A stretch of 64,000 nt of DNA from Tulasnella sp. 424 (taxonomy: Eukaryota; Basidiomycota; Agaricomycetes; Cantharellales; Tulasnellaceae), in the NCBI GenBank assembly GCA_019633425.1, contig WSUB01000098.1, forward strand, positions 1 to 64,000, written 5' to 3'. The notes beneath the pieces were generated by a model. That model had not been told where the DNA came from, did no database searches, and saw only the letters and a program-made list of their open reading frames with translations. The position numbers were made by a program, and so were the translations under genes. This document shows, piece after piece, positions 1-64,000 of the stretch (position 1 is the stretch's first letter; the number at the start of each line of letters is the position of its first letter).

Positions 1-705
1 AGCTACGCCATTACGACCAGCAGCATCACTCAACCAGCTGGTTATACCACTCCACCCACCCTTGCTGGCGACTTGTCTACCGGCTTTGCTACTGACTCTC
101 CCATTCCAATCCCGTGAGTGCCTTTGGGAGTGGGACTCTATTGTGACCTTCGCTTTCTGACGCGTTTTCGCAATCAGAACCATCCCGACGACTTACTACC
201 CCGGTCTAGGACAGATTTCGCCCTTGGCTAAGAACATGTCAGTCTGCTTCCTATGACATCGCCGCCGCGTCACTGACACTCTCCATCTAACAGCGCCACC
301 TCGACTACGACAACTACTACCTCAAAGGCAGCCACGACGACCACCGCGTCGAAGACTACGACAAGCACTACGTGAGCCAAGCTGGATGGGACCTTTAGCC
401 CCACACGTTAACCAATCTATCGATTCACAGGAAGGCCTCCACTACCACCACCGCCAGCGGTGCTTCTCAGACCCAATACGGCCAATGCGGGTACGTGGCA
501 GGGAAAAGGCCGGTAAAGACTCTCCATGGCTGACTGCTACTCTTTGTTCCACTAGTGGAACTGGTTATACTGGGGCGACAGTGTGCGTCTCACCTTACGT
601 TTGCACGTATTCGAACGACTACTACAGGTACGCGCGCGTTGAAAGAGCTCGCAAAATCCCCGGGACTGAATCTTCGCTTTTCATCCACCTAGCCAATGCC
701 TTTAA
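1..705 (+). CDS. 3' part of a secreted CBM1-tailed carbohydrate-active enzyme (partial)
   Basis: The window opens inside a gene. Splicing at introns about 116-178, 233-292, 373-430, 491-555 and 628-692 gives a Thr/Ser-rich linker followed by a complete fungal cellulose-binding module (CBM1). The module starts QTQYGQCGG, contains the paired cysteines and the aromatic residues of the flat binding face, and ends in SQCL just before the stop at 703-705. CBM1 modules anchor secreted plant-cell-wall enzymes to crystalline cellulose. The catalytic domain lies outside the window, and the remaining stretch (SYAITTSS... to ...PGLGQISPLAKN) does not let me name its family; an LPMO, esterase or glycosidase are all possible. 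The gene converges on the SLD5 gene, with 200 bp between stop codons. The CBM1 call is firm; the parent enzyme is unknown. Confidence 0.9.
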
Positions 706-905
706 GGTGTTGATGTGTGGTCGGCTCTGGGTTTTTACGGATGTACCTCTTCGATCTCAAACCGATACAATCATATCCTTGACACTGTTTCGAACTCGAG
801 CGCATTCATCTCCCAGTTACGCATTTGAGCGACAGGTTTCAACGTTCTATTCTTCACAAAGCAAGTTGAATTCAAACCAAAAGGAAGGGTAGATGAGCCG
901 AGTTA

Positions 906-1894
906 CTATACGAGACTAACTTGACCCCGGGCTAAGAGGGTTTCAACCGTCCGGTATCGTAAGAGATGGATTGATCCTTGCTCGAGCTTGATCTTGTCTC
1001 CGCTACGTCGAGTGTCACGAGTCAGGCCAGCGCCGCACTAGAGAAAGGAACAACGTACTCTGGAAGCAAGACATCCGGACATGGCACACGGGCATGTATG
1101 AAGACAGGATGATCCCTATCTGGTCGTGTAACTGAGCGCAGCAGGGGTCTTGTTAGCCCATCCTTCTTTCGAGAACAAGTTCCGAGACCCACTCATGGAA
1201 GTGCCATCCGGGAACGTTTGGTCCAATGCATGCGTACTCTCCGGAAGAGCATCTAGCACCGTAGCGTGAAAGTGGTTGGCTAACATTTGCTGATACCTAG
1301 AAATGAATGAAACACGAAGGACTCCTCGTAAGAGCGTGTCACCGCAAACCGCGATGAGTTGGAATTTTTCGTACCGTTGCGCGTGCAGTAATTCGGCGTT
1401 TGAAAGCTTCTGTTGCTCTTCGGGAGTTTGCAAAATAAACGCGGCGTATTTCTCGATCTTGTGAATACGGGCGTCGCTATTAGATCAAGGGGATGCATTC
1501 GGCGAAGATGAGGGCACACTGACTTTATGCAGCCTCACGCGCATGTAGGACCGAATCAAGAACTTAGCGCGTTCCATATCCGTCTTTACGAGCGTTATCC
1601 TCAAATGTTCTTCCTCCGTAGTGGATTCGTCGCTTTGGAGCGCGGATACGACGAGACCCTACTGAATTCCGCTGTCAGAGAGGCCCCATCTTGATTGTGG
1701 TTTCCGGAAGTTGCTCTCTCGCATACCTGTTCATGAAGCTTTTGCATGAGGTCATCGATGAGCGCTGCTTGGAAGACGAGCAGGTCTGGGGCGTGTCGCT
1801 CGTCGAGCCATGCGCGGATGAGTCTGGCGATGGGGTCCTCGTCCGTGTCGACCGCGAATTGGTGGTCGTCGAGCGTTGCGTCTGAAAAGTCCAT
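906..1894 (-). CDS. SLD5: GINS complex subunit Sld5 (DNA replication)
   Basis: Sld5 is one of four GINS subunits. With Cdc45 and Mcm2-7 it forms the CMG replicative helicase in the nucleus. Six exons (1894-1727, 1658-1524, 1457-1375, 1296-1193, 1119-1059, 1002-906) join in frame to give 215 aa, close to the usual family length. Family signatures include LIRAWLDERHAPDLL near residue 30, the LIRSYMRVRLHKIEKYAAFIL helix segment (residues 86-106), the HPVFIHAR strand, and the C-terminal B-domain ending LLRYRTVETLLARGQVSLV. The first acceptor must be TAG|GGT, because an earlier acceptor would put a stop in frame. It is divergent from the CFIm25 gene across 192 bp. I see no truncation. Confidence 0.93.
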
Positions 1895-2086
1895 GTGAGC
1901 TGCTAAATGATGGCTTGAAGACTTGTTTCGTGAATAGTTTATTCTTGGTTAAAGGGGCTCTTGGGCCTGGATGCACAGGGGAAGGAGAAGCTCTGGAAGG
2001 ATTTGACGCGGGTCTCGGCGTTTGTTTGAATCTCGACTGTAGCTGTTTTCTCCAAACTCTCCGCATTCTGGTTCTTTTGGTTAACC
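1895..2086. promoter_or_regulatory. Short divergent promoter between SLD5 and CFIm25
   Basis: Only 192 bp separate the start codons of SLD5 (leftward) and the CFIm25 gene (rightward), so both must share this control region. I see no convincing TATA element, as is common for housekeeping genes. The regulatory role is inferred from position alone. Confidence 0.5.
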
Positions 2087-3324
<1,238 letters not shown>

Positions 3325-5640
3325 ACTATCCTTTTTTTTACTGGTCACGTTTCTCAGAACCGTTCAATGAAAAAATTCTACTGGCCGCATCCGCATGTTC
3401 GAGCTTTGGACGAGTTTTTCTTGCAAAGCTTAAGACGTAAATGGACGCATGGCGAACACGAATGCCTTGAGCCGCCGGTCCGGAACAGCCTCATACGGCT
3501 TGGCTTGCCTCGGTTTAGGCTATTTCCTCCCCACGTAGGATGGGGAAGGGGAGATGGGCCGTTTTCAGCTCTTTCGCCATCCGGTTTTTCCTTCTTTGCT
3601 GCTAAAGGAAAGCACTCGGTCGTCTGGTGTGAGGTAGGCTTGAGAGTGCAGTTATCATGGATACTGTGCTAACGGACGGCCACTCGAACGCCTAGACGCA
3701 GCACTCGTACTCTTCAATGAAGTTTAGCAAGTCTTTCACGAAAAAATATTTTAGCCGCCATCGGATGGTACCTCGCTCGATTTCAGCATTTTACGACCTG
3801 CCCCGGAATGTCTCTACATTGTCTGAAGATCCCCGTCGCAGGCCTCGACTCTCTCGAAGGACTTCCGATTAGCACTGCCATCAGATTCGTAGTAAGAGGC
3901 CCTCCCTGCAGATTTCCATATCGATTTGGAAAGAAAGGGGCACGAGTTCACGTTCGTGCGGTCGGTCGTTCAACTTTCGGTGTCGTCCACAAACGTGAAC
4001 TATTTTCTTTCCACACACGGTCGACGTCCCCGTCAAGGTTTTTTTGCCAAGGTAAGATCCTTTGGACTTTTGTAAAAAAAAAGGTTTTGGACGTCCGTCT
4101 CTGTCGGCTTTCTCCCTTCCGGCGGGACTTTTTGACGAGGTACGCGAGAGAAGAGAGCTCGAGGTTTTTCCAGCGCCAAAAGTAAATTTTTTTTTAACCT
4201 TTCCCCGCTCTCCGATCGCTAAACCTCATTACGGAAACTATTGTCCCGCTTTTCACATGCCTCCACACTCGTCCTTAAAAAGTGCTTAAGAATGGGGTTG
4301 ATTTACGTTGAGGTTGCCGTCAGTAGTAGTACCTAGTTTAGGTGTAGTCCGAACTGGTTTTTGTCATTTCCCCTTTTTTGCGACTCCGGACTTCGGATTC
4401 TGGAGTTGGCGCCTCGGCTACAGGATTGGGACTGGTGTGTGAAGCTGCGCGCGGGGTTTGGCGAGGTCGTTCTGCCGCTTTGGTGATGACGTTCATGGCA
4501 TGATGGCAAGGTCTCATGATGTTGTGATGGTGGTTCTTGAGCTCATGCCGGGGTGTCTGTGCACGTCGATGGCTCTAAAATGACATGGCCGTCCTGCTTC
4601 GCGATGAGTCTCGTCTTCTAAGTATAGGAATGGGTTCACCAGTCAGAGGATTCATCTCATCCTTCCACTGACTTGGGATGCACCCCATGACGCCGGAATC
4701 AGCAAAGTGGCCAATGAATCCCATGAAAACGTGTCTGTTTGTGCATCCGGGTACCTTTATCTCGGTAAGAGGATCTGGGAACCGAACGGCGCTTTAAAAA
4801 AAGTGTGATTCCTTGTTGTGTGTTTTCTCCTTCTTGATCGGAACGGCGGTGGTAAGGAAAGGGGAACACATGATGTGCTCTTGTGGCAATGCCTCGTCAT
4901 TTCGGGCGAATCGGATGTCACCGTCCGCAATTGGCGACGAATATGAAATGGAAAACACACAACAACTGACCACCTAGGGTTGTTTGTCGGAGGGAAGGAG
5001 GTGGGCGGGGTACAGAGATCTAGACTTCGGACCGATTGCGCGATCCCAGTCCATTCAACGGACCTTGGAAATTTTGAGCCCGCGGGGTAAGTAAACACTG
5101 CTAAGCGCGCTGAGTGATGAGAGTACTAATGGAAGGGCCCGAGTGAATAATGTGACCTGTGTTTTTTTTTTCATGTCGTGCGCTGAAAAGCTGTGGTGCT
5201 TCGGAGTCGGCCGAATACAGAGAGCGTCAAGAAAAGAGAGGCAGCGAGTGATTTAGAGTTGAGTCCGATTATTCGGGTCTCTGCGGTGTTGGAAGCACAT
5301 GATGGTCCAGATTTTGTTGGTGGTCGGTTGTTGTCATTTGTTTCAGGAAAGTGGTCAGGACGTGAATTTTCCCGAGACACTCTTTCACCAATTATCGCTT
5401 TTTCTCTCAGCTCGCTCACTCCAAGCTGCAGTGTGGTTGCCTCAAGTCCCCAGCAGATTTCACCATCTTCTTTCATCTGGCTGATGATCTGAGCTTCAAC
5501 CTTGCACCTCGCTCGTCATCCTTGCCTCACCACCACACTCACCCGTGACACCCTCTCGTACCGTCAAACGTTCCTCACCCTTGCCTAATACGCATTCCCC
5601 CACTTGCTGACACACTAGAACCCGCACAAGCAATTGCAAG
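3325..5640. other. Gene-poor interval between CFIm25 and the SulP gene
   Basis: Several open frames of 75-125 codons occur on both strands, but none has a recognisable domain or a convincing exon chain. On the minus strand, about 4590-4750 reads as an open stretch including QWKDEMNPLTGEPIPILRRR, which looks protein-like but which I cannot assign. From 5510 to 5640 the plus strand becomes pyrimidine-rich, a typical fungal leader for the gene starting at 5641. I see no RNA gene here. Confidence 0.5.
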
Positions 5641-8600
5641 ATGCCTGCCAGAGACCCTCGCATCAGTCCAAGACGCAACATCGGAGGTTCAATCCTCCCT
5701 TCAACGACTTTACCAATGCCCGGGTCCTACACATCTGCGCCCGCTCCTCCGCCCCCTCTCACTGCGATCATGCCCCCTCAGGCCTCAGCTCAACACCTCA
5801 GATCTTCCTCTGGGCCAGGGACTTCCTCTTATCTCCCGGGAACGAGCAACACCTACAACGCCTTCGATGATTCAGAGGACGACGCCAATTCCGTGCTAGA
5901 TGACGATCATCAGAGCCGCTCTTACCACAACCGCCGCGGTAGTGCAGGAATGAGAACACCCCCTCCCGTCAATTCGGGTCCCCAGTGGCTCGTAGCCAGT
6001 TATCAAAACTCTCCAAAACGACCGAGGTGGGTGCACTTTCTCCGCTCCTCCCCCCTCCGCCTTCCCGATCACTTACACACGTATATTATTTTAAAAGCCA
6101 TATGCAGCGACGAGGTTCATCGTCGACGTACAGAAGCGATGTCTTCTCCGACACCGCGGACGTCATCCGTGCCCGCACGGCGTTGTTGGCGGACATGCCT
6201 TACAGACGCAGCCCAAGCACGCACAACCTCCCATTATCAGCGGCGACTCAAACGTCCTTTGTTACGGCCGATGACGGGGGAGAGCGTTTTTACCCTGCGA
6301 CATACGTACCGCCTGCCTCGGCGAGGTATGACAGCAGCAGCAGCGTCAACAACGGTAACGCTGATGTCATACTACCACCTTCGGTCGACACGGCCGCAAG
6401 CACTGCTACAGCAACACCGATAGTCTCGTCCGCACCAACCGGAATCTTCCACTCTCACCATCCTCTCCTCCCAGCACCAGCCCTCGCTCCATTGGAAACC
6501 GTGATCGAACGTCCCTCACCCACCTCGACCTCCCCATCTTCGTCCACTTCCAACAGTCCGCGCAATGCGTCTCCATCAGGCCTCAGTCGGATGTTTGCGA
6601 GGGAAAAGTCTAAATCCAGGTCACGTTCTCCTGCTCCGGCTCCACGCGCCAAGGTCCAGGATGAGGATGATGCTGGTGGTGTGCCAAGAGTGTTGGTGCG
6701 ACGCGCGACTGGTGAGGAGGACGAAGAGGAAGAAGTTTCGGGAAGTGCTACGCCTACTCCGAACGGGGATGTCGAACACGCGAGGAGTAATGGTGTCTTG
6801 GTGGATATGCAAAACGGGCAGCACGAAGATGCGACCGAGACTTCCAGGCTCCTGCCATCCAACGGCGCCTTGCCAACTTCGTATGGCGATCCCGTCCAAG
6901 GACCCGCGAAATCGTACCTCGCTACGACGAAGGGGAACATCGTCGACAGGATATCCAACGCGTCGAGAGCGTTAGCGAAACGGAGTACGTACTCCTCAGT
7001 CGCGAAAGAAGCTGTTTCGTCCATCCCGGCCGTGATCCTGGGCATGCTCTTGAACATCTTGGACGGCGTCAGTTACGGGTTCATCATGTTCCCCACCGGG
7101 GCGCTTTTCGCTGGTAAACGCCAAACCGCAGCGTCTTCGTTTCTCAATCTTAAACTGACACTTCCCTTCTGATCAGGTTTTGGAGGGATCGGCGTGTCCA
7201 TGTTCTTCGTAACGACCATCATCGCGCAACTCGTCTACTCTCTCGGCGGGAGCACGTTTGCAGGCGCCAACGGCAGCATGATGATCGAGGTCGTGCCCTT
7301 TTTCCACATGATCGCGAACGGGATCGTCGAAGTCGTTGGTGAAGATGACGTCGAGACCGTCGTCGCTACGACTATGGTCGCTTTTGCGTTTAGTTCGGTT
7401 ATTACCGGTGAGTCTTTTCTTTTTCCAGGCTGTGATTTTTTAGGGCGATTATGTGGATGTGAGATCTGGAGAGTCAGATCTGGGATCGCGTGTCTTCGGG
7501 GGGCTGGGCTTTTTTGTGGCGTTCCGTAATCGGTGGCGGCGTCATTTGGGCTGGAGGCTTACTCCCCGCCCACGTGGAAAAACGAACGTCTCCCCGATCG
7601 AAGTTAGAAAACTGACTGAACCTTTATTTCTCTTCCTATCATCTTTGACATATTCGTTTAGGAATCACGTTCTACATCTTGGGTCGATTCAAACTTGGAA
7701 ACGTCATCGGATTCTTCCCTCGACACATCCTCGTTGGATGCATCGGAGGCGTTGGAGTCTTTTTGGTCGAGACTGGGTGAGTGCACCTCTTGTTATTAAG
7801 CTCGCCCGATTCGTTTTTCCCTTCTTTGGGGTGCTGGGAGATTTGGATCTTGAGAGGGATTTTTGGGTGTTACGGCATCGCCGTCTGGTCTCTTTAGCGT
7901 CCCTCTGTTTTGGGCATAACGGGACATATGACGTCCCACACAAGCTCATCTCATTTAACTCCCCCCCTTGTTTCTTGTTGGCGCGATCGGATGACCCGAT
8001 GGCGTGGTCGTCGATCGGCATGGGACTGACACACACCTGGCCCCCCCTCCCCTTGCTACAGGTTGGAAGTTAGTGCATCGCTCAACGACGATGAAGGTTT
8101 CACCTACACATGGAAGACCGCCAAACTCTTCTTGACCAACACGCATGTGATATCGTTATGGGTGCCTGCGTTCGCCTTGGCGGTGATGTTGAGGATCATC
8201 ACGCATAAAGTTCATCATCAGTTGATCTTCCCCATGTGTAAGTCTGCCCCCTTCCTCCTTCTCTCTACCCGTGTGTTGTCGTGCGCGGAGATGTGTGGAT
8301 GAAAAAGCTGATGCTGAGTTGGTGGGTGTTTTGTAGTCTTCCTCGCCATCCCTTGCATCTTTTACATCGTCAAAGCCATTATTGGCGTCGACTTGGAGAC
8401 GTTGAGAAAAACTGGATGGGTGTTTGATGTTGGCGCGCAGAGCGCTCCGTGGTATCAGTTCTACAAGTACTACAGTACGTTTTACCGTGTCTCCCCTCTG
8501 CTTTCTTACTTGCCTGACGTCCTCCTGCGTGTTGCGCGCGTTAGATTTCCGCAAGACCAGTTTCCCCGCTCTCCTTGCTACCATGCCCACTCAGCTGGCC

Positions 8601-10812
8601 TTGCTCTTCTTCAACATCTTGCACCCCCCGCTGAACGTTCCCGCGCTAGGTATGTGATGACCGTTCACGGGTCTGGCCGGGAGGTGGTTTACTGATGGAG
8701 CGACGCAGCCGTATCTCTCAACGTCGATGATGTCGATACCAACCGCGAATTGGTCGCACATGGTATCTCCAACGTGCTTGCCGGGTGCTTGGGAACGGTG
8801 CCGAATTACTTGGTTTACGTGAACACTCTCATGTATGTTGTTGCCCTTTTTTGGGATCGGGCTCACTCTTACGTAAAACCCTTGAACAGGTTTTACCGAG
8901 TCGGAGGTGGATCGAGAATCTCTGGATTGCTTCTCGCTGCTGCTACGTTTGTACTGCTGGTCATCGGCACGGCTCCCATTGGGTACATACGTGAGTCGCG
9001 GTGCATTCAGTTATAGGACGTATCGACTGAGCCCTTTTTATGAATCGTTAGCTATCATGCTCGTCGGAGCTCTCATCTTTGTCCTCGGTATCGACCTCAT
9101 CAAGGAAGCAGTCTGGGACACCAGGCACCGGACCAGCACGTGAGTAGCGCACGTTCATGAACTCTTAATTGGACTGAAGGTGCTGATAGTCCGATTTACC
9201 TCTATGACGTATAGGTCGGAGTACATCACGATAATTGCCATCATGGTTTGCATGTCCCTCTGGGACTTTGTTATCGGCGTGCTGTTCGGCATCGTCCTGG
9301 CATGTGAGTATTTCGTTCCGCTTCCACTGTACCTTGCGTTAGGATTTACTAACGTGACCGGGGGACATCTAGGTATCTTCTTTGTCGTGCAGAACTCACG
9401 CAGGCGAAGCGTCCGTGCCCTTTACACTGGAGCGTCTAGCATGTCCGCAGTCCGAAGACCCAGCGCTCATCGGGAGTACCTTCGGGAAGTTGGAAAACAG
9501 ACTGTCATTATGCGGTTGCAAGGTAATTAGCGAGATAAAATGGGCCGTCGACGATATCTAACCCTTCGTCAACTACAAAGGCTTCTTGTTCTTCGGAACC
9601 ATCACCCACGTTGAGGAGACGATCCGCAAACTGCTCGACCAAGCAGCATGGGAACAACATCCTATCCGATTCCTCATTATCGACCTCGCTCTGGTTGGAG
9701 GCCTCGACATGTCATCCGCTGAAGCTTTCGCAAGGGTTAACCGATTACTCACCGCCAAGGGCGTCACGTTGATATTTTGTGGCGTCCTTGCGGACTCCGC
9801 CGTTGCTCACGCGTTGCAAGCGGTTGATCTATGGACTGATCATGAAGAGGGCGTGGAAGCTTTCGAGGATTTGAATCAGGCTCTTGAATGTACGTTTCCC
9901 CTATCCTCTCTCTTGGCTTGGGGACAGGGTACTAATGGGAGCACAGGGACCGAAAACGCATATCTTCGAGCGTGGTTCACAGCGACGTATCAGCAAAAGG
10001 TCGAGCGAGTCGATAAGCCTATTGGTATGTTGCACGCCCCAGCCAATCCAAGTGAACGCCTCCCTTACCCGATGAATCGGCTGGTTCCTGTAGAGTTCCC
10101 TGGCAAGCGTCAAAACTCTCCTATACGGCTAACCGAGTCCTTCCAAAACTCTCCACGTCGTAATCAGTTGCACGACGCTGGTACGCGTATAATGCCGCGT
10201 AAGTCAAGCCCTACGATCCGAACTCTGCTTCTAGCAAGCATGCTGATTGGCCCTGGAAAACAGCGGAGCTCGTCCAAAGCGCTCAGTCTCCCGACACCGA
10301 ACCGATCAACACCATGCTCAAAGCGTTCTCTTCCTATGCCACCGACTTGGACGAAGCTTTCTACGGTCAACTGGTCCCATACTTCAAGCAGGTCGTCATT
10401 CCCGGTGGTCACGTTCTCTTCAGCCAAGACGAGGAGTCCGACGGTCTCTACCTCATTCAACATGGTGTTATGCGCGCGATCTACCGCTTCAAGGTGGACC
10501 ATGCGCATCCCGTGGAAGAAAGCATGGTCAGCGGAACTCTAGCCGGAGAGTTATCCGCACTCTCGAAAACGCCTCGGAATGCTACGGTGACGGCCGAACG
10601 CGAATGTGTCTTGTGGAAACTGTCTCTAGACGAGCTTGACCGCTTGGAGCGGGAACAACCTGACACTGCAAGAACGTTCATTAAACTTATTCTAAAAGGT
10701 GCGCACCGATCATCAGTGGCCTACCGAATGTTAAGACTGATGGTCTGCAACGTCTTCAGCCGCCAAAAGTGACTATGATCTCCTCCTCGCATCTATGGCA
10801 AGTCGAGCATGA
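5641..10812 (+). CDS. VSB1: SulP (SLC26-type) transporter with STAS and cyclic-nucleotide-binding domains, Vsb1-like
   Basis: Seventeen exons give about 1,226 aa. In order: a disordered Ser/Pro-rich N-terminus (to about 6960); a SulP membrane domain starting near [16 protein letters not shown] and including [16 protein letters not shown]; a STAS domain (about 9581-9870: [14 protein letters not shown], then [20 protein letters not shown]); and a cNMP-binding domain (10340-10690: [23 protein letters not shown], then [15 protein letters not shown]). This order matches the fungal Vsb1/YGR125W group, which supports basic amino-acid accumulation in vacuoles; transport of sulfate should not be assumed. 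The second acceptor is at 6097 by phase. The junction between 10180 and about 10264 is the only uncertain one. A short last exon (10760-10812) ends the protein. The gene is convergent with the RhoGEF gene, 135 bp apart. Confidence 0.92.
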
Positions 10813-10947
10813 TGCCTTGACGTACGACCGCTCTCTGTAATGCAAACACGTAGTTGTATATTATTCGAAATACTATTATTACGCAGTCTTCAGGTAGCAG
10901 TGGGAATGCAATTACTAGCTTTTGTCATTATTCGTACAGAGATTGAA

Positions 10948-13900
10948 CTATCGACCCTTCCTGCTCAAACTCCTCAAGAGACCACCTTTGCGCTCTTCAG
11001 TTGCGGAGGACGAAGATAACTTGCTTCCGAGCAGCAGAGGGCGGGGCCCACCCATGACCGACGCGCGCTTTGGATCTGCCGCTCGACGATGCTGAGGTTG
11101 CACCGCCATCGTCGAGTTTACGTCGCTCGTCGTCCATGGGATTTCTCCCCTCTCCATCTCGCGCATAACCTTTTGAAACTGAGCGGACCACCACTGTCGT
11201 TCCAGCCTTTCTGGGGACTCCTCTCCCTCGGGTCGTCTCCCGCCATTCATAGTGAGCTGAGATGGGCTGTGCAGAAGAGGCGCTCCAGAGGACAGCATGG
11301 CAAATATCGACTCCCGGGACTTGGGCAGAGGACTCAAGGAACAGAGAATGTCTGAACCAAGTTTCGGAGGAAAGCAGAGCGATCGGAGGGTGTGGCTTGC
11401 ACACTTGTTGAACGCGTCGAACCACTTTGATCTTGCCTCTTCGAGAATATTGGGGGGTGCCAGCGCCATCCTTGAAGTCATCCGCTCTGGGAGGCTAATG
11501 TAGACAGGGATAGCATAAGGCGAGCTCAAGAGATCGCGGTCTTGACCAGGCGTCATAGGGAGCAAGTCGATAGATAAAAGATGTTCTTGGTCTAGCCAAT
11601 TCAATGTTAGTGCCCCGAAATGCTTTGGTGACAGGGAGGACGTACCAAGTTTCCCTGACAGGTTCTTGACTCCGAGGACTCGAGAAATTCCAACGTCATC
11701 CAACACACGCCAGGAATCTTTGCCCTCGCCGCTCTTTGGACTTCGCAATGGGTTGCGCTCGGACACAGGAGCGGTTAGAAGAACCAGGTCGGTGAAGACG
11801 AAAGCGTAGATTGGGACTTCGCGTTTCCCCTTTAGAGAGCGTAATGAGGACCGTCTCCGTAAGCCTGCACTCTCTGGATAGGCGGCGTAGGGATCTCTCG
11901 ACATGTAGTCTTGGTCGAACGAGGCGCATGACGATGCGATCGAATCTGGCCTCATACTCTGAGCAGTGGTCGAAGGGGACACGATCCCAGAAGACGATGT
12001 TGTGGAACGGGTACCGTCCGAAACCGCGTCACCAAAGCTGGGCTCTGTGGAGAAATCGGACGCCATGGAGTCAGGTCGCGAGTACTGGCCGTAGGATTGA
12101 AGGTTCGGATCGAATGGCTGCTGAAATCGGGGTGATGTGATTGGAAGAAGTTTGTTCATGTTGGCGTTGAAGGGAAGGCGGGCCTGAGAAGGCGTTGCAG
12201 GGGTTGGCTTCAAAGGCTCCGCTACGGTCGGTCCAGGCAACGAGGCGGGGCTTGATTCCAGCTGCACTCGTTCCTTCTCGTTGGGGAATACACGCCGAAG
12301 AAGTCCTTGAGCAATGAGCCGCCTTTCGCGACTCGCGAGAAGGAACCCGTCAGGGAGTCCTCTAATGCGCTCGGTAAGACTCTTTACAAGATCGTATTCG
12401 TCCTCTCGAGCTTTGACCTCCTGCATGACCTTAATCACCATGTCCGTTGAATGCATCAACGAGAAGGTGGCCAGGTAGTCGGGATGATTCCGGGGGGTCA
12501 ACTCTAGTAAGCGCTGGAATGGCAGTGCAGTTAGCAAGACAATCCGTGAACAATAGCCACTGAAGCTGCTAACTCACCTTGAAAAACAGAGGGTACTTCA
12601 TCAGTCGCTGGATTGGTTTTAGGAGGAAGCTGGATAGAGGCATTCCAGCGCATTCCGGAGACGCAGTTTGAATTCGGATAAACTCGCCAAGGTCACTGTG
12701 CCGATCCTGTGCCATTTCCGCAATCAACTGTGACGCGACCTCTAAGCGGACCAAATACGGCTGGTGGAACTCGAGACAGGGAACGAAGGCTCTCAACGCC
12801 TCTGCTACCTGAAGGACGATGGGATACTGAGCGGAACGTATATCCAGGAGGGCGGTAGATATATGAGAATGGAGGCGGATGATGTCGTCCAACCAGTCGA
12901 AAAGGAATGATACGTCGGGAGGTAGACCGGGGATCCATTTACCGTTCTTGGTTCGCAGAGGTTGTACAAAGAGGCGAAGAATAGTGCGAAGGCTCTCGAC
13001 GAATTCTTGTTCAGTATTGCAGAGCTCCCAGATGACTTCTTGGCGACGCATTTCGATGGCGCCGTACTTCTCCAACAGTGATCGCAAGGCGTCGGCCGGG
13101 AGGGTCGACTTCCATGTCTTTGACGCGGACGCGAGGGGCTTATCGATGGTATGTTGGCCACTACCGCTGGATGCATCATCAGTGCTTGAGCGGGAAGACT
13201 GAGAATGTTCTTGGGATCTCCCGTCGGGCTGACGAGCACCTGTACTCCGTTTATTGGCAAAGACTTCAGCCCCGTTCATTGAGGCATCGTAGAGAGCATC
13301 GTGCGCTCCAACTTTAGAATGCTTCGGTTCCGGACCAAGACCAACGGCATCCGGAGACCACGAATGGTGATTTGTAGCCTCTCGATCCTCGATTACGGAT
13401 TCGTTGTCCGAATATTGAGACATCGATTCGATGCTGGGTGCTCTCGGAAGCGCATCGTTTGATGATATTGAAGTCGACGGCTGAATGACGATCGAGGGGC
13501 TGGAGGCTGGCAGTGACGGGGAGGGGAGCCTTGAATCGTACCCATTTGTCCAGGATGCTCCGTATTGGCTATTCCCCCCGTCCTCGCGAGGGCCTCTGGA
13601 AGCAGCCCTGCTATTGGAGTCCCGAGTGCCTTTAGAGCGCTCGCGGTCTCTAGGGGCATGGTCGTAAGGGACGGGTTTGCTTGAAGCTAGGTGTTTGACA
13701 TTGGCGGGCGATGGTTCAAGAGAGAAATATAAGTCGTCGATGTTGCTCTGACCGACATGCCTCCCGTCGGCTGGGTCGGACGCGGCGTCAGGATTTGGGG
13801 AGGCCGAGATACGATTCAGAGACGTAGCCGCGGTCAACCCGAACGCATTTCCGTCGTCGTCATCCAGGACATGTACCTGGACAAAGTCTCGTTCGTCACC

Positions 13901-15721
13901 TTCATCTGAGATGGGACGTGAGGACTCGTAAAAGCCCTCATACTCGGGCTCTAATCGGTCATGAGGGGACGTTGAAGATAGAGCAGCGAACAAGGCCGTT
14001 TGCCTGTCGACTTTACTATCTGCCGGGGATACTGGCATCATCAAGTTGGGTTGCTCGCCGAAGTCATCAGTCGAACCGAATGGGTGATCCAGAGAAGGGG
14101 TAGGAATGGATGATTGGTAGTCATTCACGGGTCCGATTTCTTGTGGAGTCTGCTCAAAGGCGAACCCAAGGCCCAACTTGTCAAACAATCCACGAAGAGC
14201 ATGACTACGCTCTTTGGGAGACGCGTCAACCTGCTTTACTTCAGTGTTCCTTCGTGACCGGTTGGGTTTCTTATCCGTCCTGGCCTCCGACTCTGTGCTG
14301 AGAATCCCACGCCGGGGAGTAGTGTCGAGCACGGTCGTGGTAGGGGAGGGTGAAGAGGACGGGAAGGTTTGGGACTGAAGAGGGCGCGCAGAGCGAGGAG
14401 TCAGTAACTCTGGCTTTGGCGCGCCAGCGGTAAACGCCCGGCTCGACAATTGTGGTGTCCGAGGTTGACTGGCAGGAGAATCGGGTGGCCTAGTCGAGCG
14501 TGCTGTAGCACCAGATGTGTCGGGGACGGAACGGGAGGCCTTACGCGGATCGTTCACACCATGAGACTTACGTCGTTCCCGCCTATCATCCGAACGATGC
14601 GGTTCCGTTTTAGCTGTTGCCCTGAGCTCGAGGAGCTTTTCCCTTTCGAGTAAACCCGACGATGCGCTGGGACTACGGTGGGCGTTCGTAAGAGGTGATA
14701 ACGGTCCCGATTCGTTGGCTGGTCCTCGTCCGCCTTGTAACTGCGAAGTTTCGAAGGGAAAACGTCGCTGAAACTCGACAGGAGGCGTTTGACGAGGTGT
14801 TGGTGAAAAGCGCGACGATCCCGAGCGGCCGAGGTCATCAGAGCTTTCACCATGGGAATCGGCGTTCACCACCCGGAAGTAACCCAACTTTTGGAGATCT
14901 CGAGGCGGCGATGTGACAGGCTCTGGTGGCAGCAAAGATGGATCGGGAGTGCCGAGTTCCCCTCCGCGAGGAACGGGGACTCGGTGAGAGTATCTGCGTG
15001 GCTCCATTGGTATCACGTTGTCCGTTTCGACCACAGCTCGCCTTGATGACTTCAACGGAACGCTGCTCGACGCAGTGGGCCTAGAGGGTCGCGGAGACGG
15101 CGAATCATCGCTGAAGCCATTTGGTTCTTGGATAGAGACAGGCAAGCGAAAGTCGAGTTTCGGGGGAACAGGGGACTCTGACTCGGAGTCCTGAAGCTCT
15201 GAAGGCTCTCGTCGAGACTTTGATTTCGACCTCGCTCTAGACGCAGAAGTCGGTCCAGGAGAAGGAGGTGGTTTCGGGTCACGTTGGTGGGAGGTCCTCG
15301 CAAAGTATGGCGAGCCGGTTGCTGCATCGTCACCGCGGTTGTCGACAACGGGAGATCTGGTATGAGAGCTCGAGCGCTCTCTGTTAACTCCGACAGCGGT
15401 AGAGGCGTTGAGATAAGACGGAAGTGGAGGGGTTTGTGGAATGTCACCCTGAAGAACGCCCGTGAAGGTATTTGAAGAGTCTCCGTTTCGAAAGCGATCC
15501 AAGATGTTCTGCGCAGGCTGAGCAACAGCTGCGGGCTTTAAGCTTGACCTTCTGGGGCGTACGTCCGGCGACGCCTGGATTGATCTAGGTCGAGGGGTCT
15601 TCCGCTCGGGGACGGGCGTGCCCTGGGCGACTGCTGACGGGAGGGGACTCGTTGGGATAGCGGCAACAAAAGGAGTTACAGGATGAGGAGACGATGCACG
15701 TCTGGCGCGTTTCGAAGACAT
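10948..15721 (-). CDS. Dbl-family Rho guanine nucleotide exchange factor (DH-PH)
   Basis: RhoGEFs load GTP onto Rho/Cdc42-type GTPases at the cell cortex to control polarity and wall growth. The first exon (15721-12578) encodes about 880 disordered Ser/Pro/Arg-rich residues and then the DH domain: RRQEVIWELCNTEQEFVESL, later LSSFLLKPIQRLMKYPLFFK, the conserved alpha-helix next to the GTPase site. A 64-bp intron (12577-12514) interrupts the DH domain, and exon 2 finishes it (RLLELTPRNHPDY). A PH-like region follows, with VPIYAFVFTDLVLLTAP near 11820. A 54-bp GT-AG segment (11645-11592) is probably a further, in-frame intron. Length is about 1,551 aa with it removed. The ATG at 15721 is chosen because the codon two places upstream is only GTG. 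Which Rho protein it serves cannot be told. Confidence 0.9.
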
Positions 15722-16975
15722 CCTCACAACCTGCGGGAGGCGGAAGCGTCGAGAGGTGAGACACTTTCTAACGTTCGAGTTTCAACTAGCGACCAACCTG
15801 GAGCTACTGCGTCAAAAACCACTTTGAAATGGGTAATGTTTCAGTTTCTGTGCGATTTCCGTTGGCCTTGCTGATCGTAGGACGTGCTAGATCCTAAGGA
15901 GAGTCGAGGAGGGGAGTGAGAGGGAGGAGAGCAAAAGCCTAACCAGGACTGGAAGAGAAGGGAGAATATTCGCTGTGGTTGTTGATTGCCAGACTCTCCG
16001 TCTTGTTTACCTCCTCCATGGCTCTATTCAGTCCTTGCAGTCCGGTCCAGAATGTCATAGAGAAACGGAGGAACTTGGAATCCCGTGGTTCCTCAAACTC
16101 TACCATTCCCGCGCCGCGGCTCTCTCATCAAGCCTCGCCTCACAAACCCGACAGACCGGTCCAGTTCCTGTACGCTAAACTCATGTTACTTGTTATTTTA
16201 AGAAACATGACTGCCGCTGTGTCTAACTATCGACTTGCGACCTCGTCGGGCGATTTTTAAACCGACTCGGCCCTCTCCCCCCCCCGTGTCGAGTTTTCGA
16301 TCCCAGATTCCAAACCGCCGTTTTGAGTCATGAAACCCCTATGTGTAGGACATGAAATATGAATCTGTTGGAAAGCGGAAGTCGCTCGTCATGATCATGG
16401 ATCTGCAGACTGTTGATGAGCGTTTTTGGCTGAGGTTGTCGTACACACGAGGACAGCGCTCTACCAAAACGATTTCATCGCCTTGCCCACTTTGTCCAGA
16501 CTCTTTAATGTTTGGCGTACAAAAAAGGCTAAGCTTTGCCACAATACTTTGCCTGCCTTGTTTCGGGCTTTCGTCCTCCCGACCACGTACGAACGAAGAG
16601 GAAAATCTAGACGCAACGAACCAAGGGCAAAGCTCGATGACCCCAATATTCCCATTTAGATGAGCACTCGTTTAAGCGAAAATACTAAATATCTTAGTCA
16701 CAAAACAGAAGCAACTGCAAAGAGCTTAGAGTTTCAGTGGCGTAAGTTCGCCCAGGAACGAGTTGAACAGCATCTGATCGGCGTGGCCACAAAGTCAACA
16801 AAGAGTGTTACCCCAGATCACATTTTGTCCTCATACCCAAAACCCATCACCATTGAGCTTGACTCATCGTTTGTCCATCTCCTGCTTGCTCCCAGCGATC
16901 TTGCCAGCCGTATAAAACCTGACCGCCCTTCCGCTGACCAGATGTCGTCCTACCCTCATACATACATCAAGCAAA
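15722..16975. promoter_or_regulatory. Intergenic region between the RhoGEF and the first MSP-kinase gene
   Basis: No gene is supported. The left part is the 5' flank of the RhoGEF gene. Near the right end a TATAAAA element at 16911-16917 lies 59 bp upstream of the ATG at 16976, well placed to be the core promoter of that gene. A C-run occurs near 16280. Confidence 0.5.
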
Positions 16976-19050
16976 ATGTCAACCTGCCTAGAGTTCCATC
17001 CTTCAAACCTTATAGCTATAGGTACTGCTTTCCATATCCTGATTGAGAACCTCGTTGACAGGGATTTCGTCTAGCGTCGCCTAATCGCAAGAAACCGCTG
17101 GAATTGACGTTGACAAACACTTTGGCCAGTCACCCACTGGTATTTCGGGCTTGTATCGAGAAGCAACCGTCTTGTTTCCAGATTTCCTTGCCAAACGGAT
17201 ATGGAACAGCTCTTCACGCGGTAACAAGCCGCGATAAGAGGGACAAAGTAGTCTACACTTTCCGGCCGGAAACACTTCTAGGTGGGTACTATGTTGCCGT
17301 GTCTGGGATATCCAACGCCACGATGCTCACGTTTCTTTTTCCTGGACTTCCGCACCACGCGTAGTCGAGCGCACCGAACATGAGGAGCCCCTGGACTCGA
17401 GTCGTGATACCAACGCTGTGGTGATCGACTGGTGTACTATCTTACCTACCGAAGTCGATAAGTTTGTTGGAACAAAGCAGGAATCTATGGTAAATTCGAT
17501 CGGAAAGCATTATACCATAAACTCACTTAGACTCCTCCACAGTGGAAGAAGGCATGGAATCGAGCAACAACCCACAATTCCCTGTCCAGAGGCACCTTTC
17601 GTGTCCCAATCGAGATATTCAACCCGAATATCTCCATTAATCCGATAGGTGAGTATTTTTATTGAATGGTTGAGCTAACGATCTCACAGGTATTTCCCGT
17701 CCGCAGAGACCTGGAAAGACCGCCGTCGTTGGACAAACTTCACTTATAGACCTGGCGTAGAAGACAAAGCAGCCGTTTTCAAACCTCAAACCTTCAAGCA
17801 GTATGCGGATGGCTTCTTTATGCGTCTTTGGGACTGCAAGATGGTGATCGGAGAAAGAAGTGACGAGGAGGATGTGAAGAAGGTGTGGCTGCTCTACGCC
17901 GCCATAGATCCCGTACCTTGAAGGCTCACAGTTCGGTCATTTCAGGTCGTCGTTAAGGAAATGCGAATCGTCAGTAGAAGTAGCGGTATTACCCTCGATA
18001 TGGAACGCATTCGGAAGGTGAGCGGCTTCCTTCGCCTTCTGATGGGAAAGGGCCTTCGTTTGACACGCCTGCTAGCGAGCGAAACGAAACTTCCAAGTCT
18101 GGATGAAGTTGGATCACGAAAACGTTGATTCTATCCTAGGAGAAATCCTGCACCCTGAGATCTGCATAATGACCCCGCGGTACGAGTGCGGAGACGTTTT
18201 GGACTACCTTCGGACCCAGCAAAGGACTTCCTCGAGCTGGAAAGACAAACGGGAGACTCGAGTTAGGCTGGTATGAAATTCAAATTTTGGGAGCTATATG
18301 TATTAAATGCTGAATTGTCTTGGGACTAGATTAAAGAGGTTACATTCGGCCTTGAATATCTTCACTCTCAGGAGGTCGTTCATGGAGATTTACACCACGT
18401 AGGTCCAGCTGGATGGTTCCTGGCACGTCATAACTAAACTTCAAAATTTCACTCCCCATAGGTCCATGTCTTTATTGATCAGGATGGACGTGTTAAAATT
18501 GCAAACTACGGATTGGCGGGGATACTTGCGAAGGAGCAACTTGACCGTCCTTGGATCGGTTCCCCCGCACGTTACCTGACTCCGGAATATGTCATGGCTA
18601 ACGCACCTCCCACAAAGCACAGCGACGTCTACAGATACGGGCTTCTCATATTAGAGGCGAGTTTCTCGACGTATCTTTCCAGCCGCGTCGCTATTAACAT
18701 CGGATCACCAGATTGCAGCTGGCGAGACTGCTTTCAGTGGGCTCTTCCCGGGCCCAGCCGAGATGACTAGGGATATGGTTGACGAGACACACCTTCCGAA
18801 GCCGGCAAAGTTTAGGCGTACCCTAAAGGAAACCGGCCCTTTCTGGAACATCTTTCATCGGTGTTGCGCGTCCCTTCCTGGGGAGCGGCCCTCGATCCAG
18901 ACCATATCGCAACAGATCCATGTCATCTCTTTTCTAGAGGAGGTTTACCAGGGGCCTCGTAAGGGAGAGGTACTCAAAGACAATGCACTCAGTGAGAAGG
19001 CAGAGGAGGGAATAAAGGACGAAGGTCCGAACAGACAAGAGAAACCATAG
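16976..19050 (+). CDS. MSP-like domain fused to a kinase-fold domain, divergent member A (apparent pseudokinase)
   Basis: Ten exons (16976-17021, 17075-17281, 17365-17489, 17543-17648, 17707-17882, 17946-18017, 18076-18270, 18330-18398, 18462-18656, 18712-19050) join in frame to 509 aa with the same intron positions as the three genes downstream. Residues 1 to about 110 resemble a VAP/MSP beta-sandwich (KPLELTLTNT, PLVFRACIE, FQISLPNGYG). The kinase part keeps the beta-3 lysine (VVVKEMR) and HGDL, but the metal-binding DFG is NYG (VKIANYGLAG) and APE is TPE, so catalysis is doubtful. The last intron starts with GC (GAG|gcgagt). The C-terminus carries about 40 extra Lys/Glu-rich residues. It is much more diverged than members B-D and not part of their recent duplication. 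The frame is intact throughout, so it is a gene and not a relic. Confidence 0.85.
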
Positions 19051-19900
19051 GAGAGGCGTATAAGGACGAAGATAGGAACGAGAAAGATGAGAGCTAAGGA
19101 GCGGAAAACTAGTCGTCAGGGAGGAAGAAAAAGAAAGCATCCGCATTCGTTGACCGATTGAGGTTGCGTCCTTCGTTTGCGCTGTAATAGTTAACCAAAT
19201 ATATCAAGAACACATTTGAGTAAACTTCATCCGGTCAGTTCTGTCAAATAAGGCCGCCGCTCCCAGGCACCGCTCTTACTCTCTTACCGTTGCTTGGCTG
19301 ACAGCAGCAATCGTGAGAGCAGTTGAGTCTGACTCAAGAGGCTGTGCAGCGGGGCTGAATCTCTCACCTGGTGCGTCATGTTTAGAGACAACAGTGAACA
19401 GCACAAGAGCTCGCTACGCTGAGGTAGATCCGTAGTCTAAGTTATCGAGTCCCAGTCTCATGGCAACGGCAAGCATTCTTGCACGGGAGTACTATATAGC
19501 AGCCGGTTGCTTCTCCAGAGGTTCGGGTCGGTGACGCCCAGCACCGAAAGCCTACATACACCATATTCAAGTCCTCTAGCACAATCCCCATCACGTAGCT
19601 TAGTGTGGTTGCCAAACATTTAACAATGGTATGGTGATGACGGATTCTGGGATCTGCCAGTATGGTGCAGTGCCAAACAAAGGGGATGCGCGCCGTTGTC
19701 AGGCTCCTCGAGAACCCCCAGCTTTAGCGATTCTTCTGCAAAGCGGACACGCACTGCACCCACGACGCACAAGTGTACGGGGAACTCTAATGGGATTGTG
19801 ACTACTCTCTCCGACCGACCTTTATTAATGGAGGTTTTGATTTTTTTAATGTCTGATCAGCATCTCAATCCTTCTCTCTCACCTCCCCACCGTACTCGCA
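19051..19900. other. Spacer and promoter region upstream of kinase B
   Basis: No gene is visible. From 19491 onward (ACTATATAGC...) the sequence is shared with the regions before kinases C and D, so the duplicated unit starts here and carries its own upstream sequence. The part before 19491 has no counterpart elsewhere in the window and no ERG25 fragment. Confidence 0.6.
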
Positions 19901-21916
19901 ATGGCCACGATCACAGTGGATCCTTCAACACTAACTTTTTCCGGTTTGTATTTCTCATTCACGATTGCTTTCTGTTCACGATTGCTTTCTGTTCACCGAC
20001 ATCCACCGATCCTCGACCGCATAGCACCATTCACGGGTGAAAAGGCTGTTCGAAAGGTGCAACTAACCAATAGAATGAGACGAACTCCTATCATATTTCA
20101 AGCCAGGATAGACTGTAGTCAGCCTGAGTTCTCCGTATTGCTTCCTGTCGGTTACGGGACAATCCTTCCTGAGCAGACCGTCGAGGTGTCTAGTAAGAGC
20201 TCCTAAGCGGAGGGTTGTCCTTGCTCCTATTGAGCTGTTCTCTTTATTAGTTAAACGCGTCGCTGAGACCGCTCCGGCGGTTCGTGATGGCACCTATGCA
20301 ACAGTCAAATTCTATTGGCGAGTCCTCCTCGAGAACGAACTTCGTTCTCTGTCAAGTGCGAATTATCAGACTCTCAAGCAGCTGGTGAGTAACTCAAGAC
20401 CTTAGGTATGTGTCTGAGATTCGACCTTACCATATCTTCGCACTTGCGCAGTGGGATGTCGCGGGAGCAAGAGCCAAAGCGCAAGGGTCCGCGAACGGCA
20501 TCGCCACTGTAGCAATCAGTATGTTCCATACAGGCATCAAGCAACGTCCTTACAGTCAGTCTTCTCCGCTCAAAGTAGCAATACTTAGTTATCCTGAAAC
20601 GCTTTTATTTCTAGCTACATGGAAAGATCCAAGAGAATGGACTTCCTTCACGTACCGACGACCGGGCGTAGAGAACAGAGCGGCATTTTTCAAGCCTCAG
20701 AAGTCGTCTCCAACTACGGGTGGAGCGTTTGGATCCCTATGGAAGTGCGTCATGAAGTTCGAACGAGACAATACGGTCTATACGGTGAGACGATCCGAAA
20801 TCCGCTGGCATGCTTGTTGTGCGCTTAACGCTTACGCCACGACGGGGTTAGATGGCCCTCAAGGAAATCAAACTGAGCGGAGCCGTGTTGCAGGTCCCCA
20901 TTGACCGTAAGAAAATTCTGACTGTATGTGGTCTTCTTACTCAGTATCTTCTAACCGACTTTACTGACTGAAGTCACTGAACCTCTTGAATGGCTCGTTT
21001 CCAGCGCGCCGAAAAGGAGCTCAACATTTGGAGACAGCTCAACCACCCCAACATCGGTTCGGTAATCGGGTGGCTTCTAGAGCCTACCGTATGTATCATG
21101 GCGCCATGGTACCCAAATGGCGATGTTTTGTCCTTCGTACAGGCACAGAAAGCCAGGCCAATTGGTGATCAGCGAATGGACAGGTGGCGACTGGTAAGTG
21201 CAGGGTCCCATAGCGTTTGCTTATCGTTTCTCATATAGTATTCTCTTGCAGGTCAAAGAGATTACCAATGGAATGTATTACCTCCACTCTAGGAATGTGG
21301 TCCACGGGGACTTGCGACATGTAAGCCTGCCGAGGAAACAAGGAATCGCCATTCCATGATCCTGAAAGATCATTGTGAACAGGACCAGGTCCTAGTTGAC
21401 GATTATGGACACGCCAAAATCGTTGACTTTGGGCTGTCGAAAGTGATCGAAGAAGGGGTTGACATCAAGATCACTACAAGCATTCGACGGATGGGGGTAT
21501 ATGAGTATATGGCTCCAGAACTCCTCTTACAGACACCGCCGCGATTGAAAGCAAGCGATGTCTATGCTTTTGGTCTCCTGATACTTGAGGTGCCTGCTTT
21601 CTCTCATTTTACGTGCTGCTCACCTCGCACCTTGTTTTCTAACCCACACGGCCATCACTTCCTGTAGGTTGCGGTCGCCCGCGTTGCGTTCAACGGTTTA
21701 ACACCAGGCCCCGCCCAGGTAGTGCGAAAAATCGTTCAGAAGACGCATCTCCCAGGACCTGCAAACTTCAAGCACGTTTTACTGGAAAGGAGTATTTTTT
21801 GGGACACCTTCAACCAATGCACAGCCGATTTGCCCAAGGACCGGCCCCCAATGTCGACGGTCATCCGGCAACTTGACGCGATTCAGTTACCGCTCGACTA
21901 CATCTATAGGCGGTAA
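19901..21916 (+). CDS. MSP-like domain fused to a protein kinase, member B
   Basis: Ten exons (19901-19943, 20025-20192, 20251-20384, 20452-20554, 20615-20784, 20852-20923, 21005-21193, 21252-21320, 21383-21589, 21668-21916) join in frame to 467 aa. Residues 1 to about 100 match the VAP/MSP fold in order and spacing: ITVDPSTLTFSAPFTGEK, KVQLTNR, PIIFQARID, LLPVGYGTILPEQTVEVS. There is no membrane anchor. A linker of about 90 aa follows, then a kinase domain: GGAFGSLWKC glycine loop, MALKEIK lysine, RAEKELNIW helix C, VVHGDLRH, VDFGLS, and MAPELLLQTPPR. The HGDL...DFG style is typical of the TKL-like kinases expanded in Agaricomycetes. The catalytic-loop Asn that binds Mg is Gln (HGDLRHDQVLVD). 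Substrate and role are unknown. Confidence 0.9.
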
Positions 21917-22747
21917 TCGAGTGATAGGAACGCAAGACTCGCCAAGTTCGCGCAGTGGATAGTAAAGCTATAGAATAAGAACGAGCAGGTGTTATAATAT
22001 AATACTATTTCTATATGCGTACTAATAATGTATAACAGTAGGTGGGCACCGAGAGCGGTCCCATGACGCGTTGAATATTATGATGCGAGGGCGCTTTGGA
22101 CGTTGTAATCGACTAGAACATGATGGAAGAGCGTTATTGAGTTCGACGGTGCAATGGGTGAGAGGGACGAGTTGGGTACATTCCCATTGCTGAGCGGCGG
22201 TTGGGATTTTGTTCTAGCAACGCCTCGGCATTAGTAGAAATCCATCTCAAAAAAACCCTACAAGACATTGCTTGAAGGTTGCAACTTCCATTGTCGGGTG
22301 CACCGGATTACTATATAGCAGCCGGTTGCTTCTCCAGAGGTTTAGGTCGTTGACGCCCAGCACCGAAAGCCTACATACAGCACATTCAAGCCTTCTGGCA
22401 CAATCCCCGTCACGTAGCTTAGTGTGGTTGCCAAACATTTAACAATGGTATAATGAAACCACGTACAGAGGCTGGTGGTGACGGATTCTGGGAGCCGCCA
22501 GTATGATGCAGGCCAAACAAAGGGAATGCGGCCGTTGAGGGCCGTTGTCAGGCTCCTCGAAACCCCCCAGCTTTAGCGATTCTTCTGCGAAGCGGACATG
22601 AACCGCATCCACGAGGCACAAGTGTACGGGGGACTCTAGGGGGATTGTGACTATTCTCTCCGACCGACCTTTATCAATGGAGGTTTGATTTCTTCCTTTC
22701 TGATCAGCATCTCAATCCCTCTCTCTCACCTCCGCACCGTACCCGCA
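21917..22747. other. Spacer between kinases B and C, containing an ERG25 fragment
   Basis: It holds the 3' flank of kinase B, the decayed ERG25 piece (separate entry), and from 22310 the duplicated upstream region of kinase C. No other gene is visible. Confidence 0.7.
22045..22297 (-). pseudogene. ERG25 internal-exon fragment 1 (decayed)
   Basis: This stretch aligns by eye with 28460-28725 inside ERG25: intron 3, exon 3, intron 2 and the start of exon 2. It has lost about 13 bp that covered the exon 3 splice donor, and the flanking exons are absent. It cannot encode a hydroxylase. It marks the junction between duplication units B and C. Confidence 0.85.
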
Positions 22748-24744
22748 ATGGCCACGATCACAGTTAATCCTCCAACACTAATTTTTTCCGGTTTGTATTT
22801 CTCATTCATGATTGCTTTCTGCTCACCGACATCCACCGATCCTCGACCGCATAGCACCATTCACGGGTGAAAAAGCCGTTCGAAAGGTGCAACTAACCAA
22901 TAGAATGAATCGAACTCCTATCATATTTCAAGCCAGGATAGACTCAAGTCAACCCGAGTTCTCCATATTGCTTCCTGCTGGTTACGGGACAATCCTTCCT
23001 GAGCAGACCGTCGAGGTGTCTGGTAAGAGCTCCTAAGCGGAGGGTTGTCTTTGCTCCTATTGAGCTATCCTCTTTATTAGTTAAACGCGTCGCTGAGACT
23101 GCTCCGGCGGTTCGTGATGGCACCTATGCAACAGTCAAATTCTATTGGCGAGTCCTCCTCGAGAACGAACTTCGTTTTCTGTCAGGTGCGAATTATCAGA
23201 CTCTCAAGCAGCTGGTGAGTAACTCAAGGCCATAAGTATGTATGTCCGAGATTCGACCTTACCATATCTTCACACTTGCACAGTGGGATGTCGCGGGAGT
23301 AAGAGCCAAAGCGCAAAGGTCCGGGAACGGCATCACCACTGTAGCAATCGAAATATTCAATACAGGCATCAAGCAACGACCTTACAGTCAGTCTTCTCCG
23401 CTCGAAGCAGCAATACTTAGTTATCCTGAAACGCGTTTATTTCTAGCTACATGGAAAGACCCAAGAGCATGGACTTCCTTCACGTACCGACCGGGCGTAG
23501 AGAACAGAGCGGCATTTTTCAAGCCTCAGAAGCCGTCTCCAACTACGGGTGGAGCGTTTGGATCCCTATGGAAGTGCGACATGAAGTTCGAACGAGACAA
23601 TACGGTCTATACGGTGAGATTATCCGTAATCCGCTGGCGTGTTTGTTGTACACTTAACGCTTACGCCACGACGGGGTTAGGTGGCCCTTAAGGAAATCAG
23701 ACTGAGCGGAGCCGTGTTGCAGGTCCCCATTGACCGTAAGAAAATTCTGACTGTATGTGGCCTTCTTACTCAGTATCTTCTAACCGAATTTACTGACTGG
23801 AGTCACTGAACCTCTTGAATGGCTCGTTTCCAGCGCGCCGAAAAGGAGCTCAACGTCTGGAGACAGCTCCAACACCCCAACATCGGTTCGGTAATCGGGT
23901 GGCTTCTAGAGCCTACCGTATGTCTCATGGCGCCATGGTACCCAAATGGCGATGTTTTGTCCTTCGTACAGGCACAGAAAGCCAGGCCAATTGGTGATCA
24001 GCGAATGGACAGGTGGCGACTGGTAGGTGCAGGGTCCCATAGCATTTGCGTATTGTTTCTTATATAGTACTTTCTTGCAGGTCAGAGAGATTACCGATGG
24101 AATGTATTACCTCCACTCTAGGAATGTGGTCCACGGGGACTTGCGATATGTAAGCCTGCCGAATAAACAAGGAATCGCCATTCCATGATCCTGAACCATC
24201 ATTGTGTACAGGACCAGGTCCTAGTTGACGATTATGGACACGCCAAAATCGTTGACTTTGGGTTGGCGAAAGTGATTGAAGACGGGGTTGACAACAAGAT
24301 CACAACAAGCATTCGACAGAAGGGGCGATACGAGTATATGGCTCCAGAACTCCTCTTACAGACACCGCCGCGATTGAAAGCGAGCGATGTCTACGCTTTC
24401 GGTCTTCTGATACTTGAGGTGCCTGCTTTCTCTCATTTTCCTGCTGCTCACCTCGCACCTTGTTTTCTAACCCACACGGCCATCACTACCTGTAGGTTGC
24501 GGTCGCCCGAGTTGCATTCAACGGTTTAACACCAGGCCCCGCCCAGGTAACGCGAAAAATCGTTGAGAAGAAGCATCTCCCAGGGCCTGCAAACTTCAAG
24601 CACGTTCTACTGGAAAGGAGTGTTTTTTGGGACACCTTCAACCAATGCACCTCCGATTTGCCTAAGCACCGGCCCCCGATGTCAACGGTCGTCCAGCTAC
24701 TTTACGCGATTCAATCACCGCTCGACTACATCTATAGGCGGTAA
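22748..24744 (+). CDS. MSP-like domain fused to a protein kinase, member C
   Basis: Same ten-exon structure as member B, giving about 466 aa (one Arg fewer in the TYRPG segment). The MSP-like part reads ITVNPPTLIFSAPFTGEK to EQTVEVSVKRVAE. The kinase has VALKEIR at the ATP-binding lysine, RAEKELNVWRQL helix C, VVHGDLRY, VDFGLAKVIEDG and MAPELLLQTPPR. As in B, the Mg-binding Asn of the catalytic loop is Gln. All splice sites and the frame are intact, and most differences from B are substitutions, so it looks like a functional recent duplicate. It starts at the ATG aligned with members B and D, preceded by the same conserved leader. Confidence 0.89.
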
Positions 24745-25566
24745 TCGAGTGATAGGAACGCAAGACTCGCCAAGTGAGCGCAGTGGATAGTAAAGCTATA
24801 GAATAAGAACGAGCAGGGGTTATAATATAATACTATTTCTATGTGCGTACTAATAATGTATCACAGACGGTGGGCACTGAGAGCGGTCCCATGACGCGTT
24901 GAATATTATGGTGAGAGGGCGCTTTGGACGCTGCACTCGACTAGAACATGATGGAAGAGCGTTATTGCTCACCTGAGGGAGTTTGACGGAGCAATGGGTG
25001 AGAAGGACGAGTTGGGTACATTCCCATTGCTGAGCGGCGGTTGGATTTTGTTCTAGCAACGCCTCTGCATTAGTCAAAATTCATCTGAATAAAAACTTCC
25101 AATACTTGCTTACAGGTTGCAACTTTCATTGTCGGATGCACGGGATTACTATATAGCAGGTGGATGCTTCTCCAGAGGTTTGGTCGGCGACGCCCAGCAC
25201 CGAAAGCCTACATCCACCACATTCAAGCCCTCTGGCACAATATCCCGTCACGTAACTTAGTGTGATTGCCAAACATTTAACAATAGTATAATGAAATCAC
25301 ACACAGATTCTGGTGGCGGGCTCTGGGAGCGCCACCATGTAGGGCCAAACAAAGGGAATATGGCTGTTGTCAGGCTGCTCTAGAACAATCAGCTTTAGCG
25401 ATTCTTCTGCGAAGCGGACACGAACCGCACCCACGTGACACAAGTGTACGAGGAACTCTAGGGGGACTGTGTACTGTCTCGAAAGACCTTTATTAACGGA
25501 GGTTTGGTTTTTTACTGTCTGATCAGCATCTCAATCCCTCTCTCTCACCTCCCCACCGTACTCGCG
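24745..25566. other. Spacer between kinases C and D, containing an ERG25 fragment
   Basis: 3' flank of kinase C, then the second ERG25 fragment, then from about 25148 the duplicated upstream region of kinase D. No independent gene is visible. Confidence 0.7.
24873..25135 (-). pseudogene. ERG25 internal-exon fragment 2 (decayed)
   Basis: Copy of the same ERG25 segment as the fragment at 22045. Here the exon 3 donor (CAG|gtgagc) is retained, but the coding part has changed residues (HFTVELPQ has become HCSVKLPQ), and exon 1, most of exon 2 and exon 4 are missing. It is non-functional. Confidence 0.85.
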
Positions 25567-27546
25567 ATGGCCACGATCACAGTTGATCCTCCAACACTAA
25601 TTTTTTCCGGTTTGTCTCTCTCATTCACGATTGCTTTCTGCTCACTGACATCCACCGATCCTCGACCGCATAGCACCATTCACGGGTGAAAAGGCCGTTA
25701 GAAAGGTGCAACTGACCAATAGAATGGCTCGAACTCCTATCATATTTCAAACCAGGATAGACTCAAGTCAAGCCGAGTTCTCCGTATTGCTTCCTTCCGG
25801 GTACGGAACAATCCTTCCAGGGAAGAGCGTCGAAGTGTCCGGTAAGAGCTGCCGGGCGGAGGATTCAAGTATTTGCTCCTATTAAGCTCTCCTCCCTTTC
25901 AGTTAAGCGCGTCGCTGAGACTGCCCCGGCGGTTTGTGCTGGCACCTACGCAACAGTCAACTTTTATTGGCGAACCCTCTTCGAGAGCGAGGTTCGTTCC
26001 CTGTCAAATGCGAATTACCAGACTCTCAAGCAGCTGGTGAGCAACTTAAGGCCTTATGTATCCGAGATTCTAACTTACCATAACTCTGCACTTACACAGT
26101 GGGGTGTCGCGGGAGAAAGAGCCAAAGCACAAAGATCCAGGAACGGCATTGTCACTGCAGCAATCGAATTGTTTAATACAGGCATCAAGCAGCGTCCTTA
26201 CAGTCAGTCTTCTCCGCTCGAAGCAGCAATACTTAGTTATCCTGAAACGCGTTTATTTCTAGCTACATGGAAAGACCCAAAAGAATGGACTTCCTTCACG
26301 TACCGCCCGGGCGTAGAAAACAGGAAGGCATTGTTCAAGCCTCAGAAGTCGTCTCCAACGACGGGTGGAGCGTTTGGATCCCTATGGAGGTGTGACATGA
26401 AGTACGAACACGAAGATGCAGTCTATACGGTAAGATGAGCCGCAGTCGGCTGGCATGCTTGTCGTGTGCTTAACGCTTACGCCACGACGGGATTAGGTGG
26501 CCCTCAAGGAAATCAGGCTCAGCGGTGCCGTATTGCAGGTCCCCATCGACCGTAAAAAAGTTCTGACTGTACGTGGCCTTCTTACTCGGTATCTGTTAAT
26601 AAACTTGACTGACTGACTTGCGTGGTTCGTTTCCAGCGCGCCGAAAAGGAGCTCAGCGTCTGGAGAGAGCTCGACCACCCCAACATCGGCTTGGTGATAG
26701 GGTGGCTTCTGGAGCCTACCGTATGTCTCATGGCTCCTTGGTACCCAAATGGCGATGTTTTGGCCTTCGTACAGGGACAGAAAAATATGACCCTCAGCGA
26801 TCAGCGAATGAACAGGTGGCGGCTGGTAAGTGCAGGGTTTCATAGCGTTTGCGTATTGTCACTCACACCATATTTTCTTGCAGGTCAAAGAGATTACCGA
26901 AGGGATGGAATACCTCCACTTCAAGAAGGTTATCCACGGGGACTTGCGACATGTAAGCCTGCCGAGGAACAAGGAATCACCATTCCATGATTCTGAGAGA
27001 TTACTGTCAACAGGACCAGGTCCTAGTTGACGAGGATGGACATGCCAAAATCGTTGACTTTGGATTGGCGAAAGTGATCGAAGACGGGGTTGACAACAAG
27101 ATCACAACAAGCATTCGACAGAAGGGGCGATACGAGTACATGGCTCCAGAACTTCTCTTCCACACACCGCCGCGATTGAAAGCGAGCGATGTTTACGCTT
27201 TTGGTCTTTTGATACTCGAGGTGCCTGCTTTCTCTTATTTCCCTGCTGCTCACCTCGCACCCTGTTCTCTAACCCGCATGGCCATCACTTCCTGTAGGTT
27301 GCGGTCGCCCGAGTTGCATTCAGCGGTTTAACCCCAGGTCCCGCTGAGGTAACGCGAAAAATCGTTGAGAAGACGCATCTCCCTGGGCCTGCAAACTTCA
27401 AGCACGTTCTACTGGAGGAGAGTGCTTTTTGGAATATCTTCAACCAATGCACCGCCGATTTGCCTAAGAACCGACCCCTAATGTCAACGGTCAAAGAGCA
27501 ACTCGACAAGGTTCAATCGCCGCTCGGCGACATCTATAGGTCGTAA
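25567..27546 (+). CDS. MSP-like domain fused to a protein kinase, member D
   Basis: Third recent copy, same exon pattern, about 466 aa. The MSP-like domain is slightly closer to the VAP pattern (GTILPGKSVEVSVKRV, with the Pro-Gly turn). The kinase has GGAFGSLWRC, VALKEIR, RAEKELSVWREL, VIHGDLRHDQVLVDEDG, VDFGLAKVIEDG and MAPELLFHTPPR. Catalytic Asp and DFG are present, and the loop Asn is again Gln. It is the copy nearest ERG25 and the most diverged of the three (for example QGQKNMTLSD in place of QAQKARPIGD), consistent with being the oldest. I see no break. Confidence 0.89.
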
Positions 27547-27729
27547 CCGAGTGATAGGAACGCAAGACTCGCCAAGTTCACGCAGTGGATAGTAAAACCA
27601 TAGAGTATGAACGAGCAGGGGTTATAATAATATACTATCTACCTTCTATGAGCGTACTAATAATGTATTACAGACGGTGGGGGTGTGGTAATGGTATGCA
27701 GTGGGGTCAATGACAGACATAACCGACGA

Positions 27730-29036
27730 TTACTGGGTCTTGGCCTTGAAGGCTTCGTTCCAGTCTCCCTTCTCTGCTTGCTGCTCAGCCAAAACACCCT
27801 CAGCCTCGGTCTCGGCCATCAGCTTAGCCTCGATGGCATCGTTCTCGGCCTTGGACAACTCGTGCTTAACAGCAGCACGAGCCTTGGCCTTCTCCTCGGC
27901 GACACGCTTGCGGTATGCGCGGTACTTGTTGTCGGTGCCGAAGATGAAGTCGAGGTAGCGGAAAGAGGTGGAGTAGTTGTTGGTGAAGGCCATGTGGTGG
28001 AAGTCGTGATGCTCAGCGCCAGACCACAAGGGGAAGATGTTGTGGAGGGACCAGGGGAAGTCATAGCCGGAGTGAGCGTCCACTGCTTGCCATAACCGGA
28101 GGACGATCCAGGTGTACATGGTGACGATGTGGAGGTTGCCGGTGAGGTAGCAGTAGAGCAGAGGTCCACCCACGGTACCCAAGCCGAGGATCAAGATCTC
28201 CAAAGGATGAGCGTACTCGGCAGCGAGACCGAAGGGGGCAGAGTACTTGTGATGAAGCTTGTGAATGCGACGGTAGAGGGGTCCGTAGTGAAGGGCTTGG
28301 TGTGCGACGTAGTGCCAGGCGTCTTCAATGATGAAGAAGAGAGCGACTTGAAGTGCCATAGTCTTAAGCTCGGGGAAGGGAACCTGGAACGTTTGCATAC
28401 CAAAGGCGACGGCGAGAGGGTGGAACAGGAAGATCTGCGAAAAAATAGGGTCAGTCACGGGCACCGAAAGCGGTCACATGACGCGTTGAATATTATGGTG
28501 CGAGGGCGCTTTGGACGCTGCACTCGACCAGAACATGATAGAGGAACGGTATTGCTCACCTGAGGGAGTTCGACGGTGAAGTGGGTGAGAAGGACGAGTT
28601 TGGTGCATTCCCATTGCTGGGCGGCGGTTGGGATTTTGTTCTAGTAACACCTCGGCATTAGCCAAAATTCATCGAAAGAAAAACTTCAAAAACGTTGCTT
28701 ACTGGTTGCAACTTCCATTGTCGGAAGTATGGTATGCTGTCAATGATGATCCACGGCACGCAACGGCCAAAGTACACAAACTGGAATGAAGGGCAACACT
28801 CGTCAGTCCAGGTCACAATTTCGGCAACGGCAGTGAAGAACACACACCTCATGGAGGATGAAGCTCATGAGACCAGTTGCAAGTACTGGGTTGCCAACAA
28901 AGATATACCATGCTGCCCATTGTTTTTCAAGCCATGATAACGAAGAAAAGTCGAGCGTGTCGTAGAGGTGAGCTGGGTTTTCCTCTTCATGGAAGAGGCT
29001 CGTAGCGAACGAAGAGAGAGTCGTGGCGTTATACAT
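27730..29036 (-). CDS. ERG25: C-4 methylsterol oxidase (ERG25), ergosterol biosynthesis
   Basis: An ER membrane di-iron oxygenase that oxidises the C-4 methyl groups of sterols on the way to ergosterol. Four exons (29036-28848, 28780-28703, 28640-28560, 28434-27730) give 350 aa. The His clusters of the fatty-acid-hydroxylase superfamily are present: [23 protein letters not shown] and [10 protein letters not shown], with the [23 protein letters not shown] ending typical of ERG25. Hydrophobic segments surround them. A charged Ala/Glu/Lys-rich tail of about 50 residues follows the catalytic region and makes the protein longer than the roughly 300 aa of yeast. This is the only intact copy; two internal fragments lie in the kinase array. 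The stop lies about 180 bp from the end of kinase D, tail to tail. Confidence 0.97.
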
Positions 29037-29624
29037 GGCGGAAGAGGGGAGGAGCGGGGAGGAGGGAGGAGGGGAGGTGAAGATTTGGGTGTCCAGGTGA
29101 GGTGGACTTTTTAAGTAGCGGTGGGAGAGGACGCAAAGAATGAAATGGGACGATTGGTTGCATCGTTCGACTTTTTTCGCTGCCCTGGGACCCTGACGAA
29201 ATTTCGGGCGCCACTACCAAAACATCGCGAGACTTCTTTCACAAACGGCAAATACTCACCGAAATCGTGCCATGTTAGAACGACACCACTTTTTACTATA
29301 GCGACCATGAACGGGGAATGACATTGATTCTATTGTGAATTTCCGACGACAGAGATCTCAGACATCAAGCGGAGGCCGAAGCGAACCAGTAAATAACCAG
29401 GATATGACGAATGCGATCAGAAAGAAGATCACAGTCGGCTAATATAGTGGTACAGAGGGTCAATAGATGGGCAAAAAATCATTGGGTCACGAGGGGCTGT
29501 CGGGCGAAAACGCGAGAGTTTAATCAAAGTGCTAGGAAGAAACGGCTTAAAGACGCACCGATTGTTTATCATGCAGTCATTCTTACAGGTATACCCTGCT
29601 CGACTTCGGCATCCGAAGATTGGT
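29037..29624. promoter_or_regulatory. ERG25 upstream region and 3' flank of the first F-box gene
   Basis: The left part (29037-29310) is the ERG25 5' flank, with a purine-rich (GGAGGGAGGAGG) leader on the plus strand. From about 29316 the sequence matches the 3' flanks of the other two F-box genes. No further gene is seen. Confidence 0.6.
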
Positions 29625-31086
29625 CTAGAGTGGGATACGACGGACTACTCCTGGTCCAAGCTCCTTTGCTAACCACTTCAAATGCCTATCGGAGAATCCA
29701 CTCGCGGCTCCTAGATCAAGCGAATCCAAAGGCGCGAGATCCGCACAGGCTTCTTTGACTGCGTATCGTTCCTTTAACATGTTGCAGATTGTCGCACCAT
29801 CCCAATGACCTTCAAAATGAAGCTCACCCAACCGTAGACGCGTCGTCAAATGTCCTGTGGTTTCGGAAACGCTCGTTAACCATGTAGCGGCTGCGTGTGC
29901 GCTGACGTAGTTAAGGCTGATGACGAACTGCCCCGAGGTCCCTGTGACGTTGCTGCAGGAGAAAGAGCATTGAGTGACCTTGAAATCTACCATGGATGAT
30001 GTTTGAAGAGTCCGAGTGACCCATGATCCAACGGAATCAAGCCACGGTAGGAGGAGATTTTCCGCGTCGGCGACCCCACGTTTCGGGGTGAGGAGGTCAC
30101 GTACTTCGAGCCTCTTGCAGTATTCCATCTGGCGAGGATGTAGTATGCATGAAGCAATGACTACTGGTATATTGTCCAGTCGGACATGGAGGAGGTGGAC
30201 TAAGGTGATCTGAGGAAGGGATGACGGCTCGAGGTCGATTGGGAAGTTCCTACACAGCCAAACCAAACTGAGATGTGCCAACCCGGGGCACTGGCAGAGT
30301 ACGTGAGGTAAATCTGTCCACGGCATGTCCATCTGCTCTAAGGCTAGCGATTTAAGACCTCGGAGGAGGGCCGAGCACCAATGGAAGGGTATGCCGTTCA
30401 GACTAACATGCTGGAGGCGGGGAGCTGAGCCGGCGAAGAGGATCACATCTCCAATCTGTTGAGGATCAAATAAATGACGTTCGAGCGCCATCTCCTCGAG
30501 GTTCGGAGCAGGATCTTGGAGGCGGGTTAAGATTGGTTTGAGTGAGCGTAGATCGAGATGGAAGCTCCGCCATTGAGAAATAAGTGGGGAGACCAAGTCA
30601 AGGAAGGCGTCGTTGGATAGGCTCGGCTTGTACCTTGGAACTCGATGCGCGCCGCTTCGACTCATGTGGATGTCGAGGAGCGACATTTTCGACTTTTCAA
30701 TGGCTGTAGTGATGGCTGCAGCCGGGTTGATGCTGGAAACCACACTCCACATGGAAGGAGTGGTTTGTATGATGACCCTCCAGTGCCAAGCGACTTGCAA
30801 AAGTCCGTTTAGTCGAATGTGATAGTTGGAGAATGGGGCGTAATAGATGCTGTCCTTCAGGATCGTCGCCAACAGTTCGACGGGCAGCTGGTGGATTGGA
30901 TGGCGGGAATTGTGGTCACGAGCAGCAGTCACAGTGTCGAGACTAGCTGCAGTGAGATTGGGTTTAATAGGCGATGACCTATTACAAGATGGGTGAGCAG
31001 GATGCCATTTAGACATTCACGCAGCCATTAGCCCGCGATGTTGGGCGCAAAATGCGGTGCTCGTGTACTCACCTGGCGTCGTCCAT
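29625..31086 (-). CDS. F-box protein, tandem copy 1 (internally shortened)
   Basis: F-box proteins recruit substrates to SCF ubiquitin ligases. The F-box is IHQLPVELLATILKDSIYY followed by LLQVAWHWRVIIQTTPSMW near residues 25-75. The rest is Leu-rich and repeat-like, with no named substrate domain. I prefer a two-exon model: a 14-nt first exon (31086-31073, ATGGACGACGCCAG) and exon 2 (30978-29625), giving 455 aa. All three paralogues keep this start, this GTGAGTACAC donor and the phase, whereas the in-exon ATG at 31016 exists only here. Compared with copies 2 and 3 it lacks about 67 in-frame residues before LHFEGHWDG. Confidence 0.82.
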
Positions 31087-31851
31087 GGGTAATCTCTCGT
31101 GGAAAAGGAGAGGATGTGCAAATGGTCGCTGATGTTCAAGCGATTCCTTGTTGACGGCGCTGACCGCTTGGCGTGTAATCGTGATCGACAGGGGGAAACG
31201 ATGGCCACGGTTGAAACGGCAACTTCTTACCCAATCACCCGCCCGTCCGTCAAACCGCTTTGACAAGATTCAGCCCGCTTCAATTTAAGCACCAAAGATT
31301 CGTATCTATCATCTCCATGTAGCGTGGCTAGTTCAAACCGCTTCAAATCGGCGCCACTAGAGAGCGTCCTGGTCTTTTGTAATCAACGCCCAAGGTAGCC
31401 CGCAAATGATCAGAGCATCGAAAATGGGCTTTGGTCGACTTTAGAACCTTTAACCTGAAATTTTCCTGGCTCACGCTTAGACACTGCTCGTCCTCCGGGC
31501 TCATCGATGGAGGTCGCTGCCTAACCTACGATAGCCTCTCGCTTTAGCGCGCTCTAAGACGCCCAGAAATCCGGTAGATGACATTGATTCCATTGTGAAC
31601 TCCTGACGACAGAAATCTCAGACATTAAGAGGAGGCAAAAGCTAACCAGCAGCCAGGATATGAAGAATGCGATCAGAAAGAAGATTACAATAAGCGAATA
31701 TGCTGGTACAGAGCGTCAATAGATGAGGAAAGAATCATTGGGTCACGAGAGACTGTCAAGCGAAAACGCGAGGGTTTAATCAAAGTGCTGGGAAGAAACG
31801 GCTTAAGGACGCACCGGTTGTTTATCATGCGGCCATTCCTACATGCATACC
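31087..31851. other. Spacer between F-box copies 1 and 2
   Basis: Promoter of copy 1 and 3' flank of copy 2, nearly the same as 33542-34313. No gene visible. Confidence 0.6.
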
Positions 31852-33541
31852 CTAGTCGACTTCGGTATCCGAAGACTGATCTAGGAGTGGCAGATCGTCA
31901 CCACGCACTACTCCTGGTCCAAGCACCTTTGCTAACCACTTCAATTGCTTATCGGAGAATCCGCGCGCGGCTCCGAGATCAAGCGACTCCAGAGGCGCAA
32001 GATCCGCACAGGCTCCTTTGACCGCGTATCGTTCCATTACCATATTGCAGATTGTCGCACCATACCAATGACCACCCTTCAAGTGAAGTTGACGGAGGCC
32101 AGGAAAGACAAAAGATCGGCTTGGAGGTTTGGTAGACACCAACCACTGATACCGTTCTAGCAGGGTCATTGAGCTATGGTCGGTCAAATCAACATCAGTC
32201 ACCTTCGGAAGTCGTTGAAGGGCCTTCCCGAACTGAGAGTTAGGAAAATAACTTCCAGGAAAAAGGTCACTCAACCGAAGATGTGTTGTTAGATCTTGTG
32301 TAGTTTCGGAAACATTCGTTAGCCATGTAGCGGCTGCGAATGCGGTGACGTAGTTAAGGTTGATGACGAACTGCCCCGAGGTCCCTCTGGCGTTGCTGCA
32401 GGAGAAAGATGAATGACTGATCGCAAAATCTACCATGGAGGATGTTCGAAGAGCCCCTGTAACCCATGGTCCAACGGAATCAAGCCACGTTAGGAGGAGA
32501 TTTTCCCCCTCGTCGATCCGGACGTGACCGACCAGGAGGTTACGGACTTCGAGCCTCCTGCAGCATTCCATCTGGCGAGGATGTAGTACGCATGAGGCAA
32601 TTAATACTGGTACATTTTCCAGTCGGATATGAAGGAGATGGGCGAGGGTGATTTGAGGAGGTGATGACGACTCGAGGTCAGTTGGCAAGTGCCCGTGCAG
32701 CCAGACGAAACTGACATGTGCTAGCCCGGGGCACAGGCAGAGTACGTCAAATAAATCCGTCCACGACACCTCCATGTGCTCTAAGGCTAGCGATTTGAGG
32801 CCCCGGAGGAGGGCCGAGCACCATTGGAAGGGGATGCCGCTCAGATTGACGAGCCGGAGGCGAGGAGCTGAACCGGCGAAAAGGATCGCATCTCCAATCT
32901 CTTGAGGATGAAATGAAAGCAGGAAGGGACGTTCGAGTATCACCTCCTCGAGGTTGGGAGCGGGATCTTGGAGACGGGTTAAGAACAATTCGAAGTCCAC
33001 GCGTAGATGGAAGCTCCGCCATTGAGTAATGCGTGGATGGACCAGGTCAAGGAAGACGTCGTTAGATAGACCCAACTCGTACGCTGGAATTTGGTACCCA
33101 AGACCGCGGCTTCGACTCATGTCGATGTCGAGGGGCGACATTTTCGACTTTTCAAGGGCTGCGGTGATAACTGCAGCCGGGTTGATGTTGGAAACTACGC
33201 TCCACATGGAAGGAGTGGATTGTATGATGTCCCTCCAGTACCAAGCGACTTGCGAAAGTTCGCTTAGTCGAATGTGATAGTGGGAGTATGGGGCGTAATA
33301 GATGCTGTCTTTCAGAATCGTCACCAGCAGTTCGACGGGCAGCTGGTGGATTGGACGGCGAGAATTGTGGTCACGAGCAGCAGCCACAGTGTCGAATCCA
33401 GCTGCAGTGCGATTGAGTTTAATAGGCGATGAACTTTTACAAGACGGGTTAGCAGCATGCCATTTAGACAATCACGCAGCCGTTGGCCAACGACGTTGGG
33501 CGCAAAATGCGGTGCTAGTGTACTCACCTGACTCCGTCCAT
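31852..33541 (-). CDS. F-box protein, tandem copy 2
   Basis: Exon 1 (33541-33528, 14 nt, ATGGACGGAGTCAG) plus exon 2 (33433-31852) give 531 aa in frame. The F-box is at the N-terminus (IHQLPVELLVTILKDSIYY), then a long Leu-rich region with recurring short strand-helix units typical of the highly expanded Agaricomycete F-box family. It keeps the LPKVTDVDLTDHSSMTLLERYQW segment missing from copy 1. The codon aligned with the in-exon ATG of copy 1 is TTG here, which supports the short first exon as the true start. The substrate is unknown. Confidence 0.83.
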
Positions 33542-34313
33542 GGCTAATCTCCTGTGGAAAATGAGGGGATATGAGATGGTCGCTGTTGCCCAAATGATTA
33601 CTTGCTGACCGCTCGCCGCGTGTTAGTGATTGGCAGGGAGAAACGACGGTCACGATTGAAACGGCGACTTTCTACCCAATCGCCCGCCCATCCGTCGAAC
33701 GGCGCTTTGACCAGACTGACTCCCCTTCAGCCCGCTTCATTCGATCTTTCTGCTCTAGAGATTAGTATCTATCATCTTCATTCACCGTGACTAGTTCCAA
33801 CCGCTTCAGATCGGCGCCACTAGAGACGTTCCAGGCCTTCTGTAATCAACGCCCAAGGTAGCCCGCAAATGATCAGAGCATTGATAATGGGCTTTGGTCG
33901 ACTTTAGAACCTTCAACCTGAAATTTTCTGGCTCAGGCTTAGACACTGCTCGTCCTCTGGCCTCATCGATGGAGCCTGCTGCCTAACCTGCGATGGCCTC
34001 TCGCTTTAACGCGCTCTAAGACGCGCAGCAATCCGGTAGATGACATTGATTCCATTGCGAACTCCAGACGACAGAAATCTCAGAAATTAGGAGGAGGCCA
34101 AAGCTAACCAGCAGCCAGGATGTGAAGAATGCGATCAGAAAGGAGATTACAATAAGCGAATATGCTGGTACAGAGCGTCAATAGATGAGGAAAGAATCAT
34201 CTTGTCGCGAGGGACTGGCGGGCAAAAACGTGAGGGTTTAGTCAAAGTGCTAGGAAGAAATGGCTTAATGACGCACCGGTTGTTTATCATGCGATCGTTC
34301 CTACAAGCATACC
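33542..34313. other. Spacer between F-box copies 2 and 3
   Basis: Duplicate of the spacer at 31087-31851, carrying the promoter of copy 2 and the 3' flank of copy 3. No gene visible. Confidence 0.6.
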
Positions 34314-36003
34314 CTACTCGACTTCGGTGTCTGAGAACTGGTCTAGTAGTGGGAGATCCTCAACACGTACTACCCCTGGTCCAAGCTCCTTTGCTAACCA
34401 CTTCAACTGCTTATCGGAGACTCTGCGCGCGGCTCCAAGATCAAGCGACTCCAAAGGCGCAAGATCCGCACAGGCTCCTTTGACCGCGTATCGTTCCTTC
34501 ACCATCTTGCAGATTGTCTCACCATACCAATGACCACCCTTCAAGCGAAGCCGACGGAGGCCAGGAAAGGCGAAAGATCGGCTTGGAGGTTTTGTAGACA
34601 CCAGCCACTGATACTGTTCTAGCAGGGTTATTGAGCTCTGGTCGGTCAAATCAACATCAGTCACCTTCGGAAGTTGTTGAAGGGTCTTCCCGAGCAGAGA
34701 ATAAGGAGAATAACTTTCAGGAGGAAGGTCACGTAGCCGAAGGTGCGTCGTCAAATGTCCCATGGTTTCGGAAATGCTCGCTAGCCATGTAGCGACTGCG
34801 TATGCAGTGACCCCGTTAAGGCTGACGTCGAACTGCCCCGAGGTCCCTCGGGCGTTGCTGCAGGAGAAACGCCAACGGGTGATCATGAAATCTACCATAG
34901 ATGACGTTTGAAGAGCCCGAGTGACCCATGGCCCAATGGAATCAAGCCACGGCAGGAGGAGATTTTCCGCATCGGCGATCCGTGCTTGAGCGATGAGGAG
35001 ATTACGAATTTCGAGCCTCCTGCAGTATTCCATCTGGCGAGGATGTAGTATGGATGAAGCAATGAATGCTGGTACACTTTCCAGTTGGACATGAAGGAGG
35101 TGAACAAGGGTGATCTGAGGAAGTGAGGACAGCTCGAGGTCACTTGGCAAGTGCCCATGCAACCAGACGAAACTGAGATGTGCCAAACCGGGGCACTGGC
35201 AGAGTGCGTGAAGTAAATCCATCCATGAAACCTCCATGTGCCCCAGGGCTAGCGATATGATGCCTTGGAGGAGGGCTGAGCACCATTGGAAGGAGATGCC
35301 GCTCAGACTAACACGCCGGAGGCGGGGAGCTGAGCCGGCGAAGAGGATGACATCTCCAATCTCTTGAGGATTAAGTGAAAATACTATGGGATGTTCGAAT
35401 GTCACCTCCTCGAGGTTGGGAGCAGGATCTTGGAGGCGGGTCAAGAATGGTTCGAACGAGTCCACGTGGAGATGGAAGGTCCGCCATTGAGGAATAAGTG
35501 GATACACCAAGTCAAGGAAGGCGTCGTTGGATAGGATTGGCCCATAGATTCCATACTCAGGACTGCATTGTAGACTCATGTCGATGTCGAGGAGCGACAT
35601 TTTCGACTTTTCAATGGCTGTAGTGATGGCTGCAGCTGGGTTGATGCTGGAAACCACGCTCCACATGGAAGGAGTGGATTGTATGATGTCCCTCCAGTAC
35701 CAAGCGACTTGCAAAAGTTCGCCTAGTCGAATGTGATAGTGGGAGTATGGGGCGTAATAGATGCTGTCCTTCAGAATCGTCGCCAGCAGTTCGACGGGCA
35801 GCTGGTGGATTGGACGGCGAGAATTGTGGTCACGAGCAGCAGCCACAGTGTCGAGACTTGCTGCAGTGAAATTGAGTTTAATAGGCGATGACCTTTTACA
35901 AGATGGGTTAGCAGCATGACTTTTAGACGGTCACGCAGCCATTAGCCCGCGACGCTGGGCGCAAGATACGAGGCTAGCTGTGTACTCACCTGACGGAGTC
36001 CAT
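34314..36003 (-). CDS. F-box protein, tandem copy 3
   Basis: Exon 1 (36003-35990, ATGGACTCCGTCAG) and exon 2 (35892-34314) give 530 aa. The F-box LPVELLATILKDSIYY and the Leu-rich C-terminal part match copy 2 over the full length, including the LPKVTDVDLTDQSSITLLEQYQW segment. The position of the in-exon ATG of copy 1 is CCG here. Without the 14-nt exon this gene would have no usable start before the F-box. The frame is intact. Confidence 0.83.
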
Positions 36004-36950
36004 GAGAAATCTCCTGTGAAAAGGGAGAGGATATGCAAATGGTCGCTGACGCCCAGATGGTGACGGCGCTGAGCGCTCGCGTGTGCCAGCGATCGACAGG
36101 GAGAAACGACGGTCACGGTTGAAACGGCGACTTTCTGACCTATCACCCGCCCTCCCGTCAAACGCTTTGACCAGACTGACTCCCCTCCAACCCGCTCCAA
36201 TCGAATTTTAAGCTCGAGAGATTCGTATCTATTATCTTCATTTACCGTGACTAGTTCCGACCGCTTCAAACCGGTGCCACTAGAGATGGTCCACTGGGCC
36301 TTCTGGAATCAGGTCGCCCGCAAATGATCAGAGCATCGACAATGGGCCTTGGGCGACTTTAGAACCTTCAACCTAGAAACTTATTGGTTCACGGCTAACC
36401 GTTGCTCGTCCTCTGGCCTCATCGATGGAGGTCGCTGTCTTACCTGCGATGGCCTCTCGCTTTGACGCGCTCTAAGACCGCAGTAATCCGGTAATAAACT
36501 CCTGAACAAGAAAGGGGTCTCTGGCGAGCTCGGAACTTATATAACTGTAACGAGCTTTTGCATCGTGTACCGATCAGGCGGTTTCAACGCGGGCGCATCC
36601 GGCCAGGTTTTCTCGCCCTGAAACGTAAAAGTACTCCCTGGCCTTCGGTGCGCTGCCCACGCCAAAAAGTCATCGACTAGGGTCAAATGGATTGCGGATG
36701 TTCCGCTACGATGCACTCGATTGAAATTCAAAAAGACGGTGGCCCCTCGAAATAGGCTAGCGGCCATCTTCGTCGAGCCACGGACGGTTACAAAAAGCTG
36801 CACCCCAACGTCTTTCAAGCCAGACGTGGTTCCCCCTCCCCATCCTCTGATCTCTGAACCTCGCCTTCCATCTACCTTTTGCTTCTGCCTTTCGCTCTGA
36901 GGAAGGTATTATCATCCGGAACGTCAAATCGATCAACTGGACTTATCACT
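36004..36950. other. Interval upstream of F-box copy 3
   Basis: The first 500 bp is the copy 3 promoter, similar to the other F-box spacers. A 93-codon open frame on the minus strand (36537-36818) has no recognisable domain and no partner exons; I do not call it a gene. Confidence 0.5.
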
Positions 36951-37635
36951 ATGCCACCGTGCCAGGAATGCGATGGGATTTATGCTGTGCGTCGCCCAGA
37001 TGATATATCGTGATACGCCTCTTCTCTGACTTGTATCGATCTTAATCTGGCAGAGCAAAGCTGGCCTTGCCCGACACGTCAACTCGCAGTGCGTCACCTG
37101 TTTCTTTACCTCGCAGCCCGCGCTTGTCTACTCACGCCGTGGTCGAAGGCACCGCCAAAGTAAACGACACGACTGTATATGCGGGAAGACTTTCCTCGAT
37201 CCTGCCGCACGCTCGCGGTGTCGCACTGGTCACTTGAAGTCCTTTGAGTGTCCGGTGGGGGATTGCCCCTACAAGTTAGTTTCCACCTTTGCTGCTCAGA
37301 ACGCTTTGCCGAACCTCAACCTGCGAATTTTTTTTAGGAGTTCACGTAAAGATACAGCCAAAGACCACATGCGACGTCGACATAAAAATCTCCGGGGACT
37401 CCAAATATTGACAGTTCCGCTGGACGACGGGTATTCGGAGGGGGCATCCAGCCCAGGGCTTGAAATTAGCTCTGCTCCCATTGCCTTGGATCTGATATCG
37501 CCCGCCCATTTCATCAATCCAGAACTGGATGCATCCTTCTCGCCCTTCTCTCAGTCGCCGTCATACTATCCGGAAGGGTCGCCGGTATCCTGGGACCACA
37601 TCCGGCTAGAGGAATCAGTGAACCACGCTCGCTGA
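36951..37635 (+). CDS. Small C2H2-type zinc-finger protein
   Basis: Three exons (36951-36986, 37054-37274, 37338-37635) give 184 aa in frame. The N-terminus is a finger-like unit CQECDGIYASKAGLARHVNSQC, split by intron 1. A second Cys/His cluster is CICGKTF...C..GH. A third finger, CPVGDCPYK then DHMRRRH, is split by intron 2. The C-terminal 90 residues are Ser/Pro-rich and acidic, as in a possible activation region. Spacing between the first two clusters is irregular, so only the first and third fingers are convincing. A role as DNA-binding regulator is inferred. The start ATG is the first in frame and directly precedes the first finger. Confidence 0.75.
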
Positions 37636-39239
37636 AGCTCATCTTTGATCTTTCATTCCTGGCCCGTGATCCCGGCTCACGTCATAATCGCCGAAACTGT
37701 CTTTAGTCGGCGGTGATCTTCCTCGAACCTTCGTACAGCCCTTGTAGGTATATAGTCGCTCTACAACTGTGCATTTTGATCGCAATCTGTCGCACAAGAA
37801 TGCTTGAACCAAGGACGAAGAATGTGGGCGGCTCTGGGGCGACGAATCAGCGTTCCGATCGCGTAAGCCGGGGGGTATTGACCAGTTGTCCGCACTTCGT
37901 TTCCAGTCGCCACAGATCAACACCTGCTGCCCCTTGTCTCCTGGCCTCGTTCCTAATGATCGAGGAGCCCGTGCTCGTCACCCAGGGCGTTCGAATCGAC
38001 TCCGAACGGTCTAGATTGGGCTCAGGCAGTCCGTTGTGGTGTGGGGACGAGCTGCACTGCCGGTTTGCGATCCATCTCCATTTCGACTGACCGTCGTTTT
38101 CCCGCACTCTTTCAGCGCCGTAAAAAATCCTCGTAACCAGCCCCACACCCCCTTCCAGGCCTCTCGAATAGGCAGAAGTTACGCCGCCCAGGCTTCAAGG
38201 ACTTGACGCCACACCGAACTGGACTTTCGGCATAGCGGCCGCCTCGCCTAGAATAACATATTAGAGATTCTACCTACCTAGTGCACAACGCAGATGCTAG
38301 CCCTCAACGACTAGCGTTAACTTGCCCAGCAAAGCTCTCTTTCCCGCGGCAGGTAGCGAATGCCTGCAAAAGCAAAGCCTTCAGGAGCCAAGCCGCCTCC
38401 ATCCCTACACGTTCAAACCATTTCAATCGATTCTACGCTCGGGAGGGTCTGGTCTCGACGTTAGGCTTCACCCATCGCCCACACGTGCTTTTGGTCGACC
38501 GCACCGAACGCGACCACGCCTGCTTCCTCCCAGAAACCACCGCAGAGGTTTATGAAGATAGTTTCACTATCTAGTCCTTTGGGCGTACGTGTCTCTCGAC
38601 AACAAACCTTTAAATGGACTCGCTGACGCCTCATATGTTCAGATTTCGGCCTGCAGTGTTCGATACAAGCAGTCATCCACCTTTGCATGAATATCGCAGC
38701 GAGGGGATTAGGAAGTGAGCCTATGATGGCCCAAGTCGTCATGCTTGAGAGCGGCTGAATTCTGAGCAGACGGAGGTGATGCACACCTTGCCGTCACTAA
38801 GAATCTCCTCTTTTCTTCCGGTCGGCAGTTTTGGACGAGTCGCTCAAGTCGAATCTCCTACTTCGCTCCTCACTGTGCAGGATGACGAACGCTTTAGTCT
38901 GGAATCGATTGCGGCGGTAAGTGGAGAGACCGGAAAGTCGGCACTTGAACTCGAGGGGTCATTCGTCTAAATTTGGAAATTTGATCGAATTAGCGCAGTA
39001 ATTATCGTGTTAATTACATTGTATTTGAGTCTATGAATAGAAACTCCGCCAAGACGTCGATCGCAAAAAGCCCCCTGCACAACTTGTATGCCTTTTCGTA
39101 CACGACTCCGCCCGAAAGATCGCGGCTTGATGTTCATTCCATCGTTCGAACGTATCCCCTTCATCGTGACCTTGATGCAGTCTCGTCAGCAAAATAATAT
39201 TGTAATGTGTCCGCGCACCTTCACCCGCGCGTCGACGAC

Positions 39240-39930
39240 GGCGAGGAGAGATTTGGATTCGAAACCGTTGATCTCGCTGGATACGCCATCACGTTGCAGA
39301 AGGTAAGGCTATTCCATAGAAGAGCGGGGGCGTAATGAGGACCGTACCCAGGGTGACGGAAATGATCTTGTTATCGACGTGTCTGTAGTTCGCGTTGGGC
39401 CTGCCTATACATATGTCGACGGACTTCCTCCAAACCCACTATTCTTGCTGGTCCTCTGGTCCTGCATTCAGATCCAACGTGCGGTGTTGTATAAACTCGA
39501 TGCATTGACCAAGGTCCGCGCGCCTTTCGACTGGGAAATGGGATCGGGTGTTCAGACTAGTGTTACGACGGCGAGGAGAGATTTTGGATTCGGAAACGTT
39601 GATCTTGCTGGGTACGTCATCATGTTACAGAAGGTAAGGCTATTCCATAGAAGAGCGGGAGCGCGACGAGTACCGTACCAAGGGTGGCCAAAATGATCTC
39701 GTTATCGACGTGTTTGCGGTTCGCGTTGAGCCCGCCTATGGGTATGTTGGTGGACTCCCTCCCAATGCCACTATTCTTGCTGATCCTCTGGTCCTGCAAT
39801 CAGATTCATGGTGCTGTGTTGTATGAACTTGATACGTTGACGAAGGTCCGGACGCGCGTCCGGACGGGCAAACGGGACCGGGTGTCCAGGCGAGCTAGTG
39901 TTGTCTTCGGAGAGAGCAGCAACAAGCGTC
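39240..39930 (+). repeat. Two-copy 330-bp tandem repeat with decayed exon-like content
   Basis: The string GCGAGGAGAGATTT occurs at 39241 and 39571, and similarity resumes weakly near 39901, giving a 330-bp period. Each copy contains the same protein-like pieces in the same order: (F)GF(E/G).VDLAGY..., a GT...AG intron starting GTAAGGCTATTCC, then PAY.YV.GLPPN. Copy 1 has a one-base deletion in the GLPPN segment and the second copy keeps the frame longer (NATILADPLVLQSDS). The VDLAGY pattern recalls pepsin-like proteases, but this is a weak guess. Confidence 0.7.
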
Positions 39931-40539
39931 AGGGTAGGGAATGGGGGGAGATCCGTGTTCTCGGTGGTTGAGAGGGCGCTTTGGTGAGTTTGAAAATTGG
40001 CGGTTGGGATTGAAATAAGGCCTGCGGACAACCGGGTGGTGCGCGAAGCCGTCGTGACGGCGGCGAGGGGACAGATGCCAAAGAAAGTCTAGCAGGTGTT
40101 GGGATCGTGAATCTCTGGCTATAATGAAAAGCCTGCTGCTTGAAGAGAAGTGAACGGTTAGCAGACTCCGATGGCGATTGGGGAGTGTACGCGTAGTACG
40201 CGCGTGGAGTCAGTCCTGCTTGCGAGTCCCAGCCAACTGCGATCCACGACCATCGACGCTAATGTACGTTGTCTTGTCGGTCACTAGGTATGAGAGAGAG
40301 AGGTGCTCGAGGGTGGTGGAGAGTCGGCGATAAGATGCTGTGGTCAAGAGATGCTCAATTCGTGAGAGTTTGGTTGCCCGGCCTCGCGCATTCTTCGCTC
40401 TCGACTTTCCCCATCAGTAACCTCCGCAATTGACTACCGACTCCTTGACAGCTCGATAATCGTTGCTCCTTTGTTCTCTCCAGTGGCCACCCCAAGGTGT
40501 CGATGTGGGTTTCAGGGTGCTGAGCTTGTTTTCAGAGCC

Positions 40540-40680
40540 AGAAGGCCAGCCCACACCTCAACGTTAACATCCGGACCAATAAAATTATCGGAAAATATGC
40601 CTATGGGGGGATCTACGACGTCTACATTGGGAAGGGTGAAGGGCCTCTAACTCCTTTTAGACGCCGAAAACGGGGGCCGA
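40540..40680 (+). pseudogene. Possible relic of a kinase N-lobe
   Basis: One frame reads LNVNIRTNKIIGKYAYGGIY followed by DVYIGKGEG, which resembles the glycine-rich start of Agaricomycete TKL kinases (GG..DVY.G). No beta-3 lysine, HxD or DFG follows nearby, so it can only be a fragment. It does not resemble the MSP-kinase genes closely. Confidence 0.3.
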
Positions 40681-43123
40681 ACCTGTTATCTCCGCAGCTT
40701 GTGGTTTCCGGAATCACCCGAGAGCTGACTCAGAAATTCACAGAGGGTCGACGGACGTAACCATCGTCCGAGTAGAGGCTTCGCTTGTCAAACAGCAGGG
40801 CAACACAATGAGCGGTATCTGGCCTCCTCAATGTTATTTCTTCATTGTCTGTGCAAATACTACTGCTCAGTTGAATGATATATATAACGTCCAAGACTGT
40901 GGCACGGCACTCCACGCCCTATCAACCTGGCTTAGAAACGGGGACAATGACTTTTCGAGTTATGATGTGCAAAGACCCATGGGCTAAAAGTACTCCGTGG
41001 TGTGGGAAATCTTCTCCTGCAAGTAAGCTTTTGTCCAAGTGACGCTTCTACCGCCGGTTCGGGAACGGGATTCTCCGTCGATCGAGGATGAAGGCTCTAT
41101 AAGGTTGTGCCCGCTTGTCATTGCACATGCCGGTCTTCATCTAAAAGAATTGAGTCAGGACGCTGTGCGCATGCCTGAGTACAGCCCCGCACCCCATGAA
41201 CATGGATTTAGGACGATCGTATTTACCTCCTGGAGGTCAATGGACCGCAGTCTCGTATCAGGTCTCAGGGATAATGGTGATGAAATAGGGTTGCGGAAAG
41301 CAGCAACCGCGCCAAGCATGGTTCGAGACACAGCCGCGCCCTTCTGAAGCTCCAAAGACCCAAGATACCTGCCTCCAAGATGCTTCCAGTTTCGTCATCG
41401 ATGGTATTCCTATCATTTTGGGTTCCAAGGGTGGGGGAAGATAGAAGCCGGATCGAGATCCTCCTGGGGGAAAGACCTCGTCTGGCAAACGAAAGCCGAG
41501 ACCAGTTCCTATCTGAGAGGATTCATCACTTCAAGTCCGGAACAGGATAGTGATAGTGACATAAGATTTCTAGCTTGCTAAGAGGTACGCGTTGGTAAGC
41601 GCAAATGAACGACGGGCTGAGCTCACACTGTCAGGAGGTAAGAACACGTGCAATGCGCGACTTGCGAGCGGAAACGAAGTTACATAATAAGTTAGAGTAG
41701 TTAGACACACTATACACTCCCGTTGGACCCCCGGATATAGCTCTTTATCTCCGGTTTGAGCTCCGCCACTAGAGTTTGTGTCTCAACGCACGTTGTGCCG
41801 CCACCGCTTACGCACAACTGTACATGTTACAGCACCAAGATCGCTTCCGCGAGGCGAGATTTCTATTTCGCTCATCTACTGACGTTTTCTTTCTTCACTA
41901 GACATTGCTTGATTTGTTGCTCGCATGGCTGCTCTTGGGCATTTCCTTCTCAGTGGCGTCCGAGGCTCTACTTTGGAGTTCATAGTGGGATTCTCCATAT
42001 GCTCTCACAGGCAGCATTCGCCACAAGAATATCAAGTTCCCCGCAAACCGTTTACTCCAAGAGATGTTCTACCAAGGTGCTCTGGTAATCGACTTGATCT
42101 GAGATAGGCTTGCCCATACAAGTCGGTCAGAACCGAGCTCCCCAGTTTTTCTACGAGTTTACGTTTATCACCGCGGTTAATTTTGCTCCAAATTCCACTG
42201 AGGCCGTTCTTGGCACAGAGCTCTCCGTCTGGACACCATCGTCCTTGCCGACTTCCACCTCCCGCCGGGACGCCCACTGCACCTTCCACATCCGTACCCT
42301 CTGGAGCGGCAACACGACACCTACCTAACGCATTTTCTCACACTACTTCGTCAAGTGTCACCTTTATCTCCGTCGTCTATTTCTCCACTGAGCCCGCGGA
42401 AAGTTCAAACCGCTGCTACTCCGGTGGTGTACGCGATTCCAACTGCAGTGGCCGTGACCTTGGACTTCTCTCTCACGGAGACAAGGCGTAGGGACCGAGG
42501 GCCCGTATTACGGTCGCGCATAGCTTAGGGATATGTTCCCGACGAGCGCTCGATCTTGCTTCTCGTCACAACAAAGGGACTCCCGGCGGTATGCTTTCGA
42601 CGCGTGCATGCATCACTTTGCAGCAGCTGTTGAACGATCCACATCCTCCACTGCTTCAACATAACGTCAGGGCTTGAAATCAGTCTTCTATGCGACTTAT
42701 GGAAGTCTTTTCTATGAAAGTGTATATAGACGAGCTGTAGGTTGACCTTTATGCCTAGATCAGGTGACTGATGGATTCATTACCATACCGCGTAACTCCT
42801 ATTGGCGGACAGCCACGTCCTTCCCCAGACAACACGACATCAGACACCCTTACATTCGATCGTGTGCGACGCTCTACAGACGATGGATCCACACCAAATG
42901 TGTAGACGGATCAGTCGGTACCTCGCGCTTGGCGAATCGACAGCTACCCTCCCGTGATCCCATAAAAGGGCATGCTGCCCAGAGCTCCGACCATCAAATC
43001 CCAACACCTCCCTCATCTCTCATACCATTCAACATTTCATTCATACTATCTCGTCTTATCAATTACATCCTCTTCGTGATCTCCAAACCACACCATCCTC
43101 GTCTACCCCCCCCCGGTACAACC

Positions 43124-43451
43124 ATGGCAATTCAACCACCCATCGGTGTAGAGGTATCAGAAGAGATTTCGAACTTCTTCCGCTCGGATGAGTGGATACA
43201 TTATGTCAGTCAACGTTGGACTCGGTACGTTACGGATCGGAACAGGTTGCGCCCGCACCACGCCCAACCTGCTTGGGGCTTCCCCCAGATGACATGGTTA
43301 GTTCTTTTTTTATGACTTAAGCTATGATTATGTAGCATACAATAACCTTTTTGTCTACAGGCTACAATATCTCGCTGGGTTCAACGATGCGCAGTACAGC
43401 CGGAGGTTCAACCCCAACGTGCAGCAAGCTCCATCCCTCCCAGGTGAATAG
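43124..43451 (+). CDS. Small conserved-looking protein of unknown function (87 aa)
   Basis: Two exons (43124-43296, 43361-43451) with a clean GTTAGT...CAG intron join in frame to 87 aa starting MAIQPPIGVEVSEEISNFF. The sequence is rich in aromatic and basic residues (WIHYVSQRWTRYV, WLQYLAGFNDAQY), with no signal peptide, membrane segment or domain that I recognise. The start is favoured by an ACCATGG context and a preceding pyrimidine-rich leader. It could be an orphan small gene. Expression evidence would decide. Confidence 0.55.
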
Positions 43452-44203
43452 TAGACGATTATCCTTCTGAACTTGATATCATTTTCAGCTCTCCATACCC
43501 CTTCGTAGTAGCCTATTCTACTTTTCTGCTTAGCCTTTCGTTTAATACATTTTATTTGCTGTACGTTATCTTCGAAACGATCGAAATTGGGGTGCGTGCT
43601 AAGGGGTCGGAAGTGCGTTGGATTTGTACTGTCCGCGTGTATCGTCAGTAGACCACGCCCTTGGCGAGTTCCAAGCTCTTAAGGAGATGTCGAGCAGAGT
43701 GTCGACAGCATGTCGTGAGATTTGGGCCTCGACGCGGTGGTCGAAAGGACTATGCGACAACGCTGGTTTCCCCCCCACTTCATAAACCGATAACACATAT
43801 TTCAAAGCCGCAGAAGAGCTCTCATAGAACGTGGGAGCCCTGTTTGACCAGAAATCGCCGACCAGGAAAGCCATGGACGGCTTGCGATGGAAGCGACGAT
43901 AAGGTCGGTGAGCCGGCCGGTTCTCCGATCAGAGGGAGTTCCCGACGTTGATGCTCCACTGGAGGTCCCCGCAGACAATAACCAGTCGACTTGGACGCTC
44001 CAGCTAACATCAAGTTAATTAAAAAGTGATCAGAGCTCTGCAAGAAGGGCGCTTGGCAAGTCGAAAGTACTGGGCGGCCGAGACTGACGGCGGGGGCGTT
44101 TTCGCACGTTGAGGTCCAACTGGCTTTGCTATACTTGCCCTCTCACCACCACACCCAGACCCTCGCCGTGTGTGATCTCTTATCTGATAACACTCCAAAC
44201 AAA
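43452..44203. other. Spacer upstream of the CCDC124-like gene
   Basis: No gene supported. About 44030-44115 (AGTGATCAGAGCTCTGC ... GTTTTCGCACGTTGAGGTC) is repeated in altered form at 45670-45745, just upstream of the gag-like genes. Confidence 0.5.
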
Positions 44204-45278
44204 ATGCCACCAAAGAAGGGAGGGAACGTGAAGAAAGAGAGCGGAAGAGCTAAAAAGGCTGAGAACAAAGCGAGAAAGAAGGAGGAAGCAGGTGCAGCGC
44301 TTCCCGCCTCTAATGAATCACGGAGGAATGCTAAAAACCTTCACGCATGGCTTGTAGGAAAGGAAGGAAGCTGCCGCTTGGGAAGACGGCGCAAAGCAAA
44401 AGAAGCAAAGGGACGTTGATCGGGATGCAAAGAAAGCTGCAGATGCGGCGAGGAAAGCCGAGGCTGCTCGGTAAGAACCACTAGGTCAACTATCATCGTT
44501 TGCCCCTACCAACTTGCGTTTTATTGTATGTCAGGCCGAGGAAGAGGCTGCTCTATCGGGCTCCAAACCCAAAGGAACAGGCCAGAAAGGTGCTGCAGCC
44601 AAACAGAAAGAGAAGGCCAAGGACGTGATCCCCGCGGGAGGCCTTATGGCGCCTCCAGAGGATAACCCAAAGGATGCAGATGCACCCGAGGTCGATAACC
44701 CTAAGAAAGAACCCCAGAAGGTGGAAGAATATGCAGCGACTGGTTTGGACGATGCCCTGGAGATGATGAGGTTGGTGAATACTAAGATGGACAAAGCGAG
44801 TGTCGAGCAAGCTGCTGCAAGTATCGAATCCCACCCAGAGGTGAATACGGAGATTGAACTTGGGCATAACGGCTTCACGAACTATACTGATACGGCAAGC
44901 TTATAGCGTCGCTTCAAATCTGCATTTGAAGCTTACAAGGAGCGTACCCTTCCTGAGCTCAAGGATGAGAAGCCAGGCTTGCGATTGCAACAGTATAATG
45001 TGGGATCCACTCTTTCATTAGACCGAGAGAAAAAACCATACTTAACCTTTCTGTTCACGATCTACGACAGGATATAATGTACAAGCAGTTTCAGAAACAT
45101 CCTGATAACCCTTTCAACCAGCTGAGGGTCGCGTGAGTCGATTGATTCCCGGCACCGCATTATCACAGTATCGCTAATACTAATGTTCAACAGGTATAAT
45201 GCGACACAAGAGGAGAGGGTTGGGGTCCTTCAGGGACAAAAGGAACGCACAGAAAACAGATATCGTCAGCAATCTTGA
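44204..45278 (+). pseudogene. CCDC124: CCDC124/Lso2-like ribosome-associated coiled-coil protein, middle exon out of frame
   Basis: The family binds the ribosome and protects idle 80S particles. The N-terminus MPPKKGGNVKKESGRAKKAE, the Lys/Glu/Ala coiled coil, AEEEAALSG, and the C-terminal domain (HPE|RRFKSAFEAYKERTLPELK, PGLRLQQYN, KQFQKHPDNPFNQLRVAYN) are unmistakable. Exons are about 44204-44291, 44358-44470, 44535-44838, 44908-45000, 45074-45133 and 45193-45278. Exons 1 and 3-6 are in register with each other, but exon 2 makes sense (ERKEAAAWEDGAKQKK) only in a frame that neither neighbour joins. Read in register it hits a stop. This implies compensating indels, an unseen micro-exon, or an assembly error. 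I class it as a likely pseudogene, with an intact but misread gene as the alternative. Confidence 0.7.
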
Positions 45279-46108
45279 GAGCTTGGTCTATCCCACCTCC
45301 AAATTAGCGACTCATGGCTCTTTAAACAAGAGGTAGCTCTATGCTCAATGGCATTCTGAAGCTGTATTTGAAATGCAATCCAGTGTTAGAAGCTGTGAAC
45401 ATCATTTTCTTCAGTCCCACGTAATTCCGCGCTAAAGGCCGAGTCACAGCCAAGGAAACAAACATCAGGGCATAAAGCACAGCAGTGGCATGCCAAACCC
45501 AGTAGAACTGCTGTTAATTTCGACGAACGAATAGTAACGGCATTAAACAGAGTATTACTTCGCTGCTTCTATGTCGGGGGTTCGAGCTGACCTCGTTGCG
45601 TGCGCACGCGCTAGAGTGTCTCTCCCTTCCCCCTCTGACGAAGAGGATAACGTTAGAGGTCAGGTTAGTTAACAAGTGACAAGAGTTCTGACAGAAGTGA
45701 GGCGCTCGGCTTGACGGCAGCGGCGTTTTCGCACGCTGAGGTCAAGAAAACAGGGAACAAGCACAGCAGTGGCCGTAAACACATCCCATCGTCAACCTCC
45801 ATCCCCATTCTTCCGTATAGTTGTCCAGCGGTACCTCAGATTTGTAAACAGATCTATCTCTGTGCTTCACTTGAAAATACAAGGAAGACAACACAAAAGA
45901 CGATGTCCAGCCCAACGGAAGGTGCGTGACAGTCAAACCCCGCTATGTCCGTTTATCTGGACCTCCCTCGCACCATCGCTTCAGCTGACTCTGGCATCAT
46001 CCAACCTGCGCCTGCAGTCCCCCATACAGTTGATTCACTACACAAAAGGCTTAATCGGCCCATACTTTTCTTCATTGTGAGCGAAAGGGAATCAAACAAC
46101 ACGCTAGG
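45279..46108. other. Spacer before the gag-like cluster
   Basis: No complete gene. About 45480-45670 (from GCATGCC through AACTGCTGTTRATTTCGACG to GATAACGTTAGA) is repeated at 47980-48160 and 54370-54550 in the long spacers after gag-like copies 1 and 3. The 45670-45745 stretch repeats sequence found before the CCDC124-like gene. Confidence 0.55.
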
Positions 46109-46962
46109 ATGTCCAGCACTGCCGAAGGTATGTCATGAACACGAAGCGGCCCATGCTATGACTCATCGAAGGCATTTTAATAATTTAACAAAGAGCCAGA
46201 AGTGCTCGATGTAGTCTTCAAGGGGACCGATGGGAATGAATGCGAGGCTTTCGTATTCGCCATCCAGGAGTTCGCTTTCGCCAAAGGACTAGACGAAGAT
46301 CACCACTGGATGCTGCGTTTCGCGAGAACTCACCTCAGAGGCAAGGCTCTTCGGTGGAGCGCGGCACTAGATCCATCCATCAAAAAGGATTGGGATTTGT
46401 TTGTACAGGCGTTATTCGACCAATACCCGTTAGCCGAGGAGCTGGGAGTCGCTGAGATAGCCACTCCCGTTTGGTAAGATCACCGCTTACTTCCCTCTCA
46501 CAAAGTGCTCTACCATATCTCTGATAATGCTGTCTCCATCGCAGGTCCACCACGACCTTTAGTCCTGCACCGTCCACAGTTGCCCTTCCCTCGAACCCCG
46601 TTGCCGATCGAAACGCTACCGGACCGAAGACCTCCGTCTTACCTAGTGAGCGGCCCGTAGGGCACGAAAAATCTTCAAATTTTATACCACTAATGCATGC
46701 ACTTCCTTTAGCCCGACAATACGATCCATCAAGTACTGGACAGCTCGGGCTTCTACGCATAGTCATCGAAGAAGGGACGAGTATTCCTCAATATGTCTGG
46801 TGGGAGTCTGCTGCCGAGGAGGAGGGTTTGATCGTCGAGCACAGCATGAATTCACCCACAGGTTCATACGCAAGTCCGAAAAGAACAACCCCCAACCGTC
46901 ACGAGGCGCTCGTCGTCAGTTTCCTGCCTTCTTCCAACCCCATAGCATTGGATGCGTTGTGA
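46109..46962 (+). CDS. Gag-like protein, copy 1 (C-terminus frameshifted)
   Basis: Exons 46109-46127, 46203-46473, 46545-46645 and 46712-46962. The N-terminal part has the retrotransposon-gag-like helical fold (GNECEAFVFAIQEFAFAKG, LRGKALRWSAALDPSIKKDW then LFVQALFDQYP), followed by a Ser/Pro/Thr linker (TTFSPAPSTVALPSNPVA) and a beta-rich C-terminal part (GQLGLLRIVIEEGTSIPQYV, HEALVVSFLPSSNP). This layout matches a gag-like family I know as widespread in Agaricomycetes. No protease or reverse transcriptase is present. A run of four C here is five C in copies 2 and 3. The missing base shifts the frame after SSNP and ends the protein at 46962, replacing the conserved ...VSQIGI.YQK tail. Confidence 0.72.
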
Positions 46963-47234
46963 GTCAAATCGGGATAATGTACCAGAAGTCCGCTTAAAGT
47001 CGATGTTATGAGCAATAGAATCCAAGAGGACGTATGAAAACCCTCGTTATTCAATGCGATTATACAGGTGTCAGTGGAGTCGGGTACGCCTCCCAGCTAA
47101 TATGATCTCATGCTTGGCCAAAGCTTAAACCTCCAGAAACTGTACCTTATACGGCTGTACCAACAATCATCACACACTGACAAACCCACGAGCTCAATAG
47201 CTCGATTATGTGGCAACGATCTGGAACTTTCTAG

Positions 47235-47623
47235 CGGATGGGACTCTGCAGGCGTCATTATCCTGTACGTGGTATTCCATACGGCAGAACGTCGGAGCAA
47301 GAACTCATTTGTTTGACTATATGCATTCATTATGGGTTACAATCTAGCATTCTCGCGAAATGCCCAATATAGGTTCGAAGAAAGCAAGTTTTCAACAACC
47401 GAAGTACACGTCAACACCTCTGGAGATATCATACGCTTCGTCAAACCGGGAACCCCCCTTGAACAGGGTAAAGCCGAAGGGACATTTATTCACCCGTTCG
47501 TTCGAGCTGTGAGTGTTGCAGCCTATAGAATATGAGAGTCTGTCAGGGAGAAGACATTCTAACCAACCCTCCCTTTCTCTAATTTGGATCACGTTGCAGC
47601 GTATCGTATTCGAACCCCTTTGA
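47235..47623 (+). CDS. Downstream conserved module 1 (3' part of a small gene or extra exons of the gag-like gene)
   Basis: Exons 47235-47290, 47348-47508 and 47600-47623 join in frame: GWDSAGVIILYVVFHTAE, PFSRNAQYRFEESKFSTTEV and onward through TSGDIIRFVKPGTPLEQGK to FVRARIVFEPL and a stop. The same exons, introns and stop are present after the other two gag-like copies, with mostly conservative changes. The 5' end is unresolved, and I cannot say whether it is a separate gene. Function unknown. Confidence 0.5.
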
Positions 47624-50497
47624 ATGGGCTCAGAGTAAATTCACTAGAGAGAGGTGATGGCATTTCCTTCTTTTATTGTGGATTGATGGTTTCCGGTTTG
47701 CCATCAGCGAGTGTCGGTCTCGTTAACTAGTGGGAATCCCCGGTCATACGGACGGACCTTGTCGTCTTGGAGTCTTAGTTCGATATCCGGAGAAGTATTG
47801 GCTGTTTGGAGGGCTTGAATTCCTTGTCATCGTTCCGCTTGGGTTAGTGAGGCCTGTACATCACGAACAGATGGACGGGTGATAGACACAATGAAAGTCG
47901 ATCCCGGGTGGTGCTAACAGTTTCTCATATGAATGCATATCGAGATATGGCATGTCTACGCTATCGAGTTCAGTTTCAATAGCATGCCCAAAACCAGCAA
48001 GAACTGCTGTTGATTTCGACGGACGACTAGTGACGGCATTAAACAAAGTACAACCTTCACTGCTTCTATGTCGGGGATTCCAGCTGACCTCGCTGCGCAG
48101 CGCACGCTCCGGAATGTCTCTCCCTTCATTCGCCCTCCGACGACGACGATAACGTTAGACTGCCAGAAGAACCTGATAAGATCCCATCCATGGTTCCACT
48201 CGTCGATCGACGGGACTGAGTTTTCGAATGATGATGAAAAGAAAAAACTCTCGCTTGATTGATTGCTGACCCCGGGCCCGCCTTTCAAGGTTCAATCAAT
48301 CAAAATCTCATCGCGCGACCGACCGATTGTACACATATATGCCGCGCGCCGATAGTGATGATGGCGGATGATAGCGCACGAGGCGATAAAAACGTTGTCG
48401 GGGTTCTTTTCGTTCCATGTTCTGCAGACAAAGGATCGGGAAACGGATAGCGGGAGAGGGATGAGCCTCCCTGGCTTTTGAAATGGGTCGGGAAGGGGGG
48501 TGGGTTCGGCTTGTGTGTGTTGTGTGTTGTTTTTTCGGTGCCTGGCGCGGATCCCAACAACAACCCCTTGCAAGGGAGGAGACGAGCAAGACACGAGCGA
48601 ATGAAAGGCTCTGCGTCAGCAAAAGGCATCGGTATCTTCTAGATGAAAGCCACTTGAATGCCGGAGTAATAATCACGAAGGGGGGTGCATCGCATTCGGG
48701 AGCTCGGGTGAACGAAATAAATGAACTGGACAAAGGCCTTGCTCCTTCCTCCCTGCATTCTAGATGCTTCGCGGCCGGAGAGTCCCCATCGCACAAAGCA
48801 TCTTTTTGACTTATTCCTGGACGTGCGTTCCGTTCGGTCAATTCGGCTTCTTCCGTTTTTCGAATCTTCCTTGCAGGCGAAGAAAGAGAAAGAAGAAGAA
48901 GAACTCCCAAAATCTCCTTCACCGTGATGATGTGAATTCTCTTCTGAAATCCACGTTCGTTTGTCCAGAGTCAGACGACAGAAACGGGCTGAAGAGAGCG
49001 CGAGGGGGGAGAGAGAAAAGGTCGCTGCATGCAGAGAGAGACGTTGCGGAACGACCGCGCCGGATCGAGGAGTTGGAATTAAATCACGGGGATGAGGGTC
49101 GAACGTTAAAGGTTGACGCTTCGTTCGTGATCATGATCTTCCTTCCCAAAGCTCCCCTCCGAATCACCAAAATACCCACACGATGCGAACGCATTTTTCC
49201 CCTGCACCCTTATGTCGCCCTTCTAGTCCGGGTCACGTTACATGAACTCTTCACCACGCACGTGCCGAGTAAAGCCGTAAGCATTTTGGCCAGCATCTCT
49301 TCTCCCACCGCCGCCGTCCGAGTTGGATAGGAGGAAAACACGCGTTGGGGCCGTGCGTTCCCACCGAAAGATGTTGGGAAGAAGGTGTTCAGGTGGTGGA
49401 GAGGGAGGGGGAGGGGGGGCCGAGCTTCGCAAAACGACCGACTGAACCGCTTTGGTGCTTACGGAACGCACGGGTTGCTAATTCCTTTGACCCGAAATCC
49501 CGCATCACGGCCGCATCGCGCGCGGGCGAGCGGGTAGGTTGGGACTATGGGTGAGTGGTGCTTGACGGTATCAAAGCCGATGAGGAGTAGAGAGAGATAG
49601 AAGAACGATCGGTCGCAACGCGGTTGAACGGGATGGGAGATGGTCGATGGAAGAGAGAGAAAAAGCAAATTCGGTGGATATTGCGCGTGGGGTAACTGTA
49701 TAGCTTTTCAAGTACTGTAAACTCAAAAACTATACTGTACAGCTCCATGCATGATACAATAAAACACGTTTTTCCTATCTGTCTCCGCAGGCATCGATGA
49801 TGATGAAAGAAACGATGAGGATGGGGGGGCCAAGATAAGATGGGTGATTGTGGTCTCAGAACACGTGCCCGTCATTCCCGCAGCCAGTCATGGAAACCTC
49901 CACAATTTTGGCAAATGATGATATAATAAAGCAAAAAGGCAAAACTGTATAGCTTATGGTATAGCCCCTCTTTTGTCCCAGGTCACCGTTTACTTTCGCC
50001 TCTTTTATATGCGGAGGGACTTGGGGGCCGATCGGGGGGGGGGGCGTCTTTCGCCCCGCCTTTCTGTGTTTCCTTTTCCTGTGGATTGATGGTTCCCAAA
50101 TTTCAGTCTATCATCAGCGTTTGTCGTTCTTGTTCACAAATGGACATTCCAGTAATATCAGTGTATCATTCTCCGATGATTAAATTCAGAACCAGCCCAT
50201 TTAATTAAGTACTCACTACTACACGAGAGCGTATTATTAAATGGGGCATGTCGCAAATAACTCTTCACCTATGTTCTTCTCGTCCGACCGACACCAGGAG
50301 GCGGGGTTGGAATTCAGGCACGTCCTCCTCGGCAGTCAACACCGCTATATCCGTTCATGGAAATTCTTGGACCTCCCGCATACCATCGTGCATCGGCCCC
50401 AGCAGTACCTCGTGCAGTCAAGCAATCGTAATACAGATTTGGTCGAACCAGCTATCTGTCTAGCCTATCAGTAAAAAGGTGTGAAACGCAAGCTACG
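47624..50497. other. Long spacer after gag-like copy 1 (left arm of the segmental duplication)
   Basis: About 2.9 kb without a supported gene. Most of it (47640-50040) is matched by 54010-56440. It contains a GA-rich tract (about 49380-49420), a run of 12 G near 50034-50045, and repeated TGTATAGC / CTGTACAGC strings around 49690-49950. From about 50085 it matches the spacer before copy 3. Confidence 0.6.
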
Positions 50498-51385
50498 ATG
50501 TCTAGCACATCTGAAGGTCCGTCCCGCCCGCGAAGCTGCCCGTGAATATGACTTATGGGAGGCAATTTAAGAGCGCGACAAAGAAGCAAAAGTGTCCGAT
50601 GTAATTTTCAGGGGAATCGATGGGAATGAATGCGAGGCTTTCGTAGTCGCCATCCAGGATTTCGCTTTTGCCAAAGGGCTAGACGAAGATCACCACTGGA
50701 TGGTGCGTTTCGCGAAAACTCGCCTCAGAGGCAAGGCCCTCCGGTGGTATGCAGCACTAGATTCGTCCATAAAAAAGGATTGGGAATTGTTTGTACAGGC
50801 GTTATTCGACCAATACCCGTTAGCCGATGAGCTGGGAGTCGCTGAGGCTGAGATAGCCACCCCCGTTTGGTACGATCACCGCTTACTCTCCTCTTACAAA
50901 GTACTCTACCATATTTCTGATAACTCTGGCTCCATTGCAGGTCCACCACAACCTTTAGTCCTGCACCGTCCACAGTTGCCCTCCCCTCGAACCCTGTTGC
51001 CGATCGAAATGTTACCGGACCGAAGACCTCCATCTTACCTAGTGAGCGGCGAGCAGGGTGTGAATAATCTCCAATTTTTACACCTCTAATGCGTGCAGTT
51101 TCTTTAGCCCGACAATACGATCCATCAAGTACCGGACAGCAGCTCGGGGTTCTACGCGTAGTCACCGAAGAAGAAGGGACGAGTATTCCTCAATATGTTT
51201 GGTGGGGTTATACTGTCGAGGAGGAGGTTATGCAAACTCAGCGCGGCGCTACATACGCACATCCGAAACGAATAACCCTTAACCGTCACGAGGCGCTCGT
51301 CGTCAGTTTCCTGCCTTCTTCCAACCCCCATAACATCGGATGCTTTGTGAGTCAAATCGGGATAACGTACCAGAAATCCGATTAA
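50498..51385 (+). CDS. Gag-like protein, copy 2 (intact)
   Basis: Exons 50498-50516, 50593-50869, 50941-51041 and 51108-51385 join in frame (225 aa). Order: MSSTSEVSDVIFRGIDGNEC, the gag-like core (LRGKALRWYAALDSSIKKDW, LFVQALFDQYPL), linker STTTFSPAPSTVALPSNPVA, then the beta-rich C-terminal domain with IPQYVWWGY and HEALVVSFLPSSNPHNIG ending in ITYQKSD. The donor GTGAGC after LP is conserved in all three copies and is preferred to the copy-2-only GTGAAT. No pol functions are nearby, so this is a domesticated or orphan gag gene and not an active element. Cellular role unknown. Confidence 0.76.
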
Positions 51386-51616
51386 ATTTGATGTTACGAG
51401 CAATAGAATTCAAGAGGAGGTTTGAAAACCCTCGTTATTCAATGCGATTATTCGAATGGAGTCGGGTATGCCTCCCAGCTAATATGATCTTGTTCTTGGC
51501 CAAAGCTTAAACCTCCAGAAACTGTACCCTATACGGGTGTACCAACAATTGTAACACACAGACAACCCCAGGAGCCCATAGTCTCACTCGTGTGTCAACG
51601 ATCTGGAACCTTCTAG

Positions 51617-52008
51617 CGGATGGGACCTTGCAGGCGTCATTATCCTGTTCGTTGTATTCCATACGGCAGAACGTCTGAACAAGAACTCATTCGTTTGACT
51701 GTATGCATTCATTATTGGTTACAATCTAGCATTCTCGCGAAAGTCCACAGCTGGCACGTTCGAAGAAAGCAAGTTTTCAACAACAGAAGTACACATCGAC
51801 ACCTCTGGAGAGATCATACGCTTCGTCAAACCCGGAACCTCCCTTGAGGAGGGTAAAGCCGGAGGGTCATTTATTCACCCGTTCGTTCGAGCTGTGAGTG
51901 TTGCAGTCTATAGAATATGAGAGTCTGTCGGGAAGAAGATATTCTAACCAACCCTCCCTTTCTCTAACTTGGATCCCGTTGCAGCGTATCGTATTCGAAC
52001 CCCTTTGA
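51617..52008 (+). CDS. Downstream conserved module 2
   Basis: Exons 51617-51672, 51730-51893 and 51985-52008: GWDLAGVIILFVVFHTAE, PFSRKSTAGTFEESKF, TSGEIIRFVKPGTSLEEGK and the same RIVFEPL ending. One extra codon (KSTAGT) relative to the other copies keeps the frame, which argues for protein-level selection. The 5' limit is unresolved. Confidence 0.5.
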
Positions 52009-52491
52009 ATGGGTTCAGAGCAAGTTCACTAGAGAGGGATGATGGCACTTCCTTTGCTACCGGTTGCGCTTTTCTGTGTTTCCTATTGATGGTTTCCAAA
52101 TTTCAGTTTGCCATCAGCGTTTGTCGTTCTCGTTCATAAATGGACACCCCGGTAATATCAGTGTATCATTCTCCGATAATGAAACTCGGAACCAGCCCAT
52201 TTAAGTACTTACTACTACACGAGAGCGTATTATTAAATGGGGAATGTCGCAAATAACTCTTCACCTATGTTCTTCTCGTCCGACACAAGGAGGGGGGTTG
52301 GAATTCAGGTACGTCCTCCTCCTCGGCAGTCAACGCCGTTATATCCGTTAATGGTAATTCTTGGACCTCCCGCATACCATCGTCCATCTGCCCCAGCAGT
52401 CCCTCGTGCAGTCAAGCAATCGTGATACAGATCTGGTCGAACCAGTTATCTGTCTGGGTTTTCAGTAAAAAGGTGTGAAACGCAAGCTACG
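52009..52491. other. Spacer and leader of gag-like copy 3
   Basis: Repeats the sequence found at about 50060-50490 before copy 2. No additional gene. Confidence 0.6.
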
Positions 52492-53382
52492 ATGTCTAGC
52501 ACATCTGAAGGTCCGTCCCGCCCGGCGAAGCTACCCGTGATACGACTTATGGGAGGCATTCTAAGAATGCGACAAAGAAGCAAAAGTGCCCGATGTATTT
52601 TTCAAGGGAATCGATGGGAATGAATGCGAGGCTTTCGTAGTCGCCATCCAGGATTTCGCTTTCGCCAAAGGGCTAGACGAAGATCACCACTGGATGGTGC
52701 GTTTCGCGAAAACTCGCCTCAGAGGCAAGGCTCTCCGATGGTATGCAACACTCGATCCCTCAATCCAAAAGGATTGGTACTTGTTCGTACAGGCGTTATT
52801 CGACCAATACCCGTTAGACGATGAGCCGAGAGTCGCTGAGGCTGAGATAGCCACCCCCGTTTGGTACGATCACCGCTTATTCGCCTCTCACAAAGTATTC
52901 TACCATAGTTCTGATAAAGCTAGTTTCATCGCAGGTCCACCACAACCTTTAGTCCTGCACCGTCCACAGTTGCCCTTCCCTCGAACCCTGTCGCGGATCG
53001 AAACGTTACCGGACCGAAGACCTCCATCTTACCTAGTGAGCGGCGAGCAGGGCATGAAGAATTTCTAATTTTTACACCTCTAATGCGTGCACTTCCTTTA
53101 GCCCGACAATATGATCCATCAAGTACCGGACAGCAGCTCGGGCTTCTCCGCATAGTCACCGAAGAAGAAGGGTCGAGTATTCCTCAATACGTTTGGTGGG
53201 GTTATGATTTCGAGGAGGAGTTTATGAGGACCGAGATGTACGGCTCTCCATACGCACATCCGAAACGAGCAACCCCCAACCGCCACGAGGCGCTCGTCGT
53301 CAGTTTCCTGCCTTTTTCCAACCCCCATAGCATCGGATGCGCTGTGAGTCAGATCGGAATAATGTACCAGAAACCCGCTTAA
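52492..53382 (+). CDS. Gag-like protein, copy 3 (intact)
   Basis: Exons 52492-52510, 52587-52863, 52935-53035 and 53102-53382 join in frame (226 aa). It has the gag-like core (GNECEAFVVAIQDFAFAKG, LRGKALRWYATLDPSIQKDW), the same Ser/Pro/Thr linker, and the C-terminal domain to SNPHSIGCAVSQIGIMYQKP. The alternative donor after the linker seen in copy 2 is destroyed here, confirming the GTGAGC donor. It starts at the ATG followed by the same short first exon as copies 1 and 2. Confidence 0.76.
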
Positions 53383-53613
53383 AGTGGATGTTACGAGCAA
53401 TAGAATTCAAGAGGAGTTCTGAGAACCCTCATTATTCGATGCGATTATTCAAATGGAGTCGGGTATGCCTCCCAGCTAATATGATCTCGTGCTTGACCAA
53501 AGCTTGAACCTCTAGAAACTGTACCCTATACGGGTGTAACAACCCTTATCCCACATCTACAACCCCACAAGCCCACGGCCTTAGTTTTGTGTCCAATATC
53601 TGGAACCTTCTGG

Positions 53614-54002
53614 CGGATGGGACTTTGCACGCGTCATTATCCTGTCCGTGGTCTTCCATACGACAGAACGTCTGAACAAGAACTCATTGGTTTGACCGTA
53701 TGCATTCATTATGGGTTACAATCTAGCATTCTCGCGAAATGCCCAAGCCAAGTTCGAAGAAACCAAGTTTTCAACAACAGAAGTACACGTCGACACCTCT
53801 GGAGATATTATACGCTTCGTCAAACCCGGAACCTCCCTTGAGCAGGGTAAAGCCGGGGGGAAATGGATTCACCCGTTCGTTCGAGCGGTGAGTGTTGCAG
53901 TGTATAGAATGTGAGAGATTGTCAGGGAGAAGACATTCTAACCATCCCTCCCCTTCTCCGAATTGGATCCCGCTGCAGCGTATTGTATTCGAACCCCTTT
54001 GA
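53614..54002 (+). CDS. Downstream conserved module 3 (possibly splice-damaged)
   Basis: Exon-like pieces at 53614-53669, 53727-53888 and 53979-54002 encode GWDFARVIILSVVFHTTE, PFSRNAQAKFEETKFSTTEV, TSGDIIRFVKPGTSLEQGK and RIVFEPL. The acceptor before the first piece, TAG in modules 1 and 2, is TGG here, so this copy may not splice normally. Function unknown. Confidence 0.42.
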
Positions 54003-57000
54003 ATGGATTCAGAGCAAATTCGTTAAAGAGAGGTGATGGCACTTCCTTTGCTACCGGTCCCGCTTTTCTGTGTTTCCTTTTCTTTATGGTTTCCGGTTTG
54101 CCATCAGCGTGTGTCGGTCGTAAGCTTGTCTCCTAGTGGGAATCCCCGGTAATACGAACGAGCCTGTCGTATTGTCCTAGTTCGATATCCAGAGAAGTGT
54201 TGGAGGGCTTTTTTTTTCATCGTTCCGCTTGAGCTAACGAGGCCTGTTTATCACGAACGGATGGACGGGTGATAGACACAATGAAAGTCGATCCCGGGTG
54301 GTGCTAACAGTTTCTCATATGAATGCATTTCGAGATATGGCGTGTCCACGCTATCGGGTTCAGTTTCAATAGCATGCCCGAAACCAGCAGAACTGCTGTT
54401 GATTTCGACGGACGACTAGTGACGGCATTTAACAAAGTACAACCTTCGCTGCTTCTATGTCGGGGATTCCAGCTGACCTCGCTGCGCAACGCACGCGCTG
54501 GAATGTCTCTCCCTTCATTCGCCCTCCGACGACGAGGATAACGTTAGACTGCCAGAAGAACCTGATAAGATACCATCCATGGTTCGACTTTGTCGATCAA
54601 CGAGCTTGAGTTTTCGATTCAAAACCACTCGCTTGATTGCTGACCCCGCCTCTACCCTTTTTGGGTTCAAGGTTCAATCAATCAAAATCTCATCGCGCGA
54701 CCAAATTGCGATGTACACATATATGCCGCGCAGATAGTGATGATGCGGATGATAGCGCACGAGGCAAGAAACGTTGTCGGCCCTTCGTGGATGTTCTTCA
54801 GACAAGCATGGTTGATCGGGAACGGATAGCGGCAGAGGGATGAGGCTCCGTTACGGGTCGGGAGGGGATGGTTCGGCTTGTGGGTGTTGTGCGTTGTTTT
54901 TTGTGTGCCTGGCGCGGTCCCAACAACCCGAGCGGGACTTCAGGACACGAGCAAGTCACCAAATGACATCGCAAAGGGATCGGTGTCTTCTGGAGGAAAG
55001 CTTCTTGAATACCGGGGATAATAATAACGAAGAGGGGAGGTGCATCGCATTTCGGGAGCTCGGGCGAAAGGATTAAATGAACGGGACAAAGGCCTTGCTC
55101 CCATCCTGCAATTCCAAGGTGCTTCGCAGCCGGAGAGTCCCCATCGCACAAGGCATCTCTTTGACGTGCGCTTTTCGGTCAATTCGGCTTCCTCCGTTTT
55201 TCGAAGGTCTTGCTGCGGGTGAAAAGGAAGGAAAAAAAGAAGAAGAACGATCACGAAGGTCCCAGGTTTGCCCAATTGTGATCTTGGACTCTCCTTCGAT
55301 TCACGTTCGTCTCGGAGTGAGATGCCTTTCGAACGGGAAAACAGGAGGCTTGATGGAGTAGGAGGGTGAAGAGATGTGCTTGTGCTGTAATCGCATGCCG
55401 GGGGATGCGATGCATGCAGAGAGACGGACGTCGCGGAACGACCGCGCCGGATCGAGGACTTGGAATTAAATCACGGGAATGAGGGTCGAACGTTAAAAAG
55501 GTGCTACTTGCGTGACACTGCCGTGATCGTCCTTCCTTTTCTAAAACACATTCGCTCGCTGCCTTTGCCCAAACTCACACGATGCGAACGCATTTTTTCT
55601 CTCTGTTCCCTTGGGTCACGTTGGTTGTTGAGCAAGCTCTCCTTCACGCGCCCCGTTCCCTCCGAGTTGGAATAGGAGGAGAGAGACATGCCAGCATGAG
55701 CACGTTGGGGGGCGTGCAAAGTACAAGTAGATCGATCTTGTCGTTCCCACCGAAAGATGTTGGGAAGGTGGTGGATGGAGAGAGGAGGTGGGGAGGGGGG
55801 GGGTCGACTTCGCGAAACGACCGACCGACCGACCGACCGACCGCCTTGCTTACGGAACGTCGTATGGCGGGTTGCCAATTCCTTTGACCCGAAAGCCCCG
55901 CCTCCCGGCCGTCCCGTAGCAAGTCCGTATCAAAGTCGACGATGAGAAGAGAAGAGCGAGTCGAGGAGTTCGAATTTTAGGTGGGATGGATGGGATGGAA
56001 AGAGAGAAACGAGCTTTCTTTGCAAATTCGGTGGATAATTGCTGCGTGGGGTAACTGTATAGCTTCTCGAAATGCGTAAGTACTATAAACTCAAAAACTA
56101 TACTGTACAGCTGCATGATGAAATAAATATAACACGTTTTTCCTATCTCTCTCCGCAAGGTGATGATGAAAGGAATGGAGGAGATGTGAGTGGGTGGACC
56201 CAGATAAGATGGGTCATTGTGGCCCAGAACACGTGCCGGACTTCCCGCAGCCGGTGAAGGGCGACTACATCACTCAAGATGAACCTCCGCAATCCGGCAA
56301 TTGATGAAGCGGCAAAGTAGACTGTTCAGCATATGGTATAGCCTCTCTATTGCCCCAGGTCCCCGCTTACTCTCGCCTCTTTAAGCGGAGGGCCAGGGGA
56401 GGTAGGCGATCGGGGGGCGTTTTTCGCCGCCAAAATGTGATTGGTCAGACAGATTTACTGGGTTTTGGGTGTCGGAGATTGTGTGCCCTTATTTGGTTGA
56501 TGTTCGGCGGATCCGCGGAATTGGGTCCCACACAGAGGAAACATGCGCAACACCCCCACGAGGGAAAATGCGACCCGGAAAAGGACTGCAAGCAACTATC
56601 CGTCGTCTTGGGGCGTGGAAGTGGGGGAAAGGAAGATGTCGTAGTCTAAATTTCAATTGAAGGGAGCTTTTGGGACCTGAGGATGAGATTTCGCGTCGTC
56701 CCATTCGAAGTTTGATATCTCTTAAGCTTGCTTTGACAGGACGTGGATCTTTGAGTGACGTTTGAGGAGCGCGCGATTCGGCGGCGCCAGGGAATGTGCT
56801 TGGAGCGAGCCAGGTGGAGACGGTTTGGAAACTACTTCGAACGAACGCCGGAGGGGGTGGTGCATGCGTTGCGCGTGTGTGTGGTCGGTCGGGATGTTCG
56901 GAGCGGGTCAACGTTGTTAAGCGAGCTCTCTGCGCATCATGGGCTCAGGGAAAACCTCTGATTCTTTTCTTCTCTTTGACAGAAGCACAAAGTCTCGTGA

Positions 57001-58912
57001 CTGTCCGGGTTCCTTCGAACGCGCCTGGGACCTGACACTGATTAGATCTCTTTTCAACGTGCAACGGAGTTTAATTGTGCATCTTCCCGTCCCCGGTACA
57101 TTACGGCCGATTCCGCTTGCTTCCCCCCCTCTTGGTCTGTCAATCAAATCCGAAACCATCACCAAATTGACCCGTTGCCGACGGACGGCTCGTACGACCT
57201 GCATTACGGAATCCCTCTTTTGCCGGGCCCACAACCCGGTGCGAACCCGAATGTCCTCGTGAGCCGATCGTTTTGCTCCTTGCCCAATAGCGTCGCTGCC
57301 TATTAATCAACCTGTGTTCCCAAGCGGTTGGAGAGGGTTGAGGCATGCCGTCAGCATTTTCCTGAGGAAGGAAATGCACAAGCGCTAAGTTCCAAAGGGG
57401 AATCGTCAGGATGCATGTGTACGTTATTTGAGTTCCCGAGGGATGTTCTGAACTATGAACTTGAAAAGGGGGATTTGCTCGTGATTGCCTTATGGAGTAG
57501 GATGTTCGGGGGGCTTGGCTCAGTTGGTCGGGTACGTGACCTGAAATTGATTGCCGTTCGTTCGTTGTCTACTCGCGCAGGGCGACCGGAATCGAAACAA
57601 CCATTGCAGATAGAAGCCCGTTCGGTGAGTTTCGTACGACAGGTCGTCGTATCGCGTTTCGCGCGTGATCGAAGGGAGCTTTGTTGTTTTGACAGGCTCC
57701 CTCCCCCACTGAAACTGGAATTGATGAATAAATAATCTTGGGCTACGGGCGTGGAGAGGACGGTTAGTCGGCCCATGGATTGGAGCTAGAAAGGCCGGGT
57801 GGTGGGTCGATAGATAAGCGTCGAGTAAGGCCTGTATAGAGTACGTCGGAGGCTCCAGACTACGACGAGGGCGATGAGCGGCGAGCGAGATGGCGGCGGA
57901 GACGCTGACAGGGAAATATTGGGACGAGGCATGGACTAGTCCTGATTGGTCGCTCGTGGGAGGTACGAGAGGGACCCATAAGCTTGCCCAATTGAATTGC
58001 CATGAAATGTCCCCGAATGCCAAGGGACTCATGACACCACTCACCACACGAGCATTACAGGATCGCCATGGGCACCATCGTCAGACCATTGAACAAGAGT
58101 TGAGACTGGCCTGGAAGACGAGGGCGAAAGAAGGCATTCGATCTTCAGGAATGATCAGCGAGCGACGTCATATACACATTCAAACGGACAACGGAACGAA
58201 ACTTGGGGATTCGCGCCTGAATGCGGAAAGGTTTGAATGAGTTGCTGGACGCATTTGGGCTGACGTCGCCATCACTGCTGGCCTTGGTAGGCATTCCAGT
58301 GTTTTCGAGTGAAATCAAGTCGCTGCTTTGCATACCCACGAATACTCGAACGTCCTAGCATGGCCTATATGAGAAAGCGTCCCTAGCAGATTCACAAGCC
58401 AATGCAGGGATGGGAGGGGGGGAGCAGTTCAGTGTGGAATTTGTGGTGGTGTTGGGGAGTGATTGGGGTCTTGGTGTGGGTTTTGAAATGTTGGCGGCAC
58501 TTGGAGGTTTGGTTTTCGCTTATTTTCCCCCTCCCCTCCCGCTCCCTTGCCAGCCAGGATTCCAATAAGCCCCTCTTCCCCTCATCACACACCTCTCACC
58601 TCACCTCCCCTCCTCCCCTCTTCACTCGCGCTCATCGTCGTACACTTCTTCGACGACGACTGTGCTCAGAGAGATCCCTTCATCCTCATCGTTCTCTCTC
58701 TCTTAGCGCGCGAGATCCATCCTTCACCCCGTTCCACCCTTCACATTCTCTCCAACCCTCACAGTCTCGAACCAACCACTCCAACCCCATCTCATCATCC
58801 AACCCGCTATCCTCCATCTAACCCGACTTTAAACCTCTTCTTTCCAACCACAAACCAAAACCCACTTTACAAACAACTTGCCGTATTCCCTTGAACTTGT
58901 CCCCCGCCCGCC
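54003..58912. other. Right arm of the segmental duplication and upstream region of the Sfp1-like gene
   Basis: 54010-56440 repeats the spacer after copy 1. A CGAC tetranucleotide run (seven units, about 55814-55843) is expanded here but not in the left arm. From 56450 to 58540 there are open frames on both strands but none I can support as a gene. From about 58540 the plus strand is strongly CT-rich up to the start codon at 58913, as expected for a long fungal 5' leader. Confidence 0.55.
55814..55843. repeat. CGAC tetranucleotide microsatellite
   Basis: Seven consecutive GACC/CGAC units. The matching site in the duplicated left arm (near 49433) has only two, so the array expanded after the segmental duplication. 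Confidence 0.85.
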
Positions 58913-61900
58913 ATGTCCCAAGCCATCAACTTCCGTCGCAGAGATTCAAACGCATCATCAAACAACAACAGCGGCAGCACTGGTGGCGCCAGCAGCAGTC
59001 TCACCAACAATAACAGCTTGAAGAACGATCTCGGCCTCTCTCCTCGATGGAGAGCCTCGCCCATGTCCTTCAAGATGGGTTCGCTTATTGGGTCCCTTGG
59101 TACACGTCTCTACCCTGCACCGGGCTGCAGTCCAACTCCCGCCCTTGAGTACGTCCTCTTGTCTCTTCGTTCCCGTCACGCAAAACGGCCTGTTTAGGCT
59201 GCTCCATGCAAGCATGCGCTGTGTCTCGGCTCATGGCAGTGCTGTTTGACATTTCGAACAAGACCCGGGGTCTCGGTGGCTGCCGGGATTTTTCAATTTG
59301 GCACTCTCCCGCCAGCAGCTGTTCCCGCATCTTTCCTTACCAACCCATTTGCCACAACCTCCCCCCTACATTCCAAAAGCTCTATGGCTGACAGTTCCAC
59401 CTTTTCTTGCAGCTCCCAAGACTTCAAGATGGGTTCAGTTTCAGGATCGTACGAGAGCCGCTTACTCCAAGCTCTCTCGACCTCTCACCAGACCGTCAAC
59501 CCAGACGACGGATGCTCGAATTACACCTGCTGCGGTCTCCCTCTCACCGACCTGCACGCGCTCCTGGACCACTTCGAAGAATCACACGTATACGTCCTAG
59601 ACCACCCAGCCATGTCCTCGCCGCACCAGCAGCCGCTAGATCCGCTTTCATCCGCGACCTCTGCAACGGGAGGAGTCGCGATTCCGGTTCCGACGGGTGG
59701 GCCGAGCGGAGCCGGGTACGAAGACATGCAGATGAATAACATGGAGATGGACGAAGCCGATATGGACGCGTCCAACACCGACTCGCCTTTGCTCGGTTCC
59801 GGGGGGTCAAGCTCCGCGACTAGCAGTCAGAATTCGTCACCGCACATGGGTTCTCAGGCCGCCCTAACCGCGGCTGCTAACGCTGCTGCCACCTCCACCT
59901 CGATTTATCCGTACTATGCGGATTTGAGGAACTTGATGGCCAATGCCGCTGCGACGGGTGTCCCGACCGCTGCGTCGAGTGGGAGTGCGAGTGGGGGCAT
60001 CATGGAGACGGCTCCGCTACCCGTGTCTGCTCCCGCGTCCAATTTGAGCGTCCAATTGGCGCAGATGCAGCAGCAGTGCATCCCACCTTCGTTGCTTTTC
60101 TCCCCCGCTGGTTCGCCCGGTTCCTCTCGTCGCCAGAGCATGACTGCCGCCGCCGAGAGCGAGTCCGCGGCAGCTGCTGCCAAGAACGACGCGAAAGCCA
60201 CTGGTGCCGAGGCCGCTAAGAAGTCCGCTGCCACTCCCATCCCTCCCAAGCCCGACGCAGATGAGGATTCCGACGAGGAGATCTACGAAGCCTCGGAGGA
60301 AGTCAAAGCCGAAGTCGCTGCGCTCTTGGCCGACGTCAAGCTCGACCCGGACGTCAAAGTCGTTTCTGGACCCGGAATCGTTCACCCTGGCCCACCACCG
60401 CCTACCCAAGCTACGACGTCGTTTAGCAAGCCCTTTAAATGCCCGACTCCGAATTGCAATAAGAGCTATAAGCAGGCGAACGGGTTGAAGTATCATATGA
60501 CCCATGGACAGTGTTGTTTCTTGCCAAAGTGAGTAAACGGTGTTTGGGGTCCCTTCTTTATGCCAGGCCCTTGGCTTGGGGAGATTTTTTTCCCGACCGA
60601 GTCCCTTCACCTTGCGCTGCGCCCTTCGATATGATTACGAAGGCGTACGCCAGTGTATTATCGGTGCACGAGACATAATGGCTCGCAAACCTCCCTCCTC
60701 TCCAACCTATGTCGTCGGAGCACACACGCGAGGGTCTGGATGGGAGAGCGTCGACATCGCAGATCCCAACTTTCTCTATCTTCCGGGTCGATTTCCCCTA
60801 CCCCCTTCTTCTTTCATTTCCCTAACTGCCTTCGAGAACGAACGAACGAACGTTTATACTGACTTTTCGGCTTTGTTCGCTCTTTCGCCCGTGTGTGTAG
60901 GGATCCCGCGCTCGACGGACTCGACGATGCGGAAAAAGATAAAGTTGAACGTCCCTTTGGATGTGGAGTTGGCGGATGCGAACGTCGGTACAAGAACATG
61001 AATGGTTTGCGTGAGTTATCAGAACGCGCTTCGTTGATTGGATCGGTTCCTCGGTGACTAACTGCAAACCTCGTGTTTTTCGGCTCCTCATCTCTTCTCA
61101 TCTCTCCTCCATCGCGCATCGCATGCGACACAATCGACCGATAACCTTGATCCCCACTCCATGGGCGCGATAAACGCGAACACTACCCTTTTGACAGGTT
61201 ATCACTACCAACACTCTGGTGCGCATGGAGCCGTTGGTTTAGCTCTTCTCGCGGCAGGAACGCATTCGGTCCAGATCGCTGCGCACAACGCCGCGATTGG
61301 GAGGAGCGCTGCGAAACTCGCGGCTCAACAGCGCGCGCAATCGGTCGTTTCCAACATCTCGACTTCGTCCTCGACGATGCCTCAGTCCCCTGGTGGAGCT
61401 GCCCCGCCCAAGTCTCCCGTCAACGCCTCCGCCTCCAGACCGGGCGGTGTTGCGACCGTCAAAGGTGCTGCTGGTGCTTCGAATACGGCTACTCACTCGA
61501 GGACGCCTTCTGGTTCGTCCACCCCCGGAGCTGCGTCTGGCGTGCGTCGGCTTTCAAACGCCACTTCCCCGGTGAGGAGTAATACGTTGCCGGCGAGACC
61601 GGGACAGGCACCGACGGCGACGACCTATGCCCAGAGCACGTACTACGCTTCGCAGCCTGGATATCCGTACATCTCTCAGCCTGGGGCAGGTTATCCGTAT
61701 CTCCCGACCTCGACCGCGGCGCAGTATGCGAATCGGGGACCGGTCTTCCCCCCGACCTCGACTCCTGGGGCTAGTGGGATGACTGGTGCGATTGCGGCTA
61801 TGGCGGGAGCGTTTGGATCGACTACTGCGACGGCTGGATTGGGTGCGCCGTTCACGTACCCTGCTGCTCCTGCCAGCGCGACTACTGCATCGACTACCAG

Positions 61901-62069
61901 CCAGCCTCAACGCCCTCATCAGCTCATGAGGACCAACTCGCACGGTGCTGGTGCCGCTCCCGTCGTTGCGACCAGTGCTGTGACGGCCGTCGTGAGCAGT
62001 GGTTCGAGCCCTCGTGCGTCCGCGGTGATGGATGTGGATGAGGAAGGGGATACCAAGATGGACGGCTAA
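58913..62069 (+). CDS. SFP1: Sfp1-like C2H2 zinc-finger transcription factor
   Basis: Four exons (58913-59148, 59413-60528, 60901-61010, 61198-62069) join in frame to 777 aa. Three zinc-finger units are seen: residues 118-137 (CCGLPLTDLHALLDHFEESH), 422-443 (CPTPNCNKSYKQANGLKYHM then TH), and 472-493 (CGVGGCERRYKNMNGLRYHY then QH), the last split by intron 3. The CCG...L..LL.H.E..H unit followed by a paired finger is the pattern of fungal Sfp1-type regulators, which in yeast link nutrient/TOR signals to ribosome biogenesis genes. The middle region is acidic and low-complexity Ala/Ser, and the C-terminal 270 residues are Ala/Thr/Pro-rich. The SQDFKMGSVSGS motif resembles a piece of exon 1 (SFKMGSLIGS), so a short internal duplication is possible. 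Confidence 0.9.
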
Positions 62070-64000
62070 AAGAGAAAGATGGTGTGAGCCGTCTCTGATC
62101 CCAGTCGTTTGTTCTTTTTCCTCCCCTTCGTCTTCGTTCGATCTTCTTTGGTCAAATTTTCGTCATTCCCGGTCCCACCACACCACAAACTGTATCAATT
62201 AGGAACCCACCCCCGTCTCCCGGTCTTTCGCCTCCCGACAAATACCCAAGCCCCCAAATTGCTAGGCTTTCTTTCAGCGTCCACTTGACGTCGTTTCTTC
62301 GCCTTTCGACATCGCTGTTTCCCCCGAAAAAATCACTCGCACAAAAAAAAAAACATGTACATCGTCGTGTACATAGCCACTGAAAAAAATTCAACCTGTT
62401 CAACCTATCAGCTTTTGTCGACACCAACCTTCCAATCAATTCACGCCAAAAGTTGCCAAAAACACCTACCTCCCCTCGAAAAAAACAAAACGTACATACT
62501 TGTACGATCAGTGTTGCTTCTTTCTCGTCTTTCGGTCTCTCGTATCTTCCGTACTTTATCGTCGGCTCGTGTGGGCGTGTCTATTCCACTAATATCGTAA
62601 CGACATCACGGTTTCCTCCTCCTTTTCCTATCTCTCTCTCGTCTCCCTCGTCTTTTCTTTTTCGTTCAAGCTCGACGGCGTACATTTTCATTTCTCGTGC
62701 CTTCCCCCTTCCCGTCCAGCTATACTCCACCACCACCACCATCTGTCTATACTCCACCACCTTTGCGGCGCCCCTTTCCCCGTTTCTTGATTCTCTCTGT
62801 CCAAATCCACCCACTCACCACTCGCCTGCGCCGCCAATTCGCCCACCATTTCCCACTCCCCAGATTGTCCACCTTCCTCTCTCCCCCACCAGCCTTCCGT
62901 CTCTCTCATCGTCAATGATCTCTTTCCTTTTTATTTGACCTTTTCCACTCTCCCTCTTTCCTTTTTCTTTCTTGCCTCTCTCTCTGACTGTACTGTTTTA
63001 CTCCACTACCCTTGTGTACTCCATACTTGTTTTATTTCATCCCCTTTCCCCCGTCCAACCGTCACCCCCCGCTTCTCTTGGATATTATCCTCCACCCCCC
63101 GAATCCCATCCTTTTTTTCCCTCCTCCCCCACCAGCTGTTACTTTGTCGATTTAGGTTACATGATCCTTTTTTTGTTTGATTGTGGGTAGTTATACAAGG
63201 GTTGTTGTTCATTTTTTGCTGGTTTGGGTGTGATCCCTGAGGTTCGGGTGCTCTGCGTTATTTCGATCGACCAATGGAACAAGGTGAGTTTAATGTTCGG
63301 CGGAATTCAAAGGTTCCTGGGACGCCGGGTGAGCACGAAGTTGAGGAACGCACTTGTCTGCAACAGCAAGTTGGGCGCTTCGGGCGGATCTTCGAACGCA
63401 CTGCGGTGACTACAAACACGGACCCGACCGAACCAGCTAATCGATTCACTATCTATGTTCTCTCAGTGACATATAGAAGCTTCGCTCTTCTTTTAGTACC
63501 GCGAGTCATGACCACATATCAGCCGTTGGATTGGCCACAAGCCCTGTTTTCTGCGCGCAACGTGGGGCCTAGCCCCCAGCCCATCCATTTCAGGAAGGGC
63601 AAGGACCGACCGACCGAGTCTTCGGGTCAGATTTTAAGAGTTAATTAACTGAGGGAAATCAGACTTGCGCTTGTTTGAAAGCTCTTGAAAACAGGAGAGG
63701 AGGGAATCTAGCCTACACAGCGCTCCCCACGCAGTAAGCTCGTTTACTTTGGTAATTTTTACCGCACATGCTGACTTTTAGGCCCGTTAATTAGGGGTAT
63801 TCAGTGGCACTCTGAACTTTAGAACTCTTTGGGTGCATAGTTATTAAGCGGTATTAAGCGAAAGATAGATATCGATACAACCATGAAGGGCGAGAGAGAG
63901 AATAGTCCAGAAAATGGTATTATGAGTGAATCGGGATGGGTGTAGAAAAGGTATTAAGAAGAGATAATAACAGGTAAGGAATAGCTTGAAGAGGGACGAA
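62070..64000. other. 3' flank of the Sfp1-like gene; pyrimidine-rich non-coding stretch
   Basis: No gene is supported. From about 62500 to 63180 the plus strand is almost pure C/T with short breaks, resembling a long leader for a gene beyond the window or a long 3' untranslated region. An open frame at 63274-63648 has no domain I recognise. The last 250 bp is AT-rich with repeated TATTAAG strings. Confidence 0.5.

What the first reader, a model, noticed from the sequence alone, without database searches (positions are those of the whole stretch)
16976..27546. Four tandem genes fusing a VAP/MSP-like domain to a protein kinase
All four spliced models start with about 100 residues whose strand order and spacing match VAP/major-sperm-protein domains (DP..L.FS.PFTGEKA....LTN....PI.FQAR... 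LP.GYGTI.PEQTVEV), followed about 90 residues later by a TKL-like kinase domain. VAP proteins normally end in a membrane anchor and recruit FFAT-motif lipid-transfer proteins at the ER; here the anchor is replaced by a kinase. I know of no description of this fusion in fungi. A kinase recruited to FFAT-like or other VAP ligands is an inference. The positively charged FFAT-binding patch is not obviously conserved.
Basis: partly seen in the sequence, partly recalled or inferred. Interest (0 to 1): 0.85.

Follow-up and report, generated by a model that had tools for sequence, protein, structure and literature searches.

The report
Fungal MSP-like domain–kinase fusion array
An orchid-associated fungus carries a tandem array of genes, one of them probably a dead kinase, that join a protein-docking domain resembling the VAP/major-sperm-protein fold to a signalling kinase, a combination described in wheat in the opposite order.

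Summary
Four tandem ten-exon genes (VK1-VK4) lie at 16976-19050, 19901-21916, 22748-24744 and 25567-27546, with identical intron phases although VK1 is diverged. The contig is from Tulasnella sp. 424; the close relatives listed are all Tulasnella. The kinase half is certain. The N-terminal half (about 148 residues) is probably an MSP/PapD-like domain: PF00635 and related Ig-like models lead for VK2-VK4, but below cut-off, and VK1 shows it only by homology. The fusion is supported by the sp. 427 protein P0006, which carries both halves, and by a second array on contig C29, where one gene model scores above cut-off for both MSP and kinase. Between 9 and 15 such loci were seen in this genome, depending on how many hand-read or possibly duplicated copies are counted. 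The VAP reading is weak: the KTTAP loop is lost and there is no membrane anchor. VK1 (NYG for DFG) looks like a pseudokinase; VK2-VK4 have Gln for the catalytic-loop Asn. The known parallel is wheat Snn3 (kinase then MSP); nine literature searches gave no fungal description. Best reading: cytosolic kinases/pseudokinases aimed by a diverged MSP-like docking domain. Ligand, activity and expression are untested.

The parts
16976..19050 (+). VK1, 10 exons, 509 aa: diverged MSP-like domain + TKL-like pseudokinase (NYG for DFG; HGDLHHVHV catalytic loop)
   Evidence: exons 16976-17021, 17075-17281, 17365-17489, 17543-17648, 17707-17882, 17946-18017, 18076-18270, 18330-18398, 18462-18656, 18712-19050
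19901..21916 (+). VK2, 10 exons, 467 aa: MSP-like domain (about 1-148) + linker + TKL-like kinase; HGDLRHDQV, DFG
   Evidence: (P0003, FRC04_012218, starts at an inner Met)
22748..24744 (+). VK3, 10 exons, 466 aa: same layout; HGDLRYDQV, DFG
   Evidence: (P0002, FRC04_012219, starts at an inner Met)
25567..27546 (+). VK4, 10 exons, 466 aa: same layout; HGDLRHDQV, DFG
   Evidence: (P0001, FRC04_012220, 100% identical over 93% of VK4, starts at an inner Met)
25567..26202 (+). exons 1-4 of VK4: MSP-like N-terminal domain, residues 1 to about 148
   Evidence: secondary structure of the P0006 model. The Pfam match itself covers residues 4-76 only
26263..27546 (+). exons 5-10 of VK4: linker (WKDPKEWTSFTYRPGVEN) and kinase domain
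19480..22297 (+). first tandem unit (5' flank, VK2, 3' flank); copies lie 2.80-2.85 kb apart
22299..25135 (+). second tandem unit (VK3)
25137..28724 (+). third tandem unit (VK4); its 3' flank is displaced by about 785 bases, with an FA_hydroxylase ORF (minus strand) lying in between

Best explanation
VK1-VK4 are paralogous cytosolic signalling proteins of Tulasnella. An N-terminal MSP/PapD-like (Ig-fold) domain acts as a docking module. A short conserved linker joins it to a TKL-like kinase domain that relays, or in VK1 only scaffolds, a signal. The VK2-VK4 array grew by tandem duplication of a 2.8-kb gene unit. The fused layout, the duplication and the catalytic-residue status are shown from sequence; selection on both halves is shown but modest. 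The MSP assignment is probable. Docking by the MSP domain and signalling by the kinase are inferred from the families. Which ligand is bound is unknown; a classical FFAT peptide is unlikely.
For: Ten-exon models with identical intron phases in 4 of 4 genes. Kinase PF07714 at 100.5-122.5 bits in 4 of 4. PF00635 and Cep192/HYDIN-type models lead the N-domain matches of VK2-VK4, with 0 of 10 shuffles. The sp. 427 protein P0006 carries both halves. The C29b gene of the same genome has PF00635 27.4 bits (cut-off 25.9, residues 13-103) and PF07714 130.6 bits in one model; its fourth exon, 741 bases from residue 115 on, runs unbroken into the kinase glycine loop, starting in what I read as the last part of the MSP domain, beyond the Pfam match. 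NG86 dN/dS of VK4 against VK3 and VK2 is 0.38-0.41 for the MSP part and 0.32-0.37 for the rest. VALK/MALK, HGD, DFG and APE are kept in VK2-VK4; NYG in VK1. AlphaFold model of P0006: seven strands between residues 11 and 94, helices 97-103 and 108-124, and a strand at 130-136, an order that fits an MSP sandwich (expectation recalled).
Against: PF00635 is below cut-off for VK2-VK4 and absent for VK1. hhalign of the VK domain against the C29a/C29b MSP pair is weak (probability 3.4, E 0.013). A PDB profile search ranked htpG (E 0.083) above SCS2 (0.36). The fold search did not reach the N-domain, and model confidence is under 50 at residues 1-8 and 11-22. Exons are hardly more alike than introns between VK2, VK3 and VK4 (94.3 v 92.6%, 86.3 v 85.6%, 88.4 v 85.4%), and VK3/VK2 dN/dS is 0.77 for the MSP part, so constraint is modest. 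Gln in place of the Mg-binding Asn may mean low activity. No expression data.
Confidence: 0.64

Rival explanations
1. True VAP-like adaptors: the MSP domain binds FFAT or phospho-FFAT motifs at ER contact sites and brings the kinase there.
For: The pattern DPPTLIFSAPFTGEKAV...LTN aligns with SCS2 over residues 1-75 (E 0.86-1.1) or 1-72 of the profile (E 0.36-0.44).
Against: The SCS2 KTTAP stretch is replaced by RIDSSQ/RIDCSQ in VK2-VK4 and otherwise in VK1 and P0006; no membrane anchor; the SCS2 matches are not significant on their own.
Confidence: 0.1
2. A diversifying recognition family: the MSP-like domain senses a foreign or self ligand and the kinase/pseudokinase relays it, by analogy with the monocot MSP-kinase Snn3 and tandem-kinase resistance proteins. 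(Overlaps with the best explanation: it adds a role to the docking.)
For: Arrays on C447 and C29/C117 with 9 to 15 loci. N-domain diverges faster than kinase (VK1 27 v 43%, P0006 40 v 66%, P0004 40 v 60%). Kinases and pseudokinases mixed. A kinase joined to the start of a second kinase in C29b. Snn3 is described as a kinase with a C-terminal MSP domain predicted to perceive an effector (PMC9528087 passages).
Against: Between VK4 and VK2/VK3 the N-domain is as conserved as the kinase (81-84 v 79-82%), and dN/dS is below 1 in every comparison that could be computed. No ligand, expression or population data; fungal families can grow in tandem without any recognition role.
Confidence: 0.15
3. The N-domain is not an MSP domain proper but an ASH/CFAP/Cep192-type PapD-like domain, or another Ig-like domain, with an unrelated partner. 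(Overlaps with the best explanation, which allows a PapD-like domain.)
For: Cep192_D6 or HYDIN-type models score as well as or better than PF00635 for VK2-VK4 and P0006.
Against: C29b and C29d, of the same layout, score best with PF00635 above cut-off; but C29a is below it (18.7 bits) and their likeness to the VK domain is weak.
Confidence: 0.25
4. Artefact: two adjacent genes joined by the splice models, or a decaying pseudogene array.
For: NCBI models of VK2-VK4 omit exon 1 and the start of exon 2, and two of them drop a 54-base stretch. Exon and intron identities are close. In C29b the Pfam MSP match ends (residue 103) before the exon that carries the glycine loop (from residue 115), so that join also needs one splice.
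Against: Identical intron phases in 4 of 4 and no frameshift; dN/dS 0.32-0.54 for whole genes and kinase parts of VK2-VK4; P0006 fused in another isolate's annotation.
Confidence: 0.05

Closest known systems
Monocot protein kinase-major sperm protein genes (wheat Snn3; Zhang et al. 2021, seen only as cited in PMC9528087)
   Same: Intracellular kinase joined to an MSP domain in one protein.
   Different: Order is kinase then MSP in Snn3, MSP then kinase here; plant against fungus; PMC9528087 calls the combination specific to monocots. No sequence comparison between the two was made.
VAP / Scs2 proteins
   Same: N-terminal MSP-like pattern (SCS2 is the best PDB match, not significant, E 0.86).
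   Different: KTTAP loop lost, no membrane anchor, kinase in its place.
Fungal TKL / FslK kinase expansions of Agaricomycetes (PMC3937382 and PMC2838846, passages)
   Same: Amplification of tyrosine-kinase-like kinases in mushroom-class and mycorrhizal fungi.
   Different: Main-text searches of PMC2838846 for 'sperm' and 'MSP' gave no partner domain; PMC3937382 was not searched for it. Membership of VK kinases in FslK was not tested.
Tandem-kinase fusion proteins of wheat (Lr9, PMC10260399, passages)
   Same: Kinases fused to integrated domains; C29b runs into the start of a second kinase.
   Different: VK1-VK4 have a single kinase domain; no immune role shown.

Membership tests
MSP domain (PF00635) | score above Pfam gathering cut-off 25.9 bits | tested here: not met
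   VK2-VK4 15.2-17.2 bits, VK1 not listed. Elsewhere in the genome met by C29b (27.4 whole model, 32.4 domain) and C29d (31.2), not by C29a (18.7) or the C29c piece
MSP / PapD-like superfamily | seven-stranded Ig-like sandwich | tested here: inconclusive
   AlphaFold strands fit but fold searches covered the kinase only
VAP | KTTAP stretch of the FFAT-binding loop, as in SCS2 (its role recalled) | tested here: not met
   alignment: absent from VK1-VK4 and P0006
VAP | C-terminal membrane anchor | tested here: not met
   no hydrophobic C-terminal segment; the hydropathy maximum lies inside the kinase domain in VK1-VK4
VAP | binding of FFAT motifs | not testable with these tools
   needs a binding assay
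Eukaryotic protein kinase, TKL-like | kinase domain above cut-off, PF07714 best | tested here: met
   4 of 4, 100.5-122.5 bits
Active protein kinase (VK2-VK4) | beta-3 Lys, HxD Asp, DFG Asp | tested here: met
   3 of 3
Active protein kinase (VK1) | DFG Asp | tested here: not met
   NYG
Active protein kinase | catalytic-loop Asn | tested here: not met
   Gln in VK2-VK4 and P0004-P0006, His in VK1
Monocot MSP-kinase (Snn3 type) | kinase N-terminal, MSP C-terminal | tested here: not met
   order is reversed (against PMC9528087)
FslK kinases | phylogenetic placement with FslK | not tested
   no reference sequences used

The most novel reading that the evidence does not exclude
Tulasnella has evolved, independently of grasses, an intracellular receptor-like family in which a fast-diverging MSP-like domain recognises a ligand and a kinase or pseudokinase relays it, used in symbiosis, allorecognition or defence; the window array is one cluster of it.
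Probability: 0.13. Interest if true: 0.8.

Novelty: new variant of a known kind. Interest (0 to 1): 0.55.

Why it matters
A review states that genes with MSP and kinase domains are specific to monocots (PMC9528087). A fungal family with the reverse order would show the combination arising again, in a genus of orchid mycorrhizal partners where 266 kinase-like genes change expression in symbiosis (PMC11503967 passages, Tulasnella sp. SV6; whether these genes are among them is unknown). It also gives a small, testable set of likely active and dead kinases with one docking domain.

Tried and rejected
Structure: the first AlphaFold job, with 6 sequences, was useless (mean pLDDT 37.3). The PDB profile search put htpG (E 0.083) above SCS2 (E 0.36), neither significant.

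Wider relatives: two region searches of the N-domain returned only the NCBI versions of VK2-VK4 (3 of 318 candidates) and P0006 itself (1 of 167), so distribution outside Tulasnella is poorly tested. The C29 type was never searched for outside this genome. One search scored 7,994 candidates, found 1,109 with E up to 0.001 and listed 120; I printed nine. VK1 was not among the 120.

Are MSP domains common upstream of other Tulasnella kinases? I fetched 13 stretches around related kinases and scanned them with local profiles: 0 of 13 below E 0.2. The scan is weak for domains split by introns.

N-domains of VK5-VK8 gave no MSP match in Pfam (0 of 4) and the C29c piece none; tblastn with VK1-VK4 and P0006 found only kinase and linker parts of VK5-VK8. 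Their relation to the VK N-domain rests on my reading of exon 1 and the intron place, and the models of VK7/VK8 were guided by VK4. The automatic N-termini of VK5 and VK6 are wrong; I read them by hand, assuming a GC-AG first intron. A 33-base intron in the C29b model is doubtful.

The rival figures overlap and need not sum to one.
Full report
What is there. Splicing by hand gave four complete genes, VK1-VK4, each with ten exons. Intron phases are the same in all four, although VK1 shares only 27% of the N-domain, 53% of the linker and 43% of the kinase with VK4. VK2-VK4 are 86-94% identical in exons and 85-93% in introns, in a tandem repeat with copies 2.80-2.85 kb apart. Searched as DNA, the two flanks of the unit occur only in the three units of this array (3 matches each).

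Whose genome. VK4 is 100% identical over 93% of its length to FRC04_012220 of Tulasnella sp. 424, on a contig of 157,313 bases, which is the length of contig C447 that holds the window. FRC04_012218 and FRC04_012219 correspond to VK2 and VK3. The other close relatives listed are from Tulasnella sp. 417 (partial), T. calospora MUT 4182 (kinase part only) and sp. 427 (P0004-P0006). The NCBI models of VK2-VK4 start at an inner Met and so miss exon 1; P0006 starts with the equivalent of exon 1 and runs into the kinase.

The N-terminal domain. It spans exons 1-4, residues 1 to about 148; the Pfam match itself covers residues 4-77. PF00635 gives 15.2-17.2 bits for VK2-VK4 (cut-off 25.9), behind or beside Cep192_D6 and HYDIN models. 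On the isolated domain 4 of 6 members match PF00635, best E 5e-4, and 0 of 10 shuffles match any of these models. A single-sequence PDB search names SCS2 first, without significance (E 0.86); the profile search puts htpG first. The AlphaFold model shows a fitting strand series, but the structure libraries were not tested for this part. I hold the PapD-like class as likely and MSP proper as probable.

The kinase. PF07714 is the best model in 4 of 4. VK2-VK4 keep VALK/MALK, HGD, DFG and APE but have Gln for the catalytic-loop Asn, as do P0004-P0006. VK1 has NYG for DFG and His in the loop. VK1 is thus a likely pseudokinase; the others are atypical.

A wider family in the same genome. Contig C29 holds five genes of this layout (a-e) and C117 two near copies of d and e. 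C29e and its C117 copy are cut by contig ends, so C117 may be another version of the end of C29. The C29b model scores PF00635 27.4 bits and PF07714 130.6 bits, both above cut-off. Its 741-base exon 110597-111337 runs unbroken into the kinase glycine loop and begins, at residue 115, in a segment that I read as the end of the MSP domain; Pfam's MSP match stops at residue 103, one exon earlier. C447 itself carries four more kinase genes of the VK kind at 110.9-123.4 kb, two per strand, VK5-VK8. VK7 and VK8 begin LTFNPPLLTLREPF and LTFDPPVLTLREPF after three residues, against ITVDPPTLIFSAPF in VK4, with a phase-1 intron at the same place; VK8 has GFG for DFG. The N-domains of VK5-VK8 have no Pfam or BLAST support. 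The count is therefore 9 (VK1-VK4, C29 a-e), 11 with C117, 15 with VK5-VK8. The VK4 and C29b kinases are 26% identical, while the best longer matches of VK4 to other kinases of the genome run at 32-36%; the two figures come from different methods, but separate fusions are possible.

Function. Both halves of VK4 against VK2/VK3 have dN/dS of 0.32-0.41, but VK3/VK2 reaches 0.77 in the MSP part and exons are hardly more alike than introns, so constraint is real but modest. Loss of the KTTAP stretch and the absence of an anchor speak against a VAP-like FFAT adaptor. K87 and M89 of VAPB are the residues whose double mutant loses FFAT binding (PMC4068158 passages); I could not place them with confidence in the VK domain. 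The best reading is a docking domain that aims a kinase or scaffold; ligand unknown.

Literature. Nine searches showed no fungal MSP-kinase description in their listings; most subscription papers are not in the library. Papers opened were seen as passages only. Snn3 of wheat is the one precedent found.

Verdict. Real, and a new variant of a known kind.

Noticed in passing
G000 contig C29:107188-126675 (L016-L018) and C117:1-4315 (L033): A second MSP-kinase array; C29b runs from its first kinase into the start of a second kinase domain in one ORF, a tandem-kinase layout.
   Followed up: partly
window 27733-29213 (-) and repeats at 22044-22297, 24872-25135, 28459-28724: An FA_hydroxylase gene (PF04116, 77.5 bits) overlaps the right end of the array. 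The 3' flanks of VK2 and VK3 carry remnants of what look like its inner exons (TAAQQWECT...LTH), so the duplication seems to have had a breakpoint in this neighbour. Likeness to the sterol oxidase ERG25 is recalled.
   Followed up: partly
window 21089-21142 and 23918-23971: NCBI models P0003/P0002 skip an in-frame 54-base GT..AG stretch coding the kinase hinge (VC[LI]MAPWYPNGDVLSFVQ); it is kept in P0001 and present in similar form in P0004-P0006. Misannotation or an exitron.
   Followed up: no
P0007 and P0010 (Ceratobasidium): Related kinases; P0007 carries PF24883 (a NACHT-type NTPase, name recalled) in front, another fungal kinase fusion.
   Followed up: no
window 18657-18711, and first introns of VK5/VK6 (L036, L037): GC-AG introns in this family (VK1 ninth intron; VK5/VK6 intron 1 as read by hand).
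   Followed up: no
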